Source: Alitta virens | Lineage: Eukaryota > Annelida > Polychaeta > Phyllodocida > Nereididae | Reading direction: 5' to 3' | NCBI GenBank assembly: GCA_932294295.1 | Contig: OW028575.1 | Coordinates: forward strand, 44,550,753-44,614,752 | DNA: 64,000 nucleotides | In this document: positions 1-64,000 of the stretch, piece after piece | Layout: each line of letters begins with the position of its first letter | Position numbering within the stretch: position 1 is the stretch's first letter | Translations under genes and position numbers: made by a program | Notes under the pieces: model-generated | Told to the model about the DNA's origin: nothing | Seen by the model: the letters and a program-made list of their open reading frames with translations, nothing else | The model's database searches: none

Positions 1-699
1 GATAGACCTACAAAAGAATAGAACTTCAGATTTAGGTTTCTAGCCTTGTGAAACTTCGTAACTCCTCTGCATAAGATACAAATGGTTGTCTCAGACGCAA
101 ATTAATATTGATTCAAACATTTCTACAGAGCTTATAAGAACTCCCAAAGCCCACTGTAAATCACATGCCATGAAAATCCAGTAAATTTCATGTGTAATTC
201 ACATTTTTTAATACAGCAAAATACAGCTTAAGCTTTGCTTATAAATAATTTCCAGGAACATTATCATAATTTCCATGAACATTATCATAATTTCCATAGA
301 AGTTTCAATTTCCAAGGCCAATTTATGGTCTATTGTTTGCTGCCTAAACAGATGAAGTCATCTGACCATCATATGTTGACAATGATATTTACCCATAATG
401 CCTCAGTGGACATATCACGTGACTTCCCAACATGCCCTACTGCAAAGATGCAGTACCCCCAGTCACAAGAGGGCGCCAGTGACACTTGTAATTAGGTCAC
501 TCGACTTGACCCCCCCAAGGACACTTAGTGGACATTAGCCTCCTTTGCAGCCATCTTGGATGCGCATATGTTAGGAAAAGGAAATTCTCTCTAGAGGTGG
601 TTTAGACTAATAAGAAATTTATGACTGAAAATATGAATTCCGTGGCATATTATTAGTCTTCTGCACTGTTTTATTACATCAGTCTATCATTTTCACGGC

Positions 700-929
700 A
701 TAATCAATCAATCAATCAATCAATCACTCAATCACTCAATCACTCAATCACTCAATCACTCAGTCAATCAATTAATTAGGTGATTTCAACATTTTCATCA
801 ATCAGTCAATCAATCAATCAAATATATCAATCAATCAATCGCTCTGTCATTCTATCATCCTATATCATATCTCTATCTATCTATCAATCTATCAATCTAT
901 CAATCTATCAATATATCTATATATCTATA

Positions 930-968
<39 letters not shown>

Positions 969-970
969 TC
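700..970 (+). repeat. Microsatellites (AATC)n, (AATCACTC)n and (TATC)n
   Basis: AATC units at about 700-728, AATCACTC units to 768, mixed ATCAATCA at 797-838, then CTATCAAT and TATC units to 968. Confidence 0.95.
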
Positions 971-1089
971 TATTTAAAATATTTAGTGTCTTTATAAACT
1001 CATACGGTCCTATATCCTTGCAAAAATATCACAGTTATCCTTCATGACTACTATTATAAATTTAATAATAGTCTATGATGCATTTTTAG

Positions 1090-1250
1090 GAAACCCTTAT
1101 AATTACAGGTGTAGTACTTGTACTTATACTTGAACAAATGTACTTGTACTTGGACTTAAGTACTCAGATAAATAGCTACTTGTACTTGTACTAGATATAT
1201 TCTCATGTACTTGTACTTGTACTTAAGTACATTGTGTTGTACTTGACCCC
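1090..1250 (+). repeat. Degenerate ACTTGT/ACTTGTACTT repeat
   Basis: Repeated TACTTGTACTTAAGTAC-type blocks, interspersed with unique bases. Confidence 0.7.
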
Positions 1251-1339
1251 AAGCCTGAGGTGTACAGTTACTGTAGTTAAATTCATTTGCACAGTTTTAT
1301 ACTTAAAGACAGCAGACTGTACTTGATTACCTATCACAG

Positions 1340-1460
1340 GCATTCAAAGCAAATCAGGAAATTGCGTAATGGGCATGAAGATGTCAAGGTGAATGACCTC
1401 AAACAAAGAGAGGTCAGTGAACTACTGCATGCAGTCTTCGTGGAAGTTCTTGAATCACAG
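1340..1460 (+). other. Possible orphan exon (low confidence)
   Basis: Bounded by an acceptor-like CTATCACAG (ends 1339) and a donor-like CACAG/GTATTG (1461). The frame between is open and reads charged and helix-like: RKLRNGHEDVKVNDLKQREV then SELLHAVFVEVLESQ. I do not recognise it and found no partner exons. Confidence 0.2.
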
Positions 1461-1683
1461 GTATTGTGTTACTTTCGTCATTTTCTTCTTATCTGGTGTT
1501 ACTTCAAATTCAAGCCTAGTGAAAGTTAAATAAAAGTGCGTCTCGTTGAGAGGCCAGGACCAGAGTGACATTGAAAATAAATATAGTTTATTAACATTTT
1601 ACATGTCACATAAAACATTCTTAAATTTTTTTTACTGGCGTAGATGTTATGTAATGTGGTGACTTAATGTTGTTAGCTTTCTC

Positions 1684-2066
1684 TCTGGCTGTCTGTCAGT
1701 CTGTCAGTTTGTCAGTCTGTCTGTATGTCAGTTTGTCAGTCTGTCTCCCTTTGTCAGTTTGTCAGTCTGTCTGTATGTCAGTTTGTCTGTATGTCAGTTT
1801 GTCAGTCTGTCTGTATGTCAGTCAGTCAGTTTGTCAGTCCATCAGTTTGTCAGTCTGTCAGTCTATCAGTTTGTCAGTCTGTCAGTTTGTAAGTCTGTCA
1901 GTCCGTCAGTCTATCAGTCTATCAGTTTGTCAGTCTGTCAGTTTGTAAGTCTGTCAGTTTGTCAGTCAGTCAGTCCATCAGTCTACCAGTTTGTCAGTTT
2001 GTCAGTCTGTCAGTTTGTAAGTCTGTCAGTCCATCAGTCTACCAGTTTGTCAGTCTATCAGTATGT
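1684..2066 (+). repeat. (CAGT)n/(CTGT)n/(TTGT)n tetranucleotide array
   Basis: About 95 units of GTCAGTCTGTCAGTTT type. Frames stay open only because of the repeat. Confidence 0.95.
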
Positions 2067-3738
2067 CTGCCGCAATGGAAGCTCTGCAGTGGTGGGCTAT
2101 TTGAAACTGTAAACCAACATAAGCAAGGCAGAGGAACGGCGGCAAATAAAGAGTGTCCGTTATGTATGGCAGTCACAAAGGTGTGTGGAATTTATGCCGA
2201 GGAGGAATGGGAGAGAAAGAAGCTTTCAGAGAGGTAGTTGGGATGGGCAACATTACAACGTCAGCAAACACATCGCCATGTTATGTCAAAGGGCGGTAAT
2301 ATTTCCGCACACAAGCTAGCGGGGCAGGGTCGGCATGACAACTGAGTGATTTTTATGCACGCTAAGACATTTTAAAAGCAGTAGACGTAGGCAAAGCTTT
2401 GATCTCCGGCCGCTGTAGAATTGCTACGAGTTGGTGCGCTTTCTTGATAACATACCGGAAGTGGGTTACCAGTCGACAGCAGCGCCACTACTGGTAGTAT
2501 TTTGCACTAAGTGCGAGGTCAGTCAATGGATGTACATTGCATAGTAACTTTTTCCTTGTACAAACCTTTACTATAAAGATGTGTGTAATATGAAAAACCT
2601 GCAACTTGCACATTGTAGGCTGAGAAAATCATGATATTCCGTGTGCGAAGAAGTCTCTGGCCAGAAATGCTTTTTGCAGTAATGTGATGGGATCACGTGA
2701 TCTGCTCGTTTTTCATCGGACGAATTTGCTAGACGATTCGGCAGATCAACAAATCGTCCACAAATTGTCCGTGTCGTTTCTGACACACAGAAGTTGATGT
2801 TATTGTGCGCACGCATCTTGTTGTGACTGGAAAATCTTATCTTTCCAGTAAGACATCGCCATTATGACCATATATGGGGAACTTATATAACAATGAGCTG
2901 GTTTTAATAATCTAGTGATTAGGAATTGTGATTACAGCAGGGACTAACAGTTATTGAATCGGATCTGAAATTCTAAATAATGGTTGTTTCAATACCGAGG
3001 TTGTCTTATTAATAAGGCAAGTTCCACTGTAGTAAATAGTACTTCCTACAGAGGGCGAGAGAGTGCTTAAGGAGGTCGCCGCTAGGGCATACAAATGACA
3101 ATCAAGGTCTAAGGGCCTTTAGTCACTAGGACATGACCTATGCCTAAGAAGTCATCCGCGGCTTTGTGTTTTATGAATTGCATAAGCGGAGTTCTTGGCA
3201 TGTCTCCTCTGCTTAAGACTCTCATCATTCAAGTGGGTGATATATCAACTCCCAGGGTGATATATAAAGAGGCCCCAGACCCATCACATGGGAAGCAGGT
3301 TGCTGATGCAGTCTAGCATGCAATAACTGCGGTGGGCCATAGTGTGTATATGGTAAACGCATGAAATGAATGTTACACTCGCTGTAGCTATTGGCATTGT
3401 GTATCTCACTGTTCAGCGTGTTTAGACATTTTGTCAAATATGCTACTTGATATCAGAACACAACAGAAAAAGAAAAAGAATTGAAAGAAATAGAAGATGT
3501 GACAACCATATCAAGCGAAGGTGTGGTGAAGCAAATACAAACTGGAAACAGTTATAACACGATATAAATATATCGTTTTTTAACAGACTCTAGACGGTCA
3601 CGATTATATATAAAAGCTCCAAAATTTTTGTACAAATTAGCTGTGTTTGCAGAATACCTGATACAAGCACTAAATTATTACAGAAAGATTCTGTAACATA
3701 ATGTACGGATAGAATTAGTGATGTCCATGCACAAGGTG
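2067..3738. other. No gene seen
   Basis: Unique-looking AT-rich sequence. Open frames are short and show no domain or splice support. Confidence 0.5.
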
Positions 3739-3929
3739 GTGGGTGGGTGATCAAGGCTTTACGTCCGTTATTTATGCATTGATCAGATGGGCTTATTAAG
3801 ACAGGCAGAGACCATTGCAATGAGATGAAGGATGAAACAGCCATCCAACTTGGGCTCGACCGGGAATGGAACCCAGGACCCAGCGGTTGGAAGCCCAGAG
3901 CGCTACCTCTGAGCTAGGCCCCCGCCCAG
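3739..3929 (-). mobile_element. tRNA-derived SINE
   Basis: Third copy of the same SINE. The A box reads on the minus strand near 3895-3915 (CTAGCTCAGAGGTAGCGC) and the B box near 3860. The body ends with the same segment around GGGCTTATTAAGACAGGC. No clear target duplication is seen, so it is probably older. Confidence 0.82.
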
Positions 3930-3971
3930 TGTTCATGTACAAGACATTTGAAGACATATGTATCTGAGACT

Positions 3972-3996
3972 AGTGCTGCTGCTGCTGCTGCTGTTG
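3972..3996 (+). repeat. (CTG)n trinucleotide run
   Basis: Seven to eight CTG units beside the SINE at 3739-3929. Confidence 0.85.
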
Positions 3997-3999
3997 ATT

Positions 4000-5990
4000 A
4001 TGTTGCTACTGATGCTTCTGGAGCTCATACAGATGTCGCCGGAAGCAGAGAGTACGCATGCGTTGACTAAAACACTTCCTGTCTGGATCCCGATATGTGA
4101 GTGATGGTGATAGGGGATGAGTGGTACTTACTGGAAAACTGTACCACACAGCTAGAGCAATTACCATTGTCCGTGCCCTGGAAGCAATCAGAGATATCAA
4201 GCAAGCTTAGCTCTTTGGCCAGAAACGAATCGGATTGGTTCCTGTTTGTGATACAGCTCTCGCCTATTCCCTGGTGTCACGAGAATTATCACGTGTTTCA
4301 GTTTGTCATGGAAGTGTGAACAAAAATGATTAATGAGACAGGTCCTATAGCCCATGTAAAATGGATGGGATATTTTTGAACAAGCTGCCTCAGTATATGT
4401 CATCAGTAATGATGCTGTATAATACCTCACTACACGCATCTGCCTGATTTATGTTTGAATTTTTGTGCTTGTAAGGGTTTTCGTTTAATCATGGTACGAA
4501 TTAAGAATGAAAAAATTACTTATATACAATTATTTAACAGTAAATTTGTATGAAATTGTCAGGAGCATCAAAAACCATAATATGTCCAAATGCATCTATT
4601 ATAACATAATTTTAATACGTTTAATGCTGTTAAAAATCCTAAGCCAGACTTAATAAAGATTATTTTTTAATCCCTCGTGGAATTTAGAACCACCTTTATC
4701 TGGCATTGAAAACTGAATGCTGATTCAGTTAAAACATCTTTCTGCAGCCAGATTCGAAGGCAATGTGGGAAGAATGTCTTTTGTCATTTTATTCTTCTTG
4801 CATACTATAGCATCTGGTGGAATTCATTTTAGAAGATGAATTTTTCAGCGAAAGAAGAAGAAATTGGATCAACTGTTTCTAATGTCAGCTGAATTCCTCA
4901 TCTGTTTGCATTTGAAAGAAACCTGAGAAAATTACAAAGCACGTGGGCGGCTGATTTTGTCTTGCTTGCATTTGAATCGTGCTGCTCTAGACAGTAAACT
5001 TGTTGGCTCAAACACACGAAGATCTACAATCATTGTTTTTATATTTTATCATGTTCCAACTAAAGGATGGGTCGTGACGTAAACAGGAAATTTTATACAT
5101 AATTCTAGAATCTTCGTGTATTGTGAAAATCTGACTCTAATCTGGCTCCACTGTCTATTCTCTATCTGTGTCACTCATCACCCTGTTTGTCTGTACATCT
5201 GTTCTTATGATATATTCTCTCCTTTCTTCTGGCCCAGTTCTTACCCATTCTTCTTGCTCCCTTCTCCCAAACTGGCAGGTGCCCCCATTTATCGCCCAAT
5301 GACCTGGCTGCACAGGCCCCCTGGCGGTTGATTGATGCACTGATTTAATCGCTTAGCAACTGCCCTACGAGGTTCGAGTTGAGGAGATTTTGGGCTCTTC
5401 AGCTGACAACCTTAAGCATTTTGCCTTTCCCCCCAAACAGTACTAATAGTACAGGGTTTTCTACCAGAGCCATTTTGAGCTGTGAGGCCGGAAAATGACT
5501 GGGGTCCACGAGATTACAGAACAGAGGCGAGTGAGGCAAGAGAAGGCCCCATCTTTGCAGCCCATACATTATAGATATGGGCAAGATTGAGCAGCCCAGT
5601 CAATATGAAGTGCAATGGCCTAGGCTTGTCTGTAGCTAGAACAGCCCTGCTGCTCAAAAGACCCTAATCTCCCTCTTCACTGGCCTGCCCCCTGGTGCCA
5701 TTGTATTCAACAGCCCTCTAGTGGGTATTGAGTATTTACAAGAGGCTTTGCGAGTTTTCTGTGTTGTGCTCATTGAATATGCAGAAATCGTATACTCATA
5801 AGTGAATGCTTCCCATGAAAGCATGGAGAGACCCCGAAAATTGAGCTGAAATAAGCAAGAATCTAAACAGGTCCATTGCTAAGCCCAATTCAGTTAGTAT
5901 TTTCATTTTGTATGCCTTAGAATCATTAATTTGATCACTGTTTCTATGTATTTATTTGCAACAATGTTGGATACACATACATATGGCATA
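4000..5990. other. No gene seen
   Basis: AT-rich unique sequence with only short chance frames. Confidence 0.5.
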
Positions 5991-6122
5991 CTGTAAAGGA
6001 GGGTATTATCGACAGGGCAGGTATTATCGACACTCACATTTGAATGTTACTAATGTGGTTAACAAACCAATTTAAGTGACCATAATACCCGCCCTAGCTG
6101 TCGATAATACCATCCTTTACGG
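5991..6122. mobile_element. Short palindromic MITE
   Basis: A 132-bp element whose ends are inverted copies: GTAAAGGAGGGTATTATCGA at the left, and GTAAAGGATGGTATTATCGA when the right end is read on the minus strand. A subterminal GGTATTAT is also mirrored. Spacer is about 45 bp. Confidence 0.8.
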
Positions 6123-6399
6123 TACTGTAATATCCCAAAAATTTCTGCTGAGGCTAACTATGGTATGTGAGTGAAGAACACAAAGGAGATGTTCCAAGTT
6201 TGGCAATTTTTCATTTTTGCAAATCAATGCACGTGGGCAATTTAGCACCTGCACTGTGAAGTGGGGATCGAGGTTTCGAAACGTGATAGATATCAGGTGA
6301 CATTTGATCATAGTTGACCGTGGAGGATCGATGCAAATCAGGCTAGTTAGCCATTCATTTGGCTTGGCACCCTTCAAATGGAAGAGCAAGGAAAACAAA

Positions 6400-7350
6400 C
6401 TAACAACCAACTATGCCTGAATGCCTAGCAAGCAAAGACGCGCCGATCGATAATGATCGATCGCCAAACATCGATGGTGGGGCGAACGACGACACACTGG
6501 CAGCCCCCTCTGCAGCACCACAAGGAGCAGTGGAGCGGAACGGCGCCATTAATGCCTCCCAACAAATCCCCTCACCCCTCATCCGGGCATCTTGCCGCCA
6601 TTGTGGCCTCCCCAGCAGACCCTCTCCACGGGTCGTTCGTCTCATGACCGTCAGGGGTCAGTCGTGTTGCCAATTAATTGCCCCTTTAATTAGAATAGGC
6701 TCCGCCGTGTTTGTTTTGATTGTGAGCCCTGCATGAGTGCCATGACGCTGCACCTTACCTGCTAATAGCTCTTTATCATTCTGTCAGTGTGTTATGGAAT
6801 TTGTGTCTTCTGAAAGAGAAAATCAACCTAGAAATATCGACGATTTTGTTGGTAAAAAATGCATGAAAATATAGATACTCGGGGAAAAAAATCGACCATT
6901 TTTTGGTTTTGGGAAACTTTTGACAGATAGGATATTTTATATTATTAGTACGAATAAAACTATTTGTCATGCAACAATGAGATAAGACTGTATAGCATCA
7001 ATCATTTTCACTGGAAACAACATAATTAACGACTGCTCGCACAGAAGCAATGTGGTGTGGGTCGACCTTGTAATTTTACGAGGAATCATAAATAAGGGAT
7101 GACGTCATCACGAACTCACCTACAGCTGAACAGGTAACGAAGACAATTAATCATGGCGGCGGCAAATTGTGTTGCAGAAACAAACATGGGTTAATTTGCT
7201 GACAGGTGGCGATAATTGATGAGAGTGGTGAGGGCGCCCCCTGGTAACGGCGGTCATATTGGGAGTTCTCGCTGGGAGAGCACGTGACTTCGATAATCAA
7301 GCGAGATCCAAGATGGCTGCCACTATCAATAAGCAAAAGAGTTTGCAAGG
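6400..7350. promoter_or_regulatory. Possible regulatory region (GC-richer, CRE, CTCF-like and YY1-like motifs)
   Basis: A GC-richer patch at 6410-6730 includes TAATTA-type homeodomain sites (about 6671-6692). At 7099-7108 lies a perfect CRE (ATGACGTCAT). At 7234-7247, read on the minus strand, TTACCAGGGGGCGC matches the CTCF core at 12 of 14 positions. CATGGCGGCGG (7153) and CAAGATGGCTGCC (7309) are YY1-like. No linked exon was found. Confidence 0.3.
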
Positions 7351-7734
7351 CGTTTGGGGCCTATTCACCCGTCAGCCTTAATTGTTAGACTAGAAGTCCA
7401 GAGTCTAATAGCTTTCTCGACATAACTTTCTTCAACTTCCTTAGTCTGCTTTGGTTCTTATAAAACAGTGACCTCCTGCTGGCTGGTTAGAGGTTAATGT
7501 CAGAGCTAGCAGTTATGTCTTTCCAAATTAACAATGTCTAAGTCTATGATGACTCCGCTCAGATTTTGAGTAGAGGAAATGTGACAGTAACAGAAATGGG
7601 CGCATGTTATCACTTATCATATCCACATCTGATTCATAATCAAGTACATTTTTAGAGTACCGCATTACTCATTGAATCTCAGCATTAACAATTAAACACA
7701 CTTCATATGTTGTTAGTATGAGGTTGTGTATTGA

Positions 7735-8054
7735 ATGTGCCTCCATTACACCTAATGCTCAGGTGGTTTTCTGATGGGACCTATATTCATAATAGTTTAC
7801 AATGCATAGTTAATATCATGTAAATGTCTCACTGTATAGTAATATTTGTACCTATTTCCATCAAAATAAAGTAACTATTTATCAATTTGTCTATTTATCT
7901 CTTTATCTATCTATCCATCTATTCATCTATCCATCCTTCTACCTATCTATCTATCTATCCATCCATCCTTCTATCTATCTATCTATCTATCAGCTAACTA
8001 TCTATCTATCTATATATATATATATATCTATCCATCTATTCATCTATCTATTCT

Positions 8055-8118
<64 letters not shown>

Positions 8119-8122
8119 ACGG
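7735..8122 (+). mobile_element. LINE-type 3' end with (TATC)n tail
   Basis: The stretch 7735-7885 (GCCTCCATTACACCTAATGC to AAAATAAAGTAACTATTTAT) is repeated at 12356-12500 with about 85% similarity by eye. Both end in AAATAAAGTA followed by a TCTA/TATC array, here expanded to about 235 bp. This is how 3' ends of non-LTR retrotransposons with microsatellite tails look. Confidence 0.65.
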
Positions 8123-8636
8123 TGGAAGGATACAGGTCAGTCCCAGTTTTACTTAACAGTAACATTTCTGTCCATTTCGTGCTGCTCCAAACTATTTATG
8201 TTTAAATAACACAGGGGAATTTATAATGGCTCCTACTTTTAGTACATCAAGGCTACATAGTGACCAGTGGTCAGCCTGATCTGCCTCAGTATGCAACCAG
8301 GCCAAGGGTCACCTGTTGGGATGCACAAGACTTAGACAGGACGTGACTTGGAAGGTCTAACTGTCCAGTCACTTCATCAACGTCTAAGCAATGCTAAGCT
8401 ACATAGAGTCCTCAGCAGTGCAAGTCTAGAGACCTGTTTTATTACTTTACCATCTGCTCGTTCTAAAGTATCAGGCACAATGTAAGTTAAAGTTAAATTA
8501 GTTTAAATTCAACGAATTTAAAAGCATTAAAATCGTTTTTATCCAGAAGGTTTGCAAAGCAAGTCCTTCAGGATATTGTCAGGAGAAGAGTATGAAAGTA
8601 TGGGAGATGGTTCAGCATTTCTGAGCAGCGCACAGT

Positions 8637-9135
8637 ATTTTTTATTATTTTTTTCAAATATATTTTAAAAGGGTAGCAAGATCAGCCTAAGCTGTTTTAC
8701 ACCCGGGCCCTTTACATCAGTAAAAAACAATAAAATAATAAAATCCATAGATATCGATAACAATTAAGAACCATTAACAATAAATACACTAACAATAAAA
8801 TACACAAACAATAAAATACACAATAACCAAGTTATAGCACCAACACTATCATTCATTCATGGGCTGCATTCTTGATATAATTTTTTAGCTGTATTTTAAA
8901 GCTATTTAAAGTATAACATTCTTTTAAGTTACTTGGTAAATTATTCCAGGTTCTGGCTCCTCTATAGAAAAACTTTTTACTTGTGAAATTCACTTTCAGG
9001 AATTGGCAAGTATAAATTCATATCATGTTGTCTTGTTTCTTTTATCTTTAATTTCAATATCTAAAACTATATTATTTGTTAAATAATGAGGAGCCAGTCC
9101 ATGAATACATTTGAATATAAGTAAGGTTGCCACAG
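8637..9135 (-). pseudogene. LINE relic: reverse-transcriptase C-terminus and 3' UTR
   Basis: Read on the minus strand, the segment gives LLIFKCIHGLAPHYLTNNIV and, after frameshifts, FYRGARTWNNLPSNLKECYT followed by FKIQLKNYI and a stop. These are the conserved C-terminal motifs after the RT domain of CR1/L2/Jockey-type LINEs (YK..NGLAP.YL; RG...WN.LP..L; FK..LK..L). An AT-rich 3' UTR with GGGCCCGGGTGTAAAACAGC follows. Truncated at its 5' end and full of stops, so dead. Confidence 0.8.
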
Positions 9136-11640
9136 TAGGGCTCAGATGACCTGTACATCAATTGGGATATATATGTCTGCTCGATTTGTCAGAACAGATG
9201 AGGACAATTACCGAATTAAGCTAAAACAATTACTGTGCAAAGCACATACCTTGGAGAAATTAGACCAAAAATGTCGTAATGAACATAATGTCACTCAAAG
9301 CGTATTGCTTTAGCACACAGTTCAACAGTTGCACAATAACAATAGCATTTCTAATCATACATTTACTGTTATGACGTTGTTTTGATGCACTCAATTTATA
9401 TCGGCTTGTTTATTCATATTCTTCACTAAGCAAGAAGCTATAACTGAACGTCAGTGATTCGGTGATGAAAAGCAATGGTTAATAGATGAATTGGTTAATT
9501 ATGATCAGGTGTATATTGACACTTTATTAGAATTATTAGCCATACCTGATGGACGGACGGAATATATGTTAGAACTTTTAATATTTTACTTTTGTTATTT
9601 CAATTTTCTTTTACAAACTGTTTATATTTAAACTTATTTTATTTGTGATGTTCTTTTACTGCATATACTTCTTTGCCACTAACATGTAGGTATGCGAATA
9701 AAATATATAAATATATTGAAATATTATTTATATGCATATTAAGAGGTATAGAAATAGTGAAAACAGCATTTTGATTTTAATCAATGATTTTTATATTAAA
9801 AAAATGACTTGATTTTTAATCGCGATTTAAATCATTGATTTTAACCTAATTGAAATCTATCAAGCCTGATATAACATGTATTTAGAAATTTAATAGTTTT
9901 CCGCTTACTTCTAATACATTCAACTATGCTCAATAGAACAGCAAGTCTTTATTGCACACTGACATGCTACATTTGGCTCTCTGTTTTGACCAGGAGTGTG
10001 GCTCGTTGTGCTAATAGCTTATCTTACACAGCAATTCACTTCAGGCAAATTAAACCTATGTGTTGGATTTTGCCTTCATTTCACCACATGCCCTACACAT
10101 ATTTAGTCTAATAAACACAAGAATATTCCCTCATCACAACGTCCCTACAACACTGCTTCCACTATAGAGTCTTTTCACCGAGGAGCCCTGAATTCAGCAA
10201 GATATAAGTCTTTCCTCTTCTCTTATTACTCATTTTGCTTTACTGTTTAATAAAATGTATCACGAAGCGAGGACGCTAATGACGTTCATTTGTGCCTCGT
10301 TTTCATCTCATTGGCCATAAAAGACCATGCGATGTAAACAAACCGGCAATTTTTGGATGGCATGAAAAATTAAATGCCGGATAAAGTTTATTTATTTCAT
10401 AGAGAAACTGTGAACCCAGCAAAACTCAGATGGTAGGTAATCAGTATTAAAAAGAAAATAAATTGAATGCAATAGATTTTGGCCACTGTCAGTTTGACAG
10501 ACAGTGCACCTTTAAAAGACATTTACGCAAACTGACTAGAGACATTTAGGAATATAGACATTCACAGGATGCCTTCTAGTTAACGTTAATACCATTAACA
10601 AGGTAAAAAAGAGCCAGCCCATGTATACATGATATGCATTGCATGTTCGCATTTATGAATAAGCAAAGTGTTTGCATGAGGACACTACAAATCTCAGGGA
10701 GTCAGGGCCTAAGCTTCAAGTGGATTAAGACTCCTGTCAGAGGAAGAGATATTAAAGGAAGACGCGTGTGACATTTGTCGATGTTTCTAGACCAAGAAAA
10801 TGTCATTTCATCAGACATTACATGCAATCTTTTGTAATGGGCCATCACTATTGTGTGGTTTATACTCTTATATACACATTGAAAGAATAGACTCCATTGC
10901 TGCGTTATATCAGAAATAATTATCATTCCATATATTGAGAAAAATTCATGCTTGAACAGGCCTGCTAAGGGTGTAATTCTAAAATCGGTTGAGGCTGTTG
11001 AGAGAACGCAGACCATAAACCTTCCATTTTATTCGCAAATATGAAGAAGGAAACGCAAGAAAGTGATCAGCCTCATTTAAAATTTAATTTCACATTGTGT
11101 GTACTAGACAGACGTATTGTGTCTTTTCAAAGTTCATACGCACCTTGGTTTTGTATGCTGAAAAACCACGAAAAAAGTTTTTAAATTCTTTTATTGACAC
11201 TAATGTCATCTTGGCATTCACCTAGATATATCCTATAAATCTGATGTACTATGAGCTGATGAGATCTATGCTGTATGCAATTAACTTGTTGAATGGTCTT
11301 GAACAAAAACATTCACCATCTCTGATAAAATCACATATTGTGATAAATCATTCACAAGTTTATCACACCACCTGTCATTTGCCACACCGAAAGATTTATC
11401 ACACCCTGTACTCCAACTCGTAATTTTAACAGCTTCCTGGAAAAGGCTGCTGAACTTGGGGCGATGTGCAAATTACACGAGCAATAAGCAGTAAAACACA
11501 CATTCATCAGTGCACACAATTCTCTGCCTGCAGCTGGAGATAGATCTGTCTACAATTTCTCTGGCTCACAAAGTAATTAGCGCTGCATGAGGATTGTATT
11601 TGCTCTTCTGCATCCACGATAAATTAGTTTATTGCAAAGG
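9136..11640. other. No gene seen
   Basis: AT-rich. A mirrored AAATCATTGATTTTA/TTTTAATCAATGATTT block lies at about 9775-9845. Nothing else stands out. Confidence 0.5.
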
Positions 11641-11705
11641 CACAAAGCGCCATCTATCGTAGGTAATGACATCAGTATGCAGCATGCTAGACAAGAAATT
11701 AGAGC

Positions 11706-12045
11706 TCCCTGCTGCTATATCTTGCACTGCTATGTGTTGTGTTGCCATGTCATGTGTTGCCATGTCTTGTACTGGCCTGTCTTGTGCTGCTATGTCTTGT
11801 TGCCATGTCATGTGTTGCCATGTCTTGTACTGGCCTGTCTTGTGCTGCCATGTCTTGTGCTGCCATGTCTTGTGCTGGCCAGTTTTATGTTGCTATGACT
11901 TGTGCTGCCATGTCTTGTGCTGCCATGTTTTGTTGTCATGTCTTGTGCTGCAATGTCTTGTGTTGTCATGTCTTGTGTTGCCATGTCTTGTGCTGCCCTG
12001 TCATGTGCTGCTATGTCTTTTTGCAATGTCTTGTGCTGCCATTTC
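11706..12045 (+). repeat. 15-bp minisatellite
   Basis: About 22 units of TGTCTTGTGCTGCCA with variants (TTGCCA, CTGGCC). The period is a multiple of three, so every frame stays open and reads as repeated MSCAA or similar pentapeptides; there is no sign that these are translated. It abuts the end of the Tc1 relic. Confidence 0.9.
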
Positions 12046-12225
12046 TTCTTCAAGGAGAAGCTGATAGGCAAGAGTATTTACGTTCCCCTCCAGAATGACC
12101 CGTCCGGTCTTTCCCCAATAGTGGATGGCGCCCCAAACATGCACCAATCCTTTACCATGAGATCGTGTGGGCATTATGCAGTCCTGGTTGAACCTCTGGC
12201 CAACTTCATAAAACTAAACTCATCC
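12042..12225 (-). pseudogene. Tc1/mariner-like transposase relic, C-terminal part
   Basis: Minus strand: EVGQRFNQDCIMPTRSHGKG, then LVHVWGAIHYWGKTGRVILE and GNVNTLAYQLL. This is the stretch that follows the SDESRF motif in Tc1 transposases (HGGGSV.VWG......G...L..GN). A 15-bp minisatellite takes over directly downstream at about 12045, so the end with the last catalytic residue is missing. Confidence 0.8.
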
Positions 12226-12502
12226 CATCCCTTTCATGTCATTAAATTATCATTATTACATTTTTGTAAAAAAAAAAAAATTCTATCCATGTTATATAAC
12301 TTGTTATAATAGCATAATTATCTTTGTTTAATCTTAATTTTCTTTCTTTTTATTGAAGGTGCCACCATTACAGCTAATGCTTAGGCGGTTTCCTGATGGA
12401 CCTATATTTATAATAGATTACAATTCATAGTTAACATCATGTAAATGTCCTACTGTATAATAATTTTTGTACCATTCCTTCAAAATAAAGTATCTATCTA
12501 TC
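12226..12502 (+). mobile_element. LINE-type 3' end inserted into a Tc1-like element
   Basis: Second copy of the 3' end seen at 7735-7885, ending AAAATAAAGTATCTATCTATC. It separates two parts of one Tc1-like transposase relic on the opposite strand, so it inserted after the Tc1 element. An A13 run lies at about 12270. Confidence 0.65.
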
Positions 12503-12968
12503 TAACTTCCCTTCACACACACCCTTCCATCTACTGCATTGAGCAAGAACCTGGACTCATCAGAAAACATAAAAGGACTACAATGGCGAAGTTGGTACTT
12601 CTTATGGGATTTTACTCATGGTAGACATTTCTGTTAGTTTTCATGACTCAAAAATGGCTTCTTTCCTGGCTGCCTAGCTCTCAGGCCGCGTTCCAGTAGT
12701 TTTCTGTTGACAATTGACCTTGAATCTCTGGTTTGTATCTGGTTTTGCCAAAGTCTCTTCAAGGTCTCAGCGTTGCTGTTGTGTTGTGTTGACATTCTTG
12801 CATGGTAGTTGCCCTGGATGGACCAGTGCTAACACCTGGCTTCACATTAGCCTTATTTCTGAACCTCACAACCGGTTTGACACTATACCCTGAGGTACAC
12901 CCAGTCGATCTTCTGCTGATGTCACTTTGCCTTCTTCCTGTTTGCCACATACCAATAATTTGCCATCA
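12503..12968 (-). pseudogene. Tc1/mariner-like transposase relic, N-terminal and central part
   Basis: Minus-strand frames give, in order, EDRLGVPQGIVSNRL (DNA-binding helix-turn-helix), GVSTGPSRATTMQE (GRPR.TT linker), ETLKRLWQNQIQTRDS, SIVNRKLLERGLRARQPGKK and FMFSDESRFLLNAVDGRV. The last carries the second catalytic D of the DD(E/D) triad in its usual SDESRF context. Several frameshifts, so inactive. It continues in 12042-12225 across the inserted LINE tail. Confidence 0.8.
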
Positions 12969-13059
12969 ATGATGAGCAGCACCCTTTATTTGATTATTAT
13001 ACAATTGTTATGATCTGGAAGAAGGTTAGCCATACCAGTACAACGTACAAATTGGTATA

Positions 13060-13315
13060 AGAAATCTTTTTTTTGCAGTAGCATTAGAGTCTATAATCAT
13101 GTTATGTGTGGGTGTGTATGTTGTATGTTGTTATGCAGCTTTTTTAATGTGTCCGTGTGGTACTTCTGTGATGTGTCTGTGTGTGATACTTGTACTGTGT
13201 GTGTGTGATGTACTGTATCTGTGTGTGATAGTTGTATTGTTGTTATTTATGTATTTAGGTGTCCCCTATTTATTATGACAGTAAAAGATTATCTTATCTT
13301 ATCTATTATATCTAC
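13060..13315 (+). mobile_element. Possible LINE 3' UTR with (TTATC)n tail
   Basis: A TG-rich stretch with repeated GTGTGTGATAGTTGTA-type blocks ends GACAGTAAAAGATTATCTTATC, a tail pattern typical of non-LTR elements. No coding part is visible. Confidence 0.4.
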
Positions 13316-13509
13316 ACAACGTGGCATGTTGATCTGCTATGTTCTTTTCATAGACTGATGAAAGAATCACTTTAACCATTGATTTAAGGATTTAAAAAAA
13401 AGCAGCAATTTGTATTATCTTGTTTATCACCTGACCAACAAGTATACACATAATTTAAGTAATCCCAAATGCCTTACTGTTTGTTAGATATTTTGAATGT
13501 CTGTTACAA

Positions 13510-13568
13510 CTGACCACCCCCTCCCCCCCCCATAGCCACAACTGACCACTCCCCCCCCCCCATAGCCA
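13510..13568 (+). repeat. Duplicated C-run block
   Basis: Two near-identical units of about 33 bp, each holding a run of C followed by ATAGCCAC. Confidence 0.8.
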
Positions 13569-14224
13569 CTTTTGACTATCAATTTAGTCAGCTTAAGTAT
13601 TCAATGTCACGTATGTCAGTAGTCATACTGACTAACATCATGGTCAAATCGTGTCACTTTACATGACAATGAAAATGGCTGATTAACTTTATCAGAATGA
13701 CTATAAGGGTCGGCCATCTTGATTTCCCTGAGATAACATTGCTTAAACCATACAATCCGAAAATTACCATATCAATTGTTCCACTTAATGGCATGGCCTT
13801 ATTTAAATATTTACATAGATAGATAAAAAGTTAGATAGAGAGATTGCAAACTAACATCCTACCATCAACTAAGCATACAACGTGCTCTATTTAGACATGT
13901 CAAAATCAGTTAAAAAAAATCAAGTAATAGTTTCCACATTAATGTTCAATCAATTAATTTCTCATGAAATTTTAGCAACAGGTCGATGGCTTTCAAAAGC
14001 AACCCGATTTGTCGTTAGTTTATTTAAGAGCATTTTTTTTCCAGTGGTTTTACCAATACCCACATAGCAGGTGAGAATGAGCTACTCGTTGTGTATTCAG
14101 CCCATGAAGTCGTTTGTCTTGTCAGCCTAAGTACTGGCCTGGCCGCTGCTTGGCTGCTGGTGTGATCAAAGTTAATTGGCCGTCAGGTGTTGTTGATTAA
14201 TGAACCACCTCGGGTCAGGTGTTA

Positions 14225-14480
14225 AAGATTGAAGAGAACTGGGCGAGGTAGGATGGATACAGAGAGACAGAAAGACAGAGAGACAGACAGGACAGACAGG
14301 ACAGACAGGACAGAAAGATAGACAGGACAGATAGATAGACAAGAGAGATGGACAGGACAGATGGACAGACAGACAGCCCAACAGACAGCCCAACAGACAG
14401 CCCAAAAGACAGCCAAACAGACAGCCCAACAGACAGCCCAGCGCAGATATCCCAACAGACTAACAGACAGCCCAACAGAA
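14225..14480 (+). repeat. 12-bp minisatellite and GACA-rich array
   Basis: GGACAGACA-type units at 14260-14345, then ACAGACAGCCCA (12 bp) units to about 14480. Frames in all directions stay open because 12 is a multiple of three. Confidence 0.9.
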
Positions 14481-16164
14481 GGCAGAGAGAAAACAAAGAG
14501 CCAGAGGGAAAGACAGAAAGTAAACATGGAAGATGGAGAAGAAAAAGGAACAGACATGTTATATGGAGGAATGTCTGGAAAGACATAAGGACTCAGATAG
14601 ACAAAAGTATCATGTACCTTTAGGATAGACAAGGATAACCAAGGTATAGATACAATTAGTAGTTAAAACATTTCTCAAGACAGTACAAAGGACAGCATGA
14701 CAGACAATGCGAAAGTGGCCCAAAAGACAGACAACAACGTGGCAACATGCAGACAGCCAAAAAAGGGAGGCAACGGATAGTGAATCTAGACAATCGTGGA
14801 GGAATATGAAGAGGCCTGGAATGACATTGTCAAAGGAGACATACGTTTTGTGATAGAAATCTGTAACACACCAAGAGCTACTAATTGGACTTTTGAAAAC
14901 ACAAAAGTCTCTTGTTGTTTTCTTGTTGTTTCTTTTGGCAAAGCAAAAATATAAAATTAGAGAACTCTATAAACTGACTTCCCAACAATTTTCTGCCATT
15001 ACTTCGAAAACTGCCATTACTTCGAAAACTTGGCAAGAATTTTTTGCATTATGTTATTAATTTACAGACAAATATCGGTAGTTTCCTAACGAGTACTCAT
15101 TAATATTGTCTCCCAGTCGAGATAAGCCCATGTGATCAGATTTGCATTGACATTCTAACAACAGTCTCTATGCCCTTTAAGTCTTTAGCTTACTGTTACA
15201 CATATTTTTCTGTCTCTAATGAAAGTTGTGGAGCACGCAAAGGCTCATGGGAACTCATTAGGGCCACTCCTGTGCCGTCTCTCCTCTGACATAGCAATTA
15301 CTGTTCAGTTAGATCTTCAAATTTGAGCAGATTTTGCACAGATTTTCTTAATGATGCCAAGCCATGCATATAAAGCCCCCACACCCCACAATTTTCCCTC
15401 TCCTGCCAGGGAACAATAATCACCCCTTTTTACCCCGTGTTACCGCCAGATGGAAGGGTTTCAAATGCTCCTCACACTATCATCTTACATTACGTAATCA
15501 TGTCGATTCACAAACTGGCGAATCCTCTCAAATCACGCAGTTCTCGAGATGCAAACTGAAGCCATAGGAATTACTAGTAATTGTCCTCTCTCTGAAGAAA
15601 GAAGGTGGGAGTGCCTAAGGGAGCTGTTACTCTGGCCCAAGTAAATCTTTCTGGCAACCTATTGTCAAGTCACCAATTTCCTGAGCATATCTCTCTCATT
15701 TGATTTACATCATGACATTGTGGTATAATATATATTTTTCTTATATACGAAAATAAATGGGGTAAAGTTGGCACCAGAACCATACACATAGCAATTAGTT
15801 AAGTGCTGTGTTGGCATAGTTTTGGTTAATATTTAGCTATTTGTAACTGTTGCAATTGGAGTTTAGACTTTGAGAGCAGATTTGGATTTTCAGTGACATA
15901 TTCTATTTTTTTTTTTGTACGGCCAAGCGTGTTATGACATTTTCCTTTGTTTTTGAAATATGTGAAAAATAGCACTGTAGCATCTTATTCCGCAGACTGC
16001 AGTATTGAAAATTGCTATATATATGTATAAATGTTCATCCTACTGCTTCTTCATAATACTTTTCAACAATATATTCTTTAACTTGAGATGATTAACGTAG
16101 ATGAGCCTACTACTGATAAGAGTAATTTCCATATTGTGTTTGATTTAATGTTCACTATGTAATA

Positions 16165-16312
16165 TTAATAGATCTCTCCGGGTGGCCTCACGCTAGCGAT
16201 AAAATATATTTATCTTTGTGAGGTCTCCTTGCGAAACAAATGTTTATAAATGAAAATATGAAAATAAATTGTAAATATGTTTTGGCAAAATAAAAAGAAT
16301 CTGAATCTGTGT
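16165..16312 (+). mobile_element. LINE-type 3' end with (GAATCT)n tail
   Basis: CTCCGGGTGGCCTCACGCTAG, then an AT-rich stretch ending AATAAAAAGAATCTGAATCTG. A 3' end with short tandem tail, typical of non-LTR elements; no ORF part is seen. Confidence 0.45.
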
Positions 16313-16424
16313 AGCTGTGCAAATTGTTGAAGTTAATTTTTCGCTATTATCAGTTTACATATGTTTGTCAGGGCAATCAAGAACGTAATAGTATAGTTAT
16401 TCACTGTTTGAGAACAAGCAATAT

Positions 16425-16545
16425 AGTAATAGTGAGTAGAAGTAGACGTAGTACATGTTTTTTGTTTTTTTTCTGTTATTTTTGACAAATGTATCATTTA
16501 TGATATTACTGTGTCAATAAAAGCATACATATATATGTATTTTTG
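16425..16545 (+). repeat. Dispersed repeat, copy 1 (retroposon-like 3' end)
   Basis: GTGAGTAGAAGTAGACGTAG to GTGTCAATAAAAGCATACAT. The same sequence occurs in reverse at 20025-20130, ending GTGTCAATAAAGGCATATA. Both end in AATAAA plus AT-rich tail. Confidence 0.7.
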
Positions 16546-17935
16546 CGAACTTTGGTTGTGGGATTCTAGGTTGATATGGCTTATGCCATTATAGGGCGTG
16601 TCAATTTTGGTTCAGTTTCAAATATTGAAAAAAAGGGTCCTCATTAGTAAAAGGTTAGGGAAGCTCAAATGTACTTTTAATTTCAAAATCAAAGGGTGTT
16701 TAGCCTGGTAAATCTCCGCATATACTTAATACATATACAATTTTGTTGTGGAAAATGAAATTTCCTCAAATAACTAAAAAAAACTGTTGACTTTAGACCA
16801 TATGAATGTATTGGAATAGAATATAAAAATGGGTCTTACGGAGAATTTAGTACCAGCCTGAGGACCATATCTGCTCAAGTTCTTGAGTCATAGGTATATA
16901 AGGGTTTGCGTGGCAAAAAAGATGAGCATCAGAAACTAAACTGGGGCCAAGGGTTTTTTCTTATCAGTCATTTGATTGGATTTCAAAATCTTAGTCTCAC
17001 AATGGAAAAAGACTATATTTCAAAACATCTGGAGCATCGTTCACAATCATTATTGTATGAAGCATTAATCAATTTTTTTGACGTAGCTGCACATAATATC
17101 AAATAATCCCACCCTGACAAGCTACATGGGAGTCTGAATAATCCAGGGATCCAGGGATCCGCGATGACTGCAAAAAATGCACAGAAGTTATAGAGTGCAC
17201 CTAGTTTTTGCGCAGCACCTGCTCAGTAACAGTATAAACAGTCTGAAAGATAGGAAGCTGGTCACACATGAGGAATGTTAGCTTTTACTACACAATTAAA
17301 ATATGTTGTACAATGTGTTGAAATATTTTCCTGCCTAACTAAGTTTTTAAAAAAACCATAAGAACCTGAAAAATTGTACTGTGATACATGATATGTGAGA
17401 ATTAAAACGCTATATTGATTAGTTCTGATCAATGTAAAATGTTTATAGGACAGTTCCTAGGAAGGTATATTTTTAACCACCCCCCCCCCCTAGGTGCTCT
17501 TGTATGGGGGGACACACATCCTCCCTTCTACCCCCCACCCCTTCCCAAGCAATTATGCTGATGTGGTATGCCATTTTCTACTTTCTAGTGCAACAGATTA
17601 GAAGGCATTAGAATCTTTCCAGGAAGGCATTTCAAATGCAATTTGTGCATCATGTGTGACGTATTCTCCTCATTTGGTCATTTTTTAGGTATGTGGCCAT
17701 GGTCATAAAATTCCAATTAAATATATGTGTTAACTACATGCGGAAATTAACCAACTTGAATACCTTTTAATATTGAAATTCAAAGTACCCTTGAGCTTCC
17801 CTAACCCAGAAACAACTTTTCAGGACCTCCCTTTTTTTTGGGATATCTGAAAGTTTATTGAAATTGCAAAGCTCTATTATGCCAACCAGAGTGCAAAGAT
17901 ATATCTGCGAAATTATTCCCGGATTAAGGTTTATA
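16540..17935. mobile_element. Non-autonomous element with long terminal inverted repeats
   Basis: About 16560-16770 and 17690-17920 are inverted copies of each other. Clear anchors are GGTTAGGGAAGCTCAAATG at the left and its partner GGTTAGGGAAGCTCAAGGG when the right side is read on the minus strand, plus AAAAAAAGGGTCCT/AAAAAAAAGGGAGGTCCT and TCCGCATATACTTAATACAT/TCCGCATGTAGTTAACACAT. The interior of about 900 bp has no transposase. Confidence 0.65.
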
Positions 17936-18181
17936 CTTTTAAACTCTCTGAAATCCTATTCTAGCATGAGTCTTTCTCAATATGCCAATCTAGGGATCTG
18001 TGAAAAATATTCTCAAATACTTGGCTAATAGCTGAAGAATTATCTGTCTAGTGCATTGAGAATGTGACACAATTGTTCATTGACCCTGGGATTGCAATTT
18101 CCAAGAATTGTCAAAATCCCACCACAAACAGTAAATTCTCAGAAAAAACACGGTGACAAACACCAAACGCCATGAAAAACA

Positions 18182-18207
18182 CAAGATCTGTCAAATGACA
18201 GATCTTG
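18182..18207. repeat. Perfect 26-bp palindrome
   Basis: Stem CAAGATCTGTCA, two-base centre AA, then the exact reverse complement. Confidence 0.85.
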
Positions 18208-18486
18208 AAATATGGGATACAGGCATGACTGTTTGAAATAACTGTCAAGGCAAACATGCCATTTTATGTGTAAATAATTGTAGATCCATATACACGTACA
18301 CTGTATGTCCATATTGTAGTCACGTCACAATCAATGTAAACAAAGTAATAAGCATGGATTAAATTAAAACTGGATTGTGCATTTTGCAGTCTTCAGCCAG
18401 AGTTACCACCCTTGCCATGAGGAGGCTTAGGACTTTCAAGGGCTTACTTTTCGGATATTGAATATCAAGTAGTGAGACTTAGAGAG

Positions 18487-19210
18487 TTGTCAATACTGGA
18501 ACTTGTCAGTACTGGGACTTGTCAATACTGGGACTTGTCATTACTGTGATTTGTCAATACTGGGACTTGTCATTACTGTGATTTGTCAATGCTGGGACTT
18601 GTCAATACTGGGACTTGGAAATACTGGGAATTGGAAATACTGGGACTTGGAAATGCTGGGACTTGTCAATACTGGGACTTGTCATTACTGTGATTTGTCA
18701 ATGCTGGGACTTGTCAATACTGGGACTTGTCATTACTGTGATTTGTCAATGCTGGGACTTGTCAATACTGGGACTTGTCATTACTGTGATTTGTCAATGC
18801 TGGGACTTGTCAATACTGGGACTTGTCATTACTGTGATTTGTCAATGCTGGGACTTGTCAATACTGGGACTTGGAAATACTGGGAATTGGAAATACTGGG
18901 ACTTGGAAATGCTGGGACTTGTCAATACTGGGACTTTGAAAAAGTGACTTGTCAATACTGGGACTTGTCAAAGTACTGGGACTTGTCAATACTGGGACTT
19001 GTCATTACTATGACTTGTCAATATTGGGACTTGTCAAAATTCTGGGACTTGTCATTATTGTGACTTGTCAATATTGGGACTTGTCAATACTGGGACTTGT
19101 TGGGACTTGGAAATACTGGGACTTGGAAATACTAGGACTTGGAAATACCGGGAATTTGAAATACTGGGACTTGTCAATGCTGGGACTTGTCAATACTGGG
19201 ACTTTGAAAA
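18487..19210 (+). repeat. 16-bp minisatellite with 48-bp higher-order unit
   Basis: About 44 units of TACTGGGACTTGTCAA. From about 18540 to 18860 three variants alternate in fixed order (TACTGGGACTTGTCAT, TACTGTGATTTGTCAA, TGCTGGGACTTGTCAA), so the real period there is 48 bp, repeated four to five times. Toward the right it mixes with CTTGGAAATACTGGGA units. A 186-codon open frame over it is a by-product. Confidence 0.93.
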
Positions 19211-19562
19211 AGTATTCTAATACGCATGTCAAAGTTAGATTCTGTTTAAATGTTAAGTTCTATATTAGAAATGACTCCTTCCAAGCCTTTCCAATATCGA
19301 TGTGCTGTTAAAAGGCATCCCTCTCAGTTCCAGTTTTCAAGTCTGTCATTATCTGGTTTTCATGATTCAGTCACCCACAAATTAGTGAAGAAGAGAGAGA
19401 TCTGTAGTCACGAAATGTCTCAAAAGTTTTAAAAGCAGAGTTGGATCTGATAGATTTTTGTGAAAGGCTTGCTTTTTGTAGTCCTCTGTGTCAGTTGAGA
19501 CATTGGGGTCTTTCTTTACCCTGTCATCACACCTAAAAATCTCTTTTAGTTATAAGCTATTG

Positions 19563-19706
19563 TACATGGCCAAATGTGCCACGTGCGTTTTCCATGAGAA
19601 GGATAAACGCATGGAAAACGCATGGTTTTTAGCTAATTATAATGAGGCAAAAACCATGCGTTTAGGAAACGCACGTAGCACAATTGGCCATGTAGGATTA
19701 TACTCA
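19563..19706. mobile_element. MITE family A, short copy
   Basis: About 140 bp with ends TACATGGCCAAATGTGCCAC and, inverted, TACATGGCCAATTGTGCTAC. An inner inverted pair (GCATGGTTTTTAGC/GCAAAAACCATGCG) follows. TA at both outer edges is consistent with a TA target site. Confidence 0.8.
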
Positions 19707-20024
19707 TTGACAAATCATATGTTCCTGAAATTGTGTATACTATTTACAGGTCAAGTAGGGCTGCGGCGATTGAAGACATCGCGGACGTTAGAGAAGACAC
19801 TTGCTGCTGTCCTCATTCGACTCTAATTACCCTTATTCAAATGTATGTGTAACACCCTTATTGTATGTGTGTTTATGTTGAAGTAGTCACTACTCCACTG
19901 GTTTATTTGTTTAACTATTTCAAGAAGTAAAGGTATTCTTATAATTACTATACTATATCAGATACAATACACTGAAGATCTGCTATTGCTGGAGGCAACA
20001 AAATATCATATAGGTCTATATATG

Positions 20025-20130
20025 CCTTTATTGACACAGTAATATAATACATGATACATTTGTCAAAATAACAAATAAAAACATGTAATAAGTCTACTTC
20101 TACTCACTCTTCCTGTATTCAACTATCTAT
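20025..20130 (-). repeat. Dispersed repeat, copy 2
   Basis: Inverted partner of 16425-16545, about 85% alike by eye. Confidence 0.7.
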
Positions 20131-20989
20131 ACATGGTATAAAAGTTAAAGGTATACATTATCAATGTAATAAAAGTCTGTATTTAATAGGGTCAGATCTC
20201 AATTCATGAGGTATTTCTTGTGCATTAGGTTTTGTTTACATACATTGGTTAAATATATATACACATATATCACATGTATACAGTAACACTAAATACATAT
20301 ATCACTGCAGTTAATACTGTTCATTATCACAATGTTAATATAAGTACAACTTTTGAATTAATATTTCATAAAAGTTGCTTCTAATGTGAATTTTGAGTAT
20401 TTACGTTTCTTTTTAAGTCACTCTGTGGGAAACGATTCGTGCTGCCATGCATGCTGAGATATTGTAATTCAATCTAATTTCTGCTAGATATTATAACTTC
20501 AGCTTCTATTTTTTTTGGCAAATCAGTGTGACGTTACTAGAGAGTGATACTAGTGGTACACTGTAACGTAATGAAAATCTTGCATGCTATCTAGGCCTAA
20601 ATGCCAAGTTCGGGATGTGGACCAAATGAGACTTTCATTATAGAGGTTTATTTTTGTGCTGACTATGTAGTTTTAAATGTCAAAGTGAAGCGCCGGATTT
20701 TTTAAGGCTGGAATTTAGAGCCGCAAGAACAGAAGGCTGGCTGTGCACAACTAACTCCACGTGTCTGTTGCCAGGATTTACTTGTCCCTGTTAAATCAGG
20801 CAGCCTTGATTTATCGCTCCCTAAAACTTTATTCTGGTGCCATGCCACTGACAGCTTCACTTTAGCTTCGCTCACATCCGTTGTGTCAAAACGAGGCCTG
20901 CATACATCTCGCTTACTTCACGTTTATTGCGAGAACATGGCTACAACACCATTGATGCACAACACGCCTACAGAGATCTATATAGACCA

Positions 20990-21025
20990 CTATAGACCAC
21001 GGTAGACCACGGTAGACCACTGTAA
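20990..21025 (+). repeat. 11-bp tandem repeat (ATAGACCACGG)n
   Basis: Four units of TAGACCACxxx. Confidence 0.8.
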
Positions 21026-21399
21026 AATCCTGTAGTCTGTGCATACCTCTGTGGGCCAATGCACTAATAGCACTGGAATTTTTGTTTCTATTTTCATCTC
21101 TAGCACTACCATTGTCTGGCATATACTGCCAGGAGGCAACTGCCCACTGCCCACTCAAGCAAATACGGACCACTAGGCCAGGGGTAACCACATAGTTATA
21201 GTCATCTGGCCAACAGTAGATTCAAACAGACATCATTCACACCATTGTTATTTTTCTTCTACAGATTATGTGCTGTCAGAAACCAAAAAGTATTTAATTA
21301 CAAGCATTGATTTGTTTCTCTTTGCAGCTGGGGAGTGTTAAGTCCGACATTTATGCTATTTATGTATCTGTCCGTCTGTATAGGATTTGAGTTTTTATT

Positions 21400-22290
21400 C
21401 AGCATCCAGGAATAGGTGGAGTTTCCAACCCTGGAGGATCCCCCCTACCAGCCTTAATTTCTGTAGAGGCATGGCTGGATCGCCAGTGGTGTCCAAATAC
21501 CAAATAAACTCAAAAAGAAAAATACACCCAGCTGTGAAAGGGGAGACAGCAATTCCATTGCAAATACAACCTGGCAAGTAAAAGTAACTCTTTCAACGTC
21601 GTTGCCCTGTGGTTTTTTCCCCCAAAAAGTTGTGGCTTTATTGGAATTATAAATACAATAAAAGGAACTTCGACTTTAAGGGTTGTGTATATCTGTTAGA
21701 GGTCCGGATCCCGGGTTGTGTTGATCACGACAGGGCGGTCAATCACCCTTTGGGCTTATCCCTGCGGAATTTAACAAATTCCTCAAGTGAGGACATCTGC
21801 AGCCCTGACCTCTGACCCGGAAGCTCATGAATTCATTGATTGGCTTGGTGGTGTTGCTATGGCAACCACATCCACTGAGAAACGGAGCATCAAGACTTCA
21901 GAGGCCAGCATCAGCACCAGCAAATTCTTTAAGTACTTTAAAGGCAAAAGTGAGAGACAGAGGTCCCAGCTCCTAAAACCAATGATCGAAGTCCGGCTGC
22001 AAATTGGAATTTCACTAGCCCTGACACGTCTGTAGCTAGCGCACGCTTGGTTGAATTAGATGAAAAGTCCACCCACCCCAGACCAGTTCAGATCAAACAT
22101 TCCCTTGTCCACCACAAAATAAAGAAAGGACTTTGCTGGACAGGACAAAATGCCACAGAGGAGCCAAAGTCACGGCCCAACTTTATTGGTACTTTGCCAA
22201 AGGCTCGGGTTTCCCAATTAAATGTAGTATTGGAAAAAGCTGAACTGAGATTAAAAACAAAAGGCAAGAAGACGAAATTGAGTCAACCTT
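21400..22290 (+). pseudogene. Coding-like stretch with compensating frameshifts, function unknown
   Basis: Three open segments follow each other. 21400-21573 ends PAVKGETAIPLQIQP before GCAAGT, a possible GC-type donor. 21700-21814 (VRIPGCVDHDRAVNHPLGLS, then NSSSEDICSPDL) begins after TGTTAG in matching phase. 21815-21960 is shifted by one base (SKFFKYFKGKSERQRSQ), and 21963-22290 returns to the earlier frame (NWNFTSPDTSVASARLVELD, later KARVSQLNVVLEKAELRLKT). Composition looks coding, unlike nearby DNA. I do not recognise it. It may be a decayed gene or a real exon with two one-base errors. Confidence 0.35.
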
Positions 22291-22299
22291 TTCCAATAT

Positions 22300-23147
22300 C
22301 CAAACTGTTTTTGGTATTCCATTGTGCTATTCCCATATCGTCCAGTTTTGGAATGGATGCCTGAATTATTAAATCATACGGTAAGCAATGGTAAGATGAT
22401 TAACCAGATTTTTCTGAAAACCAGCTTCTCTGATTTAATAGTTCTACTTCACAGCGTGTCATTTTGGTCACCTTGACTATCTCACGTAATCTGCGCTTAG
22501 AAGTATGCAATAAATGGGCTAAAATGTCTCTATTCTAACTCTCCCAACAGCTTCTGGAATCTCTCTCAGTCACTGACAGACAGTCTGTCCCTCTGTCCAT
22601 GCATTCTTTGCATCTCCTTCTACGTCTAAGAATTTCTGAATTTCTATCTTCAGTGGACCAAAAAAGTAGGACCTATCAAAATGTAGCAAATTGACACTTT
22701 ACACTGACCAGGGGTAGAGGACTAATGGATCACCAACAATCAGAACTTCAGAAATGTATTCATCACCATCATTAACATATCATTATTATCATCATCATTA
22801 TCATTAACATTATCATCAAGAGAAAAACAAAGAAAGAGGGGAGGTAGCAAGGTGATGGGCCCCAACATGATAAAAAATGTGTCGCTTTTGAGGAGCCCTA
22901 ATCATAGGAGTGCACTGCCCTCCAAAAAATATAAGACTATTTTGGCACTTGGTCGGAGTGGTCCTGTATTTTTGGAGTATTTTGTAGAAGGCGTGTGTTA
23001 CCAAATTGAGACATTCCTATTTCAATTTGTGTCCAACTTAAAGGTAAATAAGTAATCAATAAATTTATGATTTATTTTTACTCTCTTTTTTTTTCTTTGA
23101 GTGTAATGTAGCCACGAAAACATTTCCTTGTTTTTTACCACAAGAAA
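22300..23147. other. No gene seen; (ATC/ATT)n run
   Basis: A CAT/TCA-type trinucleotide run sits at about 22755-22816; otherwise unique AT-rich sequence. Confidence 0.5.
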
Positions 23148-23345
23148 TCACTTTGGTCCTATTTTATCGACAACTGTATACCATTTGAAGGCATTTAGCT
23201 TATGAACATTGCCGCAGCTATGGCAGACTCCCATACCCGGGTCATACTCGTCGGGCGCAATGTTGACCCATGAGGTACACCGCCCTGACGCCATATTGCC
23301 ATTATCAACGGGTGTAATGACAGCCCGTCCCATCGACGGGTCATA
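23148..23345 (-). other. Coding-like fragment of unknown origin
   Basis: The minus strand reads VSRHYYDPSMGRAVITPVDN, then GNMASGRCTSWVNIAPDEYD and PGMGVCHSCGNVHKLNAFKW before a stop at 23148-23150. Balanced composition and a CxxC motif look protein-like, but neither a family nor flanking exons could be recognised. It may be a transposon remnant. Confidence 0.25.
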
Positions 23346-23555
23346 GTAATGGCGGCTTACCTAATTTGCGGATCCCATTCTCGGATCATTAAATGGCAGA
23401 CAGCATTGTTTGCTCAGGTCGAAGGGGGAAATACTGGGGCCATGATATGTGTGTGATAAACAGAACAGAGGTGAACTGGAGTGTGCACCACACATCAAGG
23501 ATATATTGACCAGTAATATGGTTCCCGCAGGTCCAGCCAAAGTACTGCTGGACAT

Positions 23556-26500
23556 CGCTACTGTCCAGTAACCTTACTAGTTATTACCATATACTATAAC
23601 TGGGGTTTTAAGCTTGGTGCAGTATTAATTTGTAATTTTACCAGTATACTTTTGTTAAGAATTTTAAATTATCGGACCTCACCAGCAGATGGGGAGACAG
23701 AGAATGAAGGGTCATGCAAAGCTATTTCAGAAATAAATCATAGACAGTAATTACTAGGTAAATTACCATCTCTAACAAGCATGATAAATGTTGACTTAAA
23801 ACTTCATTCTTTACGCAATAAAGCAAGCAATATTGTAAAAGGGTGACATGATATTTTCATAAATGAATTTAATCTGATGTATTAAACAGTAATTTTAGTA
23901 ATTAATTAGTAAGTAACTCATGGGGTGGGGAGGGGGTTAGCAGAATATTAAATCTTTAACGATCATTCATGCTGTCAAAGTTTCTAAAAACAAAATACAT
24001 TCCTTTTAGATATTCAGACATAAATTGTACTGTTATCTGGCCAAACATAGGCTACCTTTAAAATCACCTATATGCCCTAATGACAATGCAGACAGTCTTA
24101 AAGAATAAATGAAAATGTTGGTATGTATATTTGTGTTATAATGGCCAATACTGTAGTTAACCACAGCTATAGCTACGGCCATCAGTACTTAGTTCATTGA
24201 GTGTGGATGGAATGAGTAGTGGTCAGCCAGCGGAGTGGACAGTGGCCAGTGCAGCCCATCACCTTTGTTGACCTCATGTTCGGAGTTAATGCAATTAGTC
24301 CAGCCCAGCCGAGCCCTAGTCCAATTGTACGGCCTGCTACCTCCGAGTGGAGAGACTGCTTAAAAGGGAAATGCCTCAAAAGGACCATGAAATGTCCTTT
24401 AAGACAATCTGACCACTGGTCAATGGCCCACAACTGATCAATCTATTAATGTTGGTCAACTGGTGCAACAAATAGTAATTATTACACATTAAATAATGAA
24501 CTACAAAATAGGCCTAAAATTAAATGTTTGGACCGTCAAGGATGACATGCAAAAAACGGTAGGATTATTAGTGCTTAAACAGTATACGTACATGGTATAC
24601 ATGTAATAACATTTGTCCCATCATAGAATTCCTGCATTCCAGGAAACAATGGTGACTGGTGAGCACGGTAAATTATTTAAACATCTAATTATATCGCCAT
24701 CTAATCTATCAACGTAGTGTACCTTAATTCAATTTAAGGCATTTAATTATACAGCGCTCAAGAGATGAACTTAATTAAACCTCACTATCAAGACCACTAT
24801 TATTAGTATACTTTAAAAGGACTATGAAGGTATTAATTCAAATCACGCTATTCAAATCAAGACTCAAATATAAAAAATATATATATGATTTAAAATACTT
24901 ATTTTAATCAATAATTTAAATCGGTAAAAAACTAGTTTAATTTTTTTGGTTTTTATTTTTTATTCAATTTCTTTGTTAACAACCTGATTTTTTTACGTTG
25001 TTTTAAAATAAAGTCAAAGTTAGCGAGTACAGCTGAGTTAGAAAAATTGGTTAAGGTACTTAGGCCCTAATTGCATTAAAAACAAGTCAAATACATGTGT
25101 AAAGGTAAAGAAATTTGATTTATTTAAAGTTTAAAACCAGATTTATGTTATTTAAAAAAAAACCATGAGTAATACCAACCTTGAAGGCAATACATTTTGC
25201 AGATATGATACAGTTAGCCTAATGGACTGGTTCTGTAGTAATTTAAAAAAAAAATCCAGCGAGCCTAATAGATCTAAAAGGTTTCTGGAAAATAGCCCGT
25301 GGAATGACTTTGCACCTAAAATCTAAGATAGAACTTCACATATACATCAATAGGAATATTGCCCTGTATTATGATATTAATGTATTAAATATTAATGTCA
25401 TCTTGCAGGCAATTATGTTTACAAGTTGCCAAAGTCACTCGTACATATTTCCAATATGTCTACTGCAATGGTTTGAAGCCCACTCTCACTAAAGGACCAA
25501 TGAGAAGTATGCACTTGATATGACGTCATAAAAGACCCTACAAAAGCGCCATCTCTGGGCTATGAATATAGATGAGTAGATAATGTCAGAGTGTGAATGG
25601 CCGACAGAAGTCGCTGAGGTTTCTGCTGTTGTCATGACGACACTAATGGGAGGTAAACAAGACAGGGAAATGGCAGGGGGGCTGGGAAAGAAATCATGAA
25701 GACCTAAAGAGCAGAAAGAAGAATGACATCGGTCACTGGCCTTGCCACAGGATGGACATATTGAGGTCACAGTGGCAACCTCTAGCCAAGTCTTTTCACT
25801 GAATTCAGCAGGACAAAGGTCTTACCTCTCCTCTTGTTACTTATTTTGCAGTAAGTAATAACTAACTGAATCAATAAATATAACTTTCTCAGAAAAATAA
25901 CAAAAATCATTAAAATGCACTAAAAATACTGCTGCAAGGATGCACTTCGCTTCAACCAATCACAGCCAAGGACGGGAACTTTTTCAGCCAATAGAATTGC
26001 AGTATTCTGTTTTAGCCATCTGCTGGAAATGTCGAGAAACTTCCGTGAAAATCCACTATTCGATTATTTGAATAGCTTTGAATAAGCTGAATGGAACGAA
26101 ATGCTGTGAAAACTAGGAAGACACTATTTCACCAGTTGCTTAAAGTGTAATCTAATTTCATGAATGAATATTCATAACCCTCGAACAGGACCAAGCTTTT
26201 GAGCTGATTCAGAAAATATTTGTACACCTCAAAGAGTAGGGTTTGAATTAAGAAAAATAATGGGGAAAAATAAGAACAAATGAAGAAACTTTTGAAAATC
26301 GTAAAATATTCGGTATCAAATAATTTTGGATGAATCTCTACAAACACAGGACGTTCGAAAAAAGTTTTTGGAATAGATCTGTAGCGGGCTGGATTCAAAT
26401 GGAAAATAAAAAGTTACAGAAAATCGACAGTCCTGATCTAGTTTGCTTAAAAGCATTCTGAAGTTCTAAGTAAAGGCCTATACATACATGTTGTAACACA

Positions 26501-27100
26501 TAGTCCTCCCTTGGATCTAGGAATATTCCTAGCTTGGATGAACTAAAGAAGGATTGGACACTTCCGAAAGTAATAAAACAATATTCATTATATTGGTGAT
26601 TTAAGAAGAGGCAAATTCGCCCAGAGCTGGCCCAAGGACCCCTGCTGCTTCCTTAAGTACATACATTCTTTGATGTTCACCCTGCGCTTCAGTGAGCACA
26701 CCCCTCATCAGTGATGCCCTGCATCAGCAGCAATTAACTCCCTAAATTCCAAAAGTCAAAGTTTTTGTTTCTTGTTGTACATCTTATACATTACTCTCGC
26801 TTAATTCCACATGATCCAAGGATTCTAAAACTATTTTTACCGAATTTCTAGGCCTAATAGTAAGAAGAAAGTTATCGTCCAAGGTTCTACAATCACAATT
26901 GAAGAAAACCAGCACCTTTATTCTTGTCTTGCCAGGCAGATGGCCCAAACAGAACCTGCATTTTAGAAACATCCTTTTTTTTATGTGTTTTTTTTTATTT
27001 GCATATTGCATAATTAAAGAATCCCTTCTATTTTTCCTATTGAAAATACACTTCATTTGACACAGGTTTGCCAACGTTAAATCGGAAGTCGATTTTTAAA
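23556..27100. other. No gene seen
   Basis: Mostly AT-rich unique sequence. A perfect CRE (ATGACGTCAT) lies at 25520-25529 and an AGATGGCGC motif (minus strand) at 25546-25554. Confidence 0.5.
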
Positions 27101-27199
27101 AACCTCGAAAGTTGAAACTTATGTATTTATAAGTCTCTTCAGCTGACTAGCATTATGGCTGGAATCTTCGCTGCTTTGAACTTTGAACTACAAAGCGCG

Positions 27200-27480
27200 G
27201 ATTTGCTGTCGAAGTAGTGAAAAGTAGCGCCGGTTTGATCAGCAATTTCTGCGGCCTTGTACTTCCGGCGGTTCCCTTTGAAGTTGGTCATGTGACCTTG
27301 GCCAGTGCCTGTCACGTGTATTGTGGCTGATTTTGGGCGTCAGTTTCGCCTTTCTGTGTAGGTTGGCCTTCTCTGCTCCGTCAGAGTGGATTTCAGAGAC
27401 ATAATAGAGTCACCCATAGCACCCGGATGTCAAAACTAAGCAGACTTCCTGTTTTTCGTTGCCTAGCAACCATTCAATTG
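27200..27480. promoter_or_regulatory. Promoter-like patch with perfect RFX X-box
   Basis: GTTGCCTAGCAAC at 27458-27470 is a perfect palindromic X-box. Within 250 bp upstream are ACTTCCGG (ETS-type, about 27260) and CACGTG (E-box, about 27314). The open frame beginning at 27427 runs into a MITE and is not convincing as protein. No downstream gene was identified. Confidence 0.35.
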
Positions 27481-27617
27481 ACCAATGTTCCACTCACAAC
27501 TCAACTTGCCAACAACATGTACCATGCATTAAATTACTTCATGAAGCAAGGAATATTACTTATCACATATTATGAAAAAGTTTGGACACCCCTGTTCGAG
27601 ATAGTCAGTATGCTCCG

Positions 27618-27890
27618 TATACATGGCCAAATATGCAACGTGCGTTTTCCATGTGTTTATTCAATGCATGGAAAATGCATGGTTTTTGGTTATTATAATG
27701 AGGCGAAAACCATGCATTTTATCCAAATCACAGGCATCACAATCGCCCTCTGGTGTGGCACAACTCTCCCCCCCCCCCCCCTCAGCGGTCTGGGGGGGGG
27801 GGGGGGATTTGGGGTCCTGCACCAGAGAGCGATTGTGATGCCTGTGATCCAAATGCATGGAAAACGCACGTGGCACATTTGGCCATGTAG
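27618..27890. mobile_element. MITE family A, long copy with a second hairpin element nested inside
   Basis: Outer ends TACATGGCCAAATATGCAAC and, inverted, TACATGGCCAAATGTGCCAC match the copy at 19563. Between about 27722 and 27852 lies another inverted repeat, ATCACAGGCATCACAATCGC with its reverse complement, flanked by ATCCAAATGCAT-like bases on both sides. Its arms lead to a run of 14 C and a run of 15 G facing each other. Confidence 0.8.
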
Positions 27891-28429
27891 TCAGCTTATT
27901 TTAACGTTCTCTGCTGATGAGAAAAATAATGTTTTATTATACACACAAAGACATAGGGCCTAAAACAATCCATTTATAAGCTTAAACAACAACTCCCAAG
28001 TGATCAGTGATGCATGCAAGTCACTAAACTACACTTAGGTCTAATAACTGCTATTTTTGCTGTTATTCGACAGCCCTACTTGAGTTTAACCAAGAAATAA
28101 GCCTTCCAATAATATTTTCCCAAGACACAGACTGATTTATGTTGTTCAAAGAGTAACCATGCAGTTAAGTGCAAACTAATCATCGAAATTGTATGGCAGA
28201 TATGGAATCAAGAACTACGGGAAAGTTTCCAGACTCAATATATCGTCCAGAAGAATGAGAAAGAAACATTGCAAATTGATTTCTTGAGTGCTCCGGGCCG
28301 CCTATTGACCATTTTCGAATACCGTTTGTAAGCAGTCTAAACTTTGAAGGTGATTTTGCCTGGCGCTTGTGATTGATATGCTGGATGTCATAACCAGTCC
28401 TTGCGCAAATGATAATATAAAACAATCGA

Positions 28430-30780
28430 ATTGGATCTAAGATGTTTTTGTACGTAGTCCTGCAGCCGATTGTAAGTTCAATGCCACTGAACAGAGGTCT
28501 GTGGAAAACCTGATAAAGGAAACACTGATGGCATCCTTCAACTGACTAATGGAATTTAAAAGACTGGTGCAGCCAGAATAGCCATGAACTGCCGTCTGCT
28601 CTGCACAGATGAAGGTTTTTCGGGCGCGAATCGATAGAGGGCGCCTTTATGCTGACCTGCACCTAGCGGAAACAATACGTCGTAACGCCCGGAGTCGTAC
28701 GTCAGACAGGCCGATACGACTTTGGGCGCTGGCGGGGGCCGCTGCAGGGCACGGTCCATCTGATCCTATCAGTTTCCGCGGCTTTTGGAAGTCGGGCTGG
28801 CCAGGCCTTTTGTTGATAAGTTCTTTGTCATCTTTGTTGTTTCAGCAACCGCCCTGTGCATCAGCCATCCCCAACTGATGGACGACGTCACATCCCACAC
28901 ACCTCTCTCCAACTGAATGCGCACGCAAGTCGTTCCGTCCATTTTCTGAGACTGCGAAAAAGGAGCAAATTCTCTTTTCTTGTCTCAGAGAAACGAGAGC
29001 ACGCCACCCACATCTCCCGGCATTCCTTTCTTCTTCAGCTCTTCAAAGCCACAACTTTCCCCTTTTATCACTCAACCAAATGAAAATTTCTTGGGAATGG
29101 ATATAAATAATTAATAATGATACCTATTATTAAAAAGCACAGACATTCCGTTACAGACATAAGGTCAGTAACTAGATACATTGCAGTGGAAGAAGCTACT
29201 TTCATAACATATCGGATGGACTCTTTGATTTTAAGACTTATCTTAATTATTATTTTGTTGTGCTTTATTTTTCTATTTAACTACATGTCTTTCAGAAATT
29301 TCTAACTTTGATTAACATGTAATCTGACATCATACGACTCTAAATAAATTATACATACATACATTTCAATAGTCCATATAGGCCTATACAAGAACCTTTA
29401 ATGTGGCTCAAGTATAGTACATGTTATGTTTGGTCTCGCATAATCATGCACTTTTACCCATTCAAATGGCCGCAACTGGTTTGTAATGTAATTGGTCAAT
29501 ATTCATTCAGTTCACACTCATAGACATACGAGAAACTGTTCAAAATGTGATGATTTAAATCGCTTTATATTGCCATTCGCTGGTTAAATGACACATTAGC
29601 CTAGGAAGGTCATTTTAATAATATTATAACAGTATTTAGTGGATGAAGATGAGTCCAACATTGACGTCCAACATAATGAAGAGAACACAAAACTCAATGT
29701 TGGGCGACACACCATTTACCATTCCAGAAGGCCTATGTTTTCCACCTTGTACAAGATTCTCTGAAAACATCCAACATACACCCATGCTGAATGACAATGG
29801 AGCATTCTGATTGGCTCACACAGACACACCCCAAAATTAGTGAAACGAAAACTGTGTATGCTTGTAAGAATTCATTGAAGCAGATTTGGAATTTGAAACC
29901 AAGTATCAGCAATAAATGAAACTGAAAATATACTTATAACATAAAACAAACTGTGATCAGATTTAATAACAAATAACCGTAGTAATAAAGACTGGTATTC
30001 AACAGCGTGTATAAATTAACCACTCGCCCAATCGCCTATGCAAGCAAGTTAAGATTCAGTAACCCACATGGCTCCTAGACAATTCAATATGTCCTCCATG
30101 ATTTTCCTAATTGCAATTAGGAAGCCAATATAATGGAAACTGAGGAATAGGTGAGCTGATTGAGATCAGGTACTCTTTTGGCCTTGTTAGGTGTGAAGTG
30201 CAATTAGCAAACTATAACAAAAGACTTATATATAGACACTGATTTTTTAAATATTAAATGTGTATAGAGTCTACTAACTGATCACATTAGAAGAAAATGT
30301 CCTACCCCGGTCAATTGCGTTTTTTTTTCTTTTTAAATTGGTAGGCAACCAACTTTTAGTGTGGGCTCCGAAATATGTCAGATTTAGGGGCTGCTGAATC
30401 ATCAGAACTTACTTAAAACATTGGTATTCAAGCATAAAATCACGGTCCGTTGGCACCATACAAACGGAACACAAATTAAAGCTATGTTTGTACATCGGAT
30501 GCGAATGTTTCATCACGTTTCTGAAATTTTCTTCAGTCATATAATATAATAAATAACTTGCTTATAAATAAGTTTATTTCACCTGAAATACACCAAGGCT
30601 GGACAAGTTGCCAGAAAATCTGACTAAAATGTTAAATATTCAATATATGGTTACAAGGATCGGTCATTCTATAGAGACAGTCAAAATGTATCATATCTTT
30701 GTCGAAAAGATTTTTATGTATAAGTGGTAAGCATGTGATATTGATATAAGATTATGTACTGATGCACTATTCTCTGGGCT
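28430..30780. other. No gene seen; CpG-richer patch at 28600-28870
   Basis: 28600-28870 is clearly richer in CpG than its surroundings and ends in a good acceptor-like TTGTTGTTTCAG, but no exon could be supported. A retroposon-like tail with ATAC units lies at about 29340-29366. Confidence 0.4.
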
Positions 30781-30976
30781 ATTGGAATTACCAAGGGGCG
30801 GGGGCCTAGCTCAGAGGTAGCGCTCTGGGCTTCCAACCGCTGGGTCCCGGGTTCAATATTCGATCGAGCCTAAGTTGGACGGCTGTTTCATCCTGCGTCC
30901 TTATTAGCCCAACTGGTGCAGAAATACTGGAAGTAAAGCCCTCAACACACACACACACACACATTGGAATTACCAA
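30781..30976 (+). mobile_element. tRNA-derived SINE with 14-bp target duplications
   Basis: The element starts near 30795 with a tRNA-like head: A box (CCTAGCTCAGAGGTAG) and B box (GGGTTCAATATTCGA), followed by a tRNA-unrelated body (TAGCCCAACTGGTGCAGAAA) and a (CA)n tail. ATTGGAATTACCAA flanks it on both sides (30781-30794 and 30963-30976), a perfect target-site duplication, so it arrived by retroposition and is fairly young. Confidence 0.9.
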
Positions 30977-31731
30977 TGCGTGTCATACTCCGGGATGGTC
31001 TAGAGTCTAAAGGTACAAGAATCCCCTCAACAAGCTTGGCAAGATAGCGGTGAATGTCCAGTGGAATTGGCAGACCGCTGTGTAACTAGCTTTTATATTG
31101 CTCATGCAATAAGAATTGAGCTAGACTCTTTATGCATTCACCATCTCAAGATGAAAGCAGCATACAAATTGCCGAGCACAACATAAGAGCCAATGGATAC
31201 AGCAGGACCAGCCCATTCTTTGTCGTTGGCTTTTCCAGTGTTTTTTCATGCTCTGAAGGCATTATACATTCAGGGTCATAAATGGCCGTCGAATCTTGAG
31301 GAATGGTCTGTGGAAATTGTCTTTGGTAGACATTCCTTCGTCTCTTGTCTGTGGGAGACGAATAGGCTGCTGTTCTGCAAGTCTAGCGTCTGGCCCCACC
31401 CTGTCATGCATGGCAACTCATTTCCAGGAATTCTCGGAGGCTACAAAGCAACGGTTTTGCTGAATGGTCCACCTCGCGGACACACCCAACAATGGGACTC
31501 TAGAATCCCCAAGCTTGACCCTCCTTAAGCTGCTCTCGGACTAGCTGCTGTTGCTGCTGTTGATGCTCTTGTGGTCCTGTCGCACTCAAAGATCTGCTTA
31601 GGAAGCCTTCAAACGCTTTATGGATTTAGCCTGGGGAATTTATTTCTCCTTGGCCCAGGGCACCAGAGCGAAATCAATTTGCAAGAATCCCGCGCACTGA
31701 AAGTGATAGTGAGTTTCACAAGTGCTGCTTT

Positions 31732-32226
31732 AAGCCCCTGTCACACGGGCCGGTTGTGCCGTAGTGAAGCCGTAGTATTACGTAATAATTGCGGAAATCG
31801 CTACCCGGCTCGAAGCCGGCGGCCCCAATATGGCCACCCGTGGATACCCGTGGATACCCGTCAAGCACCCGTGGGACCCTTGGCCAAGCCGCGAAACCCG
31901 GCCCCGGGAGCCGGTTGTGCCATGCTTGCATGGCACAACCGTAGAAATCTCACGGGTGTAAAAAAAAAAAAAAAAACCCGTGGAAGCCGGCGGGTGACCC
32001 GTGGAAGCCGGCGGGTGACCCGTGGAAGCCGGCGGGTGACCCGTGGAAGCCGGCGGGTGGCCCGTAGAACCCGGCGAATTATTCGTCTCTAATTTCACCC
32101 CGGCGGCTTGTTGAGGGGTTCTACGGGTAACCCGCCGGCTTTCACGGGTAACCCGCCGGCTTTCACGGGTAACCCGCCGGCTTTCACGTGTAACCCGCCG
32201 GCTTTCACGTGTAACCCGCCGGCTTT
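31732..32226. mobile_element. GC-rich fold-back cluster with 21-bp units in opposite orientation
   Basis: Begins AAGCCCCTGTCACACGGGCC. A perfect 30-bp palindrome (stem CGGTTGTGCCATGC) lies at 31912-31941 and an A17 run at 31959-31976. The left arm (31977-32074) has four units of CCCGTGGAAGCCGGCGGGTGA; the right arm (32119-32226) has five units of the inverted sequence (TTTCACGGGTAACCCGCCGGC). The arms can pair over about 90 bp. Much richer in GC than the rest of the window. Confidence 0.8.
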
Positions 32227-32271
32227 TTGCTACCAGCGTCAGCGTAGGCAGGGAGGTATATACTTTAAAAA

Positions 32272-32549
32272 GGCTGCTGCTCCTCTAATATTAGTCCGAT
32301 TTTCCTCAAATAAAGACTGAATGGCAGTATAGCTCATACTGATTCCATACGTATTTTCGGATTTAAAAAATCCCGAATATTAAGCGAGATATTTGTCTGA
32401 AAAGGCAGTCGTCTTGCGGCGGCTGTTGCTCCATTTATAATAATCCGATTTACGTCAAATCAGGACTGAATTGTAGTATAAATCATACTGATTCCATACG
32501 TGTTTTCGGATTGAAAATAGACCAAATATTAAGCGAGATATTCGTCTGA
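32272..32549 (+). repeat. 149-bp tandem duplication
   Basis: Two copies (32272-32400+, 32421-32549), about 80% alike, both containing CATACTGATTCCATACGT and TAAGCGAGATATT. Confidence 0.8.
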
Positions 32550-33178
32550 GAACGTAGCTAGGTTGGCGGAGGCAAACAGTGGTGCTCTCGCAAATGGAGC
32601 ATTGGCTGTGTACTTAATTCTAGTATTGGTTGAAAAGCTCACAATGGTTAGTACCTTACTGCCAATGTTGGCTGCTTTCACTCTAAACGTTGGCAGAGAT
32701 GCTGTTTGTGTATATTTTTCCAATGCTTGAAAAATGACATCATTCATTTCTAACTAAATAAAAGAGCTTCTTGTGTAAATTATGAGATAATATATTCAAT
32801 ACACTTATTGTTAGAATAAGAATGAGAATTGTTCTTTATTTGCACCAAAAAAAAAAAAAGAAGACCCTGGCCCCACTGCCTGGTGGCCACCTGCAGTGGC
32901 ATTAATAACATTCTTGGACAAATATGCATGATTTTACACCAGGTGGCCGCATTAGTGGGGTGGTCTGGAATATATCAAGTTACTTTCAACATTGGTTGTC
33001 ACCCACTTCATGCCAAATGCTTTGTGACTTCTCGATTTTCCTGATGAAGCCCGAGAATGGCCGGGTTAAAACAATTAGGAACTGACCAATAGGCACCCTC
33101 GCTGATTATTAAGTGAACAATGGGTGATTGTTGTGCAAGTAATCGCGAGAGACATTTCTATTTCCGGCGATAGAACGC

Positions 33179-33475
33179 CTACAGGAATGTTTTGCTAAAA
33201 CCGAATTGGCCCAACGTTGCGCAGGAAAGAGGCAGTTTACGCGATGCATACCAAGTACAGTGACCACAAATACGACGTAAAAAGCCAAGGCGAGTGCAAC
33301 AGTCCCACGGGCATCGTAGTACGCTCCAGATGCACGCCGGATTAGCCGGGTCTACTGGGCCGCTCTCAGATGTTTGACGGGTGACAAACGAGCGGCAGAT
33401 CCGTTGCAACAGCCTATCGTGACCTGCCAAATACTTCCGGTCTCAAGATGGCCGCCACAGACGACAACAAAAGCA
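33179..33475. promoter_or_regulatory. CpG-rich promoter-like spot, possible small gene on the minus strand
   Basis: ACTTCCGG (ETS) and CAAGATGGCCGCC (YY1-type) lie at 33433-33459, a pairing common at start sites of housekeeping genes. On the minus strand an ATG at 33430 opens MAGHDRLLQRICRSFVTRQT; after a one-base shift the frame reads SGAYYDARGTVALALAFYVV, continuing hydrophobic to GMHR at a GTAAAC donor-like site. On the plus strand ATGGCCGCCACAGACGACAA starts a 19-codon frame. Neither gene could be completed. Confidence 0.3.
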
Positions 33476-33994
33476 TTTTGATCACTCAACTGTCTCATTG
33501 CTATTGACACTTCTGTCACCCCACCCCCCTTCTGTCACCCCCCCCCCCCCACCCCACACTATTGTGTTTAGAAAACCCCTGCTTGTGGTACAAATAAAAC
33601 ACTTTTTCAAAAACACGTCTCTTCAGTGATTTCAAGTGGCTGGTACTTACTGCCTTTGAGAATTTAGAACTAATTTCTCGAGGGTACTATGCCTTACAGA
33701 GAAAAGATTGAAGCAGAGATGCCGCAGAAGCTATTTTTAGCTCTGGAAAGATAAGAAAAGAAATCTCTTCTTGTAAGAATAGATTTGCTCTTTGTCCAAG
33801 ATGTCGCCCGTAAATTAGCTTCTTTGAGCTTCAGTCGAGAAAATTGCATAAGAGCTGGAGAAGCTATGGAAGTCCTCAGCCCACAGTGTTGTCAATGCCT
33901 GTTACAGAAGCCACACTACGTAGTGAAATATGCTGACAACAAGAACAAGGACTAGTCCTTTACAGCACAATGATCACGATGATACCAAATGGCT

Positions 33995-34165
33995 TATGAA
34001 AGGATAGATAGATATATCAAATGGCTTATAAAAGGATAGATAGATAGATAGATAGATAGGTAGATAGACTGATAGATAGATAGATAGATAGATAGGTAGA
34101 GATAGAGAGATAGATAGATAGATAGATCGATAGATTGATAGAGATGGATAAGCAGCTAGACAGAC

Positions 34166-34196
<31 letters not shown>

Positions 34197-34200
34197 AAGT
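33995..34200 (+). repeat. (GATA)n microsatellite
   Basis: GATA units with TAGG and CAGA variants. Confidence 0.95.
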
Positions 34201-34764
34201 CAAAACAAGTGATGAAAATCTCCAGTTTGTAATAACTCTTCCTGAGGCTATGATAGGGTGTCTAATTTTGCAGGGGTGGGACGACCTTTTTGCTGCAACT
34301 GTTGTCCATTCAAGCTAGCTGTGTTTCGTGATTAAATATGATTCGTTTGTAGATCTTTTTTCCTTTAATATAACTCAATTCACTCCAGTGCCTCAGCAAG
34401 GCAATCACCGCCTCACCTCCTCAGAGTTTTGACGGACAATGTAAATGTGTAAATGATGTAAATCTGGGTTAGTATTGAATTATCAATCGAGAGTCTCAAC
34501 CAATTTCACAGTTACATCCTTGGCAGGCCAATCCAGAGCCTTTCTCAACTCCTTTGGCAATATTCAGCCTTGAATACAGGTTAACCGCAGGGGCTTAAGA
34601 GCTCACACCAGTGCCATCAAGGTGGGTGCCTAAAGCCAAGTGCGTGCCCATAGCACCTGGGTGGGTGAGGCAATGGTTGAAGATTGAAGAAGATCTGCCC
34701 AACTTCTCGATGCATGGTGGGGGTTCGATCCTACATGCTAAGTTAAAGAATATATTGTGTCATT

Positions 34765-34947
34765 CAGGGGCGGATCCAGAAAAGTTTTTCACGGGGGGGG
34801 GGGGGGGGGGGTGAAATTAAAATGTACTGCGGGGACCACTAAATTTTTTAATATTAAAATGTACTAGGTCAAGGGGGGGGGGGGTTGAAATGTACTAGGT
34901 CAAGGGAGGGGTTTAAACCCCCCCCCCCCGCCCTAAATCCGCTACAG
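34765..34947. mobile_element. 183-bp MITE with TCATT target duplication
   Basis: Ends CAGGGGCGGATCCAG and, inverted, CTGTAGCGGATTTAG. TCATT flanks both sides (34760-34764, 34948-34952). The interior is made of G-runs, C-runs and repeated AAATGTACTAGGTCAAGGG. Confidence 0.7.
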
Positions 34948-34952
34948 TCATT

Positions 34953-35374
34953 CATATGTAGGACTGGCCTCCAGTATTTCTAATGTGCACCTACACCTAT
35001 AAAGAACATACAATATGTATCAATGTTAATATGTCAAACACTTATTAGGTTAATACTAATAAATCGTAATAAATGAGGAGATTTAAACCCCAGGGCAAAC
35101 CACGACAATGAAACATCCTGGAGTGTACATGGAATTATGTTGCAACAGAAATGTGTTATCATCCACAGTGAAACGCCAGGGCTTTTAGAGTGGATTCTAA
35201 CAGAACGAATCAGCACTAGCTCCACCTGGCGTATTACCACGCACCCGGGTGTGATCCACAAATAGCTGCTGTGATCCGTTTCACGGGCCTTCCCGCACCA
35301 GGTCGTGTAACAACTAGTTGATTCTATATGACCAGGATGGAACTTTTAAATTAACCAGTCATAAAAACACCAAC
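34953..35374. other. Upstream region of the arrestin-like gene
   Basis: No TATA box at a convincing place. The 5' UTR and promoter cannot be bounded by eye. Confidence 0.4.
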
Positions 35375-37173
35375 ATGTGTGAGATACAAGTGAGAACTGA
35401 CAGGGGATATTACAATGACACGGACACCATACATGGGTAGGTTTTTTTACTCAATACTTGATATGATGACAACTTCTTGATAAGGATATTTATGTTATTG
35501 ATCAGATAAAGTCAACCTGTCTCAACCACGTGTTTTTATCTCACAGCTGCTTGTAATGTTAATAACGCCCTGTTAAACTGCATATTGACTGACTGCCATG
35601 AAATGCTGTTGATATGTTGAATAATTTCATCCAGAACTTTAAATGTTATATCATTAATAAGCTGAAGTGAATATTTAGTATGATTAATACACTGATACTA
35701 TCAACTTTAAGTGTTTAAGGTTCCTACATAAAACAAATAAAATGAAAGTAAGATATGATTTCTGTGATAAGTCACCTCCTTATCACAATAGATATAGATT
35801 AAGTAATTTGTTTGATTATTGTAAATAGGCACGCCTATTAGATGGATTCTCGATGCCTTTAAGTTGGCCTTCTGTAAAACTTTGCCTAAATAATTATTGG
35901 AAAAAGAGCTTTCTGTTTTAGTATAATACATAACAGCTACTTCAAGAAGAGAGGGCACTTTTTCTCCCAAGGTCTTTTGAGGACGTTTTGACGTGAAGAG
36001 CCTGAGGGCAAATTGACCCTTTGATCACAGAGCCGGTTTGACTAATTAGGCTAGGTGTCTGATATATCGATAGAAAGAATGAGTGTACATTATCGTGTAG
36101 TTCGTGAAGGGTGCTTTGAAGGTCTGAGAGTACTAGCCAACCATGTTAATAGTTATTGATTATAGTGTATTTGATAACAGGCATTGGAAGGTAATATTAT
36201 CCTATTAAATTTCACTTACCTTACGGAACTTGTACAGAGGTGTTTACTTCCTGGTGCCATTTCAATCAGTCAGTCAGTCAGTCAGGCAATCAGTCAGTCA
36301 GTCAATCAGTCGGTCAGTCAGTTCGTCAGTCAATCAGTCAGTCAGTTCGTCAGTGAATCAATCAGTCAGTCAGTCAGGCAATCAGTCAGTCAGTCAGTCA
36401 GTCAATCAGTCGGTCAGTCAGACAATCAGTCAGTCAGTCAGTCAATCCGTCAGTCAGTCAGTCAGTCAATCAATCAATCAATCAGTCAGTCAATCAGTCA
36501 GTCAGTCAGTTAGTCAGTCAGCTTAATATCTCTTATTTCCTTTTAATTTAAAACCCTTGTTCATTCTCAATTATTTGATAAATGGAATACTGTATACATA
36601 ATACATATAGGCCTTTTTTTTGTGTGTGCGCCATACCTTAAAAGTATATAATTACACGATGAATTAAAGGAATCACTCTGACTCACATCTCTTTTATTAA
36701 TGTCTCCTATTACTTTAATTGTATCTATCCATGTCTTGCTAACTGATCACTTTCAAATGCCTTGCAGGGTCGTGTATGTCCATGTCAGCGGGGCCATCAC
36801 TGCCACAGGGATCAATATTCACGTTGTGGGCATTGAGAGTTGTAAGTCCTGTTTATTTTATTCTTTGTCTTTTGTATTAATGCTGTTAAACAGAACCTCG
36901 CAATTAAGACCACTCACAAAAATACACTGCAGTGGTCTTAAATTCGAGGTGAATATTCTAGACTTTAGCAAATTGTGGTCACTTAATTGAGGTGGTCGTC
37001 ATGTTGGTTGACCTTGGTTCACCATAATTGTGAAGTTATACTGTATTGCCAACTTAAGAGACCCAAACCATTCTCACTTAAGAATGAACTCTTTTACAGG
37101 TCATGACCCTTCCATGTAAATGTCCTAAGGTTATATGTGGATATACACATATATATAATCGTGGTTATGTATA

Positions 37174-37213
<40 letters not shown>

Positions 37214-40200
37214 TATACCATAGGAACTATTTTTTTTAATATACATTAGCCATATATAGCCAGTCCTGTAATAGCAGGGTGGCCCTATCATGAGGTCATT
37301 TGCGATGTACAGTTATCATGGTTATGGCATAATTTTGATATACATATTTATTTATTAAAATATATATTCAAACAGGTACACAATTTCAGCAAAAGCTGTT
37401 TTGCGAATAGGTCCTGTTAGTACTTTGATACAAAAAAATTAAAAACATTTATTTGATGAATCTCCTAAGACACTTTATTACTTTTCTGATAATGTTATAA
37501 GATCTTTAAAAGTATTTATGCCCATGACACCTTGTATTTCATACAAAACCAATGTTACTTTTCTGATAACGTTATATGACTTTAAAGATATAAGTTTTAT
37601 GGTATAAAATGTCATTAGCATAAATAACTGGACGGAAACAGCTTTAATTGTTTACTTTATTGATATCAGTAGTGCCCAAATATGGTCAGGGGTCCTAATA
37701 TGGTTAGTTACAATTAATGCTCCCTCATTTTATCCGATGAGGAGTTACACTAATAAAACAGTAGCATTTTGAAACTTCGGATGTTTTCTTTTTTTCAATT
37801 TGCAAGGTCATTCAAGGACAAATGGTTCCAATTTGTATACAAAATAAACCAATAAATTGAGAGTGCATGAAAACCATGTTGGTCATCAGGGTTTCTCTTC
37901 AAACTTGCATGTTTGAAACATCAACTTTTTGATATGCACTAAAAGTCTGAAGAAGTAAGATTAAGTAAATTGCCTTAAATTCCTTTTAAGAATTTAATTC
38001 ATCTATTTTACATCAGAGGCTGTTTTGGCAGGGAGAAGTAATTTGTCACAACAAAAATCATGCATAAAAACAAGGTGACCATAATAAAACACAGCTGTCC
38101 TAATATCGCCAATATGAGGTTCCTTGTTTTGATAGGCTGTATTTCTTAATGTTTAACAAATATTTAGTTATTTTCAATGATTATGTAAAGTGAAATAATT
38201 ATGCTTTATAACAGAGTTATCAATCAGGAACCAGAAATATGTGCCATACTTTTATTGATAACTCTCTTTAAAAAAAACCTGACCATAATAGGGCACCATA
38301 CGTTGTTCCTACATAGCCTTTATTTTATTTACCATTTCTGTACATTCTTTTCAGGCATGTACTGCAACCTGGCCATAGAATGTGATGACAAAGCTCGACT
38401 CATTCAGTCATCTGGTTTATTCCTCAAAACTCCAAAAACTGAACTTTACACATTTCGAGGTAAACTCACTTTTCCATCACAGATAAAATAAGGTTTCCCG
38501 AATCGATTTTGGTGATTATTTAAAACAAAATTGACTTACATCCTTGTTGCAATATTGGGAACATTTGAAATATATTTATGTATAGATGTGATCTATGACT
38601 GTTGATTAGGATTAATTTATTTTGGTTGACATTTTTTTTTCATATTTGATTTTTGTGCGCAGTTATGAAATGCGTTTATTTCTATTTCTATAAGAAACAC
38701 AAATATTGTCCCAAAAATAGAACAGAATTTAAGCTCATATATAATATCAGTATGAGTCAAATAAACTATTAGATTCTAATAAGACACTTGATAAATTCGA
38801 AAAACAAAATCCCCAGAAAGGTATTGAATAAGTTAAAAAGATAATATTATATACGTGAAACTACTAATTTAGAGTTATGATATAAAATAAGTGTGACTTA
38901 AACACACATAGGCCTTTATAACTGTTTTGCTCATATTTTTTTCAGGTCCTATACCCAAAGGGAGTTATGCACTATCGTTTCGAATAGAGGCGCCATCTAC
39001 AACACACAGTTAGTAGGAATATCTCAGTTTCTGGGCTTAATACTTAAAATGACAGCAAAAATAATATCATAAATTAAGAATGGTTGTATTGGGTGAATTC
39101 CGAACTGTTTCAACATTTTCAGAAATTTTATTATTTATTTATCTATATCATTATTTTGTTTTTCTATTTTTCATTTGATTATATCAGCAATTTTCTGGAA
39201 TTTGCAAGTAATCTGAAACTCTACGTGCTGAAAATTATTGAAAAAAAAAGAAAATCATGTTTTAGTGGTTGATAAAACAGGATATGCGATCGCTATAATT
39301 AAACTCACAGATCGAGTTTCAATACGTTATCATGTTGGGATTTTGTAAATATTGCTCTTTTAATTTCCTGACCTGTTCGGAATGTCCCTTGGTAGTTTTT
39401 ATCAAAATTATGGCAGGCACGGGAGACGGTTTTAATTCTGACTCATGCATATAATAACTACATATATGGTGATGTTTTTTCTTCTTCTTTTTATTTTTTT
39501 TGGTAATTTTTCAACAGTGACACCGAAAACAACTAAAGTGCTCAATTTGACCAAGAGAAGAATTATCCTAAAATGTTGATTACTGTATTTTATAAACAGT
39601 CAAGGTTGGCTGGAGATATTTAATGGTTATTGACAGCTTAAAGCTACTAACAATAACAACCAATGTGACGTGTTGGAAGCACTTGGAAAAACTGAAAAAT
39701 TTGATTGTTTGTCAATGTAACCACTTTTCTGCTAGGCACTATAATGATAGTGGACAATCAGACAATTTTGACATATCAAATTTATTAACAGTCAAAGTTC
39801 ACAAACTAATGATTGACTATAGTTGGCTATTAGCAACTTTTATCAGATTTTGACAAACTGGCTGATAGGTTATGACATAACGTCTATATTAGGCCAATAG
39901 CTGATGAACTTAACAGGAAGGATACTGACCTTATATGGGCCTTAACATCCTGTCAAAATGAAAACAACTTGATCTAATCACTGTTACATGTCCAAATAAG
40001 GTTAATTCCGGAAAATTAGGTCACGTGTGCACATTCTAAATATAATGGCGAAAATAGAATGAATAAATTATATACCCTTTCTAATTTTAGGTAGTTTCCA
40101 CGATTCTCTGAAAGCAGATCAGACTCGCTGGGAAGCCCATGTCAAATATTTCGTGGAAGCCTCGCTGGTTGAGGATGAAACTGTATTTGTAAGTAGCATG

Positions 40201-43200
40201 CCTAGTTTAGTTGATAATCTGTCCAAGAAAAGCTAAGAATAATAGTTTTTTCCACGCACCTGTTTTTGTTGTTCTCCAGGGCCGCCAGGAGGTGTTGATC
40301 TACCCTGTGGACGACAAGGAGGTGCCGCCCTCTGCCGTGAAATGCATCATTGGGACAATGGCAATTCCCATTCTCAAGAGAGATACTGGTCTAGTCGTCA
40401 TTGCTAGGTTAATACCACAGATTAATGTCTTTTAATAGTAATACTATAGTTATGAGTGCTTCATTCTGAACTGCTTGTGAATGTAAAAGCTCACAAAAAT
40501 AATCCATATTTTCTTCCTCTTATTTTTTTAAAGTGTTGACAAAGCAGTCTACATGACCAATGAAACGATAAATCTGAAAATTCAATTCCAACCTCCTATG
40601 AAGAAAGATATTGTGATTAAAGATCTGGAAGTGCAGGTGAGTTCTCCACTTATTGTTTATTTACTTGGTACCATTGTAGTTCTGGTGGTTCCATATACTT
40701 ATTTACCTTGGCCTACTTACTTACTTACTCACTTACTCACTTACTTACTTACTTACTTACTTATACCTACTTACTTACTTTTGTTCTTAATTTCTCACTT
40801 TCTTTCTAATTTTCTTTCTTATTTTCTTTCTTTCTTAAGTTCTTTCTAAGATTCATATTTTTTCTTTCTGTCTTTCTTATTTTATCTTTGTCTTTCTTTC
40901 TTAGGTTCATTCTTATTTTCTTTCTTTCTTATTTATTTTCTTTCTTTCTCATTTTCTTACGTTCTTTCTTATTTTCTTATTTTCTTATTTTCTATCTTCC
41001 TTTCTTTCTTTCTTCTTTCTTACGTTCTTTCTTTGTTTTTCATGTTCTTTCTATTCACCACCTTGTCATTGTTCTCTTTTACTTGCTAATTCCTTGCTTT
41101 ACTTCGATTTTCCAGATCTTTCTTATGTACTTCTTATTTGTATTAGATTGATTATCAGCTTCTATCTTATTTGCTTTCTTTTTCATTTCTTGCTTAGCTG
41201 TTGAGAGATGTGACGGTGACCATGGACAGGTGTCTGGATGACTGTGACCATAACAGTTGCCGGAAGTGCGTCATCAGAGAAGAGTTTGACATTTCTCCTC
41301 ACCAGGGGGCCGTGTCAGTGTGGAAGGTCTGTGAAAAGGAACGCCTCAATCTCAAAGGGTAAGTAATTATTCAACATCTCGTGACTCGCGTAATTTAGGC
41401 GAGATCAGGTTGTTTTGTTCGATTTTTCATTTATTATCCCAGTAAATGATTACGAAGAATTCCAATTGAAATTTTGCACAGAGTCGGAACATGACCTCAC
41501 TGCCAGTCTTGTCTGCTGAACCTATTTTAATCCCATTTTTGCTGCTGCAGTTTCTAGGTTTTATGAGAAACTTGGTAAACAATATAAAGAGCACAAAAGA
41601 ATTAAAACAAATCTCAAAGGAATAACTATAAACAATCAAACAGATAACAACTATATACAATAAAGCAATCTAACAAGCACATGATTGGTCAAACTCTTGT
41701 TTTTGTCATGTTCAGTTCTTTACATCAGAAAGGTTAAGGGTGTCTAATCACATGCCTTGAAATGCATGATGTCAGCTGTCAACTGAGAGCAAAAAAAAAT
41801 TTCCATTCCACGTAATTATTGCGGGGATAATAAAAACAGTTCACATGTTTTTTTATTGCTAAAAGTATAGTAAAGGCGTACTGCTTGACAAAATTTTCCT
41901 GGGTATATAGGAATAAAACCATGAAGACTCTAGTGACTCCATGATAAAACTCACTTACTTTAAGGCAGCTGAAAAATTCAATATATCCGAATGCAAAGTC
42001 ACTAAAACATATCTTGAGTAAAATTGATAAAGGTCATCAGGTTTACAGTTGATTTCAAAATTTTGAAAACTGAAGGCCAAAGGAAGTCATCCCATGCAGG
42101 ACTCCCATTGGATGAGGGACTACCAATGAGTGTACAGATTAAACATGATGTCCACTAGGGTTTAGTTTCCAAGTGAAATCTACTGTAATATTCTATGAAA
42201 TCTTCTGTGAGATTGATATGAAATCATTAAAATATCATATCACTATTTAATACCACAATGGATGGGCGGGTGGATTAAGCCTTTATGTCCTGTATTTCTG
42301 CACCTGATGGGCTAATTAGGACAGGCAGGGACCATGACAATGGGATGATGGATGAAACAGCCATCCAACTTAGGCTCAATCGGGAATTGAACCCAGAACC
42401 CAGTGGTTGGAAGCCCAGTGCGCTATCACTGAGCCAGGCCCCCCCCCCCCACCTCTTAATACCACAATGGAAGATACAGTTGCATGTAAGCATAAAACAT
42501 CTCTTTTGAATAAACAAACACACACTCTTTTGTTAATCTTACAGAGACAACAGGTTACATGTGTACATACCTATGCAAGAATGTCCATCATTACCCTCGT
42601 CAACCTCCACAAAACAGATCACTGTGAGTATTATTTGACCAGTACTTAATGGGAACTACATTTCAGTTGTGTCACATTTGCAGCCATCATAAATTTTGTT
42701 GATTTTTTGTTTCAGAGCAATTACGTAATATTCATCAACCTAGTGTTAGAAAAAGCTTCGCCATGTTTGCTGGCAATCCATGGCTTGCAAATCAACAATG
42801 CCATCAATTCAGAGGTAATTTCAGAATTTAAAAAAGGCTAAAGAAAGGCAAAAGTCAAATAAGCTACAAGGCAATATATGCATCGGCCAGAATGTTCTGT
42901 AAGACGCTTGAAATCTTGATTATATTTTAAAATTGGTTAATACTGTGCATGGGGAATAAACCTTTTGAATTGATATCAGTGTTTATGTGTCATTAAAAAA
43001 ACAATAGTGCAACAGGATGGCATTTATAAGTCGATATTTGAGTATTCAATTTGACCAAGAGAAGAATTATCCTAGAATGTTGATTACTCTGTTTTATAAT
43101 CAGTCAAGGTTGGCTAAAGATATCCATTGGTCATTCACTGCTTAAAGCTACTAACAATAACAACCAATGTGACGCGGCAGAAGCAATTTTAAAGTCTGAA

Positions 43201-43893
43201 ACAATTTGATAGTTTGCCAATGTAACCATTTTTCTGCTAGGCACTATAATATCATCTACGCCTATAATGTTATATTTAATACTTCTTTTTTTTTCATTCA
43301 GTGGTTGTCATGGCAACAGCCAAGCTGGTGTGCAGGTGCCAAGTGGTGTTCAGGTCGGAATAGCGTCAATGTGGACAAGGCCACTTTAGGTAACTTTAGG
43401 TCATTACTTCAGTTCGGGGAGCTTGCTTAAATAACTGATAAAGTCAATCACATTTTTCACACAAACAAATTAACCAGGTCATACAGTTAGTTTCATTAAA
43501 ATCAGCCTGTCAATTGAAACTGTCATAGCTGGCTGGCTACTCAAACCCGGATCTAAAAGTACATATTTATGATATATTAGATTAATTTCTTACATTTACC
43601 AAAGGTTTATATTTATCTGGTGATAGATGTAAGCCGATTATTAGCTATAGAAGTGGACAGAAGCAGCTGGCTTTGGCATGTTTAGACCACAGCCAGGTAC
43701 AGGTCGCTACAGACAGCTAGAGTCGACCGTATTTTATGAAACTAACTGTATTTAGTGGAAAGCTTATTGTGTGTTATTTTCTAAACAAATTTCATTTCTG
43801 AATAATCAACCAGATACTCCTGTACTTAGATTAATAAGTTTAACCTACTCTTTTGATATATATTTTTTTTCAGAAGCAATTGGGCTGCTATGA
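35375..43893 (+). CDS. Arrestin-domain (alpha-arrestin/ARRDC-like) protein, 12 exons, 359 aa
   Basis: Assembled by eye from splice sites; every phase agrees. Exons: 35375-35436, 36768-36841, 38355-38459, 38946-39008, 40091-40188, 40280-40407, 40534-40636, 41198-41358, 42545-42623, 42716-42814, 43302-43389, 43874-43893 (stop TGA). The start is the ATG at 35375, giving MCEIQVRTDRGYYNDTDTIHG, the usual first strand and 'YY.GDt..G' turn of the arrestin N-domain. Residues about 1-150 match an arrestin N-domain (VVYVHVSGAITATGINIHVVGIE, then PKGSYALSFRIEAPS and WEAHVKYFVEASL), residues about 155-310 the C-domain (VDKAVYMTNETINLKIQFQPP). Known alpha-arrestins are cytosolic adaptors linking membrane receptors to ubiquitin ligases and endocytosis. 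No PPxY motif is visible, so Nedd4-type ligase recruitment is not supported. A cysteine cluster sits at residues 223-235. The next gene is a polycystin on the same strand. The fold is fairly sure; the exact subfamily is not. Confidence 0.8.
36265..36520 (+). repeat. (CAGT)n array in arrestin intron 1
   Basis: About 60 units of CAGT/CAAT. Reads as poly-Ser-Val-Gln in open frames, but lies between splice sites 35437 and 36767. Confidence 0.95.
37145..37210 (+). repeat. (TA)n run in arrestin intron 2
   Basis: About 17 TA units at 37178-37208. Confidence 0.9.
39541..39745 (+). repeat. 205-bp dispersed repeat, copy 1 (arrestin intron 4)
   Basis: TCAATTTGACCAAGAGAAGA to TGCTAGGCACTATAAT. About 85% alike to 43046-43250 in the same orientation. 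Confidence 0.85.
40715..41060 (+). repeat. (TTAC)n and (TTTC)n array in arrestin intron 7
   Basis: TTAC units at 40718-40770, then degenerate TTTC/TTTCTTA units to about 41050. Pyrimidine-rich, just upstream of the acceptor at 41197. Confidence 0.9.
42247..42471 (-). mobile_element. tRNA-derived SINE in arrestin intron 8, with 16-bp target duplications
   Basis: Same family as the copy at 30.8 kb, in reverse orientation. The tRNA-like head lies at the right end (about 42350-42445). TTAATACCACAATGGA is repeated exactly at 42247-42262 and 42456-42471. It sits between exons 8 and 9 of the arrestin-like gene, antisense to it. Confidence 0.88.
43046..43250 (+). repeat. 205-bp dispersed repeat, copy 2 (arrestin intron 10)
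   Basis: Direct copy of 39541-39745, ending about 50 bp before the acceptor of exon 11. Confidence 0.85.
43482..43750 (-). mobile_element. MITE family B, copy 1 (arrestin intron 11)
   Basis: 269 bp with ends TACAGTTAGTTTCATTAAA and, inverted, TACAGTTAGTTTCATAAAA. The interior matches 51942-52150 in the opposite direction, including CAGAAGCAGCTGGCTTTGGC. Confidence 0.8.
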
Positions 43894-44084
43894 CGCTCCG
43901 ACAGTGTTCAAACGAGGTCCCTGGTTCATAAAACTCCACACACGATGCTTTAATGATATTACAGTTTGTTTGTTTGCTTTTTGTTTATTTGTTTGTTTGT
44001 TTGTTTGTAATTTGTTTTACATAAATACAGAATGTACATATACCTATGCGATATTTTTGTATACACAAGACATGCATATTGTGC

Positions 44085-44090
44085 AATAAA
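44085..44090 (+). terminator. Poly(A) signal AATAAA of the arrestin-like gene
   Basis: Perfect AATAAA 192 bp after the TGA stop. The 3' UTR in between contains a (TTTG)n run at about 43975-44008. The hexamer lies upstream of the polycystin start codon at 44762, which argues for two separate transcripts. Confidence 0.6.
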
Positions 44091-44184
44091 TGGAATATAC
44101 CATGTGTGGTTGACTTGTTCTCTTGGTATAATTTAATTCAGTAATGTTCAGTTTTTGTGCTTGGATGCTGCCGATGTTAATTTA

Positions 44185-44275
44185 CTGTGGCAGGGGCTGG
44201 GATCGGACCTGGAACTAAAACAGGGATCCGACTCCACAAGCTTTGACCAATAGACCACCCAAAAACGTATGCCAC
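44185..44275 (-). mobile_element. Fragment of a second tRNA-like SINE family
   Basis: On the minus strand GGGTGGTCTATTGGTCAAAGC looks like a tRNA acceptor and A box, and AGGTCCGATCCCAGCCCC like a B box, about 50 bp apart. The stems do not fold as a clean tRNA, so a SINE or tRNA relic is more likely than a working tRNA gene. It lies between the arrestin poly(A) signal and the polycystin start. Confidence 0.5.
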
Positions 44276-44662
44276 AGGTGCTGGAAATTGCAAAAATATG
44301 GCATTGTATCATTTCTCCTTATAGTAGTCATTTATTACCATATGAGGTCATTCTAAACATTGCTTAATGACGTCACTGTCCTAGAAAGGCCACAGTTGCA
44401 CCACGTTGTGCAATTATATCCTTAGTAGGGGCAGATGATGATTAAGAATTGATTTAATTTCTTACGTCTTCCAAAGACTACGTCACCTGCCAGGCTGGGT
44501 TGCAACAGGGGGATGTACTGTGCCAAGTAATTAAATTACTTGCAGAGGAACCAATGAATAATTGAGGAAATCTTTGGTATGAGCGTGACTGTTGGTCCTC
44601 TGAGGCCTCCCTGGATGTTGCACCCACCTCTCTGGGCCCAAGGTTCTCCGGGGATGGGTCTG

Positions 44663-44675
44663 GTTGCTATGTAAC
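44663..44675. promoter_or_regulatory. RFX X-box-like palindrome upstream of the polycystin start
   Basis: GTTGCTATGTAAC is an imperfect palindrome with the RFX half-sites GTTGCT and TGTAAC and a 1-bp spacer, 87 bp before the ATG at 44762. RFX factors drive cilia genes in animals, and polycystins are often ciliary. A CCAAT box lies at about 44549. A functional link is inference. Confidence 0.4.
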
Positions 44676-44761
44676 AAGAGATGGAAACTGAACTTAGTTG
44701 GAGAGAGAAATTTCAATTAGAAATCGACGAGCCTTGATCAGGGCGATACAAACAGGCTGAG

Positions 44762-44822
44762 ATGGTAGACCCACTACCTCTCTTAGCTTTTTCTTGTCTT
44801 TTGTTGCATCTTTCCTGTGCTG
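44762..44822 (+). CDS. Polycystin exon 1: signal peptide
   Basis: Encodes MVDPLPLLAFSCLLLHLSCA, a textbook secretory signal (hydrophobic core, small residues at the cleavage point), and ends in phase 1 at a strong GTGAGT donor (44823). Phase 1 matches the acceptor of the next exon at 45116. This upstream exon, rather than the ATG at 45091 just ahead of the LamG exon, gives the protein a usable start and signal peptide. The start was chosen because it is the only nearby ATG with a signal sequence and a phase-matching donor. Confidence 0.75.
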
Positions 44823-47800
44823 GTGAGTGGTCATTATTTATGATATAAAAATATAAAAAGATAGCAAATATCTGGATTTCTTGGAATTCGATGCCTTTGC
44901 AACTTTCGCTGTCATTCATTGTAATTATATAGGCATATTCATACTTTAAGATGAAGATGATCGCTGGAAGTGCTCATATATCATAAACTAATAAATCAAA
45001 ATGTTAACTATTTCATTTTCAATGGGGTAGTAATTTGTAGTGATATATAATAAACAGAACCTAAAATAATTTATTTTTTTGTTCTTCTTCATGCTCATTG
45101 ACACTGGATCCACAGCAACCAGCGCAGGTCAAGTAGAAACTCGTTCATTCGCTATTCCAAATGGACAGTCGCTGACCACTCCTCAGGACCTTGGGTCCTT
45201 TCCACATGATTGCGTGGGCAACATCGGCTTATGTGACAATGGCTTCACCGTGGGCTTTTGGTACAAAGCCCTCGCGGGTGACCCAGACCTTCCGGAGAGG
45301 TACATCCTGTCTTCTGGAGGACAGAGTGCGATGTCCGAGGGATTCTACGCTGTCCAGCACTACGGAAAGGACTATGAGGTAGGAGTCGCAAAGGGAAACC
45401 AGTTATGGACCGTCCGCCTCTTCTTGCATGAAGATGCCCTCGTATACTTCGTCTTGACCTGGAGCGAACAAGGTCTTGATGTCTACATCGATGGCATCTT
45501 AGCAGGAGCTGATGCCAAAGGAAAGACTCGAGTCTTCACCGCTCCAGCCTACGACCCTTTTCCTCAAATAGTAGCAGGGTATGCCAATGACAGGTCCTAT
45601 GCTGGGAAGACCATCAATGAACACATCGTGAATGTCACCCACTGGTCTGTGTATTACCACCAGGAAGAAGTGGAGCACCTCCAAGGTATGTCAAACATTC
45701 AATATATCACATTGGCTGAATTTGCTGACACTCGGCTACAGTGAAATTCGCCACGACAACGAGATTCGCCACTTAAATAAAGTGCTATAAACACTAACTA
45801 GATGGTTGTCGGAGTGATAAAATATTGTCAATGGTAAAAAATGAGTTTTGTAACAAATGATGAACTTGCAAGGTGTATAATTATGTTTTAGGGGGGTGGC
45901 GAATTTCGTTGTTGTGGCGAATTTCACAGTCCACCTGATGCTCTCTTGCCCTGATGAACATGCACTAAATTATTATTTAGAAAAATATTGACACAATATC
46001 AATGTTGTAACCTTGTCAGTTCATGTAATGTTATATAAACCAATAGACTCAAGGTCATCACTTACAAATGTGTCATTATTAACCAAATTGTACAATCATT
46101 TCACACTGGGAGTTAACGTTGTAAAAGTGTAATATGTACTACACATGAAACATAAAAAAATCAGTTATCAATTGATGTTGTTGAGTTTATGCGTCACAAA
46201 GCAAACTTTTGACCCATTGTTTTTATTAAATATTTTGTAGTCGATGGTAAGTTGCCAAACAATGTATCTGTTTTTATCATTTAATCTCTTTCAAGCCATA
46301 TTTTCAAATATTTATATTTGATAAATATACTTTTTAAATATACTTTACTAGTGACTTTCAAATAATTGTACTATGCCTGATGTACCATCTCTTTGTTATC
46401 CTTTATGGTATATTATGGAGTCCTTGAATGCTTCAAATAGGGCTTATTTTTCCACGTCTCTGTTGGAATTCTATGAGCTTTTCTGTGATATCATAACATT
46501 CAAGTTTCCGCGTCAAGACGTTGGTAAATGTTGAATGGTTAGGACTTGGAACCTTCGAATTTATCAATTGCATGTGTTTTTAAAATTTTATTCTATACAT
46601 ACACCTATTAGCACCCTTCACTTGAACAAGGTCACCTTGAAGCCTTGTTTTGGAATTCTATTTGGTTGTCACCTAGCAACGGGTGTTGGCGTTGCTGGAG
46701 CCAAGTAAGCTATGACGTCAAGAGTCAAACGTCAAGTTGTTGAATTAATCCCTTTGAGCACGCTACTGGCATCTCATCAAGCACACAGAACCTTAGATCA
46801 TGCATAAAAGATGATTTCTCTGCAGCCAAATAAGCCCCAAACTGTCTTGTTTGTTCTACTCTGAAATTATCTCATGGAAAGGTCAATTAACACAGCAATT
46901 GCCTTGATTAACATTAAAAGGGAATCGAACTAAGGTTATAGAAAATAAACACAAAAACCATAGATTTATTTTGTGTACCTTTGGTAGAAGTATTATTCTT
47001 AAAGCAGACAGTCTTAGCCTCACAAGTATCCCACATGACATATTGTTAAATCCATATATTTTTTTGTAATATAACTTGAAATATCCTCAACATAAGCTCA
47101 TGCACTTATTCTCATTGATAGGTGAGGCTCCCAAAGACCTGTACAAAAGAGGCTGTGTGGCAACATTACCGGATGGTGTCGATGAAGGTGTAAATGTCAA
47201 AGATGTCGACACAAAAGGAGTCTATGACAAAGTAGCCAAGTGTCGAAGAAAGTGTGCTGAAAAGAAGGCTTATGTTGCCTTCATGAAAGATGGAGAGCTT
47301 TGCTACTGCTTCATCGAAGGGTTCACCGTGGATTTCTTAGAAGGTTTGTCAACATCTGCAAGCTGCTCAGATTATGAAGTGTTCTGGGTGAAAAGTCATG
47401 AGGCAGAGCCGGATTATCCAATCGATCTGGAAGTTGAGGTCATTCTTCCCACTCAGCACCCATACATCCGCCCTGAAGAAACGGTGACCTTCAAAGGCAC
47501 GTTCGAAACAGACGAGTATGTTACTTTCGACTATGAGTTTGGAGATGGCACAAACAAGACATCCAAGAATCCAGTTGTAAGCCATTCATGGGAAACAGAG
47601 GGATCCTACTTGGTCAAAATCACAGCTACCACCAGACTTATGTCTGAGACAGTTCTAAAGAGGATCAACATCACGTGGGTTGAGGAAGGAATTGCTCCAG
47701 AACAGGTACTGGTCAAGATGACTCCTAAAGATACTTCTGTGGTGGAGTTTGATCTGACAACCATTGGCAAGTATGAGGCTGAATGCACCCTGGAGTTTGG

Positions 47801-50800
47801 CGATGGACAGTCGGAGGAAGTGTCTACAAAAGAGTACATCGAACAGCTTTCACTGAATCATGAGTACAAGAACCCTGGCTTCTATGATGTTGTTTACAGT
47901 TGCGAGAATGAATATGGTGTAACAGCTGACCAAGGGCATGCCTATGCAGTCAAACATGACCTGGAGTTCCAAAATGAGCCACGTTTCAAGGACGTAAGTG
48001 TCCAGGTGGTTGGAGCTGATTCCCATAAAGATGTTTTTGGTTTGACTTTGAACGGTGTTCCAGTGGCAGTCAATGCCACTCATGACAATGTCATCATACA
48101 AGCAGATAAATTCCTGTACAGTGGAGAACACATTGTAGAAGTCATGGCTGAAGATGTTGAAATGCGACATAGAATTTTCAACATTGAAGAGAAAATTGAG
48201 AAGGTTGTCATCTTGACGAATAACTCCCAAGTTCTCCCCGAAGAAGAAATCCACTTCACCTTCCAGATATTCAAGGGTGACCACATCCATGTCTTGATTG
48301 AATATGGGGACGGTGCATCAGAAAGAGTCTACATCCCCAAAGGAGGCCAACCTGCTGCCATAACTAGGGCACACAAGTATGCCACACTGAATCATTACAA
48401 GGTCAAAGTAACAGCAGTAAACTACATCAGCAAAGTTATCAAGCAGCATGACATATCAATTGAAAGACCTCTCATGTCGGCAATTATGAGTGCCCAGAAT
48501 GTTACAGTGGTCGATACAGAAACTACCATCACAATAATGGTGGATGAACACAGCGCTGCTACACCTGTTGATGTGTCGTTCGATTTTGGTGATGGTAAAA
48601 CAGAAACCGTCCGACTGGGTAAGCATCAGGCCCAAGCAAAACCGCTTAGTTACACCCACATCTACAATGAATACGGTATTTACACAATATATGCTATCAT
48701 CAAGAATAATATCAGCGAACTGGCGGTTGAAGCCCTCCATCAAGTTGGTGAAAACATCACTATGCTGGACTTGTATGCAAACAGATACAGGCTGTTGGAT
48801 GGAGAGGAAATCAACATCACGATGGATGCTCCATATGGATACCCTCTTGTGTACAACCTAGATTTGGGAGATGGCACAACCATAACTGTCAGAAGACCTG
48901 TTGGTTACATTGGAGCCTTTGAGTCAGATGAAATTGCTACAACTACAGGGAAGACATACTATCCACCTGACTTAACGGTAACCGAGGTCATCAAGACAGA
49001 AAACTCCACTGCAATCATGCTCGACAGACAAAAGAGAGATATCAATATCATGCCTACCACTGTCATTGTTCCTGGAGAAGGTGAGGTTCTAGCAGTCCTA
49101 AGCACTCCAGCACCCATGACCGCAGACAACGAAAAGGTGTCATCTGCCAGTACGAGAGGTCAGCGGAATGAGAAGATTGTTGTAACATACCGATATTCGC
49201 GTAGTGGAACCTTCAGTGTTCAAGCGAGTGTAGAAAATCCATTTGGAGGAGAGACCACTTTCTTGTGTCCTGATATTGTTGTCCTACCAGCAAACCAGAA
49301 GCAGCCAGACTGCGCAGGAATCACTGTGGCCGTACAGAATGCAACCACCAAGGCAGCTCCTATTGTCATCCGGAGATCCAAGAGCATTTCAATCCCCACC
49401 ACTGTCAAGCTGAACTGTCAGAAAGATGCATCCAAGTACCAGATTGATTATACCTGGAAAGCTTCCAGGCACATAATGGATGACCTCTGGAGACCAGAAC
49501 TGGAAGTCTGTCACTCCCAAGTACCCAAGTCAGGTTTGGTTATTCCGGGCAATACCTTGTGGTACGGGCTGTACAGAATCAAGGTCATTGCTGGTGTTCG
49601 AGTAATTGAGCAAACCCGTGTCCGTCGATCGACCAATTCAACCAAGGGAGTTTCAAATTCTATTCTGAATTCTCAGCCTTCCCTGATAACTGCAGAAAAA
49701 GACGTCTTCCTGAAAGTAGAAAAGACGCCACTTGTTGCTCAGCTTCGCAACTCCAGCAAGAAGTTGGATGTATTCTCCAACAATGTTGTCACTATCGCAG
49801 CAGGCAGTAGTTACGACCCTGATGTGGATGGCAGAAACAGCAATAAAACTGGAATGACAGGTGCGATTGTTTGCTATCCCAGCTCGAAAGACGACAAGAT
49901 GAAGAAACTTTCATCAAAACAACTTCTGCAACAAGCTACGCTAATTCAAAACAACAGCAGAAGTACTGTCAGCTTGTACGACACTGAATGCTTTGCCAAT
50001 GACACCAACATTCAGATGCTGGGCTGGGATGTGACCTTCTTTGGCTCCATGCTCATCAAAGACACTGATCTCACTTTCAGGTTTGTGATAATAAAATCTG
50101 CTGTATGTTTCTTGCATGTATTTGAAATTATTTCTGTATACTGGCTACTTAATGAAACATTTCCAGTAGTTTGTTAACTAACTTCTGCATAACTGTTATT
50201 TATGACCTCATTTTCTGTCCAGGCTATTTGTTTGGAAAGATGACAGAGAAGCCACCACATCTCAGATTGTCAAGGTCCTCCAAGATCTTGATGAAGATAA
50301 CCTCTTTGCCAACTTGGACAACTTGTTGAACAGTGGAGACACCTCAGCAGCTCTGTATGTGCTTGGTCATTTCACTGCAGGGCTCAATGGGGATGACGGA
50401 GGCAACACGGTGGGTAAAATGTGGTGGATATTGGCTTTTGTAAGATGGAATGTGGTGGATATTGGCTTTTGTAAGATATTGGCTTTGTAAGATGGTAATA
50501 CATATGCAAACAGTGCAATAACATTGACAGATAATCTTAAGCACATATCTAATGACTCTTCTTTCTGCTTTCCAGGATAAGAATGACACGAATGTTAAGA
50601 ACGAACGTTCAGAGGTACAATTCTTTGAGTTATTATTATTATTATTATTATTAATCTTTATTGCAGACACACACACATACATAAGGTACAATATATGGGG
50701 GTCCATATCCTTCTAATAACTACCTAACTACTGAGTATTATTGTATGGCACTGTAAAAACGAATTCACAAAACAACAGTACGAAGCAACTCAACTGCTCG

Positions 50801-53800
50801 TCCAATACAAATATAACAATGACTCCCAATGTCTTATAATGTAAGAATGCCAAAAGGCGTCACTAATAATAACATTCATAATAATACTATTATTCATTTT
50901 CCACATAATTTTTGTTTCATCTGTTACTTAACCTTACTTTATTTCCCACATAGCTAAGAGGTAAACTCATTGGAGTCATTGGACGTGTTGCTGAGCAAGT
51001 TGGCAACTTTGACCAGTTGAGTATGACAACAGATGTCCTGTCCAGTGTCACAGAGGTCAGGGACGAGGTCACTGAAGACAGCAAGGTAAATTCATACAGA
51101 AGTTGATGTAGTGTAGTAGTAATGTAGTAACTATATTTATTGCAACCAAAAGTTGAAATTTAATATGTAGAAATTGTAAATACAATAAGATCAATAAAAT
51201 TGATTTAAATTGAATTTAAGAAATTGTAGCGACTAGAAAATATAAAAAAAGCATTAAAAACACAGCAGCTATTGCAAATTGAAAAGGGCAAATATTTATA
51301 AAAGAGTTCTTAACACCTTCAGTCTTAACAATTGGTAGCTGATATGGTTTGCAGGCTTCTGCAGCAGATGCCATGGCAAGTGGAGCTACCAAAACTGGAA
51401 ACCTCACAGCAGATGCACCTCTTGATCAAGTGGCTGGGTTGGCTGGGGGTAAGAGCTGTCTTAAGTTATTCCATCAAATTAACTTTGAAATTTACATGGA
51501 GTGCATTGTCAATTTATCATCATTCACCAGTACTTTATTTCAGTCATTTCATACCATATTTTAATTTTGATATTAGGTATGGTTGGAGTAGCAGGAAATG
51601 TGCTTCCATTTGCTGATGAAGAGGAAGAGACTGTTGTGGAAACAATTCCAACAACATCTGGAGTCACAACCATCAAGTACACAACTGTCGCGACTAAAAC
51701 TCTCGCTACAACAATTAAGCCACCAAGCAACTTTGAACCTACAACCCAGACCAGTGTTACTACAGCCTATGTGCCCACCACCGCAGCACCTACTATAGCA
51801 GCCATGGAAAATGACACAGTATGTAATGGCCTATGCAAGTTTGGGATTAAAAATCACCTTTCCTATTAGAACTGTGTATATTGCCTAGTGGGTGATAGAG
51901 ACTGACCTTTCATGAAAACTGGCCATTCTGAGCACATAACTTACAGTTAGTTTCATAAAATATGGTCGACTCTAGACGGCTGTAGCGACCTATTCCTGAC
52001 TGTAGCGATAACTGGCTAAAGCCAGCTGCTTCTGTCTACTCCTAGCTCATAGTCAGCTTACACCTGCCACCACTGAAAAAAATATAAACCTTGGTAAATG
52101 TAAGAAATTAATCTGATATATCATAAATATGTTTTGCAACAGACATGCATCTTTTCAACAAAAAATGACAAATATGAGTAACTCACTGATGATGCTGCAT
52201 GTAACTTTGGTTTTGACTAGCCAGCTGTAGCCAGCTCGCTTCAATGGCAGGTAGCATCGTATGGCAGAAGTTGTCGAGCTTTGTCTAGGTTTAATTTGAC
52301 AGGCTGTTTTTAATTAAACTAAATGTAACTGTATATGATGTGTACATATAATTGCAGATACTTGTGAATGGAACTTGGGTCATTGCCACTCCGATGACTA
52401 CGATGGTGTCAACTATGGTCGTGCCGTCTGTGACAACTGTCACCATCCGCACTCCCAAAGAGACTGTCACAAACTCCAGGGTCACATCCTATAGGACACA
52501 GCAGGTAAGTTCACCTTGATACTTGTGTTAAACTTGCAATAGGAAACTTTAAAATATTTTATCCCCCCGACATATTTAATTATTTTCTGTTTATCTTTGT
52601 ACTTCTAATTTATCTAACTTAAAACTAACTTCTCAGCAGCGGCTATATGCCTTCGAGAAGGAAAGTTATATACATGTGTACAATATTTTTATGAAATATA
52701 TGACAATAAACAATATATCAGTAAAAAATAATGATAATCGTGCAATGATAAATACCACTTTACTACGACTTGGATGTTATTTGTAATAGGTCACCACTAC
52801 AACGGTTGCATACACAACGACCGCTCCCCCAACGGAGGCAACCACACAGAACATAATAGCAAACTTGAAAACCACTATGCCACCTGGCCTAGCTGATGCA
52901 GATGCTGTTCAAGAAGAAGAGATCCCTCCATGTTGTGCGTCGAAGGCTGGTCTCTGCGAATGGGTTGAACCGGCTTGCGAATTCTTGTCTGAGGATGACC
53001 GAAAGAAGAAAGTGTGGGATGACGCCATGTGCAATGCTTTGCATCCAGATGATCTCAAAGAGATTGCTTGGAGATTCGGACTCTACAAGGCGCAGCAGAA
53101 AAGAATGCTGTTTGCCAGGGTTAGTAGAACCTAATTGTATGAAAAGAATTATTTTGACTATTTATTTTATTTAAAAGAAATCATAATGGGTGCTTCAAAC
53201 AATTACTCAAACTAATGCCTTTGATGAACACCCTGCTTCACAACTCATTTACAGTAAATTAAGTTCGATATTATGTTAAAGGGTATAATTGGATTTCTGC
53301 ATGTAATAAGTATTGGCCACAAACATTTCAAATGACCAGTATATCAGCAACCCTGGCATGATAATGTATCGTCGCCTATTTTCTTGGCCGCATCTGGTAA
53401 TCGGTAACCATTTCATTGTAGAGGAAACGCACAACTCAGGGAGCTATGGGTGCAGTGGACAGTGTCGGAACATCGGTTCTTGGAAAAGCTGATAAGAACA
53501 CGAATATCTCAATTAGTACACCGAGGATGAAGATGGAGCTTGCCAAAGTTGAGCCAGGAAAGAATGGTAAAGACTAACTTTATATTATTCAAAATGTTAC
53601 TCTAGCATGTTGAGGGAATAGATAACATGACTCGGTCACAAGAAAGGTAACATAATGCAGATTGGTGACAGAATTAAACGATGTTCCCTTTTCATATTAC
53701 AAGACTGAAGGTGGAGATTATGAATTACAGAAAAATACAATAAATGTTATCTGAGTTAGGTGAATTATATTATAGTATTCTGCATCCTGCTTGACAACAG

Positions 53801-56800
53801 CGTCTAAGTACAACAGGCACTTTATTTCTGTAATATTTAAAATAAAAATTAAAAAAGGTTATTTTTGGTTTATTTCATTGAATTGCTGTTCTGTTTTGTA
53901 AATACTTTATTAATATTATTGCCTTTTCATATGTTTGAAGGGAAATTACCCCCTCCAAAATTAACTTCAGAAACCGCCACAGTGCCGATTATTATTGTAT
54001 TTTTTGTTCTTTTGAAGTAATATATGTGTTGTTTTCATCTACAGGCTCTATGAACGGCATCGCCTTCCCCAGTTCTGCTCTTGGTGACACTGAAGGAGCT
54101 GGAGCTGCAGTATGTACTATACAAACTTCTTTGATGCACTGAATAAGGCCAGTCTCATGTTTATCATTGTACTACAAAGTATCATTTGAAAATGTATTAG
54201 CGTTGAATCTTTTGCAGTCCATGGAATCAGACAACGCGTTCACCTACAGCGACTCTTCCAAGTCCGTCAAGGGCAAGGTCAAATCGTTGGCCTTCAAGGA
54301 CAAAGATGGGAATGAAATCAAGATGAATGGAACTGCTGAGCCTTTTGTCATCTGGATGGATGGTAAAAACCAGTTCCTTATTTGATATTGAACATGTTAA
54401 AATATAGCAGTTTTTAAAATCAGCAGCATATCAAGAAATGGCATCAGTAGTTAACCCAAATTGCAATTGCTTGACGCGTTGATTCGAAAGAGAAGTAACA
54501 AGTATTTCCTACTCCTGCAGGTCCAGGAGACAGCTTCCCAGCTCCAAAACAGGCAACCTTCGAAACATCAACCCAGGTCTTGAAATTCAACTACCACACA
54601 ATCAACACGACCTACAACGACTCATCTATTCACTTCATGGTCAGACCTAGGTCTCCCCATGATGTCTACGAGGTCTTTATCAAGTAAGTCAAGTTCTTGT
54701 TTTTTCAGACAGTCTTTTATTGCAAATGACTCCATCGAACAAGATCAGTGATACTGATATTTTTCAGTTGAGTTGTCTCTTACAGTGCATTGATGTCCTT
54801 TGCATATTAGTTCAATCACTGTAGTGGTATTCAAAATAAATGTCCACCCGTTTTTCGGTCATATTTTGCCACAAATGGCATGGAGCAGCACAAAATGCAC
54901 AGAAATGTTTGTAACAATTTACATCCCAACTTTGTAACTATAAACACTTCTGGGAAAAAGTAAAAATAACTTGCAATGATGGAAAAATGACCAAAATAAA
55001 CAAATTATCATTGCAAAGATAGGAAAATTAAAGTTAATTTGTACAGATAGGGTTTTTTATGCATGAGAAAGTTGGGGGGTTTGGCTTTTGATAACATTTA
55101 TGTCTATTTGGGGCTTCTCCATGATATATGTGAAAACAAGACCAAACAACCGCATTTTGGATTATACTATAAACTTGGCCCATTCATTTCAGGTGGGAAA
55201 ACTTCACTCTAATGAACAGCTCCAAAGAAAATGGAAATGTTGGATTCCCCAATGAGACATGGTATGACCACAAAGGAATCGTTCCGAATGATTTAGCACC
55301 AGAAAGTGAGGACCCAATCGTGAATGACTTGCTTCGATACACCTACTTCCCTCCGCCTGAGGTTACCCGACTCAATGGGACTTACAGAGTTGGTGTTAGA
55401 CTGCTTGGTAAGGGTGCTGAAAAAATTTAGATCAACTGTTACCACTTTCACAATATAGACCTACTTATTTTATAAATGCATGTACATATTTTTCATTCCA
55501 GAGACGAAACTGAGTTTTGCACATGGACCTGCAAAGAACAACTACACATACTCTTACAACTCCTTCGTGTCTGGCTGTCGATATTGGGATGAGGAAGCTG
55601 ACTCTTGGGCCTCAGCTGGCTGTGTTGTAAGTGATATATATATTTATACAATGTAAACTAAATAACAGAAAAAAGCAGCAAATGACAAATATCAGCATGC
55701 AAAAAAAAAAGTAAGGTTCCGGCTACTTATGAAAATATAAAAGTTCATGTAATAGTCCATATCTGTCGACTAGCAGCATTGCGCTAACCTAGTCATTTTC
55801 GAAAGATCTCCCTGACTATCCATAACCATCTGACTTAATACAGAGATAATGAAAACAGTAAAAGACGCTTTGAGTGCCATATCCTTCCATCTTTAACAAG
55901 AATTTTAGATCCCTAACACTTCAAAGTAGGGAAATTTTGGCCTGGAACTGTATGATCGGCATCATACACCGGTAAACACATCACTGAAGACTTCTGAGTT
56001 ACAGATGCATTTTCTAAACATTTGACTAACTTCCAGGTGGGCAATGAGACTTCCATCTACAGAACCCAATGTTTGTGTAACCACTTGACTTCTTTCGGTA
56101 GCGACTTTGTGGTTCCCCCAAACACCATCGACTTCTCGACCGTCTTCTCCCTGGAGAACTTCATCGAAGCCATTCCAGTCTTTGTCACTGTTGGTCTTGT
56201 TCTCATTCTCTATCTTCTGATAGTTGTGTGGGCCAGAAGGGCAGACAAGAAGGACGTTATCAGGGTTAGTAACTGAGCTTCGGTTTGTTGTGCTAGTCTT
56301 CAATGATAGGATACAAACGATATGATATGATACGATACGAAAATCTTTGTTGACAAGTCCAATACATACAACTAAAAAAAGATATCACAATACATGAGAC
56401 TTAAGCGGATAACTTAAACATGAATAGTGAAAAATAAAATCTAATTATTGTATAACATATTTGAAACACAAATCTACTGGTTTTCAATTTTTCATTAATC
56501 ATTAAATAAGTAAATTTGTCTTGAATACTTAAAACAGGAAAATTGGGATCATTACTAATTTCAATATATAGTTCACATTCACAAATAAACTCATCTTCTA
56601 TCTCATTTTGACTGGAAACCTCACAAACTCTATCTTAAGCTAAATGAACAAAACGACCAGTCTCGATTTTAGTAGGCAAGACACCACAACTTAATTTGGC
56701 CATAGCTCACAGATGATATACAAACTAATTTTTCAGTGGGGAGCTCAACCACTCGAAGACAACCTGCCATCTGATAAGTACCACTACCAGGTTACAGTGT

Positions 56801-59800
56801 ACACAGGAGCCAATAAGCATTCTGAGACGACTTCAAGGGTCAGCTTGATCGTGTCTGGTGATGACGGTGACACCGGTGTTAGGCGTCTTTGGGATGGAAA
56901 ACGAAAGGTATGAACAATAAAACTGATGATAAACTTTTTAAATCATCCTCTTTTGTATGATAAATGTTAAGAACATGCCATAATCATCATGGTATTATGC
57001 TACAGGAACTTGAAAGAGCTAGCATCAACAACTACATCCTGTCCACTGAAGGATGCCTCGGCCCACTTACTTTCCTGAGAATCTGGCATGACAATACAGG
57101 AAGTGGAAAGAAGAGGTCCTGGTTCATGGATCAGGTCCAGGTGAAGGATCTCCAGACTGGTGAACTGTGAGTGTTTTACTGACGAAGTTCTGACCCATAG
57201 CATGCACTTACATAGTCATTGCACATTGGCTACGACATGTTTTCTTACTTCGTCGATGTTAATTTGACGATAATTTGGTCATGGTATAGCTTCTGCTTCT
57301 TGTGTGACCGATGGCTTGCTGTTGAAGAGGATGATGGTTTAGTTGAGAGGATCATCCCTGTGGCTGGTATGAGGGAAATGACAGCCTTCAAGCACCTGTT
57401 CTCCTCTTCTGTGAGAAAGAAGTTGGCGAATGACCATCTCTGGGTGTCAGTAGTGAAACGTCCAACTCGCAGCAACTTCACAAGAGTACAAAGAGTGTCC
57501 GCTTGTGCTGCCTTGCTCTTCCTCACAATGATCAGCAACTGCATGTTCTTCAAGGTGAACTAGCTCTTCATTTTCTATTTTTCATGTATTTTTTCATATA
57601 AGTGGAGGAATATCTTCAATTTGATCTAAGACTGAAACTAAGCTCAAGGTGGATGACTACACTATCTATAATTCTTTTCATACAGTTTGCCCCTGTAGGT
57701 AATGTAGTGACAACATGCATGTGTGATAATGGTAGGTACTTGACTGTATTAAAGGTGAAGTTCTGATAATTTTGAATTTGCTTTTCCAGTCTGATGAAAA
57801 TAAAGAGAACGTGCGTGCCATCACCATAGGCCCGATTCAATTTACGCTGCACCAACTGTTCATCTCAATCATGACCACCTGCATTGTGTTCCCGCCGTCT
57901 ATGATCATCATCACAATCTTCCGTCGGGTGAAACCAAAGAGCAACGGTGTCATGCAGGCCAACCAGAAGTTCTCACAGAAGACCAGCAAGTTCAAGTGGA
58001 GGAGGTACAACCCTGGATCATCTCTGTGGGATAACCAGCCAAGCAGGGGACAAAGGATGAAGGAATCTCTGAGGAGCATCTTGAGTCACCACCAAAAGAA
58101 CAAGTACCAGGATGATGACAATCTGGATGAACTGGGTCTGCCAAAGAAGAAGAAGCCTTGGATGTTGCCTCATTGGTGCATCTACATTGCCTGGATAAGT
58201 GAGCCTTTTCTTTTGCTATTTTTTTCTATGGGTTCTGTATTTGGTATTTGTGTCAGTACCACTGCTTTGTAGCTCAGTTTATTTACACGAGAAGCTGCCA
58301 GATGCAAGCATAATGATGAGATGACTAAGCATACTGATTACCTACCATCCAGAGCCTTGCTAGGTTCACTATCTCTCTTTTAAAATAAACTTCACTTAGT
58401 ATTTGAGTTTTCATGTCATCAAAAATCAAATAAGTAAAAAATAGTAATTTTGACAGACTGCGGACGCTTAAGTTCACTAAGCGTAGACACCAATATAGGG
58501 CACTGCAAATGTAATATCTTGCACTAAGAACTTCCATCTGAGACTTAATCCAGGAAGAGTTCTTTGGCCAGATGCAGACCACCGGCTGTTATGTAGACAT
58601 CACATCAATGCTGAGATATTATTTTACAGTGTGCCTCACTGCAATCTTTGCCTCCGCATTCTTCACCGTGCTCTACAGTATGCAATGGGGACGAAAGAAG
58701 TCACTGAACTGGCTCTCCACCTTCGTTCTCTCCTTCTTCCAATCCGTCATCGTTGTGCAGCCAGTTAAGGTAATGTCCAAATAAAAATTTGTCAGATACA
58801 ATCAAATGAGTTTTATGCATGGATATGAAGGAATCAAGACTTAACGATAAGCAAAGAGAAAACGTATGTCCTTTCTTTGTGACAGGTCCTCCTGTTGGCT
58901 GCCTTCCTTTCATGTGTCATGAGGAAACCTGACCTTGACAATGAGGATGAAGTCTTCGATGAATGTCACAACGCTCTGCCAGGACCTGATGAATCAATGG
59001 ACAAAGCCTCAGCAAGGAATATTGATGGTAGGTTTTCAATAATTGGTCATTGATTGTGTAGTAAACAAAATGCTAATAAACAGTAAAAATGTTTGTATGT
59101 GGAATTGGCGATATCACTAATAAGTTGGTTAAATCAAATACATCAACATGATCAATGAAGCTAATGAAGCAGCCAGTTCAACATGCACGAAACTAGTCCA
59201 AAGTTGTAAGTTGTTGATTAACATTGAACTGATGTTTATCATGTACATGAAGTCCATCTGTTTGTGTGAAACGAGTTAGAGGCTACCAAATTTTAGTCAT
59301 GAGTCACGCCCCAACCACAACATAATATCTCCCATTAAGACGGCTTCAAAAGCCATTATTACCAAAAACCATATAAGTATGGATGGAGGGTGGTCTTAGT
59401 GGTGATACTATATCTTGAGTATAATTCTTGACAAAACATCTTCAAATTGCTGAATGTCACTGATCTTCCATTACAGACATCCTGATCCAGCGCAAGTCAG
59501 CGGTGACCCACATGCAGCCTCCGGACATGGCCAGCCTTGAGGAAGCAAGGCAGCTGAGGATGAAGGAGATAGCAATGGAGGCCATTTTGAAGGAGTGTAT
59601 TGTCTACTTCTTCTTCATCCTTGTTGTTTTCTTCCTCTCTTACCAAGCGAGGGACAGCGACTCTTACTTGTTCGCCGCAAACATCAAGAACCAATTTGTT
59701 CACGGCAGTGTTCCGCTCAATTCGGTAAGCTTAAACTTCAATATTATAGTTCTAGTACAACATCTGAATCCTTCTAATATCAGTGATTATGCAAGTCAGA

Positions 59801-62800
59801 TATAATGAGTTTATCATAAGGAAACCTCTTTTTGATCAAACCAGGTAAAATTATGAATTTAGCATGCTTTTTGGTGATGACACAGTATAGTGGTGTCATC
59901 ATACATTTATGCTCGTAATCTCAGATTGGTCTATATTCAAAGCGAATGTTTTATATCCAGAGCATGTTAGATCTAGCTATCATGGTAGTTTATGTTAAGT
60001 TTGAATATGAATGCGTCAAACTCAATTCATGCGTCTGAAAGCTTCATGCATCCTGAAACTTTAAGCAACAAGATGCTATGGACTGCCATGTAAACATCCA
60101 CATTTTTCAAGAAAATGACTGCCATGTAAATATTGTTAACATCCAAATTTTTCAAGCAAAATGCTATGGAAAATCATTAAACATTCATTAATGTTTTATG
60201 TTCCATTATATTTATAGTGTAGTGTGACCAGCATTACTTAGCATGGAGCCTTACATTATCCTAAAGCACCTAGAATACATCAGTCTCCTCACTCATTCTT
60301 CTATCATAACTTACTCAATCCTTGTTATGTTAAAGTAAAGCTGTGTAAAACTATGTGATTTCCTCATAGATCAGCAAACCAGACACAGTATGGACATATT
60401 TGAGGAAGACTGTTCTGCCCAACATGTATTCTAGTAATTGGTACAATGGAAAAGAGTTGACAGACTGGAGGGAGCTATTGCAGATTGATGACAGATGTAC
60501 GATCAGGGTGGGGGTGGCAAGGCTGAGACTCCAAAGGATCAAAGAGGGTAAGTCGAATGATCATCATATCCAATGCATTCAATTAAAATGTAGCAAACAA
60601 ATCAGCAATGAAAGCTTCTGTTAGAAGGATCATATTAGCTTAGTGGTACAGCAACAGCATAGTCTGATTTAAAGCCTGCAATCATTGAGATTAGGAATAT
60701 GATGACAGTGCAACCTTGACCTTTTGATGTAGATTTGTTATGCTTAGTATTTAATTACAGCTGTCCATTTTTTTTAAGAATAAAGTTATTATTATTGGAA
60801 CTTAATTAGGATACATTGGTCCTTCCAGATTCTTGTGAGGTACAGAAAGTCTTCAAACCTATATTCAATCATTGTCGAGACAACTACAACTGGATGGATG
60901 ATGACACAAACGATTACCTGCCGGGCTGGGTGGTCCCAACGGCTGAGAACAGACATCGCCAAGGAGTCATCGACTGCTACTCTGAGGCCCTAGAGTTTGA
61001 AAATGAAACAAGTCTCAGGGATGAAGAGAGTCCATGGATTTACAGGTAAGGTCAGATGAATGGAAAAAGTTAAATGTACAATACGGAGAAACCACTACCA
61101 TCAAAATACTACACAATCAATCGTCTCTGGAAGCTATTGTTGTGCAAATACAATATCATATTTAATGAGATTTGCATTATTTGATAATTGATACAGAAAT
61201 TCATTCGAACTGAAGAGTGCGCCCTATGCAGGGACTCATTCCATGTACAAAGGAGGTGGCTTCACCTTCACCTTCAAGCGAACTCCTGAAGCTACTAAGC
61301 GCCTTCTGGATGAAATGGAGCAATACGAGTGGGTCAATCCAAATGCCAGAGCTATGTTTATTGAGTTCACCCTATACAATGGTAACGTCAACCTCTTTGG
61401 CAGTGTCATTCTCCTTGTGGAATGGATTGCCGGTGGTGGTGCAACAGTTCGTCACGAAGTTAAGGTAGGTGAAGTCCAAGGTTCTTCGTTTACTTTAACA
61501 ATGAATATACAGCAGGAGGTTTTCAGTCTTATTTGGCCAGTTAATACGTAAAACATAATATATAACTAATTAACTAAACTCTAAACAACATCCAGACTAA
61601 GCGCTGTGATTAAACTTCAAAAGACACACAAGGCACCACAAATTTAATTTGCCTAAACTACCAGCAGGCCACCCAAAAGAAAGGCACTAGAATGGCATCT
61701 GATAGACTATGTTGTATTGTCATGGTGTGACATAAACTAACTTGGGATTGTTTCAATATTTCCAGGTGTTCTGATTGAACTGACTTGGATTGTTTCAATA
61801 TTTCCAGGTGTTCTGATTGAACTGACTTGGATTATTTCAATATTTCCAGGCGTTCTGATTGAACTGACTTGGATTGTTTCAATATTTCCAGGTGTTCTGA
61901 TTGAACTGACTTGGATCGTTTCAATATTTCCAGGTGTTCTGATTGAACTGACTTGGATTGTTTCAATATTTCCAGGTGTTCCGACTGAACAACTATGTAG
62001 GAGGATTTGGCATCATCGTGATTGTATTTGAAGTTCTCTTCTTGGGCTTCACTGTTTACTTCTTGATCAAGGAAATAGGAAAGATAAAGAAGGAGAGACT
62101 GAAGTACTTTAGAGAGTTCTGGAACATGCTGGAGCTGAGTACTCTCATACTGTCCCTGGTTGTCATTGTCATGTATGCTCTCAAGGCTATATTTGGCAAG
62201 GTGGCTCTGCATGTATTGGAAGAGAGCGAATCTGGTAAGCCATAGTTTATTTCTATACATGCATCACTAAATGTACCAAAAACATAGATATGATCAGAAT
62301 TGGTTAATTTCTAGTCATTAATCACTGAATGTACCAAAAACATAGATATGATCAGAATTGGTTAACTTCTGGTCATTCAATGTGGTACTCTTCATTTGCT
62401 TTTCCAAAAAGAAAATACAGCATTGCATGTTTGACCTCTGATTTACAGGAGAATACGTCAACTTTGTCACAATTGGCGTTTGGGATGAGATGTTCACCTT
62501 CCTGCTGGCATTCGTGGTCTACCTCACAACTGTCAAGTTCATCAAGATGCTACGCTTCAACCGCAGGATGGGCATGTTGGGTGACACCATCCGTATCGCT
62601 ACAAAGGATCTGAAGAACTTCATCATCATGTTCTTCATTTATTTCTTAGCTTTCTGTATGATGGCTTATATGCTCTTCGGCACTACCCTGGGCAACTACG
62701 GCAGCTTCATCAGCACTGTGGAGTCTCTGTTCTCCTTCGCTCTGGGCAGCTTTGACTTTCATGCAATGCGCGCTGCTTCCAACATGGGTGTCGTCTTCTT

Positions 62801-62963
62801 CATCCTCTACGTCTTCGTGGTGTTCATCGGTCTCATGGGTATGTTCCTCACCATCATCGCAGACGCTTTCACTGCCGTCAAGGAAGACACCGCTCTCCGA
62901 TCCAATGACTACGAAATCGTTGACTTCATTCTTGGCAAATTCAAAGGCGTGTTCGGCTGGTAG
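44762..62963 (+). CDS. Polycystin-1-family receptor-channel (LamG-WSC-PKD-REJ-GAIN/GPS-PLAT-channel), 29 exons, 2942 aa
   Basis: All exon phases agree from an ATG with a signal peptide to a TAG stop. Exons: 44762-44822, 45116-45694, 47122-50080, 50223-50409, 50576-50614, 50954-51085, 51355-51448, 51577-51818, 52358-52504, 52790-53119, 53422-53566, 54045-54109, 54218-54362, 54521-54683, 55193-55407, 55502-55626, 56037-56264, 56737-56907, 57006-57166, 57290-57554, 57790-58198, 58630-58769, 58886-59027, 59477-59724, 60370-60547, 60829-61045, 61197-61464, 61976-62234, 62449-62963. Polycystin-1 proteins are 11-helix membrane proteins of cilia or sperm/egg contact that self-cleave at the GPS and pair with polycystin-2 channels. 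Domain order is described exon group by exon group below. Length lies between human PKD1L1 and PKD1. No LRR, C-type lectin or LDLa domain is seen, and no C-terminal coiled coil. The family is certain; orthology to a particular PKD1L gene is not. Confidence 0.93.
45116..45694 (+). CDS. Polycystin exon 2: LamG / concanavalin-like domain
   Basis: Residues about 21-213. A single phase 1-1 exon, as expected for a shuffled extracellular module. It reads DNGFTVGFWYKAL, then YFVLTWSEQGLDVYIDG and HWSVYYHQEEVEHLQG, the strand pattern of LamG/pentraxin-type jelly-roll folds (FTv.fW, hv..tw..g....yvDG, d.v..y......ei..l). Likely ligand- or glycan-binding. The acceptor could instead be 45128, which would drop four residues in the same phase. 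Confidence 0.8.
45739..45929. mobile_element. 191-bp hairpin element in polycystin intron 2
   Basis: Left end CAGTGAAATTCGCCACGACA; right end read inverted CTGTGAAATTCGCCACAACA. Each arm also holds an inner A-TTCGCCAC repeat, so arms of about 36 bp can pair. Confidence 0.8.
47122..50080 (+). CDS. Polycystin exon 3: WSC domain, five PKD repeats, start of REJ-like region
   Basis: A 2959-bp exon, residues 214-1199. Residues about 218-305 form a WSC domain (Y.GC.., then C..KC....., CYCF, a closing SCSDYEVFWVK). PKD repeats are anchored by the signature FGDG/YGDG/LGDG at residues 353, 439, 608, 702 and 795, each followed by the usual H.Y...G.Y.V....N strand. A degenerate sixth Ig-like unit may lie near residues 505-590. 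Residues about 980-1199 resemble the REJ module (AAGSSYDPDVDG). Furin-like motifs lie at residues 849-852 (RQKR) and 1046-1049 (RVRR). The open frame extends back to an ATG at 47076, but that is intron sequence. Confidence 0.88.
50223..51448 (+). CDS. Polycystin exons 4-7: end of REJ-like region and linker
   Basis: Residues 1200-1350. Exon 4 finishes the REJ-like strand (RLFVWKDDREATTSQIVKVLQDL) and continues into a helical segment. Exon 5 (39 bp, DKNDTNVKNERSE) is a micro-exon that keeps the frame and could be skipped without harm. Exons 6 and 7 (LRGKLIGVIGRVAEQVGNFD) look like the helical N-terminal part of a GAIN domain. The intron after exon 5 holds an (ATT)n run and a retroposon-like tail with ACAC repeats. 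Confidence 0.8.
51577..53119 (+). CDS. Polycystin exons 8-10: threonine-rich stalk, then cysteine cluster
   Basis: Residues 1351-1590. Exons 8, 9 and the start of 10 are very rich in Thr, Val, Pro and Ala (for example TTQTSVTTAYVPTTAAPT), as in O-glycosylated mucin-like stalks. Exon 10 then turns into an ordered segment with CC.....C.......C (residues about 1531-1546) and a helical stretch. All three exons end in phase 0, so exons could be added or dropped without a frame change. Intron 8 carries a 392-bp inverted-repeat element. Confidence 0.8.
51942..52333 (+). mobile_element. MITE family B, copy 2 (polycystin intron 8)
   Basis: 392 bp, ends TACAGTTAGTTTCATAAAA and, inverted, TACAGTTACATTTAGTTTAA. 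It lies 24 bp before the acceptor of exon 9. An extra 140 bp in its right half is absent from copy 1. Confidence 0.75.
53422..55407 (+). CDS. Polycystin exons 11-15: GAIN domain body
   Basis: Residues 1591-1834. Carries the beta-rich segment that precedes a GPS in polycystins (LGKADKNTNISISTPRMKMEL, then IAFPSSALG, PFVIWMDG, TQVLKFNYHTIN and YRVGVRLLG). Several N-glycosylation sequons are present, such as NTTYNDSS and NFTLMNSS. Small in-frame exons 12 (65 bp) and 13-14 are linked in matching phases (0/0, 0/1, 1/2). The exon assignments rest on splice sites and on continuity of the fold. Confidence 0.8.
55502..56264 (+). CDS. Polycystin exons 16-17: GPS autoproteolysis site and TM1
   Basis: Residues 1835-1952. 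The GPS motif is complete: C1860 with RYW, C1875, then C1888-L-C1890-N-H-L-T-S-F-G. Autoproteolysis in this family occurs between L and T of HLT, here L1893/T1894, leaving a tethered N-terminal fragment. TM1 follows at about 1922-1941 (IPVFVTVGLVLILYLLIVVW) with a positively charged cytosolic flank (ARRADKKD). All key GPS residues are kept, so cleavage is likely. Confidence 0.92.
56737..57554 (+). CDS. Polycystin exons 18-20: PLAT domain and TM2
   Basis: Residues 1953-2151. The PLAT/LH2 beta-sandwich runs about 1965-2085: YHYQVTVYTGANKHSETTSRVSL, TFLRIWHDNTG, WFMDQVQVKDLQTGE, CDRWLAVEEDDGLVERIIPVA. PLAT domains in polycystins sit in the cytosol between TM1 and TM2 and bind lipids and partners. 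TM2 is about 2132-2150 (VSACAALLFLTMISNCMFF). The acceptor of exon 20 is weak (TATAG, 57288-57289), but phase and homology support it. Confidence 0.92.
57790..59724 (+). CDS. Polycystin exons 21-24: TM3-TM6 and cytosolic loops
   Basis: Residues 2152-2464. TM3 is about 2168-2197 (QLFISIMTTCIVFPPSMIII, a well-conserved polycystin motif with PP). A basic loop of about 80 residues follows. TM4 is split by intron 21 (IYIAWI-MCLTAIFASAFFTVLY). TM5 spans the next junction (FVLSFFQSVIVVQPVK-VLLLAAFL). TM6 is about 2421-2437 (ECIVYFFFILVVFFLSYQ), after which the extracellular loop begins. Confidence 0.9.
60370..61464 (+). CDS. Polycystin exons 25-27: extracellular TOP (polycystin) domain
   Basis: Residues 2465-2685. 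This is the polycystin/TOP domain between the first and second helices of the channel half. Recognisable strands are VGVARLRLQRIKE, the paired cysteines C.VQK.F.....C, YKGGGFTFTF, LDEMEQYEWVN and the conserved ARAMFIEFTLYNGNVNLFGSV. In polycystin-2 proteins this domain locks the four subunits together. Confidence 0.9.
61741..61990 (+). repeat. 42-bp tandem repeat carrying six copies of a 3' splice site
   Basis: Units contain TTTCAATATTTCCAG followed by GTGTTCTGATTGAAC. The AG ends fall at 61765, 61807, 61849, 61891, 61933 and 61975; the last is the real acceptor of exon 28. In the five upstream copies the exon start reads GTG TTC TGA, a stop at the third codon, where the true exon has CGA. 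Confidence 0.95.
61976..62963 (+). CDS. Polycystin exons 28-29: TM7-TM11, pore and C-terminus
   Basis: Residues 2686-2942. Helices: about 2694-2715 (IIVIVFEVLFLGFTVYFL), 2741-2757 (LSTLILSLVVIVMYALKA), 2786-2806 (MFTFLLAFVVYLTTVKFIKML), then FIIMFFIYFLAFCMMAYMLFG, a pore helix, and FFILYVFVVFIGLMGMFLTI. The pore helix/filter reads SLFSFALGSFDF; LGS is residues 2870-2872 where polycystin-2 has LGD. The protein stops 25-30 residues after the last helix (VDFILGKFKGVFGW), so no coiled coil or EF hand follows. Exon 28 is preceded by tandem copies of its own acceptor. Confidence 0.93.
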
Positions 62964-63787
62964 GAGGACGTACATGCCTAACTGTGGTCAACCCACAAGC
63001 ATGTGCGTCCGATGTCTGATGAACTGATAAACTGTCAAACCAACCTGGACTTAGATGCTGTAGTTCAAACTATTGTTCAATTCCATTCTAGTATTCCATT
63101 AAAAAAATTGTTCACTTATCGAATAATCAGCACACTAAGTATGAAGCATGGGATCGTTACCAATTGTGATTGATGAATCTGTGATAGGTTAATATGGTCT
63201 GTGATGATAAGTAAAACACTCATTGAAATCTGCACTAAATGGTCTTTTGAAATAGATTTTCCACATTTTTACCAAAATGTATTAGTTAAACCAATGCAAT
63301 TCAACAACATTTGTATAGATCAGCAGCAAATAAACTTGGAAGTTCAAGACACCTTTTGTGTGATTTCACCTTTAATGCCTTCACTGCTAATTTATGTATA
63401 TTCACTGCAACAATAAAATGTCACTCAGCAAGAACTGAAGAATCGGAGTACATTGCTCGTAGATGTAGATTTAATTAGATTTGCAAGATGATATGGCACC
63501 ATGTGCACAAAGATGGCGATCCTGTTGCAAGTTGCAGAATCATAAGGTCGATACAAATGATGCATTTGCTGCAACTGTTAGTACATCAGGAATACCATTA
63601 CAGCCAATTTCATTAACTTGGAAAGTTACTCGGAAGAATTGGAAACTAACCACATATGACGTCATGCGAGTCCATTGGACTCTTATTGGTTGAGAGACTG
63701 CCTCAACCAATGGGAGACCTGGGTTCACATGATGTACTTTGCAGCTTATAAGCTTCCAAGGCTGAGATTAGTTTTTAAGTCTATGAA
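62964..63787. other. 3' UTR and intergenic sequence
   Basis: Apart from the two AATAAA signals no gene or repeat is visible until the SINE at 63788. Confidence 0.5.
63329..63417 (+). terminator. Two AATAAA signals after the polycystin gene
   Basis: AATAAA occurs at 63329-63334 and again at 63412-63417, 366 and 449 bp after the TAG stop at 62961-62963. Either could end the transcript. No other gene signal lies between the stop codon and the SINE at 63788. Confidence 0.5.
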
Positions 63788-63976
63788 GGGGCGGGACCTA
63801 GCTCAGAGGTAGCGCTCTGGGCTTCCAATCTGGGTCCCGGGTTTGATCCCTGGTCAAGCCTAATAGTTGGATGACTGTTTCATCCTTCGTCTCATTGCCA
63901 TGGTCTCTGCCTGTCCTAATTAGCCCAACTGGTGCAGAAATACAGGACATAAAGCCCTAATCACACACACACAGAG
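63788..63976 (+). mobile_element. tRNA-derived SINE downstream of the polycystin gene
   Basis: Fourth copy, with the head GGGACCTAGCTCAGAGGTAG, B box GGGTTTGATCCCTGG, body and (CA)n tail. Compared with the 30.8-kb copy it retains extra body sequence (CTCATTGCCATGGTCTCTGC) that was lost there. Confidence 0.85.
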
Positions 63977-64000
63977 TTTCAAATTGGCTGTTTAGTATAA

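Follow-up and report, generated by a model that had tools for sequence, protein, structure and literature searches.

Six tandem copies of a 3′ splice site, five of them leading to in-frame stops, in a putative PKD1-type polycystin gene of Alitta virens

When the end of an intron is present six times in tandem, which copy is joined to the preceding exon, and how does a gene carry five copies that lead to a stop codon? This question is raised by a minisatellite of the annelid Alitta virens, located across an intron-exon boundary in a window of 64,000 nucleotides (assembly GCA_932294295.1, contig OW028575.1, positions 44,550,753 to 44,614,752, forward strand). All the positions below are those of this window, the whole stretch of DNA that was analyzed.

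The host gene and the exon joint

The exon model contains 13 exons, called from position 55998 on, and 12 introns, of which that at 58252-58553 is a doubtful call. The numbers 27 and 28 of the exons flanking the array are those of a preliminary description of the window. Pfam searches with separate exons returned PKD (3.7e-30), Laminin_G_3-like (2.3e-6), Polycystin_dom (3.8e-19) and PKD_channel (5e-13 and 3.4e-30), and three further submitted exons gave no Pfam match. The PKD1 type is marked by PKD repeats, a polycystin domain and a PKD channel in one gene, and these three were found by Pfam. So, judging by its domains, the host gene is a PKD1-type polycystin; the PKD, Polycystin_dom and PKD_channel exons would share one mRNA according to their order and strand. 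The features around the array are the following:

61204..61464, + strand: upstream exon, coding part, end of the extracellular polycystin domain (Pfam Polycystin_dom 3.8e-19), ending ...VRHEVK in phase 0 with donor AAG/gtaggt (exon model, donor score 10.1)
61465..61975, + strand: host intron, 511 nt with the last acceptor (exon model, paralogues)
61976..62234, + strand: downstream exon, 259 nt, start of the PKD_channel region (Pfam PKD_channel 5e-13), ending in phase 1 before gtaagc (exon model)

The use of copy 1 would give an intron of 301 nt and an exon of 469 nt, versus 511 nt and 259 nt for copy 6. The next intron downstream has 214 nt and holds a 58-bp repeat covering 133 bases.

The joined last exons matched human polycystin-2 with an E value of 8.6e-56, and the alignment was continuous through the K/V joint at 61976. 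The best two of 26 database proteins were those of Capitella teleta (62% identity) and Owenia fusiformis (57%), both of them annelids, so that the closest named relatives are annelid. Eight of the 26 homologues were compared at the exon joint, where seven read VKVFRL or FKVFRL, the eighth (P0010) not covering it. Since the homologues read in this way over the joint, the acceptor before 61976 is, on this comparison, the sole frame-keeping one (EVK/VFRL).

Ten paralogues found in the same genome, all of them distant (28–39% identity), have uninterrupted coding sequence where the host intron lies (10/10), with small alignment gaps nearby in two of them (L030 and L032). A nearby paralogue was looked for with seven exon queries, which gave no match in the 200 kb around the window. 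In view of these sequences, the host intron would be either an old one lost from the paralogues or one gained in the subfamily of the host gene.

The array, its reading frame and its origin

TRF detected the minisatellite at 61735-61990 with a period of 42, 6.1 copies, 95% matches and a score of 461. When the copies were aligned on their AG, the six AGs fell directly 5′ of 61766, 61808, 61850, 61892, 61934 and 61976, so the 42-bp unit with tract, AG and first exon bases that had been described as occurring six times is real. Every unit contains a full 3′ splice site, made of a branch-point-like CTRAC, a pyrimidine tract and CAG. The A of CTRAC is 25–26 nt 5′ of the exon start in all six copies, the motif being CTAAC in copy 1 and CTGAC in copies 2–6. 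The array and its acceptors, with the two in-frame TGAs of each poison copy, are as follows:

61735..61990, + strand: minisatellite, 42-bp unit, 6.1 copies, across the intron-exon boundary (TRF and alignment of copies)
61737..61765, + strand: copy 1 acceptor, CTAAC (A 61740), pyrimidine tract, CAG; poison, TGA 61772 and 61781 (sequence, frame)
61780..61807, + strand: copy 2 acceptor, CTGAC (A 61783), CAG; poison, TGA 61814 and 61823 (sequence, frame)
61822..61849, + strand: copy 3 acceptor, CTGAC (A 61825), CAG, then GCG in place of GTG; poison, TGA 61856 and 61865 (sequence, frame)
61864..61891, + strand: copy 4 acceptor, CTGAC (A 61867), CAG; poison, TGA 61898 and 61907 (sequence, frame)
61906..61933, + strand: copy 5 acceptor, CTGAC (A 61909), CAG; poison, TGA 61940 and 61949 (sequence, frame)
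61948..61975, + strand: copy 6 acceptor, CTGAC (A 61951), CAG; sole frame-keeping acceptor (sequence, frame, homologues)

When up to 3 mismatches are allowed, the window contains five matches to the intronic part (28 nt) of the internal unit (copies 2–6), compared with 0.00 expected by chance, and the sixfold identical acceptor is far beyond chance. Copy 1 has one G more in this part than copies 2–6. The internal units differ by three substitutions only, two of them in copy 3 (a G to A change 5′ of the tract, and GTG to GCG) and one in copy 5 (T to C). The outer halves of the array are distinct, namely the intron half of copy 1 (CTAAC, extra G) and the exon half of copy 6 (CGACTG). A 351-base query over the array gave a single match in the own genome (671,116,069 bases, 23 contigs), which was the window itself, in a search that skipped very common words and scored the best candidates alone; an 18-base core of the unit had no exact match elsewhere in the 200 kb around the window.

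Arrays detected by TRF occupy 7.4% of the window (5.3% for periods of at least 10), and one of the 24 splice sites of the 12 introns is within such an array, versus 1.3–1.8 by naive coverage. The meeting of a minisatellite with a splice site is expected now and then in a genome this array-rich, and a clean sixfold acceptor with common stops is presumably rarer than a plain overlap of array and splice site. The share of intron sequence occupied by arrays of period at least 10 was also considered as an argument (10% of the 12 introns, 374/3573 bases) and rejected as circular, because the 374 bases consist of 241 from the array itself and 133 from the 58-bp repeat in the intron that follows.

Concerning the reading frame, the donor of exon 27 is in phase 0, and this puts all the acceptors in phase 0 as well. 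In this frame, copies 1–5 give (GTG or GCG) TTC TGA TTG AAC TGA, which amounts to ten in-frame TGAs between the first and the last AG. The sequence GTG TTC TGA, ascribed in the preliminary description to all the upstream copies, is correct as to the stop at codon 3 (5/5) but not as to copy 3, which reads GCG TTC TGA. The term poison acceptors is justified as a coding statement, as copies 1–5 all stop at codon 3, 292–460 nt before the next exon junction. The predicted truncation would come after the extracellular polycystin domain and before the PKD_channel part, which agrees with the position just before TM7 given earlier (the TM number is taken from that source). On the other hand, two arguments of the same description have to be corrected. 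The TGA/CGA difference was presented as the only thing separating poison from functional copies, but copies 1–5 each carry two in-frame TGAs, the second being part of the CTGAC motif of the next copy, and because of it a TGA to CGA change alone would leave an upstream copy unproductive. Likewise, the copies were said to be alike in frame because 42 is a multiple of three, but it is exon 27 that sets the frame at every acceptor, and the unit length is relevant to the frame only if both stops are lost. By the usual exon-junction rule, a stop well 5′ of an exon junction triggers nonsense-mediated decay (NMD). Under this rule the mRNA formed from copies 1–5 would be NMD-sensitive, and any such mRNA escaping NMD would code for a protein without the channel part.

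The most likely origin of the array, as deduced from the relations among copies, is one tandem duplication of about 43 bp across the intron-exon boundary, with later expansion. The exon start reads GTGTTCCGACTGAAC, and the intron 5′ of copy 1 holds ...AAAC TAACTTGGGATTG... In an alignment made by eye, exon ...CTGAAC joined to intron TAACTTGGG gives 43 bp, with AAC common to both break points. The junction of exon ...GAAC with intron TAACTT... creates AAC TAA in frame at once. The duplicated piece, which begins just 5′ of the branch point and takes in the first 15 nt of the exon, would have copied the whole 3′ splice site of the intron. The first copy would have been poison from the start, as the branch-point motif within the duplicated piece (CTAAC/CTGAC) places a TAA or TGA in the exon-27 frame, and the resulting 42-bp unit would have expanded later to six acceptors.

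Compared to the predicted junction, the internal unit shows two C to T changes in its exon half; its branch-point motif has an A to G change, and a G is missing. These differences probably preceded the expansion, since they are common to all the units carrying those segments, unless it was copy 1 that gained a G. As the internal units contain three later changes alone, the two-copy stage probably lasted far longer than the stage with six copies, provided that the units were not made uniform by conversion. Through that two-copy stage, a gene with a poison upstream acceptor would have been spliced mostly downstream, if the gene matters to the animal.

Choice among the acceptors and predicted folding

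Acceptor strength was estimated with a generic position weight matrix with approximate frequencies, which gave 8.0–8.4 for the six copies versus 1.4–12.0 for the other 11 called acceptors of the gene, at least 8 of which are outscored by the array copies. The earlier impression that all six acceptors look equally good thus agrees with the scores on this generic scale (6/6), and sequence strength does not decide which copy is used. Splicing most likely uses mainly the last copy, because it alone adjoins the real exon, it is the nearest to the downstream donor, and it is the cheapest to open in the predicted folds. Against the use of the last copy, it can be said that copy 1 is the nearest to the upstream donor and carries the better branch-point motif, CTAAC, a ranking that follows the branch-point consensus.

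Published work on competing acceptors bears on both sides. In a study of duplicated beta-globin 3′ splice sites, with an exon of 14, 55 or 205 nt after the upstream copy, only the downstream site was used, and inefficiently, and the occupancy by two U2AF was increased; the authors mention an earlier report in which this length of exon did have an effect (PMC5389562). With a strong duplicated site, double occupancy goes together with poor splicing, and a competitor oligonucleotide raised splicing several-fold (PMC5389562). In a survey of human equal competing acceptors, those with a long intron upstream and a short one downstream followed an exon-definition-like pattern, which favours the site closest across the exon; over all pairs of human competing acceptors at least 20 nt apart the upstream one was preferred, strongly so under intron definition, the change from intron to exon definition being placed at 200–250 nt (PMC9225289). 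The downstream intron of the array exon, with its 214 nt, is near that switch.

The structures predicted for the RNA of the array include the following hairpin:

61761..61789, + strand: predicted cross-unit hairpin UCCAGGU-GUUC-loop-GAAC-UG-ACUUGGA over acceptor 1, -10.8 kcal/mol alone (prediction)

Its 29 nt are identical at acceptors 1, 2, 4 and 5, while one base is changed at acceptor 3 (predicted energy -10.1). At copy 6 the predicted hairpin is impossible, as no ACUUGGA follows it. In the real sequence, the predicted cost of opening a 9-nt acceptor window was lowest for copy 6 in all four span settings (45, 70, 100 and none): 5.6, 8.3, 6.8 and 6.9 kcal/mol, respectively, compared with minima of 6.2, 9.4, 9.3 and 8.9 among copies 1–5, whose whole range was 6.2–11.1 kcal/mol. 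The last copy was also predicted to be the cheapest in idealised arrays, whether these had 2, 3 or 6 copies (9/9 settings). When the units were shuffled, the observed mean opening cost of copies 1–5 was reached in 0/200 cases, the smallest gap in 4/200 and the mean gap in 6/200. At spans of up to 45 nt, the predicted open fraction was 8–15% for copies 1–5, 34% for copy 6 and 25–74% for the other 11 acceptors. After shuffling the unit outside the tract and CAG/GT, a mean openness of copies 1–5 as low as observed appeared in 1/300 shuffles and the contrast in 0/300. It should be taken into account that these accessibility tests were designed after the fold had been seen.

Other predictions moderate the weight of the hairpin. 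The acceptor of the single-copy state, which is a reconstruction, was predicted to be 10% open, versus 14% for the idealised copies 2–5, with a cost of 7.4–7.8 to open; as it presumably worked all the same, an acceptor is not necessarily blocked by such pairing. At the four spans, the predicted opening cost of copy 6 exceeded that of 9, 11, 11 and 10, respectively, of the other 11 acceptors. At long spans the predicted open fractions were similar in the six copies, and the AG dinucleotide was predicted to be paired in all of them (6/6). The folding energy of the whole array was discarded as evidence: an initial z of -3.08 was followed by repeat-preserving shuffles in which energies were equal or lower in 53/300 (six copies) and 41/300 (two copies). 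So, the masking of upstream acceptors by folding can be viewed, on these models, as a plausible contributor to the choice.

Alternative explanations, known systems and meaning

From the frame, the stops and the relations among copies, we infer an explanation that we consider probable as a whole. In it, the duplication of about 43 bp would have led to the six acceptors, of which the last would make nearly all the productive mRNA, by being the only one that adjoins the real exon and the nearest to the downstream donor. The upstream AGs would fold with the following unit into hairpins, the last copy having no partner. The five upstream acceptors would be decoys that bind U2AF and U2 and slow the intron; they may lower the efficiency of splicing and leak some NMD-sensitive mRNA, as their occasional use would give an mRNA ending at exon codon 3, to be destroyed by NMD. 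Concerning the two readings offered in the preliminary description, neutral expansion with preference for the last AG is the better supported, while the tuning of channel level through NMD is possible and unsupported here.

A purely neutral minisatellite, with upstream acceptors never recognised and without effect on efficiency, level or fidelity, looks unlikely. It would agree with the abundance of arrays (7.4% of the window) and with the predicted hairpins that would mask the upstream sites, but the copies outscore at least 8 of the 11 other called acceptors, and in published experiments the duplication of a 3′ splice site led to additional U2AF and U2 binding and to poor splicing (PMC5389562). 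The predicted folds can also be carried further, to a self-masking array in which CCAG/GU pairs with ACUUGG of the next unit and hides all but the terminal acceptor at any copy number. The poison repeat could then grow without destroying the gene, unmasking by temperature or helicases would tune channel level via NMD, and mistakes would leave GT...AG pieces that can be spliced again; this extended model seems to us rather more doubtful. A little less likely still would be a regulated use of the poison acceptors, with a switch between copies 1–5 and copy 6 by tissue or condition, NMD setting the amount of channel and the repeat number acting as dose. The equal acceptor scores, the stops at 292–460 nt from the next junction and the intactness of CTRAC, tract and CAG in the five upstream copies are in its favour, as are the Drosophila tandem-duplication introns, which contain a premature stop in 18/18 sequences and are linked to NMD by the authors (PMC2891723). 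Nevertheless, only three substitutions separate the internal units, so that recent expansion explains the intactness and gives no power for detecting selection, and the own-genome search found the array at one place only.

It is very unlikely that the array works as a self-correcting ladder at an early stage of intron gain, where an mRNA joined at an upstream copy keeps a GT...AG piece whose removal in a second splicing restores the normal mRNA. GT does start four of the five upstream copies, and AG ends every unit. Yet the donor GTGTTC is weak (4.8 in place, 4.0 when joined to exon 27, versus 6.0–12.1 for 11 of the 12 called donors, the twelfth, with 1.3, being a doubtful call), copy 3 starts with GC (donor score -1.2), and an intron made of one 42-nt unit would be very short. 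In a recursive splice site, the acceptor is directly adjoined by a strong regenerated donor of the GTRAGT type. GTGTTC has neither the A at +4 nor the G at +5, and recursive splicing was rejected as the main explanation in view of this weak donor. A precedent for the intron-gain step is the potato RdRp gene, where a tandem duplication crossing the boundary became a new intron through a donor supplied by the copied exon piece (PMC4974935). As in Alitta virens, the duplicated segment in potato includes a branch point, a tract and CAG together with part of the exon, and the copied exon piece can be a donor; the difference is that a GTAAG donor made the new intron in potato, while here the donor is weak and the copies most simply stay inside the old intron (PMC4974935). 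Finally, an assembly error that inflated a true number of one or few copies is highly improbable: tandem arrays are often misassembled, but this one shows private changes in copies 3 and 5 and distinct outer halves in its first and last copies.

With respect to known systems, each of the tandem 42-bp units (6.1 copies) contains the full signal of a real boundary, as in a minisatellite that bears splice sites. The human 6-16 gene is said to be a case already in print, its minisatellite reportedly supplying several splice donors. Both have several copies of one splice signal in one transcript, but those of 6-16 are donors, whereas the array here holds complete acceptors with branch point and tract, and the reading frame is cut short by any upstream choice. 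In the open-licence PMC literature searched, no acceptor counterpart, in the form of a naturally occurring array of full acceptors, was found. In CFTR, the number of TG/T repeats at the intron 8 acceptor alters productive splicing; there, a microsatellite weakens one acceptor, unlike the array, which is formed by copies of a whole acceptor.

Artificial duplicated 3′ splice sites go back to Reed and Maniatis (1986), as described in PMC9225289 and PMC5389562. They also place identical competing acceptors on one intron, and the construct with a 14-nt exon is close to the 15-nt exon piece found here, although the constructs had two copies, were hand-made and were run in nuclear extract, versus six natural copies in an invertebrate gene (PMC5389562). 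The use of an upstream acceptor does happen, to judge from a human BRCA1 tandem duplication of 2012 bp (395 nt from intron 9 and 1617 nt from exon 10), where cDNA obtained with primers specific for the altered allele held the duplicated sequence including an intron portion, with a stop after 10 residues (PMC11839443). In both genes, an intron end and an exon start are duplicated in tandem, and the copied intron portion would introduce a premature stop once it is in mRNA; however, in BRCA1 the upstream acceptor is followed by 1617 nt of exon, the aberrant mRNA was observed and the variant was called pathogenic (PMC11839443). NAGNAG tandem acceptors are similar in having neighbouring alternative AGs at one exon, but these are three bases apart and cause in-frame changes of one residue, in contrast to the 42-nt distance and the own branch-point motif of each copy in the array (PMC5555464). 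The minisatellite of DDX3Y is described as belonging to a promoter and does not figure as a splice array (PMC3039753).

Hand-made duplications have served to study whether splicing takes the first acceptor, the best one or the last one when several are equal, and the polycystin gene of Alitta virens offers a natural six-copy version of the question. As any upstream choice ends the protein, the usage of the copies would be readable from RNA-seq with NMD blocked. A rule also emerges, by which a tandem duplication across an acceptor would be poison at birth in one of the three frames, because the branch-point motif CTRAY contains TAA or TGA. On the predicted folds, such an array might persist because the terminal copy alone is without a downstream pairing partner.

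Open frames and a second minisatellite at the acceptor array

Three features lie at or next to the 42-bp array of copied polycystin 3′ splice sites:

61741–62031, + strand: one other forward frame open across all array copies, 96 codons stop to stop
61737–62012, − strand: frame likewise open through all copies, 91 codons
62245–62377: 58-bp minisatellite, 2.3 copies

The open frames through the array, on both strands, are a mechanical result of the 42-bp unit. The 58-bp minisatellite is in the very next intron after the acceptor array, starting about 10 nt 3′ of the donor of that intron, and no splice site is part of it.

Other repeats in the window

31976–32226: two 21-bp minisatellite arrays in inverted-repeat arrangement
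63793–63862: SINE-like stretch (GGGACCTAGCTCAGAGGTAGCGCTC...GGTTTGATCCCTGG)

The inverted pair has arms of 97 nt, with 89% complementarity and a spacing of 43 nt, and could form a hairpin or cruciform. By eye, the SINE-like stretch is similar to the A and B boxes of SINEs derived from tRNA; ARAGORN found no tRNA in the window.

Polycystin paralogues and the position of the host intron

Two of the paralogous loci, L027 (29.86 Mb) and L028 (44.78 Mb), both on the contig of the window (C3 of the A. virens genome, G000), display PKD2-like local sequence (EFPATGGAIP..FRTVKLIRYVT), L028 being located about 168 kb downstream of the window. The position of the host intron of the array (61465–61975) was common to none of the ten paralogues found in the same genome, and it is possible that this intron represents a lineage-specific gain or a case of repeated loss.
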